A stretch of 64,000 nucleotides of DNA from NCBI GenBank assembly GCA_903231505.1, contig CAFBRK010000097.1, positions 1-64,000 on the forward strand, written 5' to 3'. This stretch comes from Olavius algarvensis associated proteobacterium Delta 3. GTDB taxonomy: Bacteria; Desulfobacterota; Desulfobacteria; Desulfobacterales; CAFBRK01. A program made the position numbers and the translations under genes. Position 1 is the first letter of the stretch. Every line of letters begins with the position of its first letter. The notes below the pieces were generated by a model. The model searched no databases. It was given only the letters and a program-made list of their open reading frames with translations, and was not told where the DNA came from. Positions 1 to 64,000 of this stretch are shown here, in pieces.

Positions 1-8
1 AATCAATC

Positions 9-91
9 AAGTTAATCCGTACTCGAATCTGACATTGGCTGTGGGCATGACCTAACCCAAAATTCTTTCTTGACTTTCAACGGATTAACTT
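9..91. repeat. 12-bp inverted repeat downstream of ilvB
   Basis: AAGTTAATCCGT at 9-20 is the exact reverse complement of ACGGATTAACTT at 80-91, with 59 nt between. It lies just past the ilvB stop codon. No gene was seen in 1-133. It could be the end of an element lying mostly outside the window, or a structured 3' region; it has no adjoining T run, so it is not called a terminator. Confidence 0.4.
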
Positions 92-133
92 TGCGGTGAG
101 ATCTTCCGTACAGTGATGTTAGCCACAATATGA

Positions 134-1819
134 CTAAACCAAAAGCATCTCCGTAATCGGCGCTCCGGCCGGCACCATCGGATAGACACACTCTTCTTTT
201 TCCACCACAAAGTCCATGACAGCGGTCTTTGGCGAGGCCAGTCCCACCTTCAGAACGTCTTCAACCTCTGCGGGTTTTGTGGCACGGAGACCGAGGGCAC
301 CGAAGGCGTCGGCCAGTTTGACGAAATCCGGCGCATATTCCATGGACGTGCAGGCATACCGCCTGTCGTAAAACAGCTCCTGCCACTGTCGCACCATCCC
401 CAGATATCCATTGTTGAGGATGACGATTTTCACCGGGAGATTGTATTGCATGGCTGTGGCCAACTCCTGGATGTTCATCTGAATGCTGCCGTCTCCGGCG
501 ATGTCTACCACCATCCTGTCGGGACGGGCCATCTGGGCGCCGATGGCGGCGGGCAGACCAAACCCCATGCACCCGAGACCACCGGAGGTGATGAAGTGAC
601 CGGGATTGTCGAAATGATAGAACTGGGCGGCCCACATCTGGTTTTGTCCCACCTCTGTGGTGATAATCGCTTCGCCCCGGGTCATTTCATAAAGCGTTTC
701 GATGACAAACTGCGGTTTGATCGTCTCTTTTTGATCGTAGGCCATTCGTGACTCCTGCTTCCATGCCTCGATCTGAGAGAACCATGGACCCCGTTTTTCT
801 TCGAGGTCGCTGACGTCTTTCGTCTCGAACAGGTGATTCATCTTTTCAAGGGTGTATCGACAGTCGCCGACGACCGGTACCGACACCGGGATGTTCTTCC
901 GGATGGAGGTCGGATCGATGTCAATATGAACGATGTTGGCCTGGGCTGCAAAGGCATCGGTCTTTCCAGTCACCCGGTCATCGAACCGGACACCGATGGC
1001 AAGCAGCAAATCGCATTTACTGGTGGACATGTTGGCCCGGAAAGTTCCGTGCATACCGATCATTCCGAGCCACAAGGGGTCGCTCCCCGGAAAGGCACCC
1101 AATCCCATGAGGGAGGTCGTCACCGGAATCCGAAGGCGGCGGGCAAATTCGGTCAATGCCTCGGCACCCTTTGACAGAATGACACCGCCGCCGGCGAATA
1201 TGACCGGACGCTCTGCCTGTTCAACGAGTTTTACCACCTTTTTTATCTGCTTCTCGTAGGGATGATACGTCGGATTGTAGGAGCGAAGGTTGACGTCCTT
1301 GATCGGTAAGTAGTCGATCACCGTGTTGCCGACGTCTTTCGGAATGTCTACGAGAACCGGTCCCGGGCGTCCGGAACGGGCAATGTGGAATGCCTCCTTG
1401 ACAGTGCGGGCCAAGTCTTCCGCATTCTTCACCAGGTAATTGTGTTTGGTGCAGGGCCGCGTGATCCCGACGATGTCAACTTCCTGAAACGCATCGTTGC
1501 CGATGAGCGCTGTCGGAACCTGGCCGGTAAAGATAACGATTGGAATGGAGTCCATGTAAGCCGAGGCGATGCCGGTGACGGTATTGGTGGCCCCCGGACC
1601 CGACGTCACCAGACAGACGCCGACCTTGCCGCTGGCACGGGCATAGCCGTCTGCTGCGTGCACGGCCCCCTGTTCATGGCGCACCAGAACATGCGTGATG
1701 TCGGTTTTGACCAGCTCGTCGTAGATGTCGATTACGGCGCCGCCGGGGTAGCCAAAAATCGTATCGACGCCTTCTTCCTGGAGCACGTTCATCAGGATCT
1801 TCGCACCCGTGAGTTTCAT
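134..1819 (-). CDS. ilvB: Acetolactate synthase large (catalytic) subunit
   Basis: Joins two pyruvates to 2-acetolactate, or pyruvate and 2-ketobutyrate to acetohydroxybutyrate, the first committed step to valine, leucine and isoleucine; a cytosolic ThDP/FAD enzyme. The 561-residue length is typical. Seen: the N-terminal ThDP PYR domain with catalytic Glu49 in RHEQGAVHAADGYARASG, the central FAD-binding domain, and the C-terminal ThDP motif GDGSIQMN at about 442-449 ending in NNGYLGM at about 469-475. The start has a good GAGGAAG ribosome site 5-6 nt upstream. The regulatory subunit ilvN is not in the 133 bases downstream; it may lie further on outside the window. Expression is probably controlled by the leader peptide and attenuator at 2173-2326. 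Confidence 0.97.
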   Translation of the reverse strand: MKLTGAKILMNVLQEEGVDTIFGYPGGAVIDIYDELVKTDITHVLVRHEQGAVHAADGYARASGKVGVCLVTSGPGATNTVTGIASAYMDSIPIVIFTGQVPTALIGNDAFQEVDIVGITRPCTKHNYLVKNAEDLARTVKEAFHIARSGRPGPVLVDIPKDVGNTVIDYLPIKDVNLRSYNPTYHPYEKQIKKVVKLVEQAERPVIFAGGGVILSKGAEALTEFARRLRIPVTTSLMGLGAFPGSDPLWLGMIGMHGTFRANMSTSKCDLLLAIGVRFDDRVTGKTDAFAAQANIVHIDIDPTSIRKNIPVSVPVVGDCRYTLEKMNHLFETKDVSDLEEKRGPWFSQIEAWKQESRMAYDQKETIKPQFVIETLYEMTRGEAIITTEVGQNQMWAAQFYHFDNPGHFITSGGLGCMGFGLPAAIGAQMARPDRMVVDIAGDGSIQMNIQELATAMQYNLPVKIVILNNGYLGMVRQWQELFYDRRYACTSMEYAPDFVKLADAFGALGLRATKPAEVEDVLKVGLASPKTAVMDFVVEKEECVYPMVPAGAPITEMLLV

Positions 1820-2052
1820 GGTCTTCCTCGCTTTGTTTCATGTGTGAGATGCACGTTATACATCGTGGTACGGAAAAAACGGAAGAATTCTCAGGCCCGA
1901 CACTCCGATTCCATATCCGGCAGACGACCCCCCGGAAAACTCAAGACGCTTGCGAGTTTGGCGGTTTGACAACCGCCCGCTCGGCGGCAGGCCACAACCC
2001 GGAGTCACAACCACGCCACGAACCCGCTGGAGACCCCGGGTGTCGGCGGCGT

Positions 2053-2157
2053 TCACGGGTCGAGTCTTTCCTGGATGTGCGCTTTGGAAGCGCTTAGCGT
2101 AACTGTTTTTCCCCGAATGTCAATGGCGACACCGTTTTTGACGCCGGTGCCCTTCAT
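2053..2157 (-). CDS. Possible 34-residue small ORF between attenuator and ilvB
   Basis: ATG at 2157 follows GGAGAAGAGCC on the minus strand, a credible ribosome site at normal spacing, and the frame stays open for 34 codons just past the attenuator hairpin. The product is basic with no recognised domain. It may be a chance ORF in a long untranslated leader; no function is proposed. Confidence 0.2.
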   Translation of the reverse strand: MKGTGVKNGVAIDIRGKTVTLSASKAHIQERLDP

Positions 2158-2172
2158 GGCTCTTCTCCAAAC

Positions 2173-2211
2173 AAAAAAACCGTTATCGGCGCTGGGGCTG
2201 ATAACGGTTTT
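2173..2211 (-). terminator. Attenuator (rho-independent terminator) of ilvB
   Basis: On the minus strand AAAACCGTTATC (2211-2200) pairs with GATAACGGTTTT (2187-2176) as a perfect 12-bp stem with a 12-nt loop, and the right arm runs into seven Ts. It begins 35 nt after the stop codon of the Leu/Ile/Val-rich leader peptide, the classic layout of translational attenuation of branched-chain amino-acid operons. Confidence 0.85.
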
Positions 2212-2245
2212 CGTGGTGTTCGGTGGTGATGTACTCAGGCCACTA

Positions 2246-2326
2246 TCAACCCCTGCCCCCGTAGCCCCCAAGAAGGACGACTACGAGGCAAAGAATAAGG
2301 TCGAGAATGGCAAGATTTTTCTTCAT
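2246..2326 (-). CDS. ilv leader peptide (26 aa, Leu/Ile/Val-rich)
   Basis: A minus-strand ATG at 2326 behind TTGGAAACGCTT opens a 26-codon frame. Residues 5-19 contain seven Leu, two Ile and three Val among fifteen, including the run LVVVLL, followed by a Gly-rich end and TGA at 2246. The terminator hairpin follows 35 nt later and ilvB lies downstream. By analogy with known ilv leader peptides, stalling on scarce charged Leu/Ile/Val tRNAs would favour read-through into ilvB. The peptide is only 26 residues, too short for routine gene calling. Function is inferred from composition and position. Confidence 0.85.
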   Translation of the reverse strand: MKKNLAILDLILCLVVVLLGGYGGRG

Positions 2327-2352
2327 AAGCGTTTCCAACTGGTTACAGAAGG

Positions 2353-2381
2353 CTAATAAAAGATCGTGTCATCGTTGTCAA
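2353..2381 (-). promoter_or_regulatory. Sigma-70-type promoter of the ilv leader/ilvB
   Basis: On the minus strand TTGACA (2381-2376), 17 nt, TATTAG (2358-2353). The -35 box matches consensus exactly and the -10 box is moderate. It ends 26 nt before the leader-peptide start. Confidence 0.6.
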
Positions 2382-2518
2382 GATAAAATCGTTGCACGTG
2401 CGTATCAGGGGAAACGATGATCGGGCTTTCTATCCTTCCGTGTTGTGGTGCGTGTTTGACGCGGCCACTGATTTTAGCTTCAAAGCGCCTGCGGCCGTCC
2501 CCTAACCCGGATATTTCA

Positions 2519-2614
2519 CCAAACGGAGACTTTCATGGACAAGGCATTTCGAGGTGAAGCTGTAGTCCACCTACCGCGAACCTCGAATAACGCAGGCCGT
2601 GGAAGTCTCCGTTT
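2519..2614. repeat. Nested inverted-repeat element (about 96 bp)
   Basis: CCAAACGGAGACTT near 2520 pairs with AAGTCTCCGTTTGG ending at 2614. Inside, TTCGAGGT near 2549 pairs with ACCTCGAA near 2580, so the whole stretch can fold into a branched hairpin. No gene was seen in 2382-2762 otherwise. It could be a structured RNA or a small palindromic repeat unit. Confidence 0.5.
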
Positions 2615-2762
2615 GGCCCGAAGGGTGAAACTTTTTCAGTTATTTCGGCCATGATTATTGTAGCATATTGTATGCTGTCTGAATTCCCCGGACTTTCAGA
2701 TAAATGAATGATATGTTTTCTTTTCAATCACTTTCTGAAAAAATTTCATGAAATGTTCGGGT

Positions 2763-5051
2763 CTAAGAACGTTGCTCCTTGATGGCCTGCGTGTGGTCGC
2801 AGTCCGGATTTCGACAGGTGAGGAACGATCCGGATTTTTTCGTATGTTTTTCGAGCAGGAACGGGGCATGGCACCCGGGGCAAGGGGTGGGAACCGGCTT
2901 GTCCCAAATGGCAAAGGTACAATCCGGATATCGGTTGCAACCATAAAAGATCTTGCCGCGTTTTGACGATTTTTGAACCAGTTCGCCGTCGCATCCCTTC
3001 TCGGGACAGGGCACTCCGGTTTTTATTTCCGGGCGATCGGCATGCACGGATTTTGTGTTCTTGCACTCGGGGAATCCACTGCACGCCAGAAACGACCCAT
3101 ACTTCCCCTGTTTCTGGACCATGGCGCGGCCGCAGCGTTCACACAGTTTGTCGGTGACTTCATCTGGTGCGACTTCGACCGGTACGACGTTTCCCTTTTC
3201 ATCTCTGGTGTAATTGCGGGAGTAGGTGCATTCCGGATATCCGCTGCACGCCAGAAAGTGACCGTTCTTCCCCATTTTGATATGGAGGCCCTTGCCGCAC
3301 AGGGGGCATTTCAGACCGGTAGACAGTCCAATCCCCTTGACGCTGAGCATCCCCTCGGCAGCAGCGTCCAGAGCCTCTTGAAACGAGCCATTGAATCTGC
3401 TCAACACATCGAGATATTCGGTTTCGTCCGATTCGATCTTGTCCAGCTCGTTTTCCATCCTTGCTGTAAATGCCACATCGAACACATCCGGAAAACTTTC
3501 GACAATGAGGTCGTTTACGATGAATCCCAATTCGCTGGGTCGGAAATAGCCCTTGACCCATTCCACATAACCTTTGTCCCGGATGGTGGACAGGATGGCC
3601 GTACACGTGCTCGGCCGCCCGATGCCGTTTTCCTCAAGCTCCTTGACCAGTGACGCTTCTGAAAATCGGGGCGGTGGCTGGGTAAAATGCTGTTTCGGAT
3701 CGATCTTGTTGACGTTCAGCGTGTCGCCTTCCGTCAACTCCGGAAGCTGTTCCTTTTCAAGGTTCTTGCCGTTTTCATCGTCGGCGGACGTGTACAGTGC
3801 CATGAATCCCTTGAAGCGGATCGTCGAACCGGAGGCGTTCAGCCCATAGACACCGGCTCGAATGGAGATGGTGTTTTGATCGATTAAAGCCGGTTTCATT
3901 TGGGATGCCAGAAACCGCTGCCAGATCAGACGGTAGAGGTTTAGTTGGTCATCATTGAGAAAGCGCTTCATGGCTTCGGGGGTTCGGGTCACCGACGTTG
4001 GCCGGATAGCTTCGTGGGCGTCCTGGGCCTTTTTCCGATTTTTGAAAAACCGTGGTTTGTCCTCCGCGTAGCCGTCGCCGAATGTATCCCGGATATGGCT
4101 GAGCGCCTCCAGAGCGGCTTCATTGGCGATGCGGGTCGAGTCGGTGCGCATGTAGGTGATGAGACCCGTCGGGTCCCCGGGGCCAAGTTCGACGCCCTCG
4201 TAGAGCTGTTGGGCGACGGTCATTGTCTTTTTCGCCGAGAACCGAAGCCTCCGTATCGCTTCCTGCTGGAGCTTGCTGGTGATGAAGGGGGGTAGGGGAT
4301 TCCGCTTCTTTGTCCGCTTCACGATTTTGTCGATAACAAAGGTTTCCCGGGCCAGGTCCGTTAAAATCGCATCGGTTTCCGCCTGATTTGCGATTCTCAG
4401 TTTTTCCCCTGATTTTCTCAACAGTTTCGCGGTGAACGGCGGAGGCACCTTGCCTTCCAGGTGCGCCGTGACAGACCAGTATTCTTCCGGCTCAAATTTC
4501 TGGATTTTCCGCTCCCGCTCGCAGATGATCCGGACGGCCACCGACTGCACGCGTCCGGCGCTCAATCCGCTTTTGACTTTCCGCCAGAGCAGTGGAGAAA
4601 TTTGATAGCCGACCATCCGGTCCAGGATACGCCGTGCCTGCTGCGCTTCAAACTTGTTGCCATCGAGCTCCTCCGGAGACTCCATGGCCTTTTTGATGGC
4701 CGCCTTTGTCAGCTCGTGGAACAGCACCCGATGGAAGTTCCTGCCTTTCCTTTTTAGAATGTGGGCGGTGTGCCAGGCAATGGCCTCCCCTTCACGGTCG
4801 GGGTCCGGTGCCAGGTAGATATCCTGGATATCTGCGGCGGCGCGCTTCAATGCGGTCAGGACCTTTTTCTTCCCGGCGATGGTCCGGTAGGTCGGCTTGA
4901 ATCCTTTTTCGATATCGATTCCGAATTCTTTTGGTGGCAAATCCCGGATATGCCCCATGGTGGCGACAACATCATAGTTTTTACCCAGGTATTTTTTTAT
5001 GGTTCGCACTTTGGTCGGCGACTCCACGATTACCAATCCTTTGTTGCTCAC
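2763..5051 (-). CDS. topA: DNA topoisomerase I (type IA)
   Basis: Relaxes negatively supercoiled DNA by passing a strand through a transient single-strand break. 762 residues. Seen: N-terminal Toprim domain with Glu10 in IVESPTK and DPDREGE at 83-89; active-site Tyr300 in GLITYMRTDSTR; the type IA core to about 560; then four C-terminal zinc ribbons with CxxC pairs at about 582-608, 637-663, 682-711 and 724-751. The start codon overlaps the dprA stop by 4 nt (ATGA), so the two are translationally coupled in a dprA-topA operon, a common pairing. Confidence 0.98.
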   Translation of the reverse strand: MSNKGLVIVESPTKVRTIKKYLGKNYDVVATMGHIRDLPPKEFGIDIEKGFKPTYRTIAGKKKVLTALKRAAADIQDIYLAPDPDREGEAIAWHTAHILKRKGRNFHRVLFHELTKAAIKKAMESPEELDGNKFEAQQARRILDRMVGYQISPLLWRKVKSGLSAGRVQSVAVRIICERERKIQKFEPEEYWSVTAHLEGKVPPPFTAKLLRKSGEKLRIANQAETDAILTDLARETFVIDKIVKRTKKRNPLPPFITSKLQQEAIRRLRFSAKKTMTVAQQLYEGVELGPGDPTGLITYMRTDSTRIANEAALEALSHIRDTFGDGYAEDKPRFFKNRKKAQDAHEAIRPTSVTRTPEAMKRFLNDDQLNLYRLIWQRFLASQMKPALIDQNTISIRAGVYGLNASGSTIRFKGFMALYTSADDENGKNLEKEQLPELTEGDTLNVNKIDPKQHFTQPPPRFSEASLVKELEENGIGRPSTCTAILSTIRDKGYVEWVKGYFRPSELGFIVNDLIVESFPDVFDVAFTARMENELDKIESDETEYLDVLSRFNGSFQEALDAAAEGMLSVKGIGLSTGLKCPLCGKGLHIKMGKNGHFLACSGYPECTYSRNYTRDEKGNVVPVEVAPDEVTDKLCERCGRAMVQKQGKYGSFLACSGFPECKNTKSVHADRPEIKTGVPCPEKGCDGELVQKSSKRGKIFYGCNRYPDCTFAIWDKPVPTPCPGCHAPFLLEKHTKKSGSFLTCRNPDCDHTQAIKEQRS

Positions 5052-6148
5052 GATCTCACCTTGATTGAGAAAAGTTTTCCGGGAGACTGTTCAACCAGCC
5101 CTTTCAGCTCGAGGTTCAGCAGTACACCAGCCAGTTTTCCGGGTTCCATGGACATCTTGCGAACCAGATCGTCTATGTGGATCGGATAAGGGTCCAGGAC
5201 CTCGTACACCCTCTGCTCCTCTGAAGACAGCACCGGCATGTCGCCGCAATCTGTTTTAAGGCGGTCGGGAGGTTGCGGCAGAGCGTAGGCCAGTTCGTCG
5301 ATAACGTCCTGGGCATGCTCCACCAGTTTGGCCCCGTCTTTGATCAGCCCATGGGTCCCTGAACTCTTAAACGAGTGGATGCTGCCCGGGACGGCGAACA
5401 CTTCCCGGCCCTGTTCTGCGGCCAGCCTTGCGGTGATCAAGGAGCCGCTTCGCTTGCTTGCCTCCACGATGATGGCTCCCAGGCTCATTCCGCTGATAAT
5501 CCGATTCCGCGCCGGGAAATTAAATGCATCTGGGCCGGTTTTTAACGGAAATTCCGAAATCACTGCTCCACGTTCAGCGATTCGGTCAAAAATCGGGCGG
5601 TTTTCAGGGGGATACACACGCTCCAGACCGCTTCCCAGGATGGCATAGGTGTGCCCACCCCCGTCCAGGGCACCGCTGTGGGCGGCCGTGTCGATCCCCC
5701 GAGCCATCCCGGACACGACAACCAGGCCGTGTGCAACCAGATCGCCGGAGAGCCGCCGGGTGGTAGTGATACCATAATCTGTTGCGTTTCGCGAACCCAC
5801 CACGGCGACGTTGGCGCTTTTCGGCTCGAGATGCCCGTGAACGTACAGATAGGCCGGGGGATCCGGAATCTGGCGCAACAACACCGGGTAGCCAGGGTCC
5901 GTCATGGGAACCACCCGATATCCCTTTGCCAGGGTTTCTTCCAGCTCGGCGGTAAGGTCGTCCGGCAAGGCATGCCCTCTGAGCACCCTCACCAGCCGTT
6001 GGGACATGCCGTCCACACCCAGGAGAGATTGCCTTGAGGCGTTGAAGACGGCGCCCGGAGAATCAAAGCGATCGATCAGTCGCTTGATCAGGTAGTTGCC
6101 GATTCCAGGGACGCTTTTCAGACGAAACCAGGAGAGGAGGTCATTCAT
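5048..6148 (-). CDS. dprA: DNA-processing protein DprA (Smf)
   Basis: Binds incoming single-stranded DNA and loads RecA during natural transformation; widely kept also in bacteria not known to be competent. 366 residues. Seen: an N-terminal SAM/helix-hairpin-helix-like part (SVPGIGNYLIKRL near residue 13), the Rossmann-like DprA core with GSRNATDYG near 117, SGMARGIDTAAH near 147 and GSGLERVYP near 170, and a C-terminal winged-helix-like domain from about 290. It lies upstream of topA with a 4-nt overlap. Confidence 0.96.
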   Translation of the reverse strand: MNDLLSWFRLKSVPGIGNYLIKRLIDRFDSPGAVFNASRQSLLGVDGMSQRLVRVLRGHALPDDLTAELEETLAKGYRVVPMTDPGYPVLLRQIPDPPAYLYVHGHLEPKSANVAVVGSRNATDYGITTTRRLSGDLVAHGLVVVSGMARGIDTAAHSGALDGGGHTYAILGSGLERVYPPENRPIFDRIAERGAVISEFPLKTGPDAFNFPARNRIISGMSLGAIIVEASKRSGSLITARLAAEQGREVFAVPGSIHSFKSSGTHGLIKDGAKLVEHAQDVIDELAYALPQPPDRLKTDCGDMPVLSSEEQRVYEVLDPYPIHIDDLVRKMSMEPGKLAGVLLNLELKGLVEQSPGKLFSIKVRS

Positions 6149-6234
6149 TACGACAAGTGTTGGGCCATCTCAATGGGAGTCCGTACGTGACACCCCTTCG
6201 GTCCCTGCTGAATGAATTTCATGCCATGTCCGGG

Positions 6235-7272
6235 TTAACCGCGGTACTTACGTTGCCATGCCAGCAGCAATGGGCTGGCCACATAAATCGATGAGTAGGT
6301 TCCCACCAGGACACCAACGATCAAGGCGAAGGCAAAATCGTGAATGATACCGCCACCGAGCACAAAGAGCGAGATGACCACAATTAACGTGGTCAGGGAC
6401 GTGAGGATGGTCCGACTCAATGTTTCATTGACGCTTCGGTTGATGATATAATCGAGCGGATTTCGCTGATGTTTCCGCACGTTTTCGCGGATTCGATCGA
6501 AGACGATGATCGTGTCGTTCAGCGAATATCCGATAATGGTCAGCAAGGCGGCGATGATCGGCAGGGTAAACTCTTTTCCAAAGATGGAAAAAATACCGAT
6601 CGTAATCGTGACATCATGGATCAGGGCCACGATCGCACCCATGGCGTAGCGGAGTTCAAGAAACCAGAACAGGACCAGGGTGACGCACAGCGCGGCGAGC
6701 ATCAGAAACGGAACGCTGACCTGAAACAGGGACAATACATAAACCGCCCCAGCAAGGGCGGCAGCCATCACTCCGCTGAGCATCCATTTCAGTTCGAATC
6801 GGCCGGATATGTAAATCGTGATAAACAAAAGGGCATAGAACATGGCAAAAAGCGCCTTTTCCCTGAGATCCTGTCCGACCTGGGGACCGACCATTTCCAC
6901 CCGCCGGATTTCCACTGCCGAGCCGGTGGCGCCGGATAACGCCTCTTCAACTCTGCCGGAAAATCCAGCGGAGGTCTTCACCGAAGTATCCACCCGGATC
7001 AAATACTCATTGTCATTCGCCTCTCCGAAGGTCTGGACCGATGCCGCACCCACGTCGATGCTGTCAAGACCCGATACAATCGCGGCGGTGTCCACAGGGG
7101 TGTTGAATTTTACCTGAACCACCGTTCCGCCGGCAAAATCGATGCCATACTTGGGGCCTTTGTTGATGGCCAGGGAACCGATGCTGATGGAAATCATGAT
7201 AAACGAAATCGCAAAGGCGATATAGCGCTTTCCGATAAAATCGATATTGATATCCGATTTGATAAACTGCAT
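6235..7272 (-). CDS. secF: Protein translocase subunit SecF
   Basis: Inner-membrane partner of SecD that uses the proton-motive force to help SecYEG finish protein export. 345 residues. Seen: first membrane segment at about 18-37, periplasmic domain beginning IDFAGGTVVQV, then five membrane segments in the C-terminal half with the SecF-type stretch IGYSLNDTIIVFDRIREN near 245. It follows secD after 158 nt that contain a REP-like double hairpin, so the two are probably cotranscribed with a possible RNA processing site between. Confidence 0.97.
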   Translation of the reverse strand: MQFIKSDINIDFIGKRYIAFAISFIMISISIGSLAINKGPKYGIDFAGGTVVQVKFNTPVDTAAIVSGLDSIDVGAASVQTFGEANDNEYLIRVDTSVKTSAGFSGRVEEALSGATGSAVEIRRVEMVGPQVGQDLREKALFAMFYALLFITIYISGRFELKWMLSGVMAAALAGAVYVLSLFQVSVPFLMLAALCVTLVLFWFLELRYAMGAIVALIHDVTITIGIFSIFGKEFTLPIIAALLTIIGYSLNDTIIVFDRIRENVRKHQRNPLDYIINRSVNETLSRTILTSLTTLIVVISLFVLGGGIIHDFAFALIVGVLVGTYSSIYVASPLLLAWQRKYRG

Positions 7273-7289
7273 AGGGGTTTCCTTATAAC

Positions 7290-7334
7290 ATCATAACATC
7301 GTGGAACGATTTTATGAAACGCGGCTTCGCCGCT
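7290..7334 (-). repeat. REP-like double hairpin, copy 1 (secD-secF gap)
   Basis: ATAACATCGT-GGA-ACGATTTTAT followed by GAAAC and GCGGC-TTC-GCCGC. It is the same two-hairpin unit found at 18148-18187, 18995-19035 and 33886-33926. The C/T change in the left arm breaks one pair. Confidence 0.7.
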
Positions 7335-7430
7335 CTGTTTTTTAACGTTTTACCCGCCGTTGTTGTTGTGGGCTGAAATTTCTATTGCGTGCCCCTGGTA
7401 TCCTCGAATCCTTGAACCCGTCACAATTCA

Positions 7431-9005
7431 TTAGATGCTCAGCCGCCGGACTTTCCGCCGGGTCATCAGGGATTCAAAAATGGAGCGGGACAGGATCAAC
7501 GCCGTAAACAGACTCGAGATGACCCCAAGGCTCAAGGTGACGGCAAACCCTTTAACAGGTCCGGTACCGAATTGAAACAGCACCAGGGCTGCGATCAGAG
7601 TCGTCACGTTGGCATCGAGAATCGTCAACGACGCCCGTTTGAAGCCGGCATCGACGGCGGCGCGCGGGGTCTTGCCCAATGTGAGTTCCTCCCGGATACG
7701 TTCGAAAATGAGCACATTGGCATCCACCGCCATGCCGATGGTCAGGATAATGCCGGCGATGCCCGGCAGGGTCAGTGTGGCTTTGAACGCGGCGAGACCC
7801 CCGGCGATCAGAACGATATTTAAAATCAAGGCGATGTCGGCAATCAGCCCGGCTCCGCGGTAATATACCACCATGAAAAGGACAACGATGACGCCCCCGA
7901 CCAGCATGGAGATCAACCCCTGGCGGATGGAATCGGTGCCCAGAGACGGGCCCACCGTCCGCTCTTCGAGGATGGTGACAGGTGCCGGAAGGGCACCCGC
8001 CCGGAGTACAATCGCCAGGTCTCTGGCCGTCTCGGCAGTGAAATTACCGGTAATTCGGGCATCGCCGCCGGAGATCTTTTCCTGGATGACCGGTGCAGAA
8101 TAGACTTTGTCGTCCAGAACGATCGCCAACCGCCGTTTTACGTTTTCACCGGTGACCCGTTCGAAAATCCGCGCCCCTTTCCTGTCAAACGTAATGGAGA
8201 CGTATGGTTCGTTGTACTGCGAATCGATCTGAACCCGAGCGTCCGTGAGATAGGCTCCGGTCAGAAGGGTCCGTTTTCTCAAGAGGAAGGGTGTTTTCAC
8301 CGCCCGCCGGGTTTCAGGATCTTCCCGAACTTCAAACAGGACTTCGGTCCCCGGCGGCAGGGCACCGGCGAGTGCCTCCCGGGGGTCCGATGTCTCATCA
8401 ACAAGCTTGAATTCCAGCAGCGCCGTTCTGCCGATCAGATCTTTGGCGCGATCCGTGTTCTTTACACCGGGAAGCTGCACCAGGATCCGCCGATCGCCCT
8501 GTTTTCGAATATCCGGCTCCGATACCCCAAACTGGTCAATCCGGTTTCGGATGGTCTCCAGGGCCTGGTCTACCGCCAGAGTCTTGATGTGTCCCTGATC
8601 CTGCTCGGGCAGGTCCAGCACAAGCTCCAGGGTATCGCCGGACGAGATCCGGTTTTGCTCCCGAAGGCCCGGAAACTCATCGTTGAGCAAGGCCTCGAAT
8701 TTGTCGGTATTCTCCCGGCCGGTAACACGGACGGCAATCTGAATTCCGTCGACCTGGATATCGGACAGGCGGATCCGTTCCTTGCGCGCCAACGAGCGCA
8801 TTTCCTGGAATAAGCGCTCCATGGTGCTTTCAACAGCTTTTTCCGTATCCACCTCCAGCACGAGATGCATGCCGCCCTGGAGGTCCAGCCCCAGGTTGAT
8901 CTTTGTGTTCGGCCAGATACCCGGCTTGAGCGTCGGCAGCAAATAAACGATCGCTGTGACGATGACTGCCGTGATGAGAAAGAATCTCCATGAGTATTTC
9001 TTCAA
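7431..9005 (-). CDS. secD: Protein translocase subunit SecD
   Basis: Forms the SecDF complex that pulls exported proteins across the inner membrane. 524 residues. Seen: N-terminal membrane segment at about 7-22, the start of the first periplasmic domain with LGLDLQGGMHLVLEV near 39-53, a large P1 head, and six C-terminal transmembrane segments including GMAVDANVLIFERIREEL near 428, the stretch carrying conserved charged residues of SecD. Upstream lies yajC after 181 nt that hold a hairpin terminator-like structure. Confidence 0.98.
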   Translation of the reverse strand: MKKYSWRFFLITAVIVTAIVYLLPTLKPGIWPNTKINLGLDLQGGMHLVLEVDTEKAVESTMERLFQEMRSLARKERIRLSDIQVDGIQIAVRVTGRENTDKFEALLNDEFPGLREQNRISSGDTLELVLDLPEQDQGHIKTLAVDQALETIRNRIDQFGVSEPDIRKQGDRRILVQLPGVKNTDRAKDLIGRTALLEFKLVDETSDPREALAGALPPGTEVLFEVREDPETRRAVKTPFLLRKRTLLTGAYLTDARVQIDSQYNEPYVSITFDRKGARIFERVTGENVKRRLAIVLDDKVYSAPVIQEKISGGDARITGNFTAETARDLAIVLRAGALPAPVTILEERTVGPSLGTDSIRQGLISMLVGGVIVVLFMVVYYRGAGLIADIALILNIVLIAGGLAAFKATLTLPGIAGIILTIGMAVDANVLIFERIREELTLGKTPRAAVDAGFKRASLTILDANVTTLIAALVLFQFGTGPVKGFAVTLSLGVISSLFTALILSRSIFESLMTRRKVRRLSI

Positions 9006-9133
9006 CGTTCCGTCCCTTTGTGTCGCTTACGCGGACATCGTGATGGTTTGCCGGGCCATGTCGTCTTGGCCAGGGCGACTCCCGACGTTGCCGATCTTCA
9101 CCCTTCGCCCGGGCTGTCTCGTGCGCGCACACC

Positions 9134-9174
9134 AAAGCCCCGACACATGTCGTTTTGCACATCTCGGGGCTTTT
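9134..9174. terminator. Terminator-like hairpin between yajC and secD
   Basis: AAAGCCCCGA (9134-9143) pairs with TCGGGGCTTT (9164-9173) with a 20-nt loop. The flanking T run is short in both directions, so partial termination or RNA processing between yajC and secD is more likely than full stop. Confidence 0.45.
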
Positions 9175-9186
9175 CAGGTGTGAGAC

Positions 9187-9549
9187 CTATTTTTTGGATT
9201 TTTCGGAGCCGGATTTTTCCTCTTTGGGCTGGGCGGTCTGCTGGAATAGGGCAGAGACATTACTCCGGTTGACTTTCACCCGGACCTTGTCCGCGATTTC
9301 AACCGTTAAGGTGGCCTCTGTAATGCCGGTGATGCGTCCATGAAGCCCCCCGGATGTAATGATGCGATCCCCTTTCTTGAGGTGATCGATCATCTGTCGG
9401 TGTTCTTTGGTCTTTTTTTGCTGGGGGCGAATTAGAAGAAAATAAAATATAACGAACATCAGGATCAGGGGGACAAAGGCACCGAACCCGCCCTGGCCCT
9501 CTGTTCCGCCTCCCTGGCCCAAAGCATAGGCAATATCAAACAACGGCAT
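9187..9549 (-). CDS. yajC: Preprotein translocase subunit YajC
   Basis: Small single-pass inner-membrane protein that associates with SecDF. 120 residues: an N-terminal membrane segment FVPLILMFVIFYFLLIRP at about 25-42, followed by the family signature QQKKTKEHRQMI and GDRIITSGG, then a lysine-rich tail. The order yajC-secD-secF in the direction of transcription is the standard one. Confidence 0.96.
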   Translation of the reverse strand: MPLFDIAYALGQGGGTEGQGGFGAFVPLILMFVIFYFLLIRPQQKKTKEHRQMIDHLKKGDRIITSGGLHGRITGITEATLTVEIADKVRVKVNRSNVSALFQQTAQPKEEKSGSEKSKK

Positions 9550-9637
9550 ACCTCCTTGTTTAATTTCTGTCAGCGGAAAATGGCGCTGATATACTGCATA
9601 TCGTCCGGTCCGTCAATACAATCGTGTATATCGGAAA

Positions 9638-10399
9638 TTATCCCTGCGCCTGAAGCCAGATATTTTCGCCGTCAAACTCGATGCGATCGACATTAGTATA
9701 ATCAATACTGTCCAGCAAAGCAAAAATTCGATCCATGTTGTAAACGACGACCTTGCTCAAGGGATAGATGAGGTTCAGATCGACATCGAGTTCCCGTTCT
9801 CGTATATTGTAAATGTGCATCAGGTTTTCGGAAAATTTGAGCAATTTGCCGATACCGGAACTGAACCCGCGCTGATTCGGCTCATCGGCCATGGGGGCTA
9901 CGGCGATACCCCGGTTCATGTAATATTCCTTTAAGAACCGAAAATGGATATTCCAAATGTTATCGCCTGGTTGAACGATATACAAACCATAAATAAACGG
10001 CTTTTCGGGCACACCGCCACCGAGATCTGTTTCAATAACATCGCCTCTGCCAAGGCGTATTTTTTCGGTAATTTCCTGCATGGAAACAATGGTATCGCCG
10101 ATTTTTACGTTTTCCTCCGAGGTGGCGATGATATCGACCCCCTCTTCCATACCGTACTGCGCCTTGCGCTCCGCCATCAGGTCTTTTGTTTCTGTCTGTT
10201 TCTGGGTGTCATCGAAGGCAATCAGGGGCTGTTTTTTTACCGGGACCCGAATTTCCTCTGGCCCGGGGGACGGCGTGGGGGCCGGTTGCGATTTCGGGTA
10301 CAGCAACCAGCCAAGAATCCCGGCCACCACAACGACAGCCAGCCCTGCGATGACCAGGATGGTTGATTTTCTGCCGGGCGGTCGTTTTTCTTCGGACAT
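9638..10399 (-). CDS. Membrane-anchored protein with a LysM-like segment
   Basis: Unrecognised at family level. The preferred start is the second ATG (10399), which has AGGGG at 6-10 nt; an upstream ATG at 10414 would add five residues. About 253 residues: a short basic cytoplasmic tail (EEKRPPGRKS), one membrane segment (ILVIAGLAVVVVAGILGWLL), a Pro-rich linker (PTPSPGPEE), then a soluble periplasmic part. YIVQPGDNIWNIHFRFL at about 151-167 resembles the start of a LysM peptidoglycan-binding motif. It lies between rng and yajC on the same strand. A role at the cell wall is a guess from topology. Confidence 0.7.
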   Translation of the reverse strand: MSEEKRPPGRKSTILVIAGLAVVVVAGILGWLLYPKSQPAPTPSPGPEEIRVPVKKQPLIAFDDTQKQTETKDLMAERKAQYGMEEGVDIIATSEENVKIGDTIVSMQEITEKIRLGRGDVIETDLGGGVPEKPFIYGLYIVQPGDNIWNIHFRFLKEYYMNRGIAVAPMADEPNQRGFSSGIGKLLKFSENLMHIYNIRERELDVDLNLIYPLSKVVVYNMDRIFALLDSIDYTNVDRIEFDGENIWLQAQG

Positions 10400-10503
10400 G
10401 ATGCATCCCCTCAATGCTCATAAACACATAAATTAAGGAACATTACCCAACATTGGGAAGTCCGGACACGGGCTCTTGGACCTGTTTTCGTGATGGTTAT
10501 GTA

Positions 10504-11964
10504 TTAATAGCATTCGATCTGACTCTCGCCCGGCACCAGTTCCTTGCTGCCTTTTATGACGATCTGCAGATCGCGCCGTTCCTCCATGTCCAGCAGTTCC
10601 CGGCGTTTCTTATTCACAATGTAGTCCGCAACCTGCAGCGGCACAACGCCCGTAATCACCGAAACCTCCCCCTTTAACGTTTCCAGGCGAAGCCTTCTGA
10701 GAAATCCGAGAGCCAGTGTTTCGATGGAAGGTATGAAGGCTTTTCCCTGGCAGTGGGGGCAGGGTACCATACTGCCGAAGGAGATCGATGGGCTCATTCG
10801 TTGCCGTGACATTTCCAACAATCCGAAGCGTGAAATTCGACCCACACGGGTCCTTGCCCGGTCCACCCGCACATGTTTTTTCAAAGCCCGCTCGACTTCC
10901 GCCTTGTGTTTTGGGTCTTTCATGTCAATAAAATCGACCACGATCAATCCACCGAGGTCCCGGAGTCGAAGCTGTCTCGCGAGTTCTTCAGTTGCCTCCA
11001 CGTTAGCCATTAACGCCGTTTTTTCAATGGACGATTTATGCATGCCCTTACCGGAGTTGACATCGATGGAGACCATCGCTTCGGTCTGTTCGATGACGAT
11101 TGTCCCTCCGGATTTCAGGGTGACACGGCTTTCGAATACCGAGGCAATCTGTTCTTCAAGCTGGTGTTTGGTGAAAATCGGTCTGGCTCCCTGGTACAGC
11201 CGGACGATTTTCGTGTGTTTGGGGGAAATAATCTGCACGAAATCTTTTACTTCCTGGCAAACATCGGTGTTGTCGATGAGAATCTCGGTGACGTCCGGTG
11301 TGAAATAATCACGAATAAAACGGACTGCCAAGCTTCGCTCTTTATAAAGTATTCCCGGTTTGGATTGACGGAGTCCCTTTTTCTTGATGTTTTTCCACAA
11401 TCGCATCAAATAGCTGAGATCCTTGGTTATTCGCGTTTTGGTGCAGTCTCGCCCGGCGGTTCTCACGATCACTCCGTATCCTTCGGCCAGTTTCAGCCCG
11501 TCTATGATGCCCCGGAGCGGTGTCCGCTCTTTTTCTTCCTCGATCTTGCGAGAGATGCCGACGTTTTTACTGCCGGGCATCAGCACCACATATCGGCCGG
11601 GCAATGAGATGTAGGTGGTCAGCATCCCACCCTTGTTCATGATCGGCTCTTTTGTGACCTGGACCAAAAGCTCCTGGCCGCGCTTGAGGAGATGCTTCAG
11701 GTTATGCTCGCCGGGTTGTCCGTCCTGAAAATAGTCGCTGTGTATTTCGTGTTTCTGGAGGAATCCGTGCCGTTCGGCACCATAGTCGACAAAAGCCGCC
11801 TGGAGTCCAGGCTCGATGCGCGCTATGACGCCCTTGTAGATATTGCCTTTGGTAATTTCGCGGGTGGCGCTTTCAATATGAAAGCCTTCTAGTTTGCTGT
11901 TTTCAACAATGGCTATGCGGCACTCTTCTGTGTCGAGGGCATTGATAAGAATTTTACGTATCAT
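10504..11964 (-). CDS. rng: Ribonuclease G (RNase E/G family)
   Basis: Endoribonuclease that matures 16S rRNA 5' ends and degrades mRNA. 486 residues, RNase G size, without the long C-terminal scaffold of RNase E. Seen: S1 RNA-binding domain at about 38-128 (GNIYKGVIARIEPGLQAAFVDYG), the 5'-sensor and DNase I-like catalytic part with VSIDVNSGK near 290-298 and IVVDFIDM near 330, and the zinc-link CPHC near 399. AGAAGGA lies 5 nt upstream of the start. It is the first gene of the run that continues to yajC-secDF. Confidence 0.96.
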   Translation of the reverse strand: MIRKILINALDTEECRIAIVENSKLEGFHIESATREITKGNIYKGVIARIEPGLQAAFVDYGAERHGFLQKHEIHSDYFQDGQPGEHNLKHLLKRGQELLVQVTKEPIMNKGGMLTTYISLPGRYVVLMPGSKNVGISRKIEEEKERTPLRGIIDGLKLAEGYGVIVRTAGRDCTKTRITKDLSYLMRLWKNIKKKGLRQSKPGILYKERSLAVRFIRDYFTPDVTEILIDNTDVCQEVKDFVQIISPKHTKIVRLYQGARPIFTKHQLEEQIASVFESRVTLKSGGTIVIEQTEAMVSIDVNSGKGMHKSSIEKTALMANVEATEELARQLRLRDLGGLIVVDFIDMKDPKHKAEVERALKKHVRVDRARTRVGRISRFGLLEMSRQRMSPSISFGSMVPCPHCQGKAFIPSIETLALGFLRRLRLETLKGEVSVITGVVPLQVADYIVNKKRRELLDMEERRDLQIVIKGSKELVPGESQIECY

Positions 11965-12363
11965 ACGGTCCTTCTATTTGAAAATGCATGTCCAACAGGA
12001 GAGCCCTCGCCGCGGTTATGGCGCAGAATTGTGGCTTTCCATCAGTTTTCAGGCTAACCCATTGCATTTACATGCATATGAGAACGGCCAATTCAAGTCA
12101 AACGATTTTTGTTGCCGTCTTGCCCCACGGTGGGGTGCAGCCGGGTCGCGGCCGCCTCTTGCCATTTAATCGTGATTATGGCAAAGAGTTGTCTCATTTA
12201 CCGGATTACGGACGTGATCCGGAATAGGGAGAAAACATCCTCTTTCAATCGGGGGAGGGGCGTTGAAGGAGACAGTAATTGCCAGCTCCCGCAGTCTTCG
12301 TTAGTTATAAACCCGCAAACGGATACACGCAGGGGATGGAGTACCAACAGAGGTGGACCGCCA
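11965..12363. other. Divergent intergenic region rng / leuS
   Basis: 399 bases between divergent rng and leuS. No convincing gene. The plus frame of leuS is open upstream to 12109 but that stretch lacks LeuRS similarity and has no ribosome site. A small inverted repeat CCGGAT/ATCCGG sits near 12199-12222. Promoters for both genes should lie here, but no consensus pair stands out. Confidence 0.5.
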
Positions 12364-14955
12364 ATGGATGAAAAATACGATCCTAAGAAGATAGAGGGCA
12401 AATGGCAGGAATATTGGGAGGCCGAGAGCCTGTTCAAGGTCGAAGTGGACCCCGGGAAAGAAAAGTATTACCTGCTGGAAATGTTTCCGTATCCTTCGGG
12501 CAAAATTCACATGGGGCATGTGCGGAACTATACCATCGGTGATGTGGTGGCCCGATACAAGCGCATGCGGGGATTTAATGTGCTCCATCCGATGGGTTGG
12601 GATGCCTTTGGGATGCCGGCGGAAAACGCGGCCATCGCCAATGACACCCATCCCGCCGCATGGACATACGCGAACATCGACCAGATGCGAGCCCAGCTCA
12701 AGCAGATGGGGTTTTCCTATGACTGGGATCGGGAGATCGCGACGTGTCGGCCCGAATATTATCGCTGGGAACAATGGCTCTTTCTGCGGATGTATGAAAA
12801 GGGAATGGCGTATCGGAAGGAGTCGTTTGTCAACTGGTGCGAGTCGTGCCAGACTGTTCTGGCCAATGAGCAGGTTGAGGCCGGGCTCTGCTGGCGGTGC
12901 GGCGAAGTGGTGCGCCAGAAGAAACTATGGCAGTGGTTCTTCCGCATCACCGATGTGGCTGAGGATCTTCTGGTCTACTGCGACAGGCTGCCGGGATGGC
13001 CGGAAAAGGTCATTACCATGCAGAAAAACTGGATCGGTAAAAGCATCGGGGCCGAGATTCATTTCCCCATCGTCGATACCGATCAGGTCATTCCGGTGTT
13101 TACAACCCGTCATGATACGGTCTTCGGGGCAACCTTCATGTGCCTGGCGCCGGAGCACCCGCTGGTGATGGAACTGTCACGGGGAACATCCCAGGAGGCC
13201 GATGTCGATGCCTTCGTCGAACGGATGGCGCTCCAGGATCGTTCCAGCAAAGCGGTGGAATCCTATGAAAAGGAGGGGGTCTTTATCGGCCGGTACTGCC
13301 GTAACCCTATGAATGGCAGGCAGATGCCCATCTATACGGCAAACTTCGCCCTTATGGAATACGGGACCGGGGCGGTCATGTGTGTGCCGGCACATGACCA
13401 GAGGGATTTCGAGTTTGCCAGGAAATACGGTCTTGACATCGTCGTTGTCGTGATGCCGGAAGACGAACCTATTGATGCCGCGGTGATGCAGGAAGCCTAT
13501 GTCGGTGACGGGATCATGACCAATTCCGGATTATTCGACGGAACGGTCAACCGGCAGGCCATGGAGGGTATTGCCGATGCCCTGGAGAGCAAAGGGATGG
13601 GGAAAAAGACCGTCAGCTTCCGACTCCGGGACTGGGGTATTTCCCGTCAGCGTTACTGGGGCGCGCCGATACCTGTGATTCACTGCCCGGAATGCGGTGT
13701 TGTGCCGGTACCGGAACAGAATCTGCCCATTGTTCTCCCCGAGGATGTCGACATGCTGGAGGGCGGAAAATCTCCGTTGCCGAATCTGGAATCCTTTGTC
13801 CGGACCACCTGCCCCGAGTGCGGGCATGGGGACGCCCGGCGAGAAACCGACACCATGGATACATTCGTGGAATCATCCTGGTATTTTGAACGGTACTGCA
13901 GCCCCCGCTGGGATACCGGGATGTTTGATCCCGACGCAGCCGAATACTGGATGCCGGTAGACCAGTATATCGGAGGGGTCGAACATGCCATTCTGCATCT
14001 GCTTTATTCACGGTATTATACCCGGATACTCCACGAGTTCGATCTTGTGACGTTCAAGGAGCCCTTCACGCGGCTGCTGACCCAGGGTATGGTGTGCAAG
14101 GAGACTGTTTCCTGTCCGGATCACGGTTATCTGCTGCCGGAAGAAATCACCGGGGAAGCCGCTCATCGGAACTGTGGGATCTGCGGCAAGCCGGTCATTA
14201 TCGGGCGGGTCGAAAAAATGTCAAAATCAAAGAAGAACGTGGTGGACCCGAATATTCTTTTGGTGAAATACGGTGCGGATACAACGCGCCTGTTCTGCCT
14301 GTTTGCAGCCCCACCGGAGCGTGATCTTGAATGGAGTGAGCAGGGGGTCGAGGGTGGCTCCCGATTCCTGAACCGGGTGTGGCGTTTGGCGACCGGAATG
14401 GTGGCGGCCATTCGGGAGGTGGATGCTTTTGAGGGCGCACCTCTGGAACTCGACGGAGAGCTCCGGACCGTTTATGTCAAAACCCACGAGACCATCAAGC
14501 GGGTGACCATCGACATCGAAGACCGTTTCCATTTTAATACCGCCATCAGCGCTGTTATGGAACTTGTCAACAGCATGTATGGACTGGAAGAGAAACGCAA
14601 TCATCCGTTATGGGCTCCGGTGATGCGGCACGCCATGGAAACAGTAGTACTGCTGCTGTCTCCGATCGTTCCCCATTTTGCAGAAGAACTATGGTCTCAA
14701 ATGGGCCATCCGGAAAGCGTGCTGCTGGCCCCATGGCCGGCCTACCGGGAAGAGAACCTGGTCAAAGACGATGCGCTGATCGTGATTCAGGTCAACGGGA
14801 AACTGAGAAGCCGGATGACCGTTCCCGCTGATATCGATGAGTCCAAACTAAAAGAAAAAGCCCTCGCCGATGATCGGGCGCAGAAGTTCATTGCCGGCAA
14901 GAGTGTCAAGAAGGTGATCGTGGTGAAGGGGAAACTGGTGAATATCGTGGTATAG
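12364..14955 (+). CDS. leuS: Leucyl-tRNA synthetase
   Basis: Charges tRNA-Leu. The start chosen is ATG 12364 ([18 protein letters not shown]), preceded by GAGGTGG at normal spacing and matching the usual LeuRS N-terminus; this gives 863 residues. Seen: HIGH-type motif HMGH at 49-52 in [19 protein letters not shown]1 editing domain in the middle, zinc-like Cys motifs (CWRCGE; CPECG), KMSKS at about residue 618, anticodon-binding domain and a short C-terminal domain ending [14 protein letters not shown]. It is followed by lptE, a common order in Desulfobacterota. Confidence 0.98.
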
Positions 14956-15187
14956 GTGCTGGATTCTGGATACTCGATGCTGGATGCTGGATGCTGAAGG
15001 TTAAAGGTCAGAGGTCTGAGGTCTGAGGTCGAAGGACAACGAATGACGTTCCGCGAAGCGGAACTAATGACCGAATGACGCCGCCGCAAGGCGGCAAATG
15101 ACTTCACCTACCGGCCAAACCGGCTAAACCGGCAAACCGGCAAACGGGCCCACGGGCCCACGGCCAACCGGCAAACGGAGTAACACG
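14956..15187. repeat. Patchwork of degenerate short tandem repeats
   Basis: No gene. Three arrays in a row: about five GGATGCT/GGATACT-type units (14957-14996), AGGTCTG units (about 15004-15033), and CCGGCAAA/CCGGCTAA units (about 15112-15178), with hairpins TTCCGC-GAA-GCGGAA and GCCGCC-GCAA-GGCGGC between them. The same CTGGATAC-type array recurs at about 25115-25172 and 62526-62570. Confidence 0.75.
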
Positions 15188-15721
15188 ATGCAACACCCAA
15201 TAACTCACACGTATCCTGCGCAGGCGATGCCTCTACTCTTTTGCCTGGTGCTTGCGGTGGTATCCTGCGGGTATGGATTCACCGGGACCGGGGCCTTCCC
15301 ATTTAACATCCAGAAACTTGCCGTGGACAATGTCCAGAATAGGACTGCTGAAACCGGGCTGGAGAATACGGTGACCTCGGACCTGACTTACGAACTGACC
15401 CGCAGCGGAAAAGTCCGTATTACCTCAACAAGCGAAGCGGAAGGCATCTTGTCCGGTACCATCACCGCCCTCAATGAGATCACGATTTCCCGCAGCGGCA
15501 CGATAACTGCGAACGCCCGCCGAGTCCAGATTTTCCTAACCTTAACACTCGAGGACAATGAGGGGAACATCCTGTGGACAGCGAACGACCTGACCGATTT
15601 CGAATCTTATGAAGTTGTCAACGACCCGGCTGTCACGGAAGCCAACCAGCGCAACGCTATTGCTATTCTTTCAAGACGCCTGGCGGAGCGGGTGGTCAAC
15701 AGGCTCACGGAAGACTTTTAG
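15188..15721 (+). CDS. lptE: LPS-assembly lipoprotein LptE
   Basis: Outer-membrane lipoprotein that plugs the LptD barrel and helps insert lipopolysaccharide. 177 residues with a lipoprotein signal peptide ending in a lipobox-like AVVSC (Cys near 27), then CGYGFTG typical of the family and an alpha/beta LptE fold with a late helix (ANQRNAIAILSRRLAERVV). It follows leuS. GGAG lies 8 nt before the start. Confidence 0.88.
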   Translation: MQHPITHTYPAQAMPLLFCLVLAVVSCGYGFTGTGAFPFNIQKLAVDNVQNRTAETGLENTVTSDLTYELTRSGKVRITSTSEAEGILSGTITALNEITISRSGTITANARRVQIFLTLTLEDNEGNILWTANDLTDFESYEVVNDPAVTEANQRNAIAILSRRLAERVVNRLTEDF

Positions 15722-15947
15722 AGGCGATCTGAAACCCTCCCCAGCACTTCCCTCCGAACTGCCGTATCAGAGGTCCTTTTCAGTTTTGTTGCCATTCAGA
15801 ACGGGCGCTTGGAGGGCATGAAAATTGCCTCCGGTCAGGGGCAATCGGTAAGAGCCGTCGAGCGGTATGTACTTTCGGAGGGTTGACTGAACACACGGGG
15901 CAACCGCAGGTGCTCACTCCCGTCCAAGAGGACTTTACGGTTCTCTG

Positions 15948-16214
15948 CTAACCTTCGATTTTTGCGACGAGCTTGTTTAAGCGGGAAATTTTTCGGGCGG
16001 CGGTCTTCTTGTGAATAACGCCTTTTTTTGCGGCTTTGTCGACGATGGACTGGGCAGCCTGTAGTTCTTGCAAAGCAATATCTTTTGAGTTGCCACCGGC
16101 AGCCTCACGCACGCGTTTGACGATAGAACGGGTTCGGGTCTTGACGGCCCGGTTTCGCAGCCTGCGGATATCGTTTTGTCGTGCCCGCTTTAATGCAGAT
16201 TTATGATTGGCCAA
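15948..16214 (-). CDS. rpsT: 30S ribosomal protein S20, TTG start
   Basis: Binds 16S rRNA in the small subunit. The frame can be extended to an ATG at 16235, but AGGAGC lies at proper spacing before TTG 16214 and translation from there begins M-ANHKSALKRARQND, the canonical S20 start; the extra seven residues of the longer form are in fact the ribosome site. 88 residues, standard length, very rich in Lys/Arg. Divergent from murJ with a promoter and long palindrome between. Confidence 0.95.
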   Translation of the reverse strand: MANHKSALKRARQNDIRRLRNRAVKTRTRSIVKRVREAAGGNSKDIALQELQAAQSIVDKAAKKGVIHKKTAARKISRLNKLVAKIEG

Positions 16215-16257
16215 CGTAAAGCTCCTTTCAAACATTGAATGTTACTCAAAATAGAGC

Positions 16258-16286
16258 TATCTACAGAATCGTCAACACCATGTCAA
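16258..16286 (-). promoter_or_regulatory. Sigma-70-type promoter of rpsT
   Basis: Minus strand: TTGACA (16286-16281), 17 nt, TAGATA (16263-16258), 44 nt before the TTG start. The -35 box is perfect. Confidence 0.6.
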
Positions 16287-16287
16287 G

Positions 16288-16326
16288 ATATTTTCTGTGA
16301 ACCCCGCGGGGGCTCACAGAAAATAT
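16288..16326. promoter_or_regulatory. 39-bp near-perfect palindrome between rpsT and murJ
   Basis: ATATTTTCTGTGA (16288-16300) and TCACAGAAAATAT (16314-16326) are exact reverse complements; the 13-nt centre itself contains CCCCGCGGGG. It abuts the rpsT -35 box and lies 27 nt before murJ. It could be an operator acting on both genes or a hairpin in the murJ leader. Confidence 0.6.
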
Positions 16327-16353
16327 GATTAGGGATGTTTCAATATTCAGGAT

Positions 16354-17949
16354 ATGACAGATACCCCCTGTAAAGCGGCATCGGAAAACAACCGGGTCAC
16401 CAAGGCGGCCGGGGTTGTGGGCTCTGCGACCTTGTTGAGCCGGATCCTCGGGTTTGTTCGTGATGTTGTCATTGCTTGGTTTTTTGGCGCCGGTCTCAAC
16501 TCCGATGCCTTTTTTATGGCCTTCCGTATTCCCAATCTGCTGCGCCGGCTCTTCGCGGAGGGCTCCTTGACGATTGCATTTATTCCGGTTTTTACAGAAT
16601 ACCTGACCACCAGGGGTCGTGACGAAGCCTTTGAAATGGCCAGATCCACCCTTCGGCTGCTTTCTGTCATACTCGTCGCCTGCGCTGTTCTCGGTATCCT
16701 TTTTGCCCCCGTGATCATACGGATCATTGCACCGGGCTGGATTGATCAACCGGAGAAATTCTGGATCACCGTGGTGTTGACCCGCATCATGTTTCCATAC
16801 ATCTTTTTTATTGGGCTGGTGGCGCTATCCATGGGAATACTAAATGTGCTGGGGCATTTTGCGGCGCCGGCCCTTGCACCGGTGTTTCTCAACCTGGCCA
16901 TGATCGGGTCGGTGTTTCTGCTGTCACCCCATCTTGAGCACCCGGTATTTGGTCTTGCTCTCGGAGTAATGATCGGCGGCGTGCTGCAACTATCCCTGCA
17001 GATACCCTTTCTGATCAGGATGGGCTTTACCTTTCGGAAAAAAGCCCCATGGCTGCATCCCGGGTTGAAGCGGGTCGGGGTGCTGATGGTGCCGGCTGTT
17101 TTCGGTGCCGCCGTTTATCAGATCAGCAATCTTGTGGATGCCCTGCTGGCGTCCCTGTTGCCTGAAGGCAGCGTGTCGTATCTGTACTACGCCGACCGGC
17201 TCGTCCAATTTCCACTGGGCATTTTCGCCATCGCCATGGCGACGGCGGTCCTGCCCAGCCTGTCCCGACAAGCGTCAAACGATGACATGATTGGGCTGAA
17301 GAATACCTTCGGCCATTCCATGAAATTGATCTTTTTCATTACACTGCCGGCCATGATCGGGCTCATCGTTTTGCGAGAGCCGATAGTCGCGCTGTTATTC
17401 AAGCGCGGCGCCTTCGACGCGGAGAGCACACGGCTGACAGCCTATGCGCTGCTGTTCTACGGCGTCGGTTTATGGGCATTTTCCGCTGTCCGTATTGTCT
17501 TTTCCACCTTCTACGCCATGCAGGACACCCGAACACCGGTAGTCATGGCAGCCATATCGCTGGTGGCCAAAGTTGGCTTGAGTATCATTTTAATGCGGTA
17601 TCTGGCCCACGGTGGATTGGCTCTGGCCACATCACTGGCCTCCATGCTAAACTTCGGGCTGTTGATCTGGGCCCTGCGGAACCGGCTCGGTCCTCTCGGT
17701 TTCCAGAGTGTGTTCCGATCCGTTGCGATATCCGCCGTCTGCGCTCTTATCATGGGACTTGTGGTGTGGTATGTCGGCTCCATGGTGATCCCCGAGGCCG
17801 AGGGATCCGTTGGGCTGATTGGGCTGTTCTTCGGTCTCTTTGGCTGTATATTGGCCGGTATCCTGGTATACATCGGACTATCCTACCTGTTCAAAAGCCC
17901 TGAGCTTGGGACGGTCATGGAGATCGCCGGCAAACGAGGCCGTGACTGA
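16354..17949 (+). CDS. murJ: Lipid II flippase MurJ (MviN)
   Basis: Moves lipid II across the inner membrane for peptidoglycan synthesis. 531 residues, about 14 membrane segments. Seen: the family start TLLSRILGFVRDVVIAWFFG near residues 25-44, SDAFFMAFRIPNLLRRLFAEGS near 48-69, YYADRLVQFPLGIFAIAMAT near 276 and FYAMQDTRTPV near 387. Divergent from rpsT; weak ribosome site (CAGGAT). Confidence 0.97.
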   Translation: MTDTPCKAASENNRVTKAAGVVGSATLLSRILGFVRDVVIAWFFGAGLNSDAFFMAFRIPNLLRRLFAEGSLTIAFIPVFTEYLTTRGRDEAFEMARSTLRLLSVILVACAVLGILFAPVIIRIIAPGWIDQPEKFWITVVLTRIMFPYIFFIGLVALSMGILNVLGHFAAPALAPVFLNLAMIGSVFLLSPHLEHPVFGLALGVMIGGVLQLSLQIPFLIRMGFTFRKKAPWLHPGLKRVGVLMVPAVFGAAVYQISNLVDALLASLLPEGSVSYLYYADRLVQFPLGIFAIAMATAVLPSLSRQASNDDMIGLKNTFGHSMKLIFFITLPAMIGLIVLREPIVALLFKRGAFDAESTRLTAYALLFYGVGLWAFSAVRIVFSTFYAMQDTRTPVVMAAISLVAKVGLSIILMRYLAHGGLALATSLASMLNFGLLIWALRNRLGPLGFQSVFRSVAISAVCALIMGLVVWYVGSMVIPEAEGSVGLIGLFFGLFGCILAGILVYIGLSYLFKSPELGTVMEIAGKRGRD

Positions 17950-17987
17950 CAATTTCCCGTGAAGCGGATACACTTTGGGATGGTAAA

Positions 17988-18125
17988 AGATTACCTCTCA
18001 CGGAGCTCACAGAGACCGCAGAGAAAAATTAAAAAGAGCATTCACCACGGAGATAGAAATTTTAGCCCGCAAGAATGATGGCAGATAAATCCGCCAGAGG
18101 CGGACAAGCCCGCCAAAAAAATGGT
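17988..18125. repeat. Degenerate repeat fragments after murJ
   Basis: No gene. Contains pieces of the CACCACGGAG/CACAGAG repeat family (about 18001-18027 and 18041-18055) and a small hairpin TCCGCC-AGA-GGCGGA near 18091. Confidence 0.55.
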
Positions 18126-18147
18126 GGGTAAACGTTTCAAAACCGGA

Positions 18148-18187
18148 GCGGCACAGCCGCGTTTCATAAAATCGTTACACGATTTTA
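18148..18187 (+). repeat. REP-like double hairpin, copy 2
   Basis: GCGGC-ACA-GCCGC, spacer GTTTCA, then TAAAATCGT-TAC-ACGATTTTA. It ends 3 nt before the first ATG of the next gene, so it forms that gene's leader and may affect its translation. Confidence 0.75.
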
Positions 18188-18190
18188 GTT

Positions 18191-18514
18191 ATGATGGATT
18201 TACGACAAGGCATATTGCTGTCCCTGGCAATCGTCGGTATGTTCGTGCTCCTTTTGATCGCGGTGTTTGGGGACAAGGGGGCGGCCGATCTGGGGCAGCT
18301 AAAACGGGAAAAGACGTTGCTGATGAAGCAAAATGCACAATTAGAGCGTGAAAATATCGAACTCTACCGGGAAATCGATCGTCTTGAAAATGATTTGGAT
18401 TACATCGAAAGCGTTGCCCGGCAGGAGCTTGGCATGGTGCGGGAAAATGAAATTATTTTAAAAGTCCGAAAACCACTAAAATCGACCGAAAACCAGGCCG
18501 GAAAAGCAGATTAA
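18191..18514 (+). CDS. FtsB/DivIC-like septum-formation protein
   Basis: 107 residues (two ATGs in tandem, 18191 and 18194). One N-terminal membrane segment (ILLSLAIVGMFVLLLIAVFG), then a coiled coil (LKREKTLLMKQNAQLERENIELYREIDRLENDLDYIESVARQELG, given in outline at about 34-78) with the family-typical end YIESVARQELGMVRENE. This is the layout of FtsB/DivIC, which bridges FtsL and FtsQ at the division septum. No clear ribosome site; a REP-like hairpin lies directly upstream. Confidence 0.8.
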   Translation: MMDLRQGILLSLAIVGMFVLLLIAVFGDKGAADLGQLKREKTLLMKQNAQLERENIELYREIDRLENDLDYIESVARQELGMVRENEIILKVRKPLKSTENQAGKAD

Positions 18515-18567
18515 CAGCACATCGGTCACCCGTCGACCTGGCTTGGGAAAGACAAGGCGGACAAAAA

Positions 18568-18691
18568 AGATGATCTCCCACAGAGCTCACGGAGTTCTCA
18601 GAGGGTTTGCTCAATCGGAAAATTCCGATTTCGCAAAAAATATGTGTTGCGCTATTTTCTCTGTCTGTCTGTGCCTCTGTGGTGAGAATGA
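18568..18691. repeat. Short member of the CACAGAG/CTCTGTG palindrome family
   Basis: Left arm of CCACAGAGCTCACGGAGT type at about 18576, central hairpin AATCGGAA-AA-TTCCGATT (18613-18630), right arm CTCTGTGGTGAGA ending at about 18691. About 124 bp in all, so it is a compact version of the longer elements at 21713, 26384 and 30877. Confidence 0.65.
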
Positions 18692-18725
18692 ATTTTCAAT
18701 CGTTTGATATTGGAAAAGGTGAGCC

Positions 18726-18998
18726 ATGATGCCCACGGAACCTGAATTCTATACCCAGACCATGGCAAAGGTGTATGCCGAGCAGGGCCACTACCAGGAA
18801 GCCGCCGAAATATACCGGCATCTTCTGGGAAAGGAGCCGGATCGGCCGGAGCTGAAAGAGGCACTTGCGGAGCTGGACATGATCCTCTCCGAGATGCCGG
18901 GTCAAACAACACAAAAACTGGTCCCCCTGTTCCGAGAGTGGATCGATCTCGCGTTTAAATACCGCAACCTGCAGAAACTGAAGCAGATCACCAAATAA
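18726..18998 (+). CDS. Small TPR-like protein
   Basis: 90 residues, all helical in appearance. YTQTMAKVYAEQGHYQEAAEIYRHLL at about 9-34 (given in outline) fits one tetratricopeptide repeat with its A-to-Y and GHYQEAAEIY pattern, and a second helical pair follows. GGTGAG precedes the start. It ends inside a REP-like unit (stop TAA at 18996-18998). The partner is unknown; it may be cotranscribed with the FtsB-like gene. Confidence 0.75.
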   Translation: MMPTEPEFYTQTMAKVYAEQGHYQEAAEIYRHLLGKEPDRPELKEALAELDMILSEMPGQTTQKLVPLFREWIDLAFKYRNLQKLKQITK

Positions 18999-19035
18999 AA
19001 TCGTGCAACGATTTTATGAAACGCGGCTGCGCCGC
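18995..19035 (-). repeat. REP-like double hairpin, copy 3
   Basis: ATAAAATCGT-GCA-ACGATTTTAT, spacer GAAAC, GCGGC-TGC-GCCGC. Both stems are perfect. It overlaps the stop codon of the TPR-like gene. Confidence 0.8.
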
Positions 19036-19182
19036 TCATAACGCAAAAGGTTCACCGCCGTCTTTGTGGCGGGTTTGCCCACCTCCGGCAGCGCCGCAGG
19101 TGACCAGGGTTTAACCACCGTTATGTTGGCGGGCCAATATTGGCGGGCCAAAATATCTGTTCCGCGTCCAAATTGAAGTGGT

Positions 19183-19211
19183 TTGAACATTCCCCCCCAA
19201 TGTGCTAAAAT
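19183..19211 (+). promoter_or_regulatory. Possible promoter of the gmd-fcl operon
   Basis: TTGAAC (19183-19188), 17 nt, TAAAAT (19206-19211). Both boxes miss consensus by one or two bases. About 200 nt of leader would follow. Confidence 0.35.
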
Positions 19212-19383
19212 CCTTTACTTTTAGTGTTGTACCTCAAATAGAGGGCTTCACGCCCGGACGCACACCTGAGATACATATGACCAGATGTGCGATCCCGCCC
19301 GGCGGAAGGCAAATTGATGCAGGATGTTTCTAATGATACAACTACGGTATACTGTCCACCAAGCAGCTTTATACTATATCAAC

Positions 19384-19406
19384 AAAAAATCGAATAACGA
19401 TTTTTT
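19384..19406 (+). promoter_or_regulatory. Hairpin abutting the gmd ribosome site
   Basis: AAAAAATCG-AATAA-CGATTTTTT, 9 perfect pairs, followed at once by GAAGGAG and ATG 19419. It may modulate translation or be half of a REP-like unit. Confidence 0.45.
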
Positions 19407-19418
19407 GAAGGAGAGACG

Positions 19419-20540
19419 ATGACCACGAAAGCTTTGATTACCGGAATCACCGGCCAGGACGGCAGTTACCTGGCGGAACTGCTGCTCGATAAAGGCTATG
19501 AGGTTCACGGTATTATTCGACGCGCCAGCACCTTCAACACGGACAGGATCGACCATATATACGAGGACCAGCACACCCCCGGGGCCCGCCTTTTCCTGCA
19601 CTATGGGGATCTGGCCGTATCCGGTCGCCTGAACGATCTGGTCTACAACATTGTTCCCGACGAGATTTATCATTTAGGGGCCCAAAGCCATGTGAAGGTG
19701 AGTTTTTTCATGCCTGAGTATACCGGCGACGTTACCGGCCTGGGAACTACCCGGTTGCTCGAAGCCATTCGTAAAACCAATGTGAAGTCGCGCTTTTACC
19801 AGGCCTCTTCCAGTGAGATGTTTGGATCGGCCAGCCCGCCCCAGAATGAGCAGACCCCCTTCCAGCCCCAGAGCCCCTATGCGGCCGCAAAGGTATATGC
19901 TTACTGGCTGGCGCGAAATTACCGGGAGGGATACGATATTTACGCCACCAACGGCATTCTCTTCAACCATGAGTCACCCCGCCGGGGAGAGACGTTCGTG
20001 ACCCGCAAGATCACGCGGGCCGTGGCGCGGATTCGGCATGGATTTGAAAAAACGGTGTACCTCGGCAACCTGGACGCCAAGAGAGATTGGGGATATGCGC
20101 CGGATTACGTAGAGGCCATGTGGATGATGCTCCAGCAGGACACACCGGACGACTATGTCGTCGCCACGGGCGAATCCCATTCGGTTCGAGAGTTCTGCCA
20201 TCGGGCATTTGAGCATGTAGGCATCGAGCTGGAATGGAGAGGTTCGGGAACCAACGAGAAGGGAGTTGTCAAATCAACCGATTTTTCTTCCGGAGACGAG
20301 GATCATCCGCTGCCGAAGCCTGGGGATATTGTTGTGGCCGTCGACGCTAAGTACTTCCGACCGACGGAGGTAGATTATCTTCTCGGAGACCCATCCAAAG
20401 CAAAGAAACAACTGGAGTGGGAGCCCGGGGTGGCCTTTGAGCAACTGGTAAAGATCATGGTGACCGCAGATGTAGACAATCTGCTCAATCTCCGGGACTG
20501 CCAGGACCTGGTCCGAAAGATGATTAATAAAAAAAGCTGA
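19419..20540 (+). CDS. gmd: GDP-mannose 4,6-dehydratase
   Basis: Converts GDP-mannose to GDP-4-keto-6-deoxymannose, precursor of GDP-fucose (or GDP-rhamnose/perosamine). 373 residues, extended SDR fold. Seen: NADP-binding [20 protein letters not shown] from residue 8 and RRAS, catalytic Ser/Tyr/Lys with SSSEMFG near 130 and [10 protein letters not shown] near 156, and [17 protein letters not shown] near 184-200, typical of Gmd. GAAGGAGAG precedes the start. It pairs with fcl 42 nt downstream. Confidence 0.97.
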
Positions 20541-20582
20541 AGGCTTATAAGCTCTTAGCTTCCAACTTTTACATAAATTCCT

Positions 20583-21737
20583 ATGGATAAGAAAAATAGC
20601 AAAATATATGTCGCAGGACACCAGGGGATGGTTGGGTCGGCCATACTCCGTGCGCTTTCCCGTGGGGGATACCGGAACATAGTCTACCGAACACATCGAG
20701 AGCTGGACCTCACTCGACAAGCCGAGGTCGAACGGTTTTTTGAAATTGAACAACCCGAGTACGTTTTCCTGGCTGCGGCGAGGGTTGGCGGTATTCGGGC
20801 GAACGATGCTTTTCCGGGCGACTTTAGTTATACGAATCTGGCGATACAGACCCATGTGATCCATGCCGCCTACAAGCAGGGTGCCCACCGGTTGCTGTTC
20901 CTGGGCTCCTCCTGCATTTATTCAAGGCACTGCCCGCAGCCGATGAAAGAGGAACACCTGCTCACCGGCCCACTGGAAAAAACAAACGAGCCCTACGCAT
21001 TGGCCAAAATTAGCGGGGTTTCTCAATGCCAATCCTACAACCGGCAATATGGGACCCGTTTTCTGGCCGCTATGCCGACAAATTTATACGGACCGGAAGA
21101 TCACTATGATCTGTCTACGTCACACGTTCTGCCGGCTCTCATCCGAAAATTTCATCTGGCCAGATTGGCGCAACAGCAGGATTGGGAAGCTGTTGATGAA
21201 GATGCAAAGGTTCATGGCCCAATCCCTGAAGAGATAAAAGAAGCCATTGGTTATCGCCCACCGGCTAAAAACACGCCGCCGCCGCACGTCAGGTTATGGG
21301 GGACCGGCAGTCCCCACCGGGAATTTTTGTATGTAGACGACCTGGCGGTTGCCTGCCTTTTTCTCATGAACCTGCCGGATGAACAATTCGACCGATGTGT
21401 ATTCTCGGAATGTAGAGATGATCCTTCAGGCAGGGCTTCAAAATACGCCATGCCGCTGATCAATATCGGGTGCACAAAAGATCAGACGATTCGCGACCTG
21501 GCGCAGGTGGTCGCTGACATCGTTGGGTTTGACGGGAAGGTGAGTTGGGATACCACCAAGCCGGACGGTACGCCAAGGAAATTGCTGGATACCTCCAGGA
21601 TGACCGGTTTGGGTTGGAAGGCGAAAGTGGACCTCGAAGACGGCATACGGATGGCGTATGAGGCATATTTAAAGAAGATAGAAGCTGAAAGAACCGAGAA
21701 CCAAAAAAAAAATTCACCACAGAGACACAGAGTATAA
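20583..21737 (+). CDS. fcl: GDP-L-fucose synthase, C-terminus read through a repeat
   Basis: Epimerises and reduces the Gmd product to GDP-L-fucose. 384 residues versus about 310-320 usually. Seen: GHQGMVGSAILRAL near residue 13, SSCIYSRHCPQPMKEE near 109, YALAKISG near 138, LWGTGSPHREFLYVDD near 239. The extra length is an insert at about 195-235 and a C-terminal tail. The last residues, after KKIEAERTENQKK, are NSPQRHRV, which is a translation of the repeat TTCACCACAGAGACACAGAG; the stop codon lies inside the repeat. The true ancestral end is thus lost. Confidence 0.95.
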   Translation: MDKKNSKIYVAGHQGMVGSAILRALSRGGYRNIVYRTHRELDLTRQAEVERFFEIEQPEYVFLAAARVGGIRANDAFPGDFSYTNLAIQTHVIHAAYKQGAHRLLFLGSSCIYSRHCPQPMKEEHLLTGPLEKTNEPYALAKISGVSQCQSYNRQYGTRFLAAMPTNLYGPEDHYDLSTSHVLPALIRKFHLARLAQQQDWEAVDEDAKVHGPIPEEIKEAIGYRPPAKNTPPPHVRLWGTGSPHREFLYVDDLAVACLFLMNLPDEQFDRCVFSECRDDPSGRASKYAMPLINIGCTKDQTIRDLAQVVADIVGFDGKVSWDTTKPDGTPRKLLDTSRMTGLGWKAKVDLEDGIRMAYEAYLKKIEAERTENQKKNSPQRHRV

Positions 21738-22053
21738 AGAGGGGTTTGTTTCAGAAATCGGGAGATGCCGATTTCTGAAACCCGCTCGGCCCTGCGGGCG
21801 ACTTAACTCATTGGCCCTCCGCACGAGCGATAGAAGGCAGGATTGTCTAATAATTGTAAGGTATAAGAATTTTGGAGCTATGACTGCACGTTGATGTTTC
21901 TGGAGTAATCTGCCGACTTCTGAGGACGTTGCGAGTTCAGTAAGAAACTGTTTCAATATTCCGAAGGGATTGAGCAGCTTCTGCCAATTCGGTATCTCCC
22001 GAATTGGTAGAAAATACTTGCACCTCTGTGCTCTCTGTGTCTCTGTGGTGAAA
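21713..22053. repeat. Large interrupted palindrome, copy A
   Basis: Left end TTCACCACAGAGACACAGAG (21713), hairpin TTTCAGAAATCGG-GAGATG-CCGATTTCTGAAA (21749-21780, 13 bp), unrelated centre, second hairpin CCAATTCGG-TATCTC-CCGAATTGG (21984-22007), right end CTCTGTGTCTCTGTGGTGAA (to about 22053). The right half is the left half in inverse order and orientation. It fills the fcl-sat/cysC gap and overlaps the fcl 3' end. Confidence 0.9.
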
Positions 22054-22074
22054 AAGTAAATAGAAAGGAAATGA

Positions 22075-23790
22075 ATGGAATCGGATAGGATCTCCGCTTA
22101 CGGCGATGAACTGATCGATCTGCTTGTCGATCAGGAGCGGGCCGACATGCTGAAAGCCATTTCTCGTGATCTGCCCCGCATCACCCTCACGACCCGGCAG
22201 ATTTCGGATCTGGAGCTGCTGATGAACGGCGCGTTTTCGCCCTTAACCGGATTCATGACCCGGGCCGATTATGAGCCGGTGGTGGACCGGATGCGACTTG
22301 TCGACAATATGCTTTGGCCGATTCCGATTTGTCTGGATGTGTCGGAAAGCGATGCCAGAAGACTGGAGCCTGGTCAATCCGTGGCGTTGTGTGACGCCGA
22401 AGGCTTTATGCCGGCGGTGATGCACATCGAAGACATCTGGAAGTACGACAAGAAAAAAGAAGCGAAGCACGTCTTCGGAACGTCGGATAAAGAGCACCCC
22501 GGCGTAGACTACCTGTTAGAACGGAAAGGCAGTTATTACGTCGGGGGTGCGGTCGAGGGGATCCAGCTGCCCCTGCATTTCGCATTTCGGCGGCATCGGC
22601 ATACGCCGATCGAAATTCGAAAGCTTTACGAGAAACTGGGGTGGCGTCGTATCGTTGGCTTTCAGACGCGGCATCCAATGCACCGCGCCCAGTTTGAAAT
22701 GACCTTAAGGGCCATGGCCGATGCCCGGGCAAACCTGCTTCTTCACCCCGAGGTGCAGCGGGTCAAACCGGGCGATATCGACACCTACACCCGCGTTCGC
22801 TGCTACCTCGAGGCGCACAGGCACTACCCGCCCAACATGATGCTCCTGAGTATCCTGCCATTGAGCATGCGGATGGCGGGACCGAAAGAAGCTTTGCTGC
22901 ATGCCATTGTCCGCCGAAACTACGGCTGTACCCACTTTATTGTCGGGCAGGATCATGCCGGCCCGGGTCTGAAAAAGAACGGTACGCCGTTCTACGATCC
23001 GGATGCCGCCAAAGAGCTTGCCGTCTCCTTTGAAAAGGAGCTTGGGATCACGATTCTGCCCTTCGAGGAGATGGTCTATGCCGTGGACGAGGACGCCTAC
23101 ATGGTCAAATCAGAGGTGCCGCCGGATGTCCGCATCAATGGTCTGTCTAAAGATGATTTTCACCAGCGGCTTCGGGCGGGCAAACGGATACCCGAATGGT
23201 ACACCTTCGACGAGGTCATCGAAGAATTGACCCAGGCCTACCCCCCCAGGTACCGGCAAGGATTCACCATCTTCTGCACCGGCTTGTCCGGCGCCGGCAA
23301 ATCCACGATAGCAAAGGTGCTGTATGCCCGTTTCCAGGAAATGGGGAAACGGCCGGTGACCCTTCTTGACGGTGATATCGTGCGTCAAAACCTCTCCAGC
23401 GAATTGGGGTTCTCAAAGGAGCACCGGGACGTGAATGTGCGGCGCATCGGTTTTGTGGCCAGTGAGATCACGAAGAACAGGGGGATTGCCATTTGCGCCC
23501 CTATTGCTCCCTATCGGGGAACCCGTCGCCAGATTCGGCAGCGGATCGAACGCTACGGCGGATTTATCGAGGTGTTTGTCAACACGCCCATCGAAGTCTG
23601 CGAGACACGGGATCGCAAAGGCATGTACGCCAAGGCGCGGGCTGGTCTGATCAAGGACTTCACCGGTGTGGACGACCCCTATGAAACGCCGGAATTTCCG
23701 GAGGTGCGTATCGACACCACCGACCTCACACCCTCCGAGGCCGCCCAGGAAGTGCTGCTCTACCTCGAACGGGAAGGGTATATAAAGTAA
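22075..23790 (+). CDS. Bifunctional sulfate adenylyltransferase / APS kinase
   Basis: Makes APS from sulfate and ATP, then phosphorylates it to PAPS, the sulfate donor for sulfotransferases. 571 residues. Residues 1-390: PUA-like then ATP-sulfurylase domain, with LLMNGAFSPLTGFM near 49, QTRHPMHRAQFEMT near 199 (the usual motif has QTRNP) and VGQDHAGPG near 292. Residues 395-571: APS kinase with P-loop GLSGAGKST near 403 and CAPIAPYRGTRR near 471. In a dissimilatory sulfate reducer a stand-alone Sat would serve respiration; the fusion and EPS context point to sulfated polysaccharide or assimilation. No sulfotransferase was seen in the window. Confidence 0.95.
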   Translation: MESDRISAYGDELIDLLVDQERADMLKAISRDLPRITLTTRQISDLELLMNGAFSPLTGFMTRADYEPVVDRMRLVDNMLWPIPICLDVSESDARRLEPGQSVALCDAEGFMPAVMHIEDIWKYDKKKEAKHVFGTSDKEHPGVDYLLERKGSYYVGGAVEGIQLPLHFAFRRHRHTPIEIRKLYEKLGWRRIVGFQTRHPMHRAQFEMTLRAMADARANLLLHPEVQRVKPGDIDTYTRVRCYLEAHRHYPPNMMLLSILPLSMRMAGPKEALLHAIVRRNYGCTHFIVGQDHAGPGLKKNGTPFYDPDAAKELAVSFEKELGITILPFEEMVYAVDEDAYMVKSEVPPDVRINGLSKDDFHQRLRAGKRIPEWYTFDEVIEELTQAYPPRYRQGFTIFCTGLSGAGKSTIAKVLYARFQEMGKRPVTLLDGDIVRQNLSSELGFSKEHRDVNVRRIGFVASEITKNRGIAICAPIAPYRGTRRQIRQRIERYGGFIEVFVNTPIEVCETRDRKGMYAKARAGLIKDFTGVDDPYETPEFPEVRIDTTDLTPSEAAQEVLLYLEREGYIK

Positions 23791-23795
23791 TTTAT

Positions 23796-24111
23796 AAGCT
23801 GAAAGTTGAAAGCTGAAAGCTCCAAGCTGGAGATTTGAAGACTGAAATATCAAGTGATGAAGGGATGAAGTTCGCTTACGAAAAATTGGAGGTTTGGAAT
23901 AAGGCGGTCGATTTCTTTACATCTCCGGGGGATCACTTTACAAAACGATGACTCTCCTCGAGATTTATAGAAGGAAAGGGTGGATTGCAGAAGACGACTA
24001 CAACCGAATTGAAAATCTCGGAATTGCAGTGGCCTCCATGATCAAAGGGCTGATTAACTCCATCAGCAACGGCTGATCTTCTTTCAACCTTGAGCTTTGA
24101 ACTTTCAGCTT
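23796..24111. mobile_element. IVS-like element with inverted arms around a decayed four-helix-bundle gene
   Basis: Left arm AAGCTGAAAGTTGAAAGCT (from 23796) is matched in inverse by a right arm ending AACTTTCAGCTT (24111); the outermost 18 positions pair with one mismatch, then the match degrades. The arms consist of GCTGAAA/GTTGAAA-type units. Between them is the relic of a small S23/four-helix-bundle gene. The layout parallels intervening sequences of 23S rRNA, but here it sits between sat-cysC and uxs. Confidence 0.65.
23865..24076 (+). pseudogene. Four-helix-bundle (S23/IVP-type) protein, internally deleted
   Basis: Frame 1 reads MKFAYEKLEVWNKAVDF then hits a stop at 23949. A different frame from about 23928 reads GSLYKTMTLLEIYRRKGWI and ends SISNG at 24074-24076. 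These are the typical N-terminal and C-terminal helices of the family, with the central SIPSNIAEG-type helices missing. So a deletion of roughly 40-45 codons plus a frame change destroyed the gene. Confidence 0.75.
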
Positions 24112-24143
24112 GTTAGCAATCCAATTTATCCGGAGGAGGGTTC

Positions 24144-25085
24144 ATGCATCTTCGAAAACGCGTGATGGTCACCGGCGGGGCAGGGTTCCTGGGCTCCCAT
24201 CTCTGTGAGAGACTGCTCAAGGACGACAATGAGGTGCTCTGCGTGGATAACTTTTTCACGGGCAGTGAACGGAACATCATCCATCTTCTTGACCAACCGT
24301 ATTTCGAAGTGATGCGCCACGACATCACATTTCCCATGTATGTCGAAGTGGACGAAATTTATAATCTGGCATGCCCGGCTTCGCCCATTCACTACCAGAA
24401 TGATCCGGTGCAAACCACCAAGGTAAACGTTCACGGTTCCATTAATGCGCTCGGTTTGGCCAAGCGGTTGCAGGCGAAAGTGTTTCAGGCCTCGACGTCT
24501 GAGGTCTATGGGAATCCAGTGATTCATCCCCAGCCGGAGAATTACCAAGGCAACGTCAACCCAATAGGCATGCGCGCCTGCTACGATGAGGGAAAACGTT
24601 GTGCCGAGACCCTGTTTTTCGATTATTACCGGCAGCACAATCTGAAAATAAAGGTCGCCCGGATTTTCAACACCTATGGCCCCCGCATGCATCCGAATGA
24701 TGGCCGGGTGGTGTCCAATTTCATCCTTCAGGCCCTGCGCGGTGAACCGATCACCATCTATGGTGACGGGGCCCAGACACGGTCTTTCTGTTACGTGGAC
24801 GATCTGATAGAGGGGGTTATACGATTGATGAACACACCGGATGACGTTGTCGGCCCGGTGAATCTGGGAAATCCCGATGAATTTACCATACGCGAGCTCG
24901 CTGAATTGGCCATCGCGTTGACCGGGTCGACATCCGAGCTCATCTTCGAGCCGTTGCCGCAAGACGATCCCCAACGGCGGTGTCCGGATATCACACTGGC
25001 CAAGGATCTTCTGGGCTGGGAGCCAAACGTGCCCCTGAAGGAAGGCCTGCTGCCAACCATTGAGTTCTTCAGGACCTTTCTCTAA
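24144..25085 (+). CDS. UDP-glucuronate decarboxylase (UDP-xylose synthase)
   Basis: NAD-dependent SDR enzyme that oxidises and decarboxylates UDP-glucuronate to UDP-xylose in the cytosol. 313 residues, usual size. Seen: [15 protein letters not shown] at 12-26, [35 protein letters not shown] near 59-81 (family typical, outline), STSEVYGNP near 116, YDEGKRCAE at about 147 (catalytic Tyr/Lys), [10 protein letters not shown] near 171 and [18 protein letters not shown] lies just before the start. The substrate would come from a UDP-glucose dehydrogenase not seen intact here. Confidence 0.93.
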
Positions 25086-25386
25086 TGGGATCTCTTACAG
25101 AGCCATTCCAGTGGGGATACTGGATACTGGATACTGGATACTGGAAACCGGATACTGGATTCTGGATGAGGGATGAGCTGAAAGAACTGAGAGCTGAAAG
25201 GTGAAAGCTCAAAGCAGATAGATTAAAGAAAAAGATACTCTCTCACAGAGCTCCCGGAGTGCACAGAGATTCAGTTATACAAATCGGGAGATACCGATTT
25301 GTAAACCCACCCAGGCCTTCGATGTAACTCAGGGGGGGCTCGGCGTGGGCGCTCTCTGTGAACGAAAAACGTCAGTGAAATGTGCC

Positions 25387-25449
25387 GTAAAACTTTTTTT
25401 CTGTGGGAAAAAGTTTTACTTGACAATCCAAGCCCGTTCAAAATATAAA
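25387..25449 (+). promoter_or_regulatory. Promoter with adjoining 12-bp inverted repeat
   Basis: GTAAAACTTTTT (25387-25398) and AAAAAGTTTTAC (25408-25419) form a perfect inverted repeat whose last base adjoins TTGACA (25420-25425). A -10 candidate TATAAA (25444-25449) follows after 18 nt, or ATATAA after 17. The repeat could be an operator. It would drive the regulator gene at 25812 through a long leader. Confidence 0.5.
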
Positions 25450-25624
25450 CTTTGTTCAGTTTTGAACGCCACTTTTCCCCCAAACCTCTCTTACTGACGA
25501 AAAGCTGTTCGCCCTAACAGCTGACGTACCCGGTAGTGTCGCCGTTTCGGGTGCGTCGGTATTCACATCATTCGATTGATCCGTATATAAAAGTTCTCCC
25601 GCTCACTGATCTTAGCGCGGGTGT

Positions 25625-25643
25625 AATAAATTAGTAATTTATT
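25625..25643. promoter_or_regulatory. 19-bp palindrome upstream of the EPS regulator
   Basis: AATAAATTA-G-TAATTTATT, nine perfect pairs around one base, in a GC-rich neighbourhood. Its size suits a dimeric winged-helix regulator such as the gene product encoded 169 nt downstream. Confidence 0.4.
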
Positions 25644-25811
25644 CAATTTGTTATCTTACTAGTCGCTCTGTAAGCGACCAGGCGGAGCAGTCTCTGTGGG
25701 ACGCGTTTGCCGGTTGGCCGGTTGGCCGGTTTGTCCGTTTGTCCTGAGCGGAGTCGAAGGGTTGACCCGTATACCGATTCCAAAATCCGCATTCTGCATT
25801 CTAATTCAATC

Positions 25812-26372
25812 ATGCACCTTTCCACAAACGATTTTCACATCCTCGACGCCCTCGATGCAGAGGAAATAACCTCCCAGCGGCAGCTGTCCGAGCACACCGG
25901 TATCAGCCTGGGGCAGGTCAACTATGTCGTCAAACGCCTTCTGGAAAAAGGGCTGGTAAAGATCGGTAACTTCCAACGAAACCCCCAGAAGATCGGGTAT
26001 GCTTATTTGCTGACTCCCAAGGGCTTCGAAGCCAAATCCAAAATGGCCGTAAGGTTCGTCATGGCGCAGCTTAAAAAATACAACGTCCTCCAGGAGCGTC
26101 TGGGAAATCGACTTGGAGAGATTGCCGAGATGGGGGTTGAACGGATCGTTTTCGTGGGACCCGTTATGGTCCACGAATTTGTCGAATCCATAATCGAAAA
26201 AAAAGACCTTAACCTGAAATTGGAAGGGCACATCACGGATGTGTTCAAACTAAAGGAGATTCCATCGAAGCAGTATGAAGCCGCACTCCTCTTTGACGAG
26301 GAGGCCGCCGGCATCAAACGGCTGACCGCCGAAACCGGCATCCCCCAGGAAAAACTGATCCCCCTCTGGTGA
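25812..26372 (+). CDS. MarR-type EPS-associated winged-helix regulator with C-terminal domain
   Basis: Start chosen at ATG 25812 (MHLSTNDFHILDAL); the longer frame upstream runs through repeats. 186 residues. Residues 1-105 match the EPS-associated MarR-like family (TIGR04176 type): winged helix with SQRQLSEHTGISLGQVNYVV near 22-41, then RLLEKGLVKIGNF and YAYLLTPKGFEAK. Residues 106-186 are an added domain beginning VERIVFVGPVMV. It opens the UDP-ManNAc(3NAc)A gene group, so it probably controls polysaccharide genes; autoregulation at 25625-25643 is possible. Confidence 0.85.
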   Translation: MHLSTNDFHILDALDAEEITSQRQLSEHTGISLGQVNYVVKRLLEKGLVKIGNFQRNPQKIGYAYLLTPKGFEAKSKMAVRFVMAQLKKYNVLQERLGNRLGEIAEMGVERIVFVGPVMVHEFVESIIEKKDLNLKLEGHITDVFKLKEIPSKQYEAALLFDEEAAGIKRLTAETGIPQEKLIPLW

Positions 26373-26383
26373 CGCTAAAAACC

Positions 26384-26657
26384 TTTTCACCACGGAGACA
26401 CAGAGGGGGTAACGGGCCTGTTTTGTTTCAGAAATCAGGGGATGCCGATTTCTGAGACCCACTCAGCCCTGTGAACGGCAAATACCTACATCACCCAGCT
26501 TTTCGGAAACCATGAGGCATCAGCACATGAAGATTGTTTCGGATTGCAACCGGCTGACGAAGATCCTGAAGAGCAGATTGGTTTTAACCGATCGGTATCT
26601 CCCGATCGGTTAAAAAAGAAAAAAATCTCTGTGTTCTCTGTGTCTCTGTGGTGAAAA
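26384..26657. repeat. Large interrupted palindrome, copy B
   Basis: Ends TTTTCACCACGGAGACACAG (26384) and CTGTGTCTCTGTGGTGAAAA (to 26657). Left hairpin TCAGAAATC...GATTTCTGA (26428-26454, core eroded), right hairpin TTTTAACCGATCGG-TATCTC-CCGATCGGTTAAAA (26582-26615, 14 bp). It fills the gap between the regulator and the WbpI-like gene. Confidence 0.9.
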
Positions 26658-26675
26658 TCTAATAATCTTAGCTCT

Positions 26676-27822
26676 ATGGTAAGCGACCAAATTAAAATTG
26701 TGACGGTCGTCGGCGCGAGACCCCAGTTCATAAAGGCGGCCATGGTCAGCAGGGCGATCGTCAAGCACCATGAAAGGCTAAAAACCCCCAACATCATTGA
26801 GGAGATTGTCCATACAGGTCAACATTTCGACGAGGCCATGAGCGAGATTTTCTTCAAGGACATGGGCATCCCGGAGCCGGTGGTCAATTTAAATGTGAAC
26901 AGTGCCGGTCACGGCGAGATGACGGGTCGGATGCTCATTGACCTTGAAAAGCAATTCATTGATAGAAAGCCGGACTGTGTGCTGGTTTACGGAGATACCA
27001 ATTCGACACTCGCCGGGGCGTTAGCAGCGGCAAAGCTTCACATTCCGGTCGCCCATGTTGAAGCAGGACTTCGCTCCTTCAACAAGACGATGCCGGAAGA
27101 AATCAATCGAATTCTGACAGATCATGTGTCCACCTTCCTTTTTTGCCCAACCCGTGCCTCTGTCGATAATCTAAAGAATGAGGGCATTTCGAAGAATCAT
27201 TATGGTAAAAACGACAGCCAAACGCCGGTTGTGGCCAGGATCGGTGATGTCATGTACGATGCCGCTATCGTCTTCGGCGACATTGCAGAGCGCGAGTCGA
27301 CGATTCTTCAAGATCTTGGGTTATGTCCCCGTGAATATATGCTGGCAACAGTTCACAGGGCTGAAAATGTGGACCACCCGGATCGATTGTTAAACATACT
27401 GAACGCCTTTGGAAAGGTGAACTTCCCGGTCCTGTTTCCTGTGCATCCACGGACAAAAAATAAAATTGCGGACCTCGGGATAAACAAGACTTTGCCTGAA
27501 GTGGAAAATCTGCAATTCATCGATCCGGTTTCTTTCTTGGATATGGTCAAGCTTGAAAAGCATGCGAAGACGATCCTCACCGATTCGGGGGGGGGGTCAG
27601 AAGGAGGCCTATTTTCACGGGGTACCTTGCGTTACGCTGCGGGACGAGACCGAATGGGTTGAAACGGTCGAGGCGGGATGGAACACGCTGGCTGGTGCGA
27701 ATGTCGAAAAAATCGTTGCGGCAACCCGCGCTGCCAAGCCCGGGGTCGAAATCGATCAATACGGTGACGGACATTCCAGCGAACGGATTGTGGAGTTTCT
27801 TGTCTCCAATTTACATTCATGA
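26676..27822 (+). pseudogene. UDP-sugar 2-epimerase (WbpI-like), frameshifted in a 10-G run
   Basis: Non-hydrolysing epimerase of the WecB/WbpI family; by context it would turn UDP-GlcNAc(3NAc)A into UDP-ManNAc(3NAc)A. Frame 1 gives GARPQFIKAAMVSRAI near 13, HTGQHFDEAMSEIFF, GDTNSTLAGALAA, HVEAGLRSFN, MPEEINRILTD and ends properly in TILTDSGG at about 300. At 27587-27596 there are ten consecutive Gs; nine would restore the frame into [21 protein letters not shown] and on to TGA at 27820-27822. Either a real mutation, a phase-variable tract, or a sequencing error. Confidence 0.88.
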
Positions 27823-27953
27823 ATCAATGCCGGCCGATGCATTCAATATGAATGACTCCGCAACGCCAGCAATTGAGGGCTAATGATATCTGATGTCCGC
27901 GTCCGTTGGCGCGGGTCGGTGGAAAGAACATCAAACACGTAGAAGAGGAGTCT

Positions 27954-29096
27954 ATGCAGTTCATTGATCTTGCAACTCAGCAAACCCGGATAAAGGAACA
28001 AATCGACGCAAACATTCAAACCGTGCTGGCCCATGGCAGGTACATCATGGGGCCTGAGATTGCAGAACTTGAAAATCGATTGGCTGAATATGTAAATTGC
28101 AGGCATGCAATAGGTTGTGCATCCGGAACAGATGCGCTGCTCATGGCTTTGTTGGCACTTGATGTGGGACCGGGAGACGCCGTTTTTACATCCCCATTCA
28201 CGTTTATTGCAACGGCTGAAGTAATTCAACTCATCGGTGCAACTCCTGTGTTTGTGGACATCGACCCAACGACATTCAATATCGATCCAGCCAAGCTGGA
28301 AGAGGCCATCGCAGCTTCGAAAACCCACGACACATCCCTGTATCCACAGCCTCTGAATCCTAAATGCATCATCCCTGTGGACCTTTTCGGTTTGCTTGCA
28401 GATTATGAGCGGATTGAAGCGATAGCGAAAAAATACGGCCTGTTTGTGATTGAAGATGCAGCCCAGTCTTTCGGAGCCGAGTACCGTGAAAAGAAGGCAT
28501 GTGCATTTGGGCATATTGCCGCTACATCCTTTTTTCCGGCAAAACCGTTAGGATGTTATGGGGATGGAGGCATGTGTTTTACAGGCGATGCGAAGTTGGC
28601 GGAGGCGCTCAGATCTATCCGCGTGCACGGCAAGGGAAGCCACAAGTACGATAACGCCCGTATCGGTGTCAATGGCCGATTGGATACGTTGCAGGCGGCT
28701 GTTTTGTTGGCAAAATTTAATATTTTTCCGGAGGAGGTGGAACTCCGACAGATGGCTGCAGCGCGCTACACTGAGCTACTGTCGCAATGTTCTACGCTGA
28801 CGGTTCCCGGTATACCGGAAGGGTACGCATCGGTGTGGGCTCAGTACTCCATTCTCACGAATGGAAGGAAAAGGGACGATTTTCAAAAAGCACTTAAAGA
28901 AGACAACATCCCCACCGCCATTTATTACCCGAAGCCATTGCATCTCCAGACCGCCTTCAAGGGCCTCGGATACAAATCCGGCGACTTTCCCATAAGCGAG
29001 GACGCATCCGAGCGAATTTTCAGCATCCCCATGCACCCTTACCTAACTGAAGAAGACCAGACAAAAATAGTCAACGTCATAAATACATTGTGTTAA
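27954..29096 (+). CDS. DegT/DnrJ/EryC1 aminotransferase (WbpE-like)
   Basis: PLP enzyme, 380 residues from ATG 27954 (AGAGGAG 5 nt upstream). Seen: GCASGTDALLMALLAL near 54-69, SPFTFIATAEVIQLIGATPVF near 80-100 (outline), IEDAAQSFGAEY near 166-177, and PLP-binding Lys197 in SFFPAKPLGCYGDGG. It resembles WbpE, which aminates UDP-3-keto-GlcNAcA. Neighbours supply the dehydrogenase/oxidase and acetyltransferase of the same route. Confidence 0.92.
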   Translation: MQFIDLATQQTRIKEQIDANIQTVLAHGRYIMGPEIAELENRLAEYVNCRHAIGCASGTDALLMALLALDVGPGDAVFTSPFTFIATAEVIQLIGATPVFVDIDPTTFNIDPAKLEEAIAASKTHDTSLYPQPLNPKCIIPVDLFGLLADYERIEAIAKKYGLFVIEDAAQSFGAEYREKKACAFGHIAATSFFPAKPLGCYGDGGMCFTGDAKLAEALRSIRVHGKGSHKYDNARIGVNGRLDTLQAAVLLAKFNIFPEEVELRQMAAARYTELLSQCSTLTVPGIPEGYASVWAQYSILTNGRKRDDFQKALKEDNIPTAIYYPKPLHLQTAFKGLGYKSGDFPISEDASERIFSIPMHPYLTEEDQTKIVNVINTLC

Positions 29097-29287
29097 AAGA
29101 ATTCGTGCCCGCCCGGTTAAAGATCATTAGGAACAAGCGACCTGCAGGGTCGCCTTCATATATACCGTCGTGGCTCGGGGGCCAAGTCGTAAGCTCAACG
29201 AGCGAAGCCCCAAGCGACTTTAATCGTTAGCATTTTCTAACCTCTGTGTCCTCTGCGAGCTCTGCGAGGGAAAAAAAGGATATCGAA
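29097..29287. repeat. Intergenic region with a lone right arm of the palindrome family
   Basis: No gene. CCTCTGTGTCCTCTGCGAGC at about 29239 resembles the right end of the large palindromes but no matching left end was found within this gap. The ribosome site of the next gene (AAAGGATATCG) follows it. Confidence 0.5.
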
Positions 29288-30865
29288 ATGACGGAATTAC
29301 CGAAAATCGCTGTCATTGGCTCCGGCTACTGGGGCAAGAACCTCGTCCGGAATTATCACCAAATCGGTGCCCTGGCACTTATCTGCGATAAAAATGAAAC
29401 TGTTTTGGCCTCATTCCAGGAACAATATCCAGGCGTGGAAACCTGTCTGGCCATCAGCGATGTCATCACACGGGAGGACATCGCGGGTGTGGCCATCGCC
29501 ACACCGGCCGAAACCCATTACGACATCGCCCATGAGGCACTTCTGGCAGGAAAGAACGTCTACGTGGAAAAACCCCTGGTGCTCCATGAATACCAGGGCG
29601 AGGCATTGATCGCCCTGGCTAGGGCAAAGGATCGAATTTTGATGGTGGGCCACCTGCTCCAATATCATCCGGTTTTTGTGCGTCTCAAAGAACTCGCCAA
29701 AACCGGGGAATTGGGCCGCATCAATTACATCTATTCCAACCGGTTGAACCTGGGCAAGATTCGGAGGGAGGAAAACATCCTGTGGTCCTTTGCCCCCCAT
29801 GATATCTCCATGATCCTCTCCCTGGCGGGCGAGGCCCCGGAAAATGTTTCAGCCACAGGAGGTTATTTCCTGCATAAGCAAATCGCCGATGTCACCACCA
29901 CCCACATGGAGTTTCCCTCGGGTCTCCAGGCCCATATTTTCGTGTCCTGGCTCCATCCATTCAAGGAATAAAAACTCGTGGTGGTCGGTGACCGGAAAAT
30001 GGCCGTTTTCGATGATACCCAGCATTGGGAGGGCAAGCTTCTACTGTACGAGCACCAGATTCATTGGGAAAATAACCTGCCGGTGCCCCAAAAGGCGGAC
30101 GCTGAACAGGTGACCATTGAACAAGATGAACCGCTCAAGCGGGAATGCCTGCATTTTTTGGATTGCATTGCCAACGGTCAACGTCCGGTCACCGACGGTT
30201 CCGAAGGCCTTCAGGTGCTGAAGGTGCTGAATGTCGCCCAGAGCTCTTTGAATAAGGGGGGGCGGCAGCTGCCCTTCAGCGCATCACCGGACCTCAAACG
30301 GAGGGATTCCTCCGTCCACGATACGGCCGTGGTTGACGATAATGCAGAAATAGGGGGCGGCACCAAAATCTGGCATTTTTCGCACATTCTGTCGGGGTCC
30401 AAAATCGGAGACAATTGCAATATCGGTCAAAACGTCGTCATCGGCCCTGAAGTCCCCATCGGCAACAACTGTAAAATTCAAAACAACGTATCTGTCTTTA
30501 AAGGTGTGACACTGGAAGATGGTGTATTCTGCGGTCCCTCCATGGTGTTTACGAACATCTACAATCCACGGGCGGAAATACGTAAAATGGACCAGGTGCG
30601 GCCAACCCGTGTAAAGCACGGCGCCACCTTGGGAGCGAACTGCACGATCATCTGCGGAATCACCATCGGCCGCTACGCCTTCGTGGGAGCCGGTGCCGTG
30701 GTCAACCAGAATGTGCTGGATCATGCTCTGGTGGTGGGCAACCCTTTCCGGCAAATCGGCTGGGCCTGCCAATGCGGAGAACGTCTACCCGACGACCTGG
30801 AATGCCTGGTGTGCGACAGAACGTACGAAAAAAGCAACGAGGGGCTAAAAGAAAAAATAAAGTGA
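29288..30865 (+). pseudogene. Gfo/Idh oxidoreductase fused to a left-handed beta-helix acyltransferase, in-frame TAA
   Basis: Start ATG 29288. Residues 1-320: Gfo/Idh Rossmann oxidoreductase (IAVIGSGYWGKNLVRNY, VEKPLVL near 96, APHDISMILSL near 171), WbpB-like. Residues about 340-525: hexapeptide acetyltransferase ([36 protein letters not shown]) ending in a Cys pair [16 protein letters not shown], WbpD-like. Codon 228 is TAA (29969-29971) between PFKE and KLVVVGD; the frame is the same on both sides, so one base change (CAA to TAA) would explain it. A GTG at 29978 could allow restart of the distal half. Confidence 0.9.
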
Positions 30866-30876
30866 CTCAAAAATTT

Positions 30877-31168
30877 TTTCACCACAGAGACACGGAGGTC
30901 ACAGAGGAAGGATATATTTTTTACGAATCGGGAGATGCCGATTCATAAAAAGCTCGCATTCCCTTCGGGATGTTTGGCAACCAGTAGGCATGTGATACAC
31001 TCATCCAAATATTGATGTTCAGAACCAGATAACCTGCAGTTTCTCGCGAAGCGATGACAACCGCCGGCTCGGGCGGATGCGCTTGAAGGAATGAAATTCA
31101 TTCAAAGGATCGTCCGAGACGGCTGTCCTTTTTGTACTCTGTGACCTCCGTGTCTCTGTGGTGAAAAA
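30877..31168. repeat. Large interrupted palindrome, copy C
   Basis: The outer arms pair without mismatch over about 30 bases: TTTTCACCACAGAGACACGG...TCACAGAG (30877 onward) against CTCTGTGA...CTCTGTGGTGAAAA (to 31168). Left hairpin TTACGAATCGG-GAGATG-CCGATTCATAA (30921-30948, one mismatch); right hairpin GAATGAA-ATTCATTC region near 31097-31113. The copy-specific GGAGGT in the left arm is matched by ACCTCC in the right arm. Confidence 0.9.
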
Positions 31169-31226
31169 TCTGTCTATCAGTGGTGAAAAATGAAGCTCGG
31201 GTAACGCCACCCTTGGTTAATAAGAT

Positions 31227-31610
31227 ATGCCTGACAACTCAGCTATAAATCATCTCACCGGGCGGGTCATAGGGGCAGCCATCGAGGTCCATAAGGTTAT
31301 TGGCCCCGGGTTACTCGAGAGAATCTATGAGAAATGTCTTTGCAGGGAACTGGAAATAAGGGCGATACCTTTTAAACAACAGGTAGAAATGCCCCTCATA
31401 TACAAAGGTGAGAGAATCAACTGTGAGTATCGGTTCGATTTAGTTGTTGATAGCAGATTGATAGTGGAATTGAAATCGTGTGACGGGCTTCTGCCGATAC
31501 ATGAAGCTCAATTATTGACATATCTAAAAATTGCTAAAATCAAGTACGGCCTTCTAATAAATTTCAATGTGCCGGTTTTGAAGGATGGTATTCGAAGACT
31601 TGCCTCTTGA
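31227..31610 (+). CDS. GxxExxY protein
   Basis: 127 residues matching the GxxExxY family (TIGR04256 type): HLTGRVIGAAIEVHKVIGPGLLERIYEKCLCREL at about 9-42 in outline, with GPGLLERIYE carrying the name-giving Gly/Glu/Tyr, then FKQQVEMPLIYKG, FDLVVDSRLIVELKS (a PD-(D/E)xK-like core with Asp and ELK) and HEAQLLTYLKIAKIKYGLLINFN. The family's function is unproven; a nuclease-like fold has been suggested. It sits between palindrome units C and D rather than in an operon, so it is probably the cargo of such an element. Confidence 0.88.
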   Translation: MPDNSAINHLTGRVIGAAIEVHKVIGPGLLERIYEKCLCRELEIRAIPFKQQVEMPLIYKGERINCEYRFDLVVDSRLIVELKSCDGLLPIHEAQLLTYLKIAKIKYGLLINFNVPVLKDGIRRLAS

Positions 31611-31629
31611 TTATAACTTCGCCTGCAGG

Positions 31630-31715
31630 GCAGATTGGTTTTGTCCGATCGGTGCCTCCCGATCGGACAAAAAGAAAATAGTCTCTGTGCTCTCTGTGTC
31701 TCTGTGGTGAATAAG
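31630..31715. repeat. Palindrome family, right half (copy D)
   Basis: GCAGATTGG (also seen in copy B), hairpin TTTTGTCCGATCGG-TGCCTC-CCGATCGGACAAAA (31640-31673, 14 bp), right end CTCTGTGTCTCTGTGGTGAA to about 31711. No separate left half was found; the GxxExxY gene lies where the centre of the element would be. Confidence 0.8.
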
Positions 31716-31718
31716 CTT

Positions 31719-32486
31719 CTATTTCCAGCTGACGGTCACATCAACCTTGGGATACTCCGTCACTTGATACATCGACATTTCAAACCGATTTACCATGGGT
31801 CGATACTTTGCGACCAGTTTATCGATGGTGTCGACCCCCAGGCTCCAATAGTCCTTCGCCCGGAAGAAAAAATACTCGTTCCGGGGGTAACTCTTTCGGG
31901 TCATATCGTATTTTGTAAACAGGTACCGGTACGTGGAATCGACGAGATGCCAGGAATCTTCGAGCCAGGCTTCAATAAATACATGACCGGTCGGGATCCA
32001 GAGATCGTTTTTCTGAAATCTCAGCATCCAGTCTACATTGCCGGTCATCACCATCCGGGCAGGGATGCCGACTGCTCGAAAGAGGGCTACCTGGGCAAGG
32101 GCGTAATCGGCACAGCCGCCAAGATGCCTGCTCTCAAACAGCTCATCGGCGGTCCGTGAAAACGCCTTGTCATTGTACCAGCTATCGTACTGAAATTCGG
32201 TCCACACATAATCGACGGCCTTGAAAAGCCGCTCTCGCCGGTTGTCTCCTCTAATTTGAACGGAAACTTCCGAAATATAAGGTCCGATCTCGGTCTGCGG
32301 CCCGGGAACCAACCACTGGGCAGCCTCCTCCGGAATCGGCCGGTCCTCAAACTTCCCAACGTCAATAGGATTCCGGAGCACACCCCCCGTCGTCACACAC
32401 GCAGTGATCATGCATGCCGCCAAGATTAGAATGGCCGTATATGAGAACTTTATTGTCACTTCACACACCTTCGATTTAGCGGCCAT
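31719..32486 (-). CDS. Transglutaminase-like lipoprotein
   Basis: 255 residues. Signal peptide with lipobox-like MITAC (Cys near 30). The transglutaminase-like cysteine-peptidase core shows the catalytic triad pattern: HLGGCADYALAQVALFRAVG near 121 (Cys), GHVFIEAWLEDSWHLVDST with His near 167 and Asp near 181. Substrate unknown; such proteins often act on the cell envelope. It faces the plus-strand sugar genes, is convergent with the GxxExxY unit, and its stop is only 4-8 nt from the repeat end. Confidence 0.85.
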   Translation of the reverse strand: MAAKSKVCEVTIKFSYTAILILAACMITACVTTGGVLRNPIDVGKFEDRPIPEEAAQWLVPGPQTEIGPYISEVSVQIRGDNRRERLFKAVDYVWTEFQYDSWYNDKAFSRTADELFESRHLGGCADYALAQVALFRAVGIPARMVMTGNVDWMLRFQKNDLWIPTGHVFIEAWLEDSWHLVDSTYRYLFTKYDMTRKSYPRNEYFFFRAKDYWSLGVDTIDKLVAKYRPMVNRFEMSMYQVTEYPKVDVTVSWK

Positions 32487-32848
32487 TCTACCAAAGAATT
32501 TGAGAAGATTCTATTCACCACGGAGACACAGAGAGCACAGAGGGTATTCTTTTTTTGCTAAACCGGGAGATGCCGATTTAGCAAAAGATGCTCAGCCCTT
32601 CGGGCAACCGGCAGTGGGAGTCATTGGGGGTCACCACACGTTTATCGATATTTTGCAACACGCTTGAAGCCCCGGGTTTTCGCGCAGCGATGACCGCACC
32701 GGCTCGGACAGAGCTCCTGAATGATGTTTTTCCGAATCATTCAGGAGAGCGTCCAGGTCACCATTCCTCAGTGTCTCCGCCTGCCCGCTGCAGCTCCGGC
32801 GGTGGCGCGCGATGAAAAATCAGTCTCCGAGGGTTCTGTGAGATACAA
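32487..32848. repeat. Gene-free region with palindrome-family left half (copy E)
   Basis: TTCACCACGGAGACACAGAG from 32514, hairpin TTTTGCTAAACCGG-GAGATG-CCGATTTAGCAAAA (32553-32586, one mismatch), then CGCGCAGCGATGACC near 32684, also found in copy C, and hairpin CTCCTGAATGAT/ATCATTCAGGAG (32709-32746). A clear right end was not recognised. No gene. Confidence 0.75.
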
Positions 32849-33721
32849 TCAGTCAAATTCCGGCGGCATGGCCAGCGTCGCTAATCCCGGCCCGACACTA
32901 CCCAATACACCTGCAGCAGCTGTTGCCCCTACAACCGTGGCCCCTCCTGCTGCTGCGCCGGTGACGGCACCGGCAACAGAAGCTGGGCCGACAATGGCGG
33001 TTCCTCCGACTGCACCGGTTAGCCCTACGGTGGAGCCGGTTCCGGTCAAAGCGGTCGTTATCAGGGGTATGCCTATTACCTGTGCATGGGCCTCCCGGAC
33101 CGGGTTGATGGCCGCCAGGAACCGCTCGAGTGATGACATTTTATCGGATATCGGAGTTACCGAAAGCGCAAAATCGGTGCCCCGAACACCTGCCACTGCG
33201 GTGGGCGTTTTGACCCTGAAATTAGGCTTGCCTTTGACCTTCTGAACAATGAAACGGACACTCCCCCACAGCAGGTTCATGAAAGTCGATCGGGTTTCCG
33301 TGTCCGGATCGTATTCAATTTGGGTCAGCACCAGTTTCGCGTGGGGCGCCAGCGCGAGGACGCTTCGGTCGTTCATGATCGCATTGATGCGGGATCGCTT
33401 GCCGGTGACCAATGTGTCATTCTGGTAAAGCAGGAAATTGTTTTTGAGTGTGTAAGCGACCATCTGGTTTTGGTGGATGACATAGGCGGTGCCCTGTATT
33501 TTCTGGACGGTACCGATCGAAGGGCCTGTTCCCGGCTTGAAGTCCGGACTGATTTTCACATTCTCCGGGATCAAGGGTTCCTTGGGCTTGAAGACGTTAA
33601 ATCGTTTTAACAGGTCTTTCCCGGGATCGGCGCTGTGAAGGCTGGGCACGACCGAAAGGCAAAAGATCCCAGCGACGGCCAACGCACAGACGACAAGAGC
33701 CTTCCTGTTTCTGAGATTCAT
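32849..33721 (-). CDS. Exported FecR-domain protein with Ala/Gly-rich tail
   Basis: 290 residues. Signal peptide about 1-30 (AVAGIFCLSVVPSLHSAD). Central FecR-type domain at about 70-190: GTAYVIHQNQMVAYTLKN, LLYQNDTLVTGKRSRINAI, SVLALAPHAKLVL, FRVKTPTAVAGVRGTDFAL. Residues 215-285 are a low-complexity Ala/Gly/Thr/Val tail that could be a glycine-zipper or membrane segment. No FecI-type sigma factor lies nearby, so signalling as in iron uptake is not implied. The tail resembles the protein encoded at 58465-58797. Confidence 0.85.
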   Translation of the reverse strand: MNLRNRKALVVCALAVAGIFCLSVVPSLHSADPGKDLLKRFNVFKPKEPLIPENVKISPDFKPGTGPSIGTVQKIQGTAYVIHQNQMVAYTLKNNFLLYQNDTLVTGKRSRINAIMNDRSVLALAPHAKLVLTQIEYDPDTETRSTFMNLLWGSVRFIVQKVKGKPNFRVKTPTAVAGVRGTDFALSVTPISDKMSSLERFLAAINPVREAHAQVIGIPLITTALTGTGSTVGLTGAVGGTAIVGPASVAGAVTGAAAGGATVVGATAAAGVLGSVGPGLATLAMPPEFD

Positions 33722-33957
33722 GACGGCCTCCTTTCTAACTATGATAGATAAAGAAATAAGGGGGAAACTGATTTAAAAAAAATATGGAATGATTCGAAGA
33801 GGTAAGGATCTTGTACAAACCTATTCAAATCCCGGAGCTTTGTCAATATAGCTGGTCTAACTTGATAAACATTTCAACTAACTTAGCGGCACGGCCGCGC
33901 TTCATAAAATCGTTGCACGATTTTATTTGGAGAAGGATTCAAAGGAAGGAACACCTC
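33722..33957. other. Divergent intergenic region with REP-like unit
   Basis: 236 bases between the FecR-domain gene and the dehydrogenase gene. Contains REP-like copy 4 (33886-33926); AAAGGAAGGA at about 33941-33950 is the ribosome site for ATG 33958. Promoters are not clear. Confidence 0.5.
33886..33926 (+). repeat. REP-like double hairpin, copy 4
   Basis: GCGGC-ACG-GCCGC, spacer GCTTC, ATAAAATCGT-TGC-ACGATTTTAT. Both stems perfect. It ends 31 nt before the ATG of the dehydrogenase gene. Confidence 0.8.
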
Positions 33958-35651
33958 ATGCGGAAATCAGCAATCGAATCCCATCAAAAGCGTGACGAAA
34001 ACAACACCTCCACCTCCCCGGACGGTGAAACCTTCCCACTGCCCGCAGCATCCGATTATGACATGGAAAACAGGCGTCTTCAAAAGCTCGCCAAGGAGCA
34101 GCGGCTCATGGGCAGGGAAGTCGTCGTTGTCATGGGGGTCGGATTTGTCGGTGCGGTGATGGCCGGCGTGGTGGCGGACTCCACTGACAGGGAAACCGGC
34201 GAGCCCAACTATTTTGTGATCGGCATGCAGCGACCTTCCCCGCGGTCCTATTGGAAAATACCCTATTTAAACCGGGGTGTTGCGCCGGTGGAGGCAGAAG
34301 ATCCGGAAGTCGCCCCGCTGATCGAACGCAACGTGAAGGAAAAACAAACACTGACAGCGTCGTTTTCCTTTGAAGCGCTCGCTCTTGCCGATGTGGTTGT
34401 GGTGGACGTACAGTGTGACTATTATACAAGAATGCCTTGGGCGATGTGCGAGACGGTCACGCGGATATCAAAGCCCTGGAAGACAGCCTGAAGGTCATCG
34501 GGGAAAAAGTGAGGCCCGATTGCCTGGTGCTTATCGAGACTACCGTGCCACCGGGTACTACTGAATACGTTGCCTATCCGATCATGAAAAGGGCCTTCGA
34601 GGGCCGCGGTCTGAACGATGCGGAGCCGTGCCTCGCACACAGCTTCGAGCGGGTCATGCCCGGCAGAGACTATGTGGCATCTATTCGTGACTTTTGGCGC
34701 GTATGCAGCGGCATCAACAGTGTCGCCCGGGAAAAGGTTGTAGAGTTTCTCTCCAAAGTCATCAATGTGGAAAAATTCCCTCTGACGATTCTGGATCGGC
34801 CGATCGAATCGGAAACCTGCAAGATCGTGGAAAACTCCTACCGGGCGACGACCCTGGCGTTTATGGACGAGTGGAGCCGGTTTTCAGAACGGAACGGGGT
34901 GGATTTGATCAAGGTGATCGAGGCCATCAAGGTAAGGCCTACCCACTCCAACATGATTTTCCCGGGACCGGGGATCGGCGGATACTGCCTGCCCAAGGAT
35001 GGTGGGCTCGGCGTGTGGGCCTACCACACCCTCATGGCTTTTGAAGACGACATCTTCAGGCTGACTCCCATGGCCATCGACATCAACGACACCCGGTCGC
35101 TGCATGTGGTCCAACTCGTGCGGGATGCCTTGCGGAACATGGGAAAAATCGTCGCCGCATCGAAAATAGGGCTGTTGGGGGCATCCTACCGCAAGGACGT
35201 CGGCGATACACGGTACAGCGGGTCGGAGATGATTGTCCGAAAGCTGACCGAAATGGGTGCCGAGGTGATTGCCCACGACCCCTACGTAAAACATTGGTGG
35301 GAATTCGAGAAGCAGGCAACGTACCCGGCTCCGGGTCATTCCTGGTCCCGCTTTTTCCGCAACCAGGAGAACCTTTCCGAGCTGAGGTTGGAAAATCATA
35401 TCGCAGATGCTCTGAACGGTGTCGATGCAGTTGTTCTGGCTGTGCCGCACAAAGATTACAAGGCCCTGGAGCCTCAGAAAGTGTTCGACATGGTCGGTGG
35501 AAAAGCGGCGGTGATCGACTGCTTCGGCATCCTAACAGACGACCAGATCCAGAAATATTTCGAACTCGGCTGTGAGGTAAAAGGTCTGGGCAGGGGACAT
35601 ATCCAGCGCATCAAAGAAAGAGTCCGGAGCGCCAGGCTAGGGGATTCGTAA
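33958..35651 (+). pseudogene. Nucleotide-sugar (UDP-GlcNAc/ManNAc-type) 6-dehydrogenase, 1-nt frameshift
   Basis: WbpA/WecC-like NAD-dependent oxidation of a UDP-HexNAc to the uronic acid. First frame from ATG 33958 reads REVVVVMGVGFVGAVMAGVV (Rossmann motif) and runs to DVVVVDVQCDYYT, then leaves frame; the -1 frame continues KNALGDVRDGHADIKALEDS, PDCLVLIETTVPPGT, SETCKIVENSYRATTLAFMDEWSRF, GPGIGGYCLPKDG (catalytic Cys) and ends at 35651. The break is at about 34428-34434, where one missing A (ACAAAG to ACAAG) would repair it. The unbroken protein would have about 564 residues, longer than usual owing to a 50-residue N-terminal extension. Confidence 0.88.
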
Positions 35652-35710
35652 GCGCTTTTATCGTGTCACCGGACCCATTGAATTCTCGACCCCCTCGGTT
35701 TCGAAGAGAC

Positions 35711-35803
35711 AGATGTCGGATGTCAGATGCCCGATGTCCGATGTCCGGTGTCAGATGCCCGATGTCGGATGAGAGGTGCCCGATGTTCGGTGTCGGATGT
35801 CAG
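35711..35803 (+). repeat. Left inverted arm: degenerate GATGTCGG/GATGTCAG array
   Basis: About a dozen 7-8-base units of GATGTC(C/G)G, CAGATGCC and similar. Their reverse complements (CCGACATC, CTGACATC) form the array at 36269-36490, on the other side of the four-helix-bundle gene. Confidence 0.8.
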
Positions 35804-35859
35804 AACAACTTTAAGAGCCGATATCTGATTTTTGACATAGCAAAGCAACAGGTAGCCCG

Positions 35860-36261
35860 ATGAAGAACCAGACGGAACAGATCAAGTCGGCAAAAGATCT
35901 ACGGGTTTACAGAAGAGCGTACGCTTTGGCGATGGAAATCTTTAACTTGAGCAAGGACTGGCCTTCTGAAGAAAAATACTCACTTACGGATCAAATTCGG
36001 CGATCGTCCAGATCCGTGTGTGCAAATCTCAGGGAAAGCTGGGCCAAGCGACGATATGAGGCTCATTTCATAAGCAAGTTGACTGATGCAGACGGCGAGA
36101 ATAGTGAAACAGACACCTGGTTGGATTTCACGTTGGATTGTACGTATCTTGATACTTCCGATCACAGGCGGTTAACCGAAGAAAATAGGGCCGTTGGATC
36201 TATGCTCGGCGCAATGTTGACTAATCCTAACTCATTCTTAACCCGCAAAGCATCGGTTTGA
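35860..36261 (+). CDS. Four-helix-bundle protein (S23/23S-rRNA-IVS-protein type)
   Basis: 133 residues, typical for the family (TIGR02436 type): DLRVYRRAYALAMEIFNLSKDWP near 13-35 in outline, YSLTDQIRRSSRSVCANLRESWAKRRYEAHFISKL near 44-78 in outline, with the conserved helix pattern of (S)(V)xxNIAEG replaced by SVCANLRESW. Homologues are encoded in intervening sequences of 23S rRNA and, as Avd, in diversity-generating retroelements; their role is not settled. Here it is flanked by inverted repeat arrays and stands alone, so it is likely element cargo. Confidence 0.87.
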   Translation: MKNQTEQIKSAKDLRVYRRAYALAMEIFNLSKDWPSEEKYSLTDQIRRSSRSVCANLRESWAKRRYEAHFISKLTDADGENSETDTWLDFTLDCTYLDTSDHRRLTEENRAVGSMLGAMLTNPNSFLTRKASV

Positions 36262-36268
36262 TGCAGTG

Positions 36269-36490
36269 GGACTTCCGACATCCTTTTTTCGGAAATCCGA
36301 CCTCGGACATCTGACATCTGTTATTTCGGACCTCCGACATCCGACCTCCGACATCGGACCTCCGACATCTGTTGTTTCGGACCTCCGACCTCGGACATCT
36401 GACATCTGTTATTTTGGACCTCCGACATCTGACCTCGGATATCCGACATCTGTTGTTTCGGACTTCCGACATCTGTCATCTGTCTTCTGC
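36269..36490 (-). repeat. Right inverted arm: degenerate CCGACATC/CTGACATC array
   Basis: About 25 units of CTCCGACAT, CTCGGACAT, CTGACATC, with four spaced CTGTTRTTTYGGAC-like punctuations (about 36316, 36367, 36408, 36450). It is the inverse of the left arm at 35711-35803 but more than twice as long. A short continuation (TCGGACATCTGACCTCTG) lies after wecB at about 37631. Confidence 0.85.
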
Positions 36491-36516
36491 CCTCAGCCAT
36501 ATAGGTCCCTATCATC

Positions 36517-37608
36517 ATGAAAAAAATCCACCTAATCGCTGCTGCCCGACCGAACTTCATGAAAATCGCCCCCCTGTACCACGCACTTCGTAAAGAGAAA
36601 TGGGCGGACACTCTCATTGTACACACCGGCCAGCATTACGACCTGAACATGTCGGATGCTTTTTTCACGGATCTTCAGCTGCCGGATCCCCACATTCACC
36701 TGGGTGTCGGCAGCGGCGGTCACGGCGAGCAAACCGGTAAGGTCATGATTGCCTATGAAAACGCGCTTCTCATAAACCGTCCGGATCTGGTTGTGGTCGT
36801 TGGAGATGTCAATTCAACCATGGCCTGCACGTTGGCGGCGGTAAAGCTCGGTGTCAAAACCGCTCATCTGGAGGCCGGCCTGCGCTCCTACGACAGAACG
36901 ATGCCGGAAGAAATTAACAGGATCGTTACAGATGCCATAGCCGATCTTCTGTGGACGCCTTCTCCGGATGGAAACGACAACCTGATAAGGGAAGGGGTGA
37001 CGCCGGAAAAAATTATCCATGTGGGCAATATCATGATCGATTCGTTGGAAATGCTTCGGGATAAAATAGAGGTTGAAGCGGTTCATGAGGAATTGGGATT
37101 AGCATCCGGAGACTTTGGCCTGGTCACGCTCCACCGGCCGGCCAATGTGGATCATCCGGAAAAGCTCGAAAACATCTGCAGACATTTGAGAAAGATTTCT
37201 AAACGTCTGCCACTGTTTTTTCCAATACACCCACGAACGAGGAAAAATCTGGATCGATTCAGTCTGATGCCGCTCCTGGAAGACAGTGAAGGTATCCAAC
37301 TGTCCGCTCCGCAGCCCTACATCCGTTTTATGAATCTTGTCTTCAACAGCCGATTGTTAATTACCGATTCCGGAGGCATCCAGGAAGAAACCACCTATCT
37401 CGGCATCCCGTGCGTAACCCTTCGACCAAACACGGAGCGCCCCATCACGATCACATCGGGCACAAATCAACTTTGTGAAATAGATCATTTATCCCAAGTG
37501 GTGGAAAGGATGCTAAGCAACCCAAGTCCTATTGGAGCAACAATCGACCTTTGGGATGGTCATACCGCCAATCGAGTTGTTGAATCGATAAAAACCTTTA
37601 TCCTTTGA
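36517..37608 (+). CDS. wecB: UDP-N-acetylglucosamine 2-epimerase (non-hydrolysing)
   Basis: Interconverts UDP-GlcNAc and UDP-ManNAc. 363 residues, intact. Seen: AARPNFMKIAPLYHAL at 9-24, HTGQHYDLNMSDAFF near 45, VGSGGHGEQTGKVM, GDVNSTMACTLAAVKLG near 95, HLEAGLRSYDRTMPEEINRI near 115-134, HPRTRKNL near 234, TDSGGIQEETTYLGIPCVTLRPNTERP near 286 in outline. It could, with a dehydrogenase, supply UDP-ManNAcA, or back up the frameshifted paralogue at 26676. The gene lies directly behind the repeat array. Confidence 0.94.
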   Translation: MKKIHLIAAARPNFMKIAPLYHALRKEKWADTLIVHTGQHYDLNMSDAFFTDLQLPDPHIHLGVGSGGHGEQTGKVMIAYENALLINRPDLVVVVGDVNSTMACTLAAVKLGVKTAHLEAGLRSYDRTMPEEINRIVTDAIADLLWTPSPDGNDNLIREGVTPEKIIHVGNIMIDSLEMLRDKIEVEAVHEELGLASGDFGLVTLHRPANVDHPEKLENICRHLRKISKRLPLFFPIHPRTRKNLDRFSLMPLLEDSEGIQLSAPQPYIRFMNLVFNSRLLITDSGGIQEETTYLGIPCVTLRPNTERPITITSGTNQLCEIDHLSQVVERMLSNPSPIGATIDLWDGHTANRVVESIKTFIL

Positions 37609-37653
37609 AATCTGTTACTGAAATCTGACTTCGGACATCTGACCTCTGGCTCG

Positions 37654-37731
37654 ATCATTTTCGGGAGCTGGGAGGGAAAAACCGCGCAGCGAATCGTCGA
37701 ATCCATAAAAGATTTTATTATTAAGGCCTAG
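37654..37731 (+). pseudogene. C-terminal scrap of a third WecB-family gene
   Basis: The frame 37654-37731 reads IIFGSWEGKTAQRIVESIKD followed by FIIKA and TAG. This matches the ends of the two epimerases in the window ([40 protein letters not shown]). It is preceded by a stretch of the CCGACATC-type repeat, so an earlier tandem copy was probably deleted by recombination at the repeats. Confidence 0.75.
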
Positions 37732-37896
37732 TGCTCAGTACTCAACCCTGATCATTGGGTATTTTGTTAAATCAACAACCTTGTATTCTACCAGATGTGA
37801 CATGGTCTGATTCATTTTTTGTGAAACTTCCCATGGCAAAGAATAATGAATTAATAGAGGTAGATATATAGTAAGAATGCTCTTTGATGGGATTGC
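37732..37896. other. Left boundary of the AT-rich island
   Basis: Composition turns visibly AT-rich from about 37740 onward. No gene, repeat or integrase was seen at the junction. Confidence 0.5.
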
Positions 37897-38574
37897 ATGA
37901 ACCTAATTCGAAGAATCATTACTGCAAACACTCCAAGAAAAACTCGACTACATGACGAAAAAGGAAACTTTTTAGGCTGGAGGAATCTTTTTCTGCATTC
38001 TTTGCCAGTCACTTTTTCTGGATTATTACGTATCTCAATCGGATATCGAGTAGAGTTGCCTTGGACACCGTTTTCGGCGATAAACTGTCTGAGATTTAAT
38101 CTTAAAGAGAACGCTCGAATTCTTGAATTTGGTTCAGGAATGTCAACCATCTATTTTTGCAAGCATTGCAAAGAAGTATTCTCGGTTGAGGATTATCGAC
38201 CTTGGTACCTAAAAATATCAAAAATAATAGAAAGGAAAGGCATCAACAACATTGTATATAAGTTTGCTGAAAATAAGAAAGAGTATTTCAGTTTTATGGC
38301 CGATGATAATAGAGGTTTTGATTTGATAACAATAGATGGAAGCCACAGGAGTCAGTGTGCCTGCTATTCGACTAAATTGATTAAACCTGGGGGTGTCCTC
38401 TATTTGGACGACTCAGATAGAGAATCAATACATGGTAACAAAGATAATAAGATCGCAGAAACCTTGCTACGTAATTTTGCTAAAAAGAGTGATGCAGAGG
38501 TGCATGAATTTACAGATTTTTCTCCGACACAATTCTATGTCAAACAAGGTATATGTGTAAAGCTAACGAGTTGA
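37897..38574 (+). CDS. Class I SAM-dependent methyltransferase-like protein
   Basis: 225 residues. Motif I-like ARILEFGSGMSTIYFCKHC near 70-88, SVEDYRPWYLKI (acidic residue for the ribose), FDLITIDGSHRSQCACYSTKLIKPGGVLYLDDSD near 148-181 in outline (motif IV-like Asp and post-IV). This is the fold of SAM methyltransferases of the kind found in polysaccharide loci. The acceptor is unknown. First gene of the AT-rich island; no clear ribosome site. Confidence 0.75.
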   Translation: MNLIRRIITANTPRKTRLHDEKGNFLGWRNLFLHSLPVTFSGLLRISIGYRVELPWTPFSAINCLRFNLKENARILEFGSGMSTIYFCKHCKEVFSVEDYRPWYLKISKIIERKGINNIVYKFAENKKEYFSFMADDNRGFDLITIDGSHRSQCACYSTKLIKPGGVLYLDDSDRESIHGNKDNKIAETLLRNFAKKSDAEVHEFTDFSPTQFYVKQGICVKLTS

Positions 38575-38735
38575 AATTTAGCTTAGATTTTAATTAAGAT
38601 AGAGTTTTTTTATCTTAAAAATTAATATTAAACACCAAACCGAAGCATTAAATAGATAAAATTTGGAGTGCTGATAAACTCTGATATCTTATTGAGCTTA
38701 AATAAATAAATGGCGAAATTATCGGAGGTGAACTC

Positions 38736-40004
38736 TTGACAGAAAAAGAAATAATAAGTGGTCGGCAATCAAACTTAATTAAAAAAGATGAAATCAATTT
38801 CTTGGATTTGCTTGTTGTATTTTTAAACAGGAAACGTCTCATCATTATGTTTACGATGGGAGCTGCTTTACTATCTTTAATTATTAGTTTGTTGCTTCCA
38901 AACATGTTCATAGCGACAGCTAGAGTTTTGCCACCACGCCCGCCCAAAACCGGTCTCTTCTCGGCAATCACCCAGGCGACTGGGGCTATCGGTGGATTGC
39001 TGAGAAATATGGAAGATTCAACTACCTCCGAATTATATGTAGGAATTCTCAAAAGCCGCTCTGTTGCCGATGCTCTAATTGAAAAATTCGGTCTCAAAGA
39101 GCTGTACAACATGAAATACATGACTCATGTGTACAAGAACTTAGAGAAAAACAGCGATTTTAAAATTTCACGGGACGACGGTATAATTAGTATATCAGTG
39201 ATGGACAGGGATCCCAGACGGGCTGCTGAAATGGCTAACTATTATGTAGAAATGCTTGATAAGAAAAACCAGAAAGTAAATACGAGCGAAGGGCAGAGAA
39301 AAAGAGAATTTCTTGATAAGCGATTGGAAAAGGTAAAAAAAGATCTAATTGATGCGGAGAACGCTCTAAGAGAATTTCAGGAAAAGTATAAGCTTTTTTC
39401 AATCGAAGAACAAGCAAAAGTTGCAATTGAAGGTGCTGCTAGAATAAAGAGTGAAATAATAATAACGCAGACTGAACTTGAGGTTTTGAAACAGTTCGGA
39501 ACAGTGCGTCAAAATGAAGCCATTATGCTAAAAGCAAAAATAGATGAACTGCAAGATCAATTAGAGGGTATTGAAGTTGGCTCAGCAAAAAATAATATAG
39601 ACACTCAAAAGGAAAATGAAAAAAATTCTAATTTCTATATCCCGTTTAAAGAGATTCCTGAACTTGGCCTTCAATTGACAAGACTAATGCGTGAAGCAAA
39701 GATTCAAGAAAAAGTTTTTGAAATTATAACCACTGAATATGAAATGGCTAAAATTGAAGAAGCTAAAGATGTTAACACCATTCAAATGTTAGATAATGCA
39801 GTTCCTCCTGATAAAAAAAGTGCTCCAAGAAGACTAACTATTGTATTTCTATCTACAGTTTCTGCATTATTAATCTCTGTTTCTTATGTTTTTTTTATAG
39901 AATTTTTGAATAAAATAAGGAAAAGTGATCCGGCAAAATTTCAGATAATTCTTAATTCAGTAAATTTCAGTCGAAAAAAAATCAAAATATTAAATAGAAA
40001 TTGA
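38736..40004 (+). CDS. Wzz-type chain-length determinant, TTG start
   Basis: Polysaccharide co-polymerase that sets chain length, in the inner membrane. 422 residues. TTG start with an excellent GGAGGTG site. Seen: cytosolic N-terminus FLDLLVVFLNRKR, membrane segment LIIMFTMGAALLSLIISLLL at about 36-55, a long periplasmic coiled-coil part (YVEMLDKKNQKVNTSEGQRKR, LIDAENALREFQEKYKLFSI), Pro-rich DNAVPPDKKSAPRR, and second membrane segment near 370-390. No Walker motifs, so no fused tyrosine kinase. Confidence 0.92.
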   Translation: MTEKEIISGRQSNLIKKDEINFLDLLVVFLNRKRLIIMFTMGAALLSLIISLLLPNMFIATARVLPPRPPKTGLFSAITQATGAIGGLLRNMEDSTTSELYVGILKSRSVADALIEKFGLKELYNMKYMTHVYKNLEKNSDFKISRDDGIISISVMDRDPRRAAEMANYYVEMLDKKNQKVNTSEGQRKREFLDKRLEKVKKDLIDAENALREFQEKYKLFSIEEQAKVAIEGAARIKSEIIITQTELEVLKQFGTVRQNEAIMLKAKIDELQDQLEGIEVGSAKNNIDTQKENEKNSNFYIPFKEIPELGLQLTRLMREAKIQEKVFEIITTEYEMAKIEEAKDVNTIQMLDNAVPPDKKSAPRRLTIVFLSTVSALLISVSYVFFIEFLNKIRKSDPAKFQIILNSVNFSRKKIKILNRN

Positions 40005-40122
40005 TTATATGGTAATTTATTTATACTTTTAGAAAAGAAAAAAATATAAAAACACTAAACATCTCCAACTCGATTATTAAAGTAGTATACGCAAATTACT
40101 CATAAAAATTGATTTAATTTCG

Positions 40123-41421
40123 ATGGCAGAACAGGTACTAAAGATAAGAGCGAGATGGCTTCATAGCGGGATCAAGATCATCGCTGGTTCAAAACTGAGA
40201 AGGGCATCGGTCGGGTCTATCTTAGCAGGAGTTTTGGGCCAGGCACTATTGATAGTAACTGGGATATTGACTGCTCGTATTTTAGGTGTCGAAGATCGTG
40301 GTAATCTTGCAATTTTGACAGCTTTTGTTTTAAGTATCGCGGTAGTTGGCAGTGGAGGGATTCCTCAAGCCACGATATATTTTATTTCTCAAACAAAAAG
40401 AATAAAAGAAATATTTCAAAGAATTAAGCCTCTAATTGCAATACAATCAATCGGTCTGGTGATCATTCACGCTGTCGTTGTTTACATTTATGTTTCTGAT
40501 AAAGGATATACCTTTCAAACTGCTGCTTATTATACTCTTTTTGCTATCCCCGGATTTATAATTCAGTGGTACGGAATGTCTTTATTGCAGAGTCAAGAAA
40601 GATATCGTATTTTTAATATATTAAGGGTGCTGCCATTGTTGGCTTACACAATTATACTAATATTATTATTTAACAGCGATCGAGGAAAAATAACAAACAT
40701 AGCATTGATCTGGAGCCTCTCGAATCTTTTTATCGGAAGCATTATTTTTATTATATCAAATTTTGGTATAAAAGAGCGAGTGTTGATTAATAAAAAGGAA
40801 CCGCTGCCATCGCGAAAAGAGATTGCTATTTTCGGGATAAAAGGACTTTTTGGCTGGGCTTCTCCCTTGGATAGTTTTCGAGTAGACATTTTAATTGGCG
40901 CTGTCATATTATCGCCACATGCGATAGGTCTTTATGTGGTAGGACAGGCTTTTACAAATTTACCGAAAATCATTTCCAACAGTATGGGAATGATCGCGTA
41001 CCCGACGATTTCTAATAAAAAGGAATACCAAGATATTCGAAGGAATTTTTTAGGTTTTGTTCTATTTACATCAGCGTTGAGTACGATAATTTTTTTATTT
41101 CTTTATACTCTCATACCTTTTTTAGTAAAACTATTATTTGGAAATGCTTTCATTGGTGCAATTCCAATAGCAAGAATACTAATTTTCGGAGCCCTATTGG
41201 TTTCGATACGAACAATCATAGTTGAATGTCTTCGTGGAATGGGAAGGCCTGAATACTCAAGTTACTCTGAAATTGTCATATACCCTTGGCTTGCATTATC
41301 TATACCTATATTAATTCTTCCTTTTGGAGTAAATGGTATGGCCGTTTCAGTCGTTATAGGACAATTATTTTCTTTAACTGTTGCTTTAATACTATCGTAT
41401 AAAACCTTTTACTATTTATAA
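40123..41421 (+). CDS. Polysaccharide flippase (Wzx/oligosaccharide flippase family)
   Basis: 432 residues, about 12 membrane segments. Starts with a short amphipathic part, then ILAGVLGQALLIVTGILTARIL, GVEDRGNLAILTAF near 55 (typical of Wzx/MATE-like exporters), and GWASPLDSFRVDILIGAVIL near 245. It would flip undecaprenyl-linked repeat units to the periplasm for the polymerase encoded next. AT-rich codon use like its neighbours. Confidence 0.9.
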   Translation: MAEQVLKIRARWLHSGIKIIAGSKLRRASVGSILAGVLGQALLIVTGILTARILGVEDRGNLAILTAFVLSIAVVGSGGIPQATIYFISQTKRIKEIFQRIKPLIAIQSIGLVIIHAVVVYIYVSDKGYTFQTAAYYTLFAIPGFIIQWYGMSLLQSQERYRIFNILRVLPLLAYTIILILLFNSDRGKITNIALIWSLSNLFIGSIIFIISNFGIKERVLINKKEPLPSRKEIAIFGIKGLFGWASPLDSFRVDILIGAVILSPHAIGLYVVGQAFTNLPKIISNSMGMIAYPTISNKKEYQDIRRNFLGFVLFTSALSTIIFLFLYTLIPFLVKLLFGNAFIGAIPIARILIFGALLVSIRTIIVECLRGMGRPEYSSYSEIVIYPWLALSIPILILPFGVNGMAVSVVIGQLFSLTVALILSYKTFYYL

Positions 41422-41459
41422 TAAATACTTTAATAAATAAATTTAAAAAGTAAAAAGTA

Positions 41460-42686
41460 ATGGTTTCAGAAAATAAAATATCACATTTGATAGCGCCAAG
41501 CCACAGTTGTTTATATATTGTTTTTTCAATACTAATTGCACAAATGGCCTATATTTTTGTAATTACAGGAGGGAGTTTTAAAGCACTTGTTATAGCGCAA
41601 GGTATATTTATCATTGGAACAAATTTAATCTTTATTTTTAAAATTCATGAGCTAAATTTTTCTATCTATAATTTATCTGTTTGGTTTATTTTAGGCATTA
41701 TAATTTTTTTAAACATTATTATTAATATAGGTAATTACAGCGAAATAAATGATGAATACAGATTTGCTGCAGCTCACATGGGAGCGATTCTCGGTGCAGC
41801 ATTTGTTGTTCAATGGGCGGCTGAAAATCTTGAGATAAAAGTTCTTTTAGAGGTTTTAGCATGGACGGTAGCCCCTTTAATTTTTTATGCATTCATTTTG
41901 GGAGCATATATCCTAATTGAAAAAGATCGATTTTTCCCCCTCGGTATTCATCCGAACTGGTGGGGAGAATTAGCGTTTGGATTTGTCGTTTGTTCTTTAG
42001 CTTTGAGAAAGAAAAGTATAAAAATAATCTTTATAACATTTGGCATATTTTTGATGTATTTGGTGCAATCAAGAGGAGCACTTTTAGCAGCCATAATGAC
42101 AATAGTCGTACAATATTTTTTTAATCTTCGTCCTTTTGATAAAAGTTCAATAACAAGAATGATTTTTACATGCTTAATTATTTTTCTAATAACAGTAATA
42201 TGTTTTTTTGTTGGTTGGTTAATGCCAATTATAGTTTTTTTAGAAGAAAATATTTTATTTCTTAAAGATCCATTGCGTGGCCTTGGAACAGGATTAACAA
42301 ATCGGTTAGAAGGATGGATTCATGCAAAAGAAATATTTTATGAAAATCCAATTTTTGGCCAAGGTATCGATACTCTTGGTGATGTACATAATGGTTTCCT
42401 CCGTATGGCAGCCGAAGGTGGAATCATATTTATAGGTGTAATTGTAATATTGATTGTTTCATCGATGATTGACGCATGGAAAAAAAGAAATGATATAATC
42501 TTCTCAATATTGTTTGGAATCATAGCATATTTTTTTACATATCCGCGGATGCTAAATTTGAATATTGTAGGTATTATTTTTTTAATAACTCTGTTTAAAT
42601 GGAAACAAAGTATGGCCTTTGAAAAAAGTAAATATGATAAAGCAAAAAAAGAAGATGAAAACAAAATTATAAAGAATCTTCAATAG
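41460..42686 (+). CDS. O-antigen ligase/polymerase-like membrane protein (Wzy/WaaL type)
   Basis: 408 residues, 10-12 predicted membrane segments, starting 38 nt after the flippase gene. The Wzy_C-like part GRGLTNRLEGWIHAKEIFYENPIFGQGIDT lies at about 277-305 in outline (RLEGW and GxG...H typical), followed by DVHNGFLRMAAEGGIIF. Polymerase or ligase cannot be separated by sequence; position with wzz and wzx favours a Wzy polymerase. Confidence 0.83.
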   Translation: MVSENKISHLIAPSHSCLYIVFSILIAQMAYIFVITGGSFKALVIAQGIFIIGTNLIFIFKIHELNFSIYNLSVWFILGIIIFLNIIINIGNYSEINDEYRFAAAHMGAILGAAFVVQWAAENLEIKVLLEVLAWTVAPLIFYAFILGAYILIEKDRFFPLGIHPNWWGELAFGFVVCSLALRKKSIKIIFITFGIFLMYLVQSRGALLAAIMTIVVQYFFNLRPFDKSSITRMIFTCLIIFLITVICFFVGWLMPIIVFLEENILFLKDPLRGLGTGLTNRLEGWIHAKEIFYENPIFGQGIDTLGDVHNGFLRMAAEGGIIFIGVIVILIVSSMIDAWKKRNDIIFSILFGIIAYFFTYPRMLNLNIVGIIFLITLFKWKQSMAFEKSKYDKAKKEDENKIIKNLQ

Positions 42687-42994
42687 GGTATTTTATGATT
42701 TTAATAATATAAGCTAAAGTCCTGCAACTCTATTAACGATAGATTTCGAGAAAACAAACGTCTGGATTGTGAGATCCAGTTATCTTATATAACAGAAATT
42801 GTTTAATCTCTATAAAGAGAATTTTATATATTATTTTTAAAAAAACCAAAAAAAATTGTATTAGTCTACATTCGAAACTCACGTGCTGTGGTAAAAATTA
42901 AATACTACAAGAAAGCATATGTAGTTTAATAAAATCAATATACACACTACGTAAATGAAACATACCGATATATTGCCAAAATAAGGAAATTAGA
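42687..42994. other. AT-rich gene-free gap
   Basis: 308 bases, strongly AT-rich, no ORF of note, no terminator with a clear stem and T run. Nothing else seen. Confidence 0.5.
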
Positions 42995-43621
42995 ATGAGC
43001 AAAGGGAGATACGTTCACTACGGATGCCAATGGGTAGCTCCTAAAGAATGGATAAATTTCGATGCGTCTCCTACCTTGAGAATCGGAAGGATACCCGTTT
43101 TGGGAAAAATAGTTCGGAAAAACGAACGACATTTTCCGAGTAATGTTATATATGGCGACATTGTAAAGGGTTTACCGATTAAACCCAATACCTGTGACGG
43201 GGTATATTCCTCACATGTTCTCGAGCATTTATCTTTAACAGATTGCAGGATAGCAATAAAAAATACTTATAGAATAATAAAAAACGGGGGAATATTTAGA
43301 ACGGTTTTGCCAGATTTTGAATACTACGTAAATATTTATACAAATAGCAAAGAAAAAAATCGTTCTTTATCGTTCTTAAAAAATACTGGTTTAGGAGAAA
43401 TAAGAAGAGAGAAGGGAGTTAAATCCATACTGATAAATACCTTTGGAAATTCAAGGCACAGGTGGATGTGGGATTTCGAAACACTTACAATCGAACTGGA
43501 AAAGTGTAAATTCAAAGAAATAAGACGTGCTAAATTCGGTGACGCAGTTGATCCAATGTTCTCGCTTGTTGAGTCCAAAGAAAGATGGCATAATTGTCTA
43601 GGCATAGAATGTAAAAAATAG
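42995..43621 (+). CDS. Class I SAM-dependent methyltransferase-like protein
   Basis: 208 residues. WINFDASPTLRIGRIPVLGKI near 19-39 in outline, VIYGDIVKGLPIKPNTCDGVYSSHVLEHLSL near 51-81 in outline (the D...SSHVLEHL stretch is motif IV of Methyltransf_11-like enzymes), YRIIKNGGIFRTVLPDFEYYV near 92. The N-terminal glycine loop is not obvious, as in predicted SAM methyltransferases of this polysaccharide-locus type. Acceptor unknown. Confidence 0.78.
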   Translation: MSKGRYVHYGCQWVAPKEWINFDASPTLRIGRIPVLGKIVRKNERHFPSNVIYGDIVKGLPIKPNTCDGVYSSHVLEHLSLTDCRIAIKNTYRIIKNGGIFRTVLPDFEYYVNIYTNSKEKNRSLSFLKNTGLGEIRREKGVKSILINTFGNSRHRWMWDFETLTIELEKCKFKEIRRAKFGDAVDPMFSLVESKERWHNCLGIECKK

Positions 43622-43737
43622 AAATAATTTCTTATTTTGTGAACTTTTATCTAATTCACAAAATAATTTTATAAATACAGATAAAGTCGTCGAGAATATA
43701 TGAAACAGAATGTTATAGAATTCGCATATAAATACCA

Positions 43738-44490
43738 ATGCAGGCAATGTTAAAAAGAATTAAAAAAATAAAACAGGTTTTTTTTTCTTACCGATTATTA
43801 AAAGCTTTAATAAGGCATAGAGTTCTTGGCGGTGCTGAACATCGGTATATTTTGGAGCACGGTTTTAAAACGGTTGTAGACATAGGAGCGAATAGAGGAC
43901 AATTTACTCTTGCATCTAGGACATGGGCGCCAAGTGCAAGAGTCATTGCATTTGAACCTCTTCAGAGACCGGCCGACAGATTCCAAAAAGTGTTTAAAGA
44001 AGATTCTAACGTTATATTGCATAGGGTCGCCATCGGTTCATACTCTGGAAATGCTGTCATACATATTTCAGCTGCAGATGATTCTTCATCCCTACTTCCA
44101 ATTGGGGCTCTTCAGGAGAAATATTTTCCTGGAACAAAAGAAGTTGGAAAGAAAACTGTTCAATTGGGCAAACTACATGAGTATGTCTCTAAGCAAGAAC
44201 TTATTGCACCAGCGATGTTAAAAATCGATGTCCAAGGATACGAGTTAGAATCCCTCATTGGCTGTGACAAGTTGTTGGAACGGTTTTCTCATATTTATGT
44301 AGAATGCTCCTTTGTGGAATTATATAGCGGACAAGCCTTGGCGCACGAAGTGATTGACTGGTTGAGGAATCGACATTTTCAACTTAAGGGAGTTTTTAAT
44401 ATATCCTACCAAAAAAATGGAAACGCGTTACAAGGTGATTTCTTTTTTGTCAATCACAACGGAAATAAAAATTTATCTGGATTAAAGTAA
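43738..44490 (+). CDS. FkbM-family methyltransferase
   Basis: 250 residues. TVVDIGANRGQFTLASRTW near 46-64 (SAM motif I), ARVIAFEPLQRPADRFQK near 69 (motif II), NVILHRVAIGSYSGNAVIHI, and MLKIDVQGYELESLIGCDKLL near 160-180 in outline (the FkbM signature KxDVQGxE). FkbM enzymes O-methylate hydroxyls of sugars or macrolides. Two in-frame ATGs at the start (codons 1 and 4). Confidence 0.93.
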   Translation: MQAMLKRIKKIKQVFFSYRLLKALIRHRVLGGAEHRYILEHGFKTVVDIGANRGQFTLASRTWAPSARVIAFEPLQRPADRFQKVFKEDSNVILHRVAIGSYSGNAVIHISAADDSSSLLPIGALQEKYFPGTKEVGKKTVQLGKLHEYVSKQELIAPAMLKIDVQGYELESLIGCDKLLERFSHIYVECSFVELYSGQALAHEVIDWLRNRHFQLKGVFNISYQKNGNALQGDFFFVNHNGNKNLSGLK

Positions 44491-44528
44491 AAAATATTAT
44501 ATAAAATAACGAATAATAGTCAGCAGAT

Positions 44529-45344
44529 ATGAGAATAAAACATTCAAATAAAACTAGTTTACAGGAAATGCAGCAACGCGTGAAGCGTGAAAAGATCGCT
44601 CATAAAGAAAATGACGTGCTGGCAGAAAGCTATAGGCTAAAAAATAAATTTTCACATATTTGGTGCTATCCATCGCGTAAACGCGTTGAAGATACATTGA
44701 TAGGACACTTGAAGCGAATCAATGGAGAGAAGGTTTTAGACTACGGTTGTGGGCGCGGAGAGTTAAGCCGGTATCTATTGGACCAAGGTGCCAATGTACA
44801 TGGTATAGACATCACATCCATGTACATAAAAGAGGCTAAAGACCATTGTAATTTGGGCGGTTACGATACGGATAAATTCAGGTTTTATGTGATGGACGCC
44901 CACGAAATGGATTTTCCAAATAATTTTTTTGATCTTGTAGTTGGATTAGGAATTCTGCATCATTTAGAGCTAAATGTTGCCTTGCTTGAAATACACAGAG
45001 TTCTGAAGCCAGGAGGCCGTGTTCTCTTACAGGAACCTCTTGCTGATAATCTTTTATTAAAATTGTTCCGGAGGTTGACGCCATCGGCACGTACTAAAGA
45101 TGAAAAACCTTTAACAGGGTACGACATTAATCTTTTAAAAGAATCGGAATACTGGATATCGGATTTACGGTTTTGTGGTCTACTCGAAGCACCGATTGCT
45201 ATGATTACATCGATTATTGCACCCAAATTCCCAGACAACGTATTGTTGCGAGCATCTGACTGGGTTGAACGCAAACTCCAAAGGGCCGAGATACTTTATT
45301 CCTGGAATCAGTATGTGCTGATCAATATGATTAAGAGAAGTTGA
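44529..45344 (+). CDS. Class I SAM-dependent methyltransferase (UbiE/Methyltransf_11 type)
   Basis: 271 residues. GEKVLDYGCGRGELSRYLLDQG near 68-89 in outline (motif I), VHGIDITSMYIKEAKD near 91 (motif II), FRFYVMDAHEMDFPNNFFDLVVGLGILHHLE near 117-147 in outline, HRVLKPGGRVLLQEPL near 155. Followed by a hydrophobic C-terminal half. Target not predictable. Confidence 0.9.
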   Translation: MRIKHSNKTSLQEMQQRVKREKIAHKENDVLAESYRLKNKFSHIWCYPSRKRVEDTLIGHLKRINGEKVLDYGCGRGELSRYLLDQGANVHGIDITSMYIKEAKDHCNLGGYDTDKFRFYVMDAHEMDFPNNFFDLVVGLGILHHLELNVALLEIHRVLKPGGRVLLQEPLADNLLLKLFRRLTPSARTKDEKPLTGYDINLLKESEYWISDLRFCGLLEAPIAMITSIIAPKFPDNVLLRASDWVERKLQRAEILYSWNQYVLINMIKRS

Positions 45345-45525
45345 ATATTATTTGTGTCCTTCCTGAAATAAAACACTGCTATACATCGATAACAGTTAAT
45401 AAAAGGTATTGATTTAACCTACCCATATAGAGGTTGCAGGCCTGATGGTTTAAATGTGATTAAAGTCACAATTGACACGACAGTTCGCTGTATTGACAAT
45501 TTGTTGTATATAGGTCTTAAGTATT

Positions 45526-46449
45526 ATGAAATATGCGCCAATTGCACTTTTTGTATATTCGAGATTAGGTCATGCTCGTGAAACTGTGCATGCACTCAAA
45601 AATAACCAATTGGCTAGTGAGTCAGATTTAATTGTTTTTTCTGATGGCCCGCGATCAGATAGAGATGTTGAAAGCGTAAAACAAGTGCGGCAATATATAC
45701 TGGGGATTAATGGGTTCAAATCTGTTTCAGTTGTATTACGGGACCAAAACCTCGGATTATCACGCTCCCTCATATCTGGAGTCAGCCAGGTTTTAGAAAC
45801 CTATGATCGGACTATTGTGCTCGAGGATGATATAATCACCTCCCCGTTTTTTTTACAATATATGAACGATGGATTAAATTACTACGTTGATGATGAGCGA
45901 GTCATCAGCATACATGGATATGTGCTTCCTGTTAAGTATACTCTTCCAGAAACCTTTTTTCTAATAGGCACGGATTGCTGGGGATGGGGCACATGGCGTA
46001 GAGGTTGGGCTCTTTTCAATTCGGACGGGCGATATTTGCTCAATGAATTAATAAAGCGAAAATTAGTCAGACAATTCGATCTCGACGGGGCGTATCCTTA
46101 CACAAGAATGCTTAAACGTCAGATTAATGGTAAGAACGATTCGTGGGCAATACGATGGTATGCGTCAGCATTTCTTGAAAATAAGCTTACATTATATCCA
46201 GGGCGCTCGATGATACAAAATATTGGTACAGATGCCTCAGGTACCCACTGTGGTATAAATAGGGATTATGATACGTCGATTAGTTCAGAACCGATAAAGG
46301 TAGGCGGTATCGATATCATACATTCAAGCAGAGGGTATGAAGCATATCGAGAATTATTTCTAAAGATGGGCGGAGCTAGTCGTGTTCGTCGGGTAATCCA
46401 ACGATTATTGGCATTTGTTCGTCGCCGCCAAAAGCATGGCCGAGTCTAG
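45526..46449 (+). CDS. Glycosyltransferase (GT-A, family-2/GNT-I-like)
   Basis: 307 residues. APIALFVYSRLGHARETVHAL at 4-24 in outline, DLIVFSDGPRSDRDVESV near 34, VLRDQNLGLSRSLISGVSQVL near 71, and TIVLEDDIITSPFFLQYMNDGL near 94 (EDD is the nucleotide-sugar/metal-binding DxD position). CWGWGTWRRGW near 150. Resembles sugar transferases of bacterial capsules. The 3' end overlaps the next ORF. Confidence 0.88.
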   Translation: MKYAPIALFVYSRLGHARETVHALKNNQLASESDLIVFSDGPRSDRDVESVKQVRQYILGINGFKSVSVVLRDQNLGLSRSLISGVSQVLETYDRTIVLEDDIITSPFFLQYMNDGLNYYVDDERVISIHGYVLPVKYTLPETFFLIGTDCWGWGTWRRGWALFNSDGRYLLNELIKRKLVRQFDLDGAYPYTRMLKRQINGKNDSWAIRWYASAFLENKLTLYPGRSMIQNIGTDASGTHCGINRDYDTSISSEPIKVGGIDIIHSSRGYEAYRELFLKMGGASRVRRVIQRLLAFVRRRQKHGRV

Positions 46450-47263
46450 ATTGAAAAATTGGCTGCGTCGTTACTTGCCACCGCAGGTACTGCACGTTGC
46501 ATTACGGTTACTTGGTAGAGCCACGCGTTTTAAAGGGCCGATGGAAACATGGGAAGAGGCCTCGTCATTATCTGTAGGATATAGCAAAAATTCGATACTG
46601 GAAAAAGTTTTAGCCGCTTCACTAAAGGTGAAGGATGGTGATGCTGCATACGAACGTGACTCAGTTTTATTTGATAAGATAGAATATTCGTGGCCAGCGC
46701 TCACCGGTTTACTGTGGGCAGCCGCCCGACACGGGGGAAGGCTAAATGTTCTGGATTTTGGAGGCGCTCTAGGTAGCAGTTACTTTCAAAATCGGTTCTT
46801 TATAGATCGTTTAGAACACGTGCGTTGGGGTGTTGTTGAGCAGGAGCATTTTGTCGAATGTGGTCAAACGCATATGCAGGATGCAAGATTATCTTTTTAT
46901 TCCAGCATTGACGACTGCGTTAACAAAGCGAAACCAAATGTTATCCTGTTATCCGGTGTATTGCAGTACATTGAAGCTCCTGAAGATCTGTTAACAAAGT
47001 TAGTAGCTATAAAAGCGGATTGTTTAATTTTAGATCGTACGATTGTCAATAGCTCATTGAGCTCTTCCGTTTATGTTCAATATGTTCCAAAGCAAATATA
47101 TGAAGCCTCGTACCCATGTTGGTCGCTATCAGAGTCAACTATTATAGCCCTTATAGAACAATATCATTATAAATGTGCAACAGATTTTTATAGTTTGGCT
47201 TTTCCTGCCTTAGGGTCAATTAATTCAGAATATAAAGGTTATATCTTTATGCGCAGCGTTTGA
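46436..47263 (+). CDS. TIGR04325-type methyltransferase
   Basis: 275 residues from ATG 46436, overlapping the previous gene by 14 nt; a TTG at 46415 could add seven residues. FKGPMETWEEASSLSVGYSKNSILEKVL near 25-52 in outline, LNVLDFGGALGSSYFQNRFFI near 100 (motif I), WGVVEQEHFVECGQ, NVILLSGVLQYIEAPEDLL near 172, and LILDRTIVNS near 195. This matches the polysaccharide-associated methyltransferase family TIGR04325. No obvious ribosome site; probably coupled to the upstream gene. Confidence 0.85.
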   Translation: MAESRLKNWLRRYLPPQVLHVALRLLGRATRFKGPMETWEEASSLSVGYSKNSILEKVLAASLKVKDGDAAYERDSVLFDKIEYSWPALTGLLWAAARHGGRLNVLDFGGALGSSYFQNRFFIDRLEHVRWGVVEQEHFVECGQTHMQDARLSFYSSIDDCVNKAKPNVILLSGVLQYIEAPEDLLTKLVAIKADCLILDRTIVNSSLSSSVYVQYVPKQIYEASYPCWSLSESTIIALIEQYHYKCATDFYSLAFPALGSINSEYKGYIFMRSV

Positions 47264-47458
47264 GAGATAGTATAATTTGTGCATTATGAGAAAAAAGATT
47301 ATGCGTATATGTTTTAAAACTCGAAAGTGATAATAACTGGTAATTCTGGTTCGATCGGATCGAGTCTTTCCGGAAGGTTGAAAAGTCAAAGTGCAAGTGT
47401 CAGAAATAGATTTTGAAATCGTGATTTTTGTTATTAATGATTTTAGTAATTTACGCTC

Positions 47459-48700
47459 GTGCAAAAGAAAAGAATATATGAAATTGGTGGCGAGCCTGTA
47501 GGGAAAAAGTTGTACATCCAACTAACTTGTTGGTATGCACCTTCTTATGGTTTCGGTGGGCCCGTTCGTCTAATGGAAGATTATGCAAAATGGTGTATAG
47601 AAGCGGGTATTAAAGTGAAAATATTGACAGGTAATGTACACCATGATTACACACGATTACCACTCAATACTTCTCATCCACTTAAAAGTTTTATATATCG
47701 ATTCCCCGTTTTGGGTACAAGTCTAGCTAAGCGCGCATTATTTTTACTTTCACCTCGTTTCTTCTATGCTGTTTTTAAAAGTGTTTTCACCCACGAAGGC
47801 ACTGTATATATACATACATTTGAATATCGTGGATTAGTGCCTTTGGGGGTTGTAATCATAAAGAAACTTTTTGCACAAAAGGTAGTTTTTGTTCACTCTG
47901 CATTCGGTACACTTCATTACAAGAAAAGTCGAATTAGGGAGCTTTATGACAGGATATTTTTAACTGACCAAATACGTGCTTTAGATATTTCGTTAGCCCA
48001 GAATAACCATGAAAAAGCTGTTTATAGAGATTTACTTAGTTCATGTGATAGTAAAGGTGTAGTCCATTTGGTTCCATTGCACCTTGATATTTCGGCTAAA
48101 GTAGGTGATTGTAACTATTATAAAAAAATATCGGTAGATCTTCGTAAAAGACATGAGTTATCCCAAGATAATACTATAATGCTGTTTCTTGGAAGATTTC
48201 ATCCCGAGAAAGGTCTCTATCGAGTGGTTGATCTATTAAAAAGTGTATCTATTTCTGGCATTGATGCTGTACTGTTACTAGTTGGTCGTGATTATGGATT
48301 TCAGCATAAAATTGAATATTATATTAGCACTCTTGGATTAACATCACGGGTTCATATTATAACAGATGTGACGGCTGAGAGATTTGATTATTATCGAATC
48401 GCTGATATTTTTGTTGGGTTTCCAACAATTTATGAGGAAACAATGCTGTCAGCTGTTGAGGCATTGAGCTGCGGGACTCCAGTACTGTTGTCTCGAGAGG
48501 CAGATATGCCTTTTGTCGAAGAAGAAAATGCTGGTTTTGTAATCGACTTTGATATTGATTTGGCTAAAAAAAGATTGATGACCATTATTGAAAAACAAAA
48601 GTTTTATGAGGCAAATGCACTTAGAGTTGCAAATACGTATTATAGCCCATCAACCATAAAAGAAATATTTTTAAACAGCTTATTTTTTAAGAAAAGTTAA
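47459..48700 (+). CDS. Glycosyltransferase family 4 (GT-B)
   Basis: Up to 413 residues from GTG 47459; TTG 47510 with AGGG upstream, giving LYIQLTCWYAPSYGFGGPVR as N-terminus, may be the true start. GGPVRLMEDYAKWCIEAG is the typical N-terminal GT4 loop. C-terminal domain: IMLFLGRFHPEKGLYRVVDLL near 239-259, VGRDYG, DIFVGFPTIYEETMLSAVEALSCGTPVLLSREADMPFVEEENAGFVID near 317-364 in outline (the E-x7-E region). Adds a sugar to the repeat unit on the cytosolic face. Confidence 0.92.
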   Translation: MQKKRIYEIGGEPVGKKLYIQLTCWYAPSYGFGGPVRLMEDYAKWCIEAGIKVKILTGNVHHDYTRLPLNTSHPLKSFIYRFPVLGTSLAKRALFLLSPRFFYAVFKSVFTHEGTVYIHTFEYRGLVPLGVVIIKKLFAQKVVFVHSAFGTLHYKKSRIRELYDRIFLTDQIRALDISLAQNNHEKAVYRDLLSSCDSKGVVHLVPLHLDISAKVGDCNYYKKISVDLRKRHELSQDNTIMLFLGRFHPEKGLYRVVDLLKSVSISGIDAVLLLVGRDYGFQHKIEYYISTLGLTSRVHIITDVTAERFDYYRIADIFVGFPTIYEETMLSAVEALSCGTPVLLSREADMPFVEEENAGFVIDFDIDLAKKRLMTIIEKQKFYEANALRVANTYYSPSTIKEIFLNSLFFKKS

Positions 48701-48955
48701 TATAAATATATTCTAAATCAACATCAAGAAAACAGTGTCAGGATAATTGCAGTGCTGCAAAATCAATTAACGATGATATATATTTTTTGTTATAAGCGAT
48801 CAAAAACGACTTATTTTTTTTACGCTGTTAAACTTCAAGCGATAAAGGTCTAAAAAATATAGAGTCCAACCCAGTTTGGTTTAATTATTTAGAATTTATT
48901 TGGATAGACAATAATAAATGATATAGGGTAGAACTTTTTTAAAAAGGAGTCATAA
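48701..48955. other. AT-rich gene-free gap before the deoxysugar cassette
   Basis: 255 bases. AAAAAGGAGT just before TTG 48956 is a strong ribosome site. No promoter could be picked with confidence because the whole stretch is AT-rich. Confidence 0.45.
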
Positions 48956-49360
48956 TTGAGTCTTGATAAAGTAGATTGGGTTTACTTTCAAGATATCGTT
49001 GATGATCGTGGACGTCTAACTGCGATTGAGGAGAACGTACATATACCTCTATCAATTTCAAGAATTTTCTATGTTCATCAGGTTAAAAATGGAATAGATC
49101 GTGGAGGGCACGCGCACAGAGACACTAATCAAGTCGTTGCTTGCATAAATGGTTCTGTAAAAATTGATGTCTCTAACGGAAAAGATTTGATGACTTTTAA
49201 GCTAAATAATCCAGGAAGGGGTATCTTCGTACCACAAATGTTGTGGGTACGCTTATATGATTTTAGTCAAAATAGCATTTGTTTGGTTTTAGCAGATACA
49301 ATATATGATAAAAGTAAATCAATTAGAAATTGGGAAGAATATTTAAAAAAAGTAAAATAA
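48956..49360 (+). CDS. Sugar 3,4-ketoisomerase (FdtA/QdtA, WxcM-like cupin), TTG start
   Basis: 134 residues, cupin fold. Interconverts dTDP-4-keto- and 3-keto-6-deoxyhexose. Seen: DDRGRLTAIEENVHIPLSISRIFYVHQV near 17-44 in outline, GIDRGGHAHRDTNQVVACINGSVKIDV near 48-74 in outline (His pair as in FdtA), and FVPQMLWVRLYDFSQNSICLVLADTIYD near 98-125 in outline (family typical end W..YDFS..S..LVLA). First gene of a four-gene cassette 34 nt before the 2,3-dehydratase. Confidence 0.9.
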   Translation: MSLDKVDWVYFQDIVDDRGRLTAIEENVHIPLSISRIFYVHQVKNGIDRGGHAHRDTNQVVACINGSVKIDVSNGKDLMTFKLNNPGRGIFVPQMLWVRLYDFSQNSICLVLADTIYDKSKSIRNWEEYLKKVK

Positions 49361-49393
49361 ATAACTTAACTAAATAATTTAACAGGATCATCA

Positions 49394-50833
49394 ATGAAAA
49401 AAATTTTAAAAGAAAAAAATATAAATAAATATTTAAAATCTGCTCAAGAAAAAGAAGGTGTCGTGTCAAACAAAGAGTTTAATGAGTGGTATGATAAAAA
49501 ATGTAAAAATTATATCTATAAAGTAGAAAAGATACCGATAAAAAAGTTAAGAGAATGGAAGTTTACTTCAGATACTGGATACCTTGAGCACAAAAGCGGA
49601 AAATTCTTTCGTGTAGAAGGAGTACATGTCAGAACAAACTTCGGTTATACACGGAGTTGGTCACAACCGATTATAAACCAACCGGAAATAGGTATTTTAG
49701 GAATTTTAACGAAAAACATCAACGGATTGTTACATTTTTTAATACAACTGAAGATGGAACCGGGAAATATTAACATTCTACAAATATCACCAACCGTGCA
49801 GGCCACTAAAAGTAATTATACTAAAGTCCATGGAGGGAAAAGTATAAAATATTTGGAATATTTCTTAAATTCATCAAAAGCTCGTATTATTGTAGATCAA
49901 TTGCAATCAGAGCAGGGTTCAAGATTTCTACGTAAAAGAAACAGAAATATGATTGTAGAGATTTCCGAAAATGAGAAAATTAGTATAGGAAAGAACTTTT
50001 GCTGGCTTACATTAGGGCAAATATTGTATTTTCTTAAGCATAACAACATGGTGAATATGGATACACGTACTGTGCTATCGTGTATTCGTTATGCAAAAAA
50101 AGATCAAAAATGTGATACAGCGATACATGAATATAATTCAAAAAATTTTAATGAAGATTTATTTATTTCATCTATTGCAAATGAAAAACATGCAGTACAT
50201 GATTTTGACGATATAATAAGTTGGATTACAGAAATGAAAACAAGGTATGAAGTTGAGGTAAAAAGAGTTCCAATAAATCAGCTAAAAGAATGGAAGTATG
50301 ATGGAGTTCAAATTACTCATGAAAAAAATAGATATTTTTCTGTAATCGGTGTCTCCGTTACTGCATCGGATCGAGAAAATTATAAATGGGATCAACCATT
50401 AATAGATTCGACAGATTTTGGAATCCTTTGTTTTATCTGTCAGAAAAAAAATAATATTTTACATTTTTTAGTTCAAGCGCGTGTTGAACCTGGAAATCTT
50501 GATGTATTGGAATTAGCACCAACCCTGCAATGTACGCCCTCGAATTATGACTTACAAAAAAAAGAAACTTTGCCTCCTTTTTACGATATTGTCACTAAAG
50601 CAAATAATAATAGTATACGTTACGATGTAATTCAATCTGAAGAAGGGGGAAGATTTTATCATGACCAGAATCGGTACAATATAATTGAAATAGATGGAAG
50701 ATATGAATTGGATTTACCAAGGAATTATTTATGGATGACATTAAGACAGATAAAAGAATTTATAAGATTTAATAATTATTTTAATATAGAGGCAAGAGGT
50801 CTCTTATCGTGTCTCGAGATAAAAATGCCGTAA
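49394..50833 (+). CDS. NDP-hexose 2,3-dehydratase
   Basis: 479 residues made of two homologous halves, as in the family (TylX3/SpnO/EvaA type), which removes the C-2 hydroxyl of a dTDP-4-keto-6-deoxyhexose. Half 1 at about 32-232, half 2 at about 277-475. Matching pairs: W87-Q91 (SWSQP) with W332-P335 (WDQP); MEPGN (121-125) with VEPGN (364-368); SPTVQATKSNY (132-142) with APTLQCTPSNY (375-385); QSEQGSRF (171-178) with QSEEGGRF (414-421); WLTLGQI (204-210) with WMTLRQI (447-453). Such enzymes are best known from antibiotic deoxysugar clusters, so a surface-polysaccharide setting is notable. Confidence 0.93.
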   Translation: MKKILKEKNINKYLKSAQEKEGVVSNKEFNEWYDKKCKNYIYKVEKIPIKKLREWKFTSDTGYLEHKSGKFFRVEGVHVRTNFGYTRSWSQPIINQPEIGILGILTKNINGLLHFLIQLKMEPGNINILQISPTVQATKSNYTKVHGGKSIKYLEYFLNSSKARIIVDQLQSEQGSRFLRKRNRNMIVEISENEKISIGKNFCWLTLGQILYFLKHNNMVNMDTRTVLSCIRYAKKDQKCDTAIHEYNSKNFNEDLFISSIANEKHAVHDFDDIISWITEMKTRYEVEVKRVPINQLKEWKYDGVQITHEKNRYFSVIGVSVTASDRENYKWDQPLIDSTDFGILCFICQKKNNILHFLVQARVEPGNLDVLELAPTLQCTPSNYDLQKKETLPPFYDIVTKANNNSIRYDVIQSEEGGRFYHDQNRYNIIEIDGRYELDLPRNYLWMTLRQIKEFIRFNNYFNIEARGLLSCLEIKMP

Positions 50834-50855
50834 CCTAAAGGAAAACGGATAATCC

Positions 50856-51818
50856 ATGAATATCCTTATAATCGGTTTCTCATCAATTGTAAAAAGACGA
50901 ATTATTCCTGCTTTGGAAAAAATAGATGAAATTGAAGCTATATCAATTAGCAGTAGAAAATCTCTAACAAAGGATATGATTACCTCAAAAAAGAAAGTGA
51001 ATATCTATAGAGGATATAAGAATGCGATCACGAACTGTGACTCATCATTAATATATATTTCATTACCAAATAGCATGCATGCAACATGGGCAAATCATGC
51101 CTTGGATGCAGGGAAGCACGTTATTATTGATAAACCGGCTACTATGAATTTGGAAGAAGCAAAAAATCTTTTAAAAAAGGCTAAGCAAAAAAAATTATGC
51201 GTAGCTGAAGCGAATGTCTGGATGTATCATCCTATGACAAGAAAAATAAAAAAAATTATCGATCGAGAGAAAGGTAAAAAGCAACATATTTCAGCCGTTT
51301 TTACATCACCTCCATTAAATCCAGAGAATTACAGATACAAAAAAGCATATGGCGGTGGAATATTGTTAGATAGAGGCTCTTACGCTGCAAGTTGTAGTCG
51401 AATATTCATTGAAAAATCACCTAAAGAAGTTCATTGTCATATAATAAAATGCAATAAAAAAGACATAATAGATATTTCTTTTAGCATTAGCATGTTATAC
51501 GAAGATGGAATTGTGTTTTCTGGATTTTTTAGTTTAGCTGCAGAATATGTAAACCGGCTTTCAATTCATGGATCTACGTATTATCTTGATGCTGGAAGAA
51601 TTTTCACTCCACCAGCCGACTTCAATGGCAATATAAATTTAATAAAAAATAATAAAAAAAATTCTATCTGCGTGGAAGCGGCAGATACTTTCTCTCTTTT
51701 TATAAAAGATGTGATAAGTGCAATAAACAAAAAATCATATAGCCAATTTGCGAAAATATTGTTTGGAGATACTAAATTATTATCAGACATTATAAATGTA
51801 GCAACAAAGGTGAATTAG
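50856..51818 (+). CDS. Gfo/Idh/MocA-type NDP-sugar 3-ketoreductase
   Basis: 320 residues. N-terminal NAD(P)-binding fold with NILIIGFSSIVKRRIIPAL at 2-20; the usual GxGxxG reads GFSSIV, as in sugar 3-ketoreductases of deoxysugar clusters. SLIYISLPNSMHATWANHALDAGKHVIIDKPATM near 66-99 in outline carries the DKP variant of the EKP motif; YGGGILLDRGSYAASCSRIF near 166. After the 2,3-dehydratase, this reduces the 3-keto group to give a 2,6-dideoxy-4-keto sugar. Its stop is directly followed by the next ATG. Confidence 0.87.
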   Translation: MNILIIGFSSIVKRRIIPALEKIDEIEAISISSRKSLTKDMITSKKKVNIYRGYKNAITNCDSSLIYISLPNSMHATWANHALDAGKHVIIDKPATMNLEEAKNLLKKAKQKKLCVAEANVWMYHPMTRKIKKIIDREKGKKQHISAVFTSPPLNPENYRYKKAYGGGILLDRGSYAASCSRIFIEKSPKEVHCHIIKCNKKDIIDISFSISMLYEDGIVFSGFFSLAAEYVNRLSIHGSTYYLDAGRIFTPPADFNGNINLIKNNKKNSICVEAADTFSLFIKDVISAINKKSYSQFAKILFGDTKLLSDIINVATKVN

Positions 51819-52934
51819 ATGGCAATAAAGGTTTGGGATTATTTGGAAGAATATGAAGTAGAAAAAGTAGATATTTTTGAAGGTATTGAAAAAGTATTTG
51901 GATCAGGAAAGTTAATACTAGGTAACAGTGTAGAAAATTTTGAAAAAGAATTTTCTCATTATTGTCACTGCAAGTATGGAATTGGAGTTGATAACGCTAC
52001 TCACGGAATATTTCTTTCGATTAAAGCCCTCGGAATTGGTAATAAAGATGAAGTCATAACAGTATCGAATACGGCAGTTCCAACTGTTGCCGCAATAGTT
52101 GGAGCTGGTGCAACACCAAAATTTGTAGATATTGAAACTGATACATATTTAATGAATATAAACAAAGTAGAAGCTGCTATTACTAAAAACACTAAATGCA
52201 TTTTACCGGTTCATCTATATGGGCAATGCGTTGATATGACTCCAATATTAGAGATTGCCAAAAAAAATGAGTTGTTTGTTATTGAAGATTGTGCTCAGTG
52301 TCACGGAGCGGAATATAAAAATAAAAAAGCTGGATCACTGTCAGACATGGGAGTTTTTTCGTTTTATCCTACTAAACCTTTGGGAGGATATGGTGATGGA
52401 GGTATGATCGTTACAAATAATAAAAAACTCGAAAAAAAACTTAGAAGGCTTAGATTTTATGGTATGGAAGATAAATACTACTCTGAAGAACATGGATACA
52501 ACGCACGACTTGACGAAATACATGCTGAAATTCTATCAAGAAAACTTAAAAGAATAGGTGTTTATATAAATAAAAGAAATACATTGGCCAAAAGATATTA
52601 TCATATACTGAAGGATACAAGTTTAATACTACCAAAAACTAGAAAAAACAACTCACATGTATATTACATATATGCATGCCGACACAAAAATAGGGACTAC
52701 ATTATAGAAGAACTAAAAAAATTTGATATACATGTTAATATCAGCTACCCTTGGCCTATTCATACTATGAGAGGATATAAGTATCTTGGTTACAAAGAAG
52801 GAGATTTACCTCTAACAGAGGGAGCTGCAAGAGAAATTTTTTCGTTACCGATGTATCCAATGTTCAAACATAAAGATCAAGATAAAGTATGTAAGGCATT
52901 ATCAGAAATTTTAGGTGAGAAAATTAATTTATAA
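51819..52934 (+). CDS. DegT/DnrJ/EryC1 sugar aminotransferase
   Basis: 371 residues. GIGVDNATHGIFLSIKALGIG near 54-74 in outline, TVSNTAVPTVAAIVGAGATPKFVDIET near 81 in outline, IEDCAQCHGAEYKNKKAGS near 155 and PLP-binding Lys186 in FSFYPTKPLGGYGDGG. Closest in look to FdtB/QdtB-type 3-aminotransferases. With ketoisomerase, 2,3-dehydratase and 3-ketoreductase it completes an NDP-amino-dideoxyhexose; whether the amine is at C-3 or C-4 cannot be read from the sequence. Start abuts the previous stop. Confidence 0.91.
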   Translation: MAIKVWDYLEEYEVEKVDIFEGIEKVFGSGKLILGNSVENFEKEFSHYCHCKYGIGVDNATHGIFLSIKALGIGNKDEVITVSNTAVPTVAAIVGAGATPKFVDIETDTYLMNINKVEAAITKNTKCILPVHLYGQCVDMTPILEIAKKNELFVIEDCAQCHGAEYKNKKAGSLSDMGVFSFYPTKPLGGYGDGGMIVTNNKKLEKKLRRLRFYGMEDKYYSEEHGYNARLDEIHAEILSRKLKRIGVYINKRNTLAKRYYHILKDTSLILPKTRKNNSHVYYIYACRHKNRDYIIEELKKFDIHVNISYPWPIHTMRGYKYLGYKEGDLPLTEGAAREIFSLPMYPMFKHKDQDKVCKALSEILGEKINL

Positions 52935-53010
52935 TTATAAAAACATATATACAAAATCTTTTTTAAAAATAGAAATTTTGTTGTTGAACGAATTATAAAA
53001 GTCTCGAAAT

Positions 53011-54228
53011 ATGAACAGAAAAGAAAAACACGTTAAAAATTTACCAAAAAAAGATACCATCTTATTTATGTCGCCCTTTTTTTTCCCTGAATCTATCTCA
53101 ACAGGAAAATATAATACATACTTGGTAAAAAAATTACTAAAAGCTGGATTTTCAGTTTATATTGTTGCTTTGCATCCATTATACCCAAATTGGAAATCAA
53201 AAAAGACTAACGAAGGCTTTGATGGAGCAACTATATACCGTGGCGGAGGATATGTTAGCTACCCAAAATCAATGATACTACGACGACTTTGTCTTGAAAT
53301 AGAATTTACTATCCATTCAATCAAGCAAATATTAAAAAATAGAAACATCGAAATCGTTATCATTGTTTTTCCGCCAAGTCTTTTCTTTTCATTTGTACAT
53401 CTTGTTATTCCGAAAAGAGCAAAAATAATCGGAATTGTTCATGATCTTCAGAGTGTCATGGCAAATGTGGAAAAACCACATGCAAAAAATTTTTTAGCTC
53501 AAATCATATTTTTTCTTGAAAGACAAAGTTTTCATGTTTGTGAAAAGCTTATTTTTCTTTCGAAATCAATGGCGAAAAGAGCGAAAGGTGATTACGAATT
53601 AGAACAAAAAGAAATTTCAGTGTGCTATCCATTCGCAAATATAGAAAATAGAAAAATAACAAAAGATTTAATAAATATTTTTTTGCCAAATTTTAAACAC
53701 GTAGTTTATTCAGGAGCGCTGGGAGAAAAGCAGAATCCATACAAATTGTTACAATTTTTCAAAGCATTGGTAAAAAAAAGAAAAAATATGATATGCCATT
53801 TCTTTTCAGGTGGTCCAATATTTAATAAGTTAAAACAGATTCAGGGGATTGATTCTGAAAGGATTTTTTTCCACGATCTTGTTCCCGAAAAAAATTTATA
53901 TGAACTATATTTAAAATCGGACATTCAAGTAATTCCGCAAAAATTCGGAATGTCTGATGGAGCGATACCTTCTAAATTACCAAATATTATAAGTGCTGGG
54001 ACGCCGATCTTCTCAATTAGTGAGTTTGGAAGTGAGGTGTCAAATCTTGTCGAAGAATCTGGAATAGGATTTTGTTCACACTCTTGGAATATTGAAAAAC
54101 TCGTTAAAGACTTAAATACATTTATATGCAAAATTGATAATGAGCCGAATATAGAAAGAAAAAAATTCTTAAAGAATTTTGTTGAGAAAAACTTTAATGT
54201 TGAACGAATTATTACTGCGATTGAATAA
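53011..54228 (+). CDS. Glycosyltransferase family 4 (WbuB-like)
   Basis: 405 residues. FMSPFFFPESISTGKYNTYLV near 19-39 in outline, GVHDLQSVMANVEK-type stretch IIGIVHDLQSVMANVEKPHA near 141, LKHVVYSGALGEKQNPYKLLQFF near 228 in outline, and C-terminal LKSDIQVIPQKFGMSDGAIPSKLPNIISAGTPIF near 307 in outline, typical of WbuB/WcaI fucosamine-type transferases. It may add the amino sugar made by the preceding cassette. Convergent with the LamG gene, 8 nt apart. Confidence 0.9.
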   Translation: MNRKEKHVKNLPKKDTILFMSPFFFPESISTGKYNTYLVKKLLKAGFSVYIVALHPLYPNWKSKKTNEGFDGATIYRGGGYVSYPKSMILRRLCLEIEFTIHSIKQILKNRNIEIVIIVFPPSLFFSFVHLVIPKRAKIIGIVHDLQSVMANVEKPHAKNFLAQIIFFLERQSFHVCEKLIFLSKSMAKRAKGDYELEQKEISVCYPFANIENRKITKDLINIFLPNFKHVVYSGALGEKQNPYKLLQFFKALVKKRKNMICHFFSGGPIFNKLKQIQGIDSERIFFHDLVPEKNLYELYLKSDIQVIPQKFGMSDGAIPSKLPNIISAGTPIFSISEFGSEVSNLVEESGIGFCSHSWNIEKLVKDLNTFICKIDNEPNIERKKFLKNFVEKNFNVERIITAIE

Positions 54229-54236
54229 TGATCTAT

Positions 54237-55022
54237 TTAAGCGCGAAGTATTTTTAAAGGCGGGAGTAGCTGATGTTTTGCACTAATGAGAAACCGCTTG
54301 AAATAAGATTTAATTTTGAAAAAACGGAGGCTCCTAATAGTTAAAAAAAAGGCAAACACACTGCTTAATAGGAAAATAGGAGATGGAATGGGTATCACAA
54401 CATGATGATTGTAGATTCGAACGTCATCGATAGCTCCCCTCCAAAAGGCAGAAACATTGTCATCTCTTGTGCCCAAGTACATATCAAGCCCAGCGTTCAT
54501 GAAACCCGAAGTAGTTCCTGTTGCAAGATTTACTGAGTTTACACTAAATTTCCATCCGGAAGCATTAGCTATAAACTCCATATAGTTCCATTGATCATTG
54601 TTTTGCTGAGTATATACATATGTGGAATTGAAACCAGAATCAAATATGAAGGAGTCACTGGTTGATGGGCCTGACTCGAACCTAAACTTGGAATTCCCGA
54701 AACTAAGAGGATTTCTCCAAGCTTCTGGACTTTCGGGACGCATCCAAAAGGATATCGTGATCTCTCGTTCACCGTTTACGGCATCACCGAGACCTGGCAT
54801 CTTAATAGAGTCCATAACGCCATCAAAATAATAGGCACTGTTTTCAACGCCAAATCGATCCTCTGTCAATGATGCTCCGCTTACGATTCCATCAAACCCA
54901 TTGCCGCTTTCATCGTTTGCATTACCGCTAAAAGAGTAGGATGCAACCAGCGCGGCATTGCCACACGTTGTCGACAAGATAAAGCTCAAAGGTATCAATA
55001 ATAATATGAGGAGACGTTTCAT
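54237..55022 (-). CDS. Secreted LamG-domain protein with PEP-CTERM-like anchor and tail
   Basis: 261 residues. Signal peptide about 1-24 (LLILLLIPLSFILSTTCGNAA). Residues 27-205 form a LamG/concanavalin-like beta sandwich (VASYSFSGNANDESGNGFDG, EITISFWMRPE, WRGAIDDVRIYN). Residues 211-235 read VIPIPSPIFLLSSVFAFFLTIRSLRFFK, outline, resembling a PEP-CTERM signal (here PIPSP) with hydrophobic stretch and basic residues, but about 25 further residues follow, which is unusual for a sorting signal at the extreme C-terminus. Exosortase systems are tied to EPS loci; no exosortase lies in this window. Confidence 0.8.
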   Translation of the reverse strand: MKRLLILLLIPLSFILSTTCGNAALVASYSFSGNANDESGNGFDGIVSGASLTEDRFGVENSAYYFDGVMDSIKMPGLGDAVNGEREITISFWMRPESPEAWRNPLSFGNSKFRFESGPSTSDSFIFDSGFNSTYVYTQQNNDQWNYMEFIANASGWKFSVNSVNLATGTTSGFMNAGLDMYLGTRDDNVSAFWRGAIDDVRIYNHHVVIPIPSPIFLLSSVFAFFLTIRSLRFFKIKSYFKRFLISAKHQLLPPLKILRA

Positions 55023-55899
55023 AGTATTTATAAAGCCAAAAAAATCCTTAAGCTCATCCGATAAAATACTCGTTTAAGTTCTATGCATCTTGCGACTTCG
55101 GTCTTTCGACAGAGTCAGTGGGTTCAATAAGTCCGATTTTTACATAACTAAGGCGTTATACATGTATGCTATTTATATGCCAAATATGCAAAGGCTGTCA
55201 ATTATCTTTAATTACATAATTTTCGGTATACTAAAAATAGATGCTTTTGTAAAAAAGTCACCTATGTTTTTTGATTATATAGGTTGGAAAGAGTGGCGCC
55301 AGCTTTTAGATTGAGCCTTTTATTCATCGATTATATAATCTAAGATACTGAAAATTATAATATAATAACGTTTATACAGAAATATGGCCGCGCAGCGAGA
55401 TTTAACCTAAAATAGACCCCTTCAATTGACATAAAGTCATTTGGTACTCGAAAATCTGTTGAAATCCTATCGTCATGCCGTTGCTATTGCATCGATTCAT
55501 CTTCGAAACCGGCATTCTTGTCCCACAAAATTGTTGGCATTTGTTAGTCCGTGAAAGTAGGATGACAATATTTTATCTCTCATGAAGACCACGGTGGGCT
55601 CGAAGGGGAAAATATTGAGAACCAGAAATCCTCTATAAGGGGGTTGAGATAGGCTGATGCGCTATCGGTATCTGTCTCTGTTTGGATTAGAAATGTTACG
55701 TTTTTTCCACATATGGAAAAAAATTCCTAATTATGGTAGGCTTAGCGTGCAATGAGAGCTAAGCCAAAGGTTAAGCTCTCATAGAGGCAGACTTAACTAA
55801 TCGTTTTATTTTATATTCATTGGAACTCTGAATATAAACCGATATCTTATCTGAACAATCTTTGCTCCATTTTCCTGAGATCTCTGGGTGAGGCGATCC
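55023..55899. other. Gene-free right boundary of the AT-rich island
   Basis: No convincing gene; a 74-codon frame at 55090-55314 lacks a ribosome site and similarity. Two inverted repeats: TTTTTTCCA-CATA-TGGAAAAAA (about 55692-55713) and ATGAGAGCT/AGCTCTCAT (55752-55782, inner part also nearly paired). Composition changes back toward host GC across this stretch. Confidence 0.5.
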
Positions 55900-56679
55900 A
55901 TGGATTCAAATTTAATATTTTTATTCAAGAAGATACTGGGTCAACTGCTCATGCCGGTGCCGGTATGTTTGGGGTTTCTGGTAATAGGACTCATCCTTCT
56001 GTTTTTTTCTAAACGGCATACAATCGGCAAGGCCTTTGTGGCGATAGGAACGTGCATGCTTGTACTGTTTAGTTTTTTTTTCGTGCCGGACCAAATGGCC
56101 TACAATTTAGAGTACAGAAATCTTGCTGTTCTGGACATCAAATCTATTCCGAAACCAAAATTTATAGTTGTATTGGGAAGCGGTCATGATTCAGACCCAA
56201 GGCTGCCAGCAAACAGTCAACTGAATTCGTCAGGAGTCGTTAGATTAATGGAGGCGCTTCGTCTGCACAGACTATTGCCGGATGCCAGAATCATTTTTTC
56301 TGGTTGGGGAGGATCCGATCCAGTGCCACATGCCAGGGTAATGGCTGAAGTCGCGACCGAGTTTGGCATCGATTCTGATTCGATCATATTAGTAACAACC
56401 CCAAGAGATACGAAAGATGAAGCAAGAATCATATCGGGAACCGTTAAAAAAGAGCCGTTCCTGCTTGTCACTTCAGCTGCCCACATGCCTCGATCCCTGG
56501 CGCTATTGCGCAAACGGGGTGCAAATCCGATCCCAGCGCCGACGGATTATCGTTTTAGGCAACCACAAGGCATTGGTATAAGCAAGCTTTTTCCATCAAG
56601 TGAAAATATAGTCACTGCAAGGATAGTTTTTCACGAATATTTGGGAATGGCATGGGCCTACCTCCGAGATCAAATCTAA
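55900..56679 (+). CDS. YdcF/ElyC/SanA-type (DUF218) membrane protein
   Basis: Start chosen at ATG 55900, which has GTGAGGCG at good spacing; a GTG at 55888 would add four residues. 259 residues. Two N-terminal membrane segments (VCLGFLVIGLILLFF; AFVAIGTCMLVLFSFFFV), then the DUF218 domain: FIVVLGSGHDSDPRLPANSQLNSSGVVRLMEAL near 87-119 in outline, GWGGSDPVPHARVMAEVA, TKDEARI and TSAAHMPRSLALLRKRG. ElyC-like proteins influence envelope polysaccharide assembly on undecaprenyl phosphate; that role is inferred from context. Confidence 0.88.
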   Translation: MDSNLIFLFKKILGQLLMPVPVCLGFLVIGLILLFFSKRHTIGKAFVAIGTCMLVLFSFFFVPDQMAYNLEYRNLAVLDIKSIPKPKFIVVLGSGHDSDPRLPANSQLNSSGVVRLMEALRLHRLLPDARIIFSGWGGSDPVPHARVMAEVATEFGIDSDSIILVTTPRDTKDEARIISGTVKKEPFLLVTSAAHMPRSLALLRKRGANPIPAPTDYRFRQPQGIGISKLFPSSENIVTARIVFHEYLGMAWAYLRDQI

Positions 56680-56916
56680 CACCGTTGGGTGATGAAAAAC
56701 TCACATCTGCGGTGTTCGACTCAGGATCCATACTTCACACTGTTATCATACATGTTCCGGCGTTCTATAAATCTCTGTACAGCGGGCGTAATGACCGACC
56801 TTCGCCAAACAGTTGATTATAAGTGACAACTACTGGTATGTATCTTGCTCCTCCCTCTTACGTAGGTTCTCCATGTTGTCAATCCAAATTTGTAGCTGCG
56901 CTGTAAAAAGGAAACT

Positions 56917-58347
56917 ATGTCCATTCTCAAGACATATGCCCTGCTGTTTACTGCAATTCAAAAAATTGTAGACGTTATCATTGTGCTGGCAGGTACTTGG
57001 TTCATCAGGGACATTGCACCTCCTGAATTACTGCGAGGGTTGGCTCTGTTCGGCAGCCTGCTGACGCTTGTCATTTTTTCTGTTTTTGACGTATACCGAT
57101 CCTGGCGAAAAGTGACTATTGCACAACAGTTGAGATCCGTTTTGTTTTCATGGATTGCTGTGCTGGTTGCCATCAACTTGATCATCTTGTTTCTATCCAA
57201 TGAACAGCAATTCAAATTATTATGGCCATATGTCTTGTTTAAGGCCCCCATTTTTTATGAATGGGCGCTGTTGATTTTTTCAGGTTTAGCGACGGTCAGG
57301 ATATTAACCCGCATCTTTCTCATGATTATCCGAAGACAAGGTCATAATATCCGCACTGCCGTCATCGTTGGTACTGGAATTGCCGGCCAGCGGATCGGCA
57401 ATGACCTCAGAAGAGACAAATGGATGGGAATACGTCTTATCGGATATTTTGATGATGCAGCCCCTACAGGTTCTCCTGTTTTCCGTTATGAGAAGCAAGT
57501 GGGAGCGGTGTTGGGACCGATCAGTGAATGTGAAACATACATTTTGGAAAACAAAGTAGACATGCTTTTTATTGCTCTTCCCATGAGCGACGAAAAGATT
57601 ATTTCCCGCTTGATTCAGAAGCTGGGAACACGGGGAGTGAACGTGCTCATGGTACCGGATCTGTTCACTGTTGGCATACAGAAGGCAAAAGTTGATTATA
57701 TCGGTAACATGCCATTGATGGGCCTTAATCTTTTTCCTACCTGGAAACGAACGTTCGATACTGTGTTTTCGGTTGGGATTATAATCGTAACATTGCCACT
57801 TTGGATACTCATCGTGTTGGTGATCAAGCTGGAAGATAGAGGACCCGTTTTCTACAGGCATCCGAGGCTTATGGAAAGCGGTAAACAATTTATGTGTCTG
57901 AAATTCAGGACAATGCGTGTAGATTCTGATCAGCGACTTGAAAAAATGCTGGAGGAAAATAGAGAGCTTAGACAAGAGTGGAATCATAATTTTAAACTGA
58001 AAAACGATCCCAGGGTAACTAAAGTCGGATGGCTTCTTAGAAGAACAAGTCTGGATGAATTGCCCCAGTTTATCAATGTTCTTCTAGGAGATATGAGTGT
58101 GGTAGGCGCCCGTCCAATTGTTCCGGAAGAATTGCGCAATTATTATTCCGACACTGCCTTAACTTACTGCGCCATGAAACCCGGCATAACAGGTCCGTGG
58201 CAGACAGGAGAGAGGAACGACGTCTGTGATTACAGAGAGCGTGTTGAGATAGACCGGATTTATGTTTTAAACTGTACGCTGGCGACAGATCTAAAAATAA
58301 TCGGCAAAACTATCTGGCGGATGATATGGCCTAAGGGGGCGTACTAG
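56917..58347 (+). CDS. Undecaprenyl-phosphate sugar phosphotransferase (WcaJ/WbaP family)
   Basis: Starts repeat-unit synthesis by moving a hexose-1-phosphate to undecaprenyl phosphate. 476 residues. Four membrane segments in the first 130 residues, a CoA-binding-like Rossmann domain ([21 protein letters not shown] near 149 in outline), a fifth membrane helix [23 protein letters not shown] near 285 and the catalytic domain: [25 protein letters not shown] near 310 in outline, [29 protein letters not shown] near 372 in outline, [15 protein letters not shown] near 427. Nothing tells which sugar. Ends in a good terminator. Confidence 0.95.
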
Positions 58348-58410
58348 GGGCGGTTGGCCCGTTTGCCCGGGACCGGTTCGCCCGTGAAAATACAAGAAAG
58401 ACAGGATAAA

Positions 58411-58438
58411 AAAAGCAGGTCCGGAGCCCTGCTTTTTT
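58411..58438 (+). terminator. Rho-independent terminator, probably shared by both strands
   Basis: AAAAGCAGG (58411-58419), 8-nt loop, CCTGCTTTT (58428-58436) and a run of six Ts. On the minus strand the same stem is followed by Ts as well, so it also fits the end of the convergent gene at 58465. Confidence 0.85.
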
Positions 58439-58464
58439 ACTTCCACTATTATCGAAGCTATCCT

Positions 58465-58797
58465 TTAATTTCCTGAATGCGATGCTGTTGCTGCACTATC
58501 TCCGGCTGCTGTTGCTGCTGCGCCGCCAACGATAATTACAACGCCGGCCACGGCTCCTCCAATCACAGCTCCACTGACTCCTCCGGCTCCAGCGCCTCCA
58601 GCGCCTCCAGCGCCAGCAGCACCAGCTCCAGTCGCACCGGTTGCTCCGGTTCCAGCCCCCGCGGTTCCAGCTGCTGGTGCGGCGCCTGCCGCCGCAAGTT
58701 CCTCAGCGAAAACGTTCGTCGGCCCCATGATAAACAAGGCACACGCAAAGGATGTCAACACTGCCAATAATCTGAAAACAGGACGTTTTCTCTGCAT
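58465..58797 (-). CDS. Small secreted Ala/Gly-rich protein
   Basis: 110 residues. Signal peptide about 1-31 (LLAVLTSFACALFIMGPTNVFAEE). The mature part is nearly all Ala, Gly and Thr, with GAVIGGAVAGVVIIVGGAAATAAGD near 77-101 in outline resembling a glycine-zipper membrane segment. No family recognised. Codon usage is regular GCT/GCC/GGA repeats, so the frame on the other strand (Ser/Cys-rich) is a shadow. The tail resembles that of the FecR-domain protein at 32849. Confidence 0.75.
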   Translation of the reverse strand: MQRKRPVFRLLAVLTSFACALFIMGPTNVFAEELAAAGAAPAAGTAGAGTGATGATGAGAAGAGGAGGAGAGGVSGAVIGGAVAGVVIIVGGAAATAAGDSAATASHSGN

Positions 58798-59155
58798 TTG
58801 GATTCCCCCCGCTTCAATATGTGATCCTGCTGCCTTGCCCCTTTACAAAATATGTTAATTACTTAGATCACAATTTCATCCGTTGCAAGCGTTTTTTTCG
58901 GGATAACTGAAAAATCACTACAGTTTTTTTATAAACCTATTTCCGACTCCCTTGTTGGAGAAGCCACAATAGCTGATGAAGAATCGGAGTAAGGGGCCAA
59001 GTGTTTTACCCAACGATTTCTTAGCCTTTCACTGGAATCCGTGCCTGAGGCAGGCAAGCCCTGGTCGCCTCCGGCGCCGCCATGGGTTTATGCGCCTTTG
59101 GCGTGCGGGTAAACCTTGAACCCTATCGATCGACCCGCTGGTTGGGAGATGATCC
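58798..59155. other. Gene-free region between small secreted protein and yjbH
   Basis: No gene. Near 59040-59120 there are GC-rich short inverted repeats (GCCTGAGGC; GCCTCCGGCGCCGCC; CGCCTTTGGCG), similar in style to the stretch near 19080. Contains the promoter region of the 58465 gene on the minus strand. Confidence 0.45.
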
Positions 59156-61246
59156 TCATTGACGTATCCGATCGATATTTCTCTTGAACCGGGCCGGCAT
59201 CAAATCTGATCCAAACGTGTAAAGGTTCGTCCGGTGCCAAACCGTTTGCGCCACATCCCGTGCCCAAGGGGAAAACTTATATAGATAGGTTGTTCGGGAC
59301 TCTCTTGGCGAAAACATGTTCGCCGGAATCCGAATGAACACACCCTTATCGTTGTATCCTCGATTTTCCTCCGTTAGGAAAATGTCCGTATCGGTAACAC
59401 TGTACCAGGCTCCGATGACCGTGCCGTTTTCATAGGTTCGACTGGCTTCGAAACGGAATCCTACATCGCCACCCAGAAAACGGCCATACTGGGTCAACAA
59501 GGTCACATCGAAAGGTTTCATATAAGTATACAAGTTTCCTAAGGCCGTGTAATAATCCCGTTCATCGAACAACTCGAAACTGGTGCCGGGCACCCGTTTC
59601 CGTACCCAGTCTCCGGATGCGCCGATGGCTACTCCGCCGTTACCCAGGAATGTCAGGGCCTCCCCGGCAAACCCGGCGTACATCAGGTCGAAATAACCGG
59701 CACTGAAACCGCCGAAGGTCTGTTTCGTCAAGCGGAACACCTGATCATATTCCAGGCGATCCACGGTCGGTTCATCACCCAGGTATAAAAAGACGTCGCT
59801 CCGGACCGCATCCGGCGGCGGTTTGTTGCTCGAGCTGATGTTGGAAAAGAAGGGGATCATATAGGATCCGAACAGCTGAGAGCCTTTTGCAACAGTGGCG
59901 AGGGCATAGGGCTGGATCCCAACCCGGAACTTGAATACTCCGGACGGATCGTTGAGAAATGTTTGGAATTCGGGCTTGATGCCCCAATTCCAGTCCGGTC
60001 TTCTGGGTGTATCCGCAGAGGCCATTTCCCGAAGTGGTCCCAGGTTTTTAGACCTTACAGTTTCCACGGTAACCAACTGCTCGAAAATGTCCTGCCGCAT
60101 CTTTCCCATGAGGAACTCATCCAGATGCCGGGGCCGGACAGATACACGCAAAATGGGTATACGCCACCTGGTGAGCACTGCCGTCAGCATGTTCACGTCA
60201 TCCGGAGCGGATGCCAGTAGTATGCGAAGTACACGGCCGGCTGCCTTCTGGTTGTGGATGTACCTCTGGTTCGCGAACTCAGCAGTGAGCACCGTTCCAT
60301 TCGTATACACGGACACATCCCGGAAACCGGCCTTCTGGATTTCCCGTTGGACATACTGCAGGCGCCCTTTGGCATCGTCTTCCGTGAAAGGCGGCGGTGC
60401 CGTGGTGCGCCATCTGGGGGGATCCGGGGCTTTGGGTATGAGGGAATCCCCAAGCTTCACACTGAGGTTTGCCATCACCCCCAGCGTATCTCCGCGCTGC
60501 CATGACACTCCCAGATTGATGCCCCGGAATACCTCTGCTTTAATGCCCACATTGATAGGAGAAGAGGCACCCTCGGGTAATGCTTGTTTATTATCCGGCC
60601 CCAATCCGGCATCATTCTCATATTTAATGGGATTATATTCAAAAACGAGATTAGCCCTCTTGTGGAAGGCCCATTCGACCCCACCGAAAAGGCCGACATC
60701 CTCTATACCGAGGGATTCCAGGTTGCCGCTCAACCGTTTCGTTCCCAGACCCAACGTGAAGTCAAACGGAAAGATCTGACGGCTTACCACGATATATTCG
60801 GCTGGGAACAGCCGTGTTCCGAGCAAATCCTGAACACCTAAGGCAATGGCTGGATGGCCTCTTGTTTCAGGCAGTATCTGATATTTAAAATCGATGGCTT
60901 TATCTTTATAGTTTCCGAAATCTTCCCCCAAGCCGCTTTCAACATTGGTAAGTTCCGTGTATCGTCCGGTCACTTCAAGGCCCGGATACGCGCCCATGCC
61001 GATAATGATCCATTGATAGGGTTCTGCATAGGCGTAGCCGAGACGAAACACACCATCTTCGAGAACCCTTGCATTGGGAATTTCGAGAAGACCGGTGCCG
61101 CCCCAATTGGCGGCTTTATTAAAAGGGGCGTCCTCGGCCATGCAAGGGGTATGAACAGGCAAGAAAAGAAGGGCAGCAACTAGGTACAAACAGGACTGCC
61201 GAAAGGTATTCAGGAAATATTTTCTACAGAGTAGGGGCGTCAGCAC
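59156..61246 (-). CDS. YjbH-type outer-membrane exopolysaccharide protein
   Basis: 696 residues with signal peptide (LYLVAALLFLPVHTPCMAED, cleavage near 37). Residues 41-290 include NKAANWGGTGLLEIPNARVLEDGVFRLGYAYAEPY in outline, the YjbH N-terminal signature, and beta-strand-rich repeats to the C-terminus (TYLYKFSPWARDVAQTVWHRTNLYTFG in outline). YjbH proteins are predicted outer-membrane barrels tied to EPS secretion. It is encoded on the opposite strand to the neighbouring export gene. Confidence 0.92.
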   Translation of the reverse strand: MLTPLLCRKYFLNTFRQSCLYLVAALLFLPVHTPCMAEDAPFNKAANWGGTGLLEIPNARVLEDGVFRLGYAYAEPYQWIIIGMGAYPGLEVTGRYTELTNVESGLGEDFGNYKDKAIDFKYQILPETRGHPAIALGVQDLLGTRLFPAEYIVVSRQIFPFDFTLGLGTKRLSGNLESLGIEDVGLFGGVEWAFHKRANLVFEYNPIKYENDAGLGPDNKQALPEGASSPINVGIKAEVFRGINLGVSWQRGDTLGVMANLSVKLGDSLIPKAPDPPRWRTTAPPPFTEDDAKGRLQYVQREIQKAGFRDVSVYTNGTVLTAEFANQRYIHNQKAAGRVLRILLASAPDDVNMLTAVLTRWRIPILRVSVRPRHLDEFLMGKMRQDIFEQLVTVETVRSKNLGPLREMASADTPRRPDWNWGIKPEFQTFLNDPSGVFKFRVGIQPYALATVAKGSQLFGSYMIPFFSNISSSNKPPPDAVRSDVFLYLGDEPTVDRLEYDQVFRLTKQTFGGFSAGYFDLMYAGFAGEALTFLGNGGVAIGASGDWVRKRVPGTSFELFDERDYYTALGNLYTYMKPFDVTLLTQYGRFLGGDVGFRFEASRTYENGTVIGAWYSVTDTDIFLTEENRGYNDKGVFIRIPANMFSPRESRTTYLYKFSPWARDVAQTVWHRTNLYTFGSDLMPARFKRNIDRIRQ

Positions 61247-61269
61247 ATGAGATTCCGTTGAACACCGTT

Positions 61270-61420
61270 AGAACCTGTCTCAAAAAACGCGTCAAAGGCC
61301 CAAAGTTGCGCCATCGGCTGGATTGCTGCGGGTCGGCGCAGGACTGAAGGAATTCTGCCCCGCCCTTTACCGCCTTTGACGGGCCTACTCCAACCCTGAT
61401 CCACTTTTCAGATAGGTTCT
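61270..61420. mobile_element. MITE-like palindromic element, 151 bp
   Basis: Ends AGAACCTGTCTCAAAA (61270) and TTTTCAGATAGGTTCT (61420) are inverse with two differences. Inside, CGTCAAAGG and CCTTTGACG pair again, so the whole is one long imperfect palindrome. AACCTGTCTCAAAA-like ends are typical of IS-derived miniature elements. No transposase gene here. Confidence 0.6.
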
Positions 61421-61811
61421 ATAGAGATATCGTTTTAATGTGTACCTGTTCACCAAGACCAATCCATGTTTGGTGGTTTAGGCCTCTGTCATGTCGTTGA
61501 CACCGTTCTACAGGTCTGTTAATTTGCGGCCTTGTAGATAGTTATGCCCGGTGTGAGCCGCCAATCCCCTTGTGTGATGTGTTTAACAGGGTAAATATGG
61601 AGGAATGGCTGGTCAGCCAAGCGTTTAGCAAAGCCTCATTAAAAAATCAACGTAGGTATAGACCAAAATACGGAATATATTTACTATACCTCCTCCCTTT
61701 AACCTGTTGAGTGACGCCTTTACCGGCCTCTTCTAAAAAGGGATAGAAGAGGGGAGAGCGGGTGACAGAAGTGTCGATTGCCTTTTCCATATAAGCGACA
61801 TTGTCGCGTTA

Positions 61812-61835
61812 CATAAAATCGCAAACGATTTTATG
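61812..61835. repeat. Half REP-like unit: 10-bp perfect hairpin
   Basis: CATAAAATCG-CAAA-CGATTTTATG, matching the AT hairpin of the REP-like family without the GCGGC hairpin. It lies 14 nt before the next gene. Confidence 0.65.
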
Positions 61836-61849
61836 AACATACCATCAAT

Positions 61850-62437
61850 ATGGGATACCTTCAATTCTGCAAGAAAAGACCGTTAGTTTTCAGCGCCTTG
61901 GTGTTGTCAGCACTATTCTGGACCTGTTCGATCAACCCGAAAAGCATGGCACTGGGCAATTATGTGAATAGAGACATTCTTGGGATTGCCGGTTTGGAGA
62001 CAGCCGCCTGGGAGCCCTACAACGCCGTCGTGGGAGAACACTACACGTCCGATACGGCAGTCCTGGACGCCCTCAAAAACGAAGTGATTCCAATCTATGA
62101 GCGATTTTTCCATCTGCTCAAGCAGATCCAACCACAGGACGGTGAGCTTGCGCAAATCCATGCGCTTTACATCCGTGGGGCAAGCAACGTTTTGAACGGG
62201 TTCCGGGTGAAACTGGCCGGTATCGAAAATCAGAAGGAGGAAATGATCCTTGCCGGAAACCAACAGATCGGAAAGGGCGCCGAAGAGACCTATCAATGGC
62301 GGGAGCAGCTTCTGGCCCTCTATGATTCCCGCAACGCCGTGGCCATGACAAAAAAGGAAAATACAGCGCTCGATAAAGTATATCAGTTTTTCCTGACGTG
62401 GGATGCCGCAACGGTTGGGGAGCCTGTGACGCCGTAG
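61850..62437 (+). CDS. Exported protein of unknown function
   Basis: 195 residues, no family recognised. N-terminal signal-like segment (LVFSALVLSALFWTC near 12-26), then an acidic, mainly helical part (AVLDALKNEVIPIYERFFHLLKQIQPQDGELAQIHALYIRG in outline). No ribosome site is visible; a hairpin ends 14 nt upstream. Position between yjbH and the wza-like gene suggests a link to EPS export, which is only context. Confidence 0.65.
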   Translation: MGYLQFCKKRPLVFSALVLSALFWTCSINPKSMALGNYVNRDILGIAGLETAAWEPYNAVVGEHYTSDTAVLDALKNEVIPIYERFFHLLKQIQPQDGELAQIHALYIRGASNVLNGFRVKLAGIENQKEEMILAGNQQIGKGAEETYQWREQLLALYDSRNAVAMTKKENTALDKVYQFFLTWDAATVGEPVTP

Positions 62438-62827
62438 TTGAGGCGAAAGGCTTAGGGCTCAAGGCGCAGGGCATAAGGGACAAGGCTTGTCCGCCCGCCC
62501 GAGGCGGGTGAACCTCCGGCGGGCTAGATACTGGATGCTGGATTCTGGATACTGGATGCTGGATACACGGACGTGGGTACAAGGATAGAGGCTCAGGGCG
62601 CAAGGTTTGGCCGCCGTTGGCGGATTCAGGGTGTCAGGTGTCAGGGTGCTGGGACAAAATATATCTCACAGAGCTCTCAGAGGACACATAGAATAAAGAT
62701 TGAAGCTGAAAAGAACTGGATGCAGGCCTCAGGATTCACGATACAAGATGCAAGAGATAGAAGGGAAAAATAACAAAATATTAGGGTTGAGCCAAAAGAA
62801 TAATTATAGCTGAGAGAGTACGTTGCA
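62438..62827. repeat. Gene-free patchwork of short repeats
   Basis: In order: GCGAAAGGCTTAGGGCTCAAGG-type units (in outline, about 62445-62485), hairpin CCCGCC-CGA-GGCGGG (about 62496-62510), CTGGATAC/CTGGATGC array (about 62526-62570), TCAGGGTG units (about 62626-62651), CACAGAGCTCTCAGAGG (about 62668). No gene. Confidence 0.7.
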
Positions 62828-64000
62828 ATGAAGAGATTCCATAATCGACACGGCCTGATGACGCGGATTGTTTGCCTGGTCACTCTGCTCACCTTTATCG
62901 CGCAACCGGTGATGGCGCAAACGGTCTACCAGGATTACCAGCGATATAAAAATGCGACACAAACCAGCAATAAAAAAAGTGATTCAGAAGTGCCTCCCCT
63001 TGGAAGGGGTCAGCAGATAAAGCGTAATGAGGTTGAAAAGCGATTCGACAAAATGTCCACCTACGAGCGGATAGTCTTGTTCAATTCCTTGGGCGAAGAG
63101 GAAAAATATAGCCTGTTCTCATCTCTCAGTGAAAATGAAAAACAACTTCTCTTTGAGAAACTTTCCGATGACGAAAAGAAGCAGATCCTGTCTTCCATGG
63201 ATACCGACTCATTAAGGGACTGGCTCGAGAAATTCCCCGAGCTGGAAACGTTGTTGGAGGAAGAAGAAACAGAAGAAACTCTTCAGAAAAGGACTTTTCG
63301 AAAAGCAGAACCTGAAGGGCCGTCCAGGATAGAAAAGCTTTTTGCCGGCACCCTTCCGGAAGAAATATCAGAGCCATTGGAACAGTTTGGATATGCCGGA
63401 TTCGAAGTCGATATCATATCGTTCACGCCGCTGGAAAATGTGCCCGTAGGCGATGATTACGTGATCGGGCCGGATGACAATTTCACCATATTTCTCTGGG
63501 GGAAGGTTGAACAAAAATACGACGTCACCGTCAATCGGGATGGCGCCATCGATCTGCCCCGGTTGGGCATGGTCCAGGTCAGCGGGCTGACCTTTGCCGA
63601 GCTTAAATCGCTTTTAAGCGGAAAATTTAAAGAATATTATCCGGATTTTCAGATCAGTCTGACCATGGGGCGCATCCGATCGATCCAGGTATTTGTTGTG
63701 GGACAGGCTAAATTCCCGGGAAGCTATCAGCTCAGCTCGCTTTCCACCATGGTGACGGCCGTATTTGCCGCCGGGGGGCCTCGGAAAAATGGGAGTCTCA
63801 GAGATATCCGGCTTATTCGAAACGGACAAATGATCGAAAGCCTGGACCTCTATGAGTTCTTCCTGGAAGGCGACATGCGCAAGGACAAACGGCTGAGAAC
63901 CGGGGACATCATATTTTTCCCGGTCATCGGCCCGGTGGTGGGAGTGGCGGGAAACGTCAAGCGCCCGGCGATTTATGAGATTCGGGAAGGTGAGATCCTG
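62828..64000 (+). CDS. Polysaccharide export outer-membrane protein (Wza type), truncated by window end
   Basis: 391 codons from ATG 62828 to the last base, still open. Signal peptide about 1-36 (LVTLLTFIAQPVMAQ). Residues about 40-190 are charged and helical (FDKMSTYERIVLFNSLGEEEK, outline), an N-terminal extension compared with classic Wza. Poly_export domain from about 205: VGDDYVIGPDDNFTIFLWG, VNRDGAIDLPRLGMVQVSG near 234, YYPDFQISLTMGRIRSIQVFVVGQ near 271 in outline. SLBB repeats begin PGSYQLSSLSTMVTAVFAAGG near 297 and VAGNVKRPAIYEIREGE near 374. Forms the outer-membrane exit pore for the polysaccharide. Confidence 0.92.
   Translation, partial: MKRFHNRHGLMTRIVCLVTLLTFIAQPVMAQTVYQDYQRYKNATQTSNKKSDSEVPPLGRGQQIKRNEVEKRFDKMSTYERIVLFNSLGEEEKYSLFSSLSENEKQLLFEKLSDDEKKQILSSMDTDSLRDWLEKFPELETLLEEEETEETLQKRTFRKAEPEGPSRIEKLFAGTLPEEISEPLEQFGYAGFEVDIISFTPLENVPVGDDYVIGPDDNFTIFLWGKVEQKYDVTVNRDGAIDLPRLGMVQVSGLTFAELKSLLSGKFKEYYPDFQISLTMGRIRSIQVFVVGQAKFPGSYQLSSLSTMVTAVFAAGGPRKNGSLRDIRLIRNGQMIESLDLYEFFLEGDMRKDKRLRTGDIIFFPVIGPVVGVAGNVKRPAIYEIREGEIL

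Follow-up and report, generated by a model that had tools for sequence, protein, structure and literature searches.

A four-gene cassette, which recurs in distant bacterial phyla, lies in the 64,000-nucleotide stretch of DNA analysed here (the window). It probably serves to make a single rare 2-deoxy amino sugar, of a kind familiar from antibiotics, that goes into a surface polysaccharide. The product is likely to belong to the dTDP-3-amino-2,3,6-trideoxyhexose class, whatever the order in which the enzymes act. More tentatively, and with somewhat less than even confidence, we propose a single pathway in which the cassette proteins, here called F, D, G and T, would act in the order D, G, F, T and deliver this sugar into the polysaccharide. 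The cassette and its surroundings comprise the following features.

38736..42686, + strand: three open reading frames for Wzz/GNVR, Wzx-like and Wzy-like proteins (PF02706, PF01943, PF04932)
47459..48700, + strand: GT4 glycosyltransferase upstream of the cassette (PF00534, 4.4e-18)
48956..49360, + strand: F, FdtA/QdtA-like cupin of a cassette-specific subfamily, 134 aa (PF05523, 2.2e-39)
49394..50833, + strand: D, NDP-hexose 2,3-dehydratase, 479 aa (two PF03559 domains, 1.6e-157)
50856..51818, + strand: G, Gfo/Idh/MocA oxidoreductase, a relative of the sugar 3-ketoreductase KijD10 (PF01408/PF22725; GFO_IDH_MocA, 4e-17)
51819..52934, + strand: T, DegT-family PLP aminotransferase of a dehydratase-linked clade (PF01041, 2.6e-105)
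53011..54228, + strand: fifth gene, WcaI-like GT4 glycosyltransferase (Pfam Glyco_transf_4/Glycos_transf_1)
56917..58347, + strand: polyprenyl glycosylphosphotransferase (PF02397, 6.5e-59; TIGR03025 over its cut-off)

The four cassette genes lie on the + strand in the order and places given by the initial annotation, with intergenic gaps of 33, 22 and 0 nt, and the family names it assigned are borne out by Pfam matches that are far beyond chance. The start codon of F is TTG, with AAGGAG in front. The cassette sits within a Wzz/Wzx/Wzy-type polysaccharide locus, in which the glycosylphosphotransferase is the predicted enzyme that would start the repeat unit; the top NCBIfam model for the fifth gene is the WcaI family, at 115.9 bits and under the cut-off of 276. 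No PKS/NRPS or other scaffold genes were found beside the sugar genes, the longest open reading frame in the window being at most 948 aa, and the neighbours are polysaccharide genes, unlike those of an antibiotic gene cluster. The G+C content of the cassette region is 0.31, versus ~0.50-0.55 across most of the remaining window. PF03559 and FdtA are each represented by a single gene in the whole genome, and both genes belong to the cassette. Genes for the precursor had been expected outside the window, and RmlB (G000:C83) and RmlA (G000:C216) are indeed encoded there, both over their family cut-offs.

The assignment of the 479-residue protein D to the 2,3-dehydratases was upheld by a profile search, in which it matched PF03559 in two stretches corresponding to two domains (521 bits, cut-off 25). 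The closest solved structure is EvaA (1.8e-123), and Glu122 and Glu173 of D align with the catalytic E139 and E190 of that enzyme, so that both are kept. The catalytic role of these EvaA glutamates, and the description of sugar 2,3-dehydratases from antibiotic pathways, are given in an excerpt of PMC8987622. That D is a predicted 2,3-dehydratase follows from its family and its conserved residues. In a quick tree the D proteins of the cassettes do not form one clade, and the idea of a single common history for all four genes was rejected on this ground.

F had been named a 3,4-ketoisomerase. Its FdtA/QdtA fold and family stand (PF05523, 134.7 bits; a predicted model with pLDDT 92 matches QdtA with a TM score of 0.91), but F lacks a residue that is central to the characterised enzymes, and it falls in a clade of its own. 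His52 and His54, equivalent to the FdtA active-site H49 and H51, are kept in 17/17 aligned members of this subfamily. At QdtA position 97, which is Arg in QdtA and His in FdtA, F has Val98, and V, I or T occurs in all 17 members, versus R or H in 55/61 proteins outside the subfamily (the other six have G in three cases and V, K and A in one each). The DETDY motif is gone as well, with Lys121-Ser122 in its acidic and Tyr places, where proteins outside the subfamily have D/E in 60/61 and Y in 59/61. New fixed residues have appeared, namely His41 (17/17), Thr57 (17/17) and Ser122 (16/17). Judged by these residues, F is a distinct FdtA/QdtA subfamily, apart from the ordinary ketoisomerases. Position 98 alone was rejected as the mark of the subfamily, because the protein at locus L142 also carries Val at that position although no dehydratase accompanies it, and the whole signature is needed.

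The reaction of F is uncertain, since His/Arg at position 97 is absent and other changes accompany this loss. The subfamily may carry out a reaction new to its family. This could be the 3,4-keto-isomerisation of a 2-deoxy sugar, for which a different residue, perhaps the invariant His41, would donate the proton; epimerisation at C3/C5 is the alternative. Together with the sister branch of 3-ketoreductases, the subfamily could complete a second route, outside the actinomycetes, to 3-amino-2,3,6-trideoxyhexoses for surface glycans in several phyla. We put this whole proposal forward cautiously and give it not quite even weight.

G is a relative of the KijD10-type enzymes, as its annotation as a Gfo/Idh 3-ketoreductase implied (KijD10 match, 2.7e-33), and keeps the KijD10 active-site Lys and Tyr as Lys93 and Tyr176. 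It belongs, however, to a sister clade of the antibiotic dehydratase-linked 3-ketoreductases and not within them: in a quick tree G lies in its own 14-row clade, with the other 51 rows, including KijD10, opposite (SH-aLRT 100). T, with Lys186 within an FYPTKPLGG motif, falls, with support of 100/100, in a 19-row clade of aminotransferases encoded beside dehydratases, apart from DesV, QdtB and the FdtA-adjacent enzymes, in a tree built without EvaB itself. Some aminotransferases of this clade (L026, L049, L088, L109 and L110) are encoded next to a dehydratase at loci that lack F and cassette-type G, and T is predicted to be a dehydratase-linked (EvaB-like) 3-aminotransferase. By phylogenetic placement, three of the four enzymes (F, G and T) are in branches that go with the cassette.

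F and D are adjacent in 17 loci: the window, 12 of 80 further loci and four from a phylum survey, the 16 outside the window spanning several phyla. In ten of the 17, including the window, the full set F-D-G-T is present with order and strand unchanged. One cultured carrier is Pseudodesulfovibrio pelocollis SB368 (locus L024). The phylum survey was chosen by PF05523 alone, and a Bacteroidota survey was likewise not selected for dehydratases. A complete signature-bearing F stood beside D in 4/4 testable loci of the former, versus none of 72 ordinary FdtA genes (0/43 in the phylum survey and 0/29 in the Bacteroidota survey). A further sample that drew the genomes of the phylum survey again, with identical contigs and almost the same coordinates, is left out of these counts. 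This conservation supports the view that the four predicted enzymes work together. The initial annotation considered the combination an unusual mix; this applies to antibiotic clusters, but in Gram-negative bacteria it is a recurrent unit. It had also left a choice between two sugars and a new amino-dideoxyhexose, of which one sugar is favoured: F and D recur together, nine further full sets exist, the F subfamily tracks D, and G and T lie in clades of their own or linked to the dehydratase.

In the proposed pathway, the substrate would be dTDP-4-keto-6-deoxyglucose, supplied by RmlA and RmlB. D would remove the C2 hydroxyl to give a 3,4-diketo-2,6-dideoxy sugar, which G would reduce at C3; F could then shift the keto group of this 2-deoxy substrate from C4 to C3, leaving a C4 hydroxyl, and T would aminate C3. 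The resulting dTDP-3-amino-2,3,6-trideoxyhexose would be of the acosamine/ristosamine/daunosamine class, and the neighbouring glycosyltransferases would add it to a Wzx/Wzy-type surface polysaccharide. The sequence of the G, F and T steps and the stereochemistry are our inference. Outside the cassette, too, a G-type gene commonly comes straight after D, which suits a retained 3-ketoreductase role for G. At L014, F-D-G occurs with no T of the cassette clade nearby, indicating that F and G do not require an aminated substrate. Points against this pathway are the changed residues of F, the place of G outside the KijD10 clade, the lack of one clade for the cassette D proteins in the quick tree, and the loci L109 and L110 discussed below.

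The same product class could be reached in an order like that for epivancosamine and ristosamine in glycopeptide antibiotics (EvaA-EvaB-EvaD-EvaE), a possible but rather unlikely course. T would aminate C3 of the 3,4-diketo product of D, G would reduce C4, and F would not be a ketoisomerase but a C3/C5 epimerase or an enzyme that tautomerises the product of D, so that F and G stand in for EvaD and EvaE. D shares the catalytic glutamates of EvaA, and in the ristosamine case four genes, orthologs of EvaA, B, D and E, are named as the set for a 3-amino-2,3,6-trideoxyhexose in an excerpt of PMC8987122. L088, within the T clade, lies in an EvaA-B-D-E-C-like set, which includes an RmlC-like epimerase as well as an SDR. 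At L109 and L110, D and T occur but F and G are missing from the locus (no FdtA or full-length cassette-type G was found in these genomes, which are 73% and 79% complete), suggesting that T may act directly on the product of D. The lack of His/Arg at position 97 of F and the separation of G from KijD10-type enzymes would agree with this order. The conserved F-D-G of L014 and the common D-G arrangement argue against it, and we know of no FdtA-family epimerase. Unlike the Eva sets, the cassette has an FdtA-like and a Gfo/Idh gene in place of RmlC-like epimerase and SDR 4-ketoreductase genes, and it lies in a polysaccharide locus.

A 4-amino-2,4,6-trideoxyhexose of the vicenisamine type, made by D, by G as 3-ketoreductase and by T acting at C4 with F as an accessory, is improbable. 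Such a route is described for VinD, VinE and VinF in an excerpt of PMC11284099, and, like vicenisamine/digitoxose-type routes, the cassette has a Gfo/Idh protein, bearing the KijD10 Lys and Tyr, after its 2,3-dehydratase; the top NCBIfam models for T, all sub-threshold, are C4 transaminases such as PseC. Against this, the closest solved relatives of T by sequence are 7b0d and QdtB, its tree neighbour is the DesV/QdtB group, and Gram-negative D-G loci without F have aminotransferases of a separate, distant clade to which T does not belong. G is only a sister to the enzymes of these routes, and F, which they lack, would be left without a function despite tracking D.

Two sugars, with F and T making a 3-amino-3,6-dideoxyhexose (Fuc3N/Qui3N type) and D and G a 2,6-dideoxyhexose, would be very surprising. 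Tylosin exemplifies two-sugar antibiotic clusters, and the Streptomyces loci L058, L060 and L070 follow this pattern, in that their F- and T-type genes share a locus with D and G at a distance of ~3.5-5 kb; their F is ordinary, however, with Arg at position 97, and their T groups with DesV, whereas the cassette's F, G and T are in other clades. The cassette shares with the FdtA/QdtA-FdtB/QdtB route to dTDP-Fuc3NAc and dTDP-Qui3NAc the FdtA fold, the two active-site histidines and a nearby DegT aminotransferase. It differs in having Val/Ile/Thr at position 97, in the loss of DETDY, in a T outside the QdtB/FdtA-partner clade and in the addition of D and G, and no FdtC/QdtC-like acetyltransferase or 4-ketoreductase was found among the open reading frames scanned from 38.7 to 62.4 kb. 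Two sugars as the main reading, and a plain Fuc3N/Qui3N sugar, were rejected because T and F are both in dehydratase-associated clades, the latter also because of the missing acetyltransferase. A reading in which F is degenerate or has no catalytic part, and D, G and T make the sugar by themselves, would fit the altered position 97, the lost DETDY motif and the absence of F from L109 and L110, but we hold it equally implausible, as the kept His52/His54 and the newly fixed residues look like selection for function.

If the one-sugar pathway is true, 2-deoxy amino sugars, regarded as antibiotic parts, are also bacterial surface building blocks in several phyla. Among open-licence PMC papers we found no report of a 3-amino-2,3,6-trideoxyhexose in a surface polysaccharide, a point against the proposed pathway, and no description of the four-gene cassette. 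When genomes are annotated, the residue signature can tell the F subfamily from ordinary ketoisomerases. The four enzymes of the cassette lend themselves to assay as a set and might be of use for making 2-deoxy amino sugars, as a new source of enzymes.

A promoter scan gave 32 candidates versus 36.0 expected from shuffles, that is, no excess, and the same scan found no terminator. A DNA-level search for the cassette in E. coli genomes gave no match. In plasmid searches, D retrieved mostly Streptomyces, and F retrieved FdtA-family proteins with at most 41% identity among the 15 matches listed.

The initial annotation had placed four sugar-nucleotide genes in close succession; by position and family they are:

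48956-49360, plus strand, FdtA/QdtA-like cupin protein (F)
49394-50833, plus strand, NDP-hexose 2,3-dehydratase of 479 residues (D)
50856-51818, plus strand, Gfo/Idh/MocA oxidoreductase (G)
51819-52934, plus strand, DegT aminotransferase (T)

We recovered all four open reading frames at these positions, separated by 33, 22 and 0 nt, and Pfam bore out the families named: FdtA for F, Hexose_dehydrat with two domains for D, GFO_IDH_MocA for G and DegT for T (E-values 4e-17 to 1.6e-157). The cassette lies in an island with a G+C content of 0.31, compared with about 0.50-0.55 across most of the remaining window. Profile matches identify its neighbors as Wzz-, Wzx- and Wzy-like proteins, methyltransferases, three glycosyltransferases and one polyprenyl glycosylphosphotransferase. 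The precursor had been expected to be made elsewhere, and RmlA and RmlB were indeed found above family cut-offs on other contigs of the same genome, which as a whole encodes one dehydratase and one FdtA. The polysaccharide locus also contains a minus-strand gene (54237-55022) whose product matches a laminin-G-like domain (PF13385).

Species genomes were scanned with D, and the best 80 of 113 relatives were kept as loci. In 12 of these best 80, a cassette-type F occurs immediately upstream of D. The carriers include Desulfonatronum, Pseudodesulfovibrio, Thiogranum, Nitrospiraceae, Omnitrophota, Bacteroidales, Bacteroidia, Acidobacteria, Armatimonadota, a gammaproteobacterium and a deltaproteobacterium. 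Seven of the 12 have F-D-G-T in order on a single strand (L018, L019, L024, L027, L071, L082 and L085). Elsewhere a GT2 gene is inserted between D and G (L046), T and G are on the opposite strand (L015), no T was found within the 13.7 kb examined (L014), or the locus stops at a contig end (L028 and L030). A GT2 gene, whose product (Pfam Glycos_transf_2) we take to be ArnC/DPM1-like, is nearby in eight of the 12 (L014, L015, L018, L019, L024, L027, L028 and L046) and also in L109 and L110; no such homologue was found in the window. This proximity suggests that the sugar is often transferred via a polyprenyl phosphate carrier.

The structures closest to F are QdtA and FdtA, and an AlphaFold2 model of F (pLDDT 92) aligns with QdtA at a TM-score of 0.91. 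In the QdtA/FdtA alignment, F differs at the residues matching QdtA 17 and 97, which reportedly steer the outcome at C4 (a Y17R/R97H enzyme study). We compared 17 cassette F with 61 other FdtA-family sequences. Numbered by the window protein, residue 98 (QdtA 97) is V, I or T throughout the 17; the others have R (46), H (9), G (3), V (1), K (1) or A (1). At 122, 16 of the 17 have S and 59 of the 61 others Y; at 121, all 17 have K, R, M or H, and 60 of the 61 others have D or E; at 41, all 17 have H, a residue found in 4 of the 61 others, 47 of which have Y. The 17 form one clade in a quick tree (SH-aLRT 99), and on these sequence grounds cassette F is a distinct subfamily of the FdtA family. 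Ordinary FdtA genes often occur as tandem pairs upstream of a DegT gene (L120, L121, L126, L127, L150, L152 and others), in which one copy reads GGHAH..Q and the other GGHAY/F..E, the second active-site His being replaced; a heteromer or split function may merit a look.

The association also holds in searches not started from D. We searched 395 genomes of the window's phylum with PF05523 alone, and the order with an alignment of cassette F; the loci listed by either search were checked for the residue signature and for a D no more than about 1.5 kb away. Besides the window, a signature-bearing F with enough sequence adjoins D in four of four loci (L137, L138, L139 and L141), which are not fully independent since two pairs among them share families. 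Ordinary FdtA adjoins D in none of 43 loci from the same searches. A fifth signature locus (L145) runs off its contig, and cassette-type D, G and T are on another contig of that genome. In longer stretches, all four genes are present in L177 and L178, whereas L175 and L176 stop at a contig end following D or G. From 395 Bacteroidota genomes we read the 30 best loci, and the signature occurs in the bait genome only; the other 29 have ordinary FdtA, none with D. A further draw that returned the phylum genomes already searched is left out of these counts. The parts belong to known families, and their F-D-G-T combination is a conserved unit. Searches of open-access papers yielded none on the cassette or on a 3-amino-2,3,6-trideoxyhexose in surface polysaccharides, which is weak evidence of novelty.

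The named structure closest to G is the sugar 3-ketoreductase KijD10 (2.7e-33), whose Lys and Tyr are conserved in G. A quick tree built from 65 Gfo/Idh proteins groups the 14 cassette G in one clade, with the other 51, including KijD10, across the branch (SH-aLRT 100). The earlier observation is confirmed, and its reading as an amino-sugar cassette is partly supported: the family names hold, F has an altered active-site signature and G falls outside the KijD10 side of the tree. Eight loci from Gram-negative and related organisms (L016, L017, L021, L022, L023, L025, L029 and L112) have no F but combine D with a G of the KijD10 clade and an aminotransferase from a distant DegT clade, possibly a vicenisamine-like 4-amino-2,4,6-trideoxyhexose route outside antibiotic clusters.

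For T, the closest structures are chain 7b0d and QdtB, and the PLP lysine is at position 186. In a tree of 83 aminotransferases, T falls in a clade of 19 (support 100/100) with other cassette T, the actinomycete D-near enzymes of L026, L049, L069, L078 and L088, and the L109 and L110 enzymes; DesV, QdtB and FdtA-partner enzymes form a separate clade. The L088 gene row (D, T, RmlC-like epimerase, SDR and C-methyltransferase) matches in content the Eva set given in PMC8987122. Near a single dehydratase, the actinomycete loci L069 and L078 pair a KijD10-clade reductase with a cassette-clade aminotransferase; from nearness to KijD10, these are perhaps tetronate-type clusters.

EvaA is the sole solved relative of D found (1.8e-123). 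Glu122 and Glu173 of D align with two EvaA glutamates that are required for activity, according to a review (PMC8987622). Cassette D proteins did not form one clade in a quick D tree. In domain 2 of the window protein, Glu365 is kept in an EPGN motif where EvaA has D-G-G, and the second pocket, which is described as inactive in EvaA, may merit a look.

Overall, three of the cassette's enzymes belong to lineages associated with the dehydratase, and one enzyme has an altered active-site signature. As expected for its family, D would convert dTDP-4-keto-6-deoxyglucose to a 3,4-diketo-2,6-dideoxy sugar. Given its tree position, T would most likely aminate C3; F and G would then have to supply the C4 hydroxyl and the stereochemistry. 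Two orders are compatible with this. We tentatively propose the order D-G-F-T, at somewhat less than an even chance, in which every enzyme would perform its own family's reaction and F would work on a 2-deoxy substrate, which could account for its altered residues. L014 fits this order, having F-D-G in a genome with only QdtB/7b0d-like aminotransferases. We give a somewhat lower chance to the order D-T-G, in which T would play its Eva-route part and F would have turned epimerase or tautomerase. This order fits the loss of the position-97 residue in F, as well as L109 and L110: both carry D and T without an FdtA, and their genomes (73% and 79% complete) show no Gfo/Idh matches beyond weak partial ones. 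Both D-G-F-T and D-T-G would end in a 3-amino-2,3,6-trideoxyhexose.
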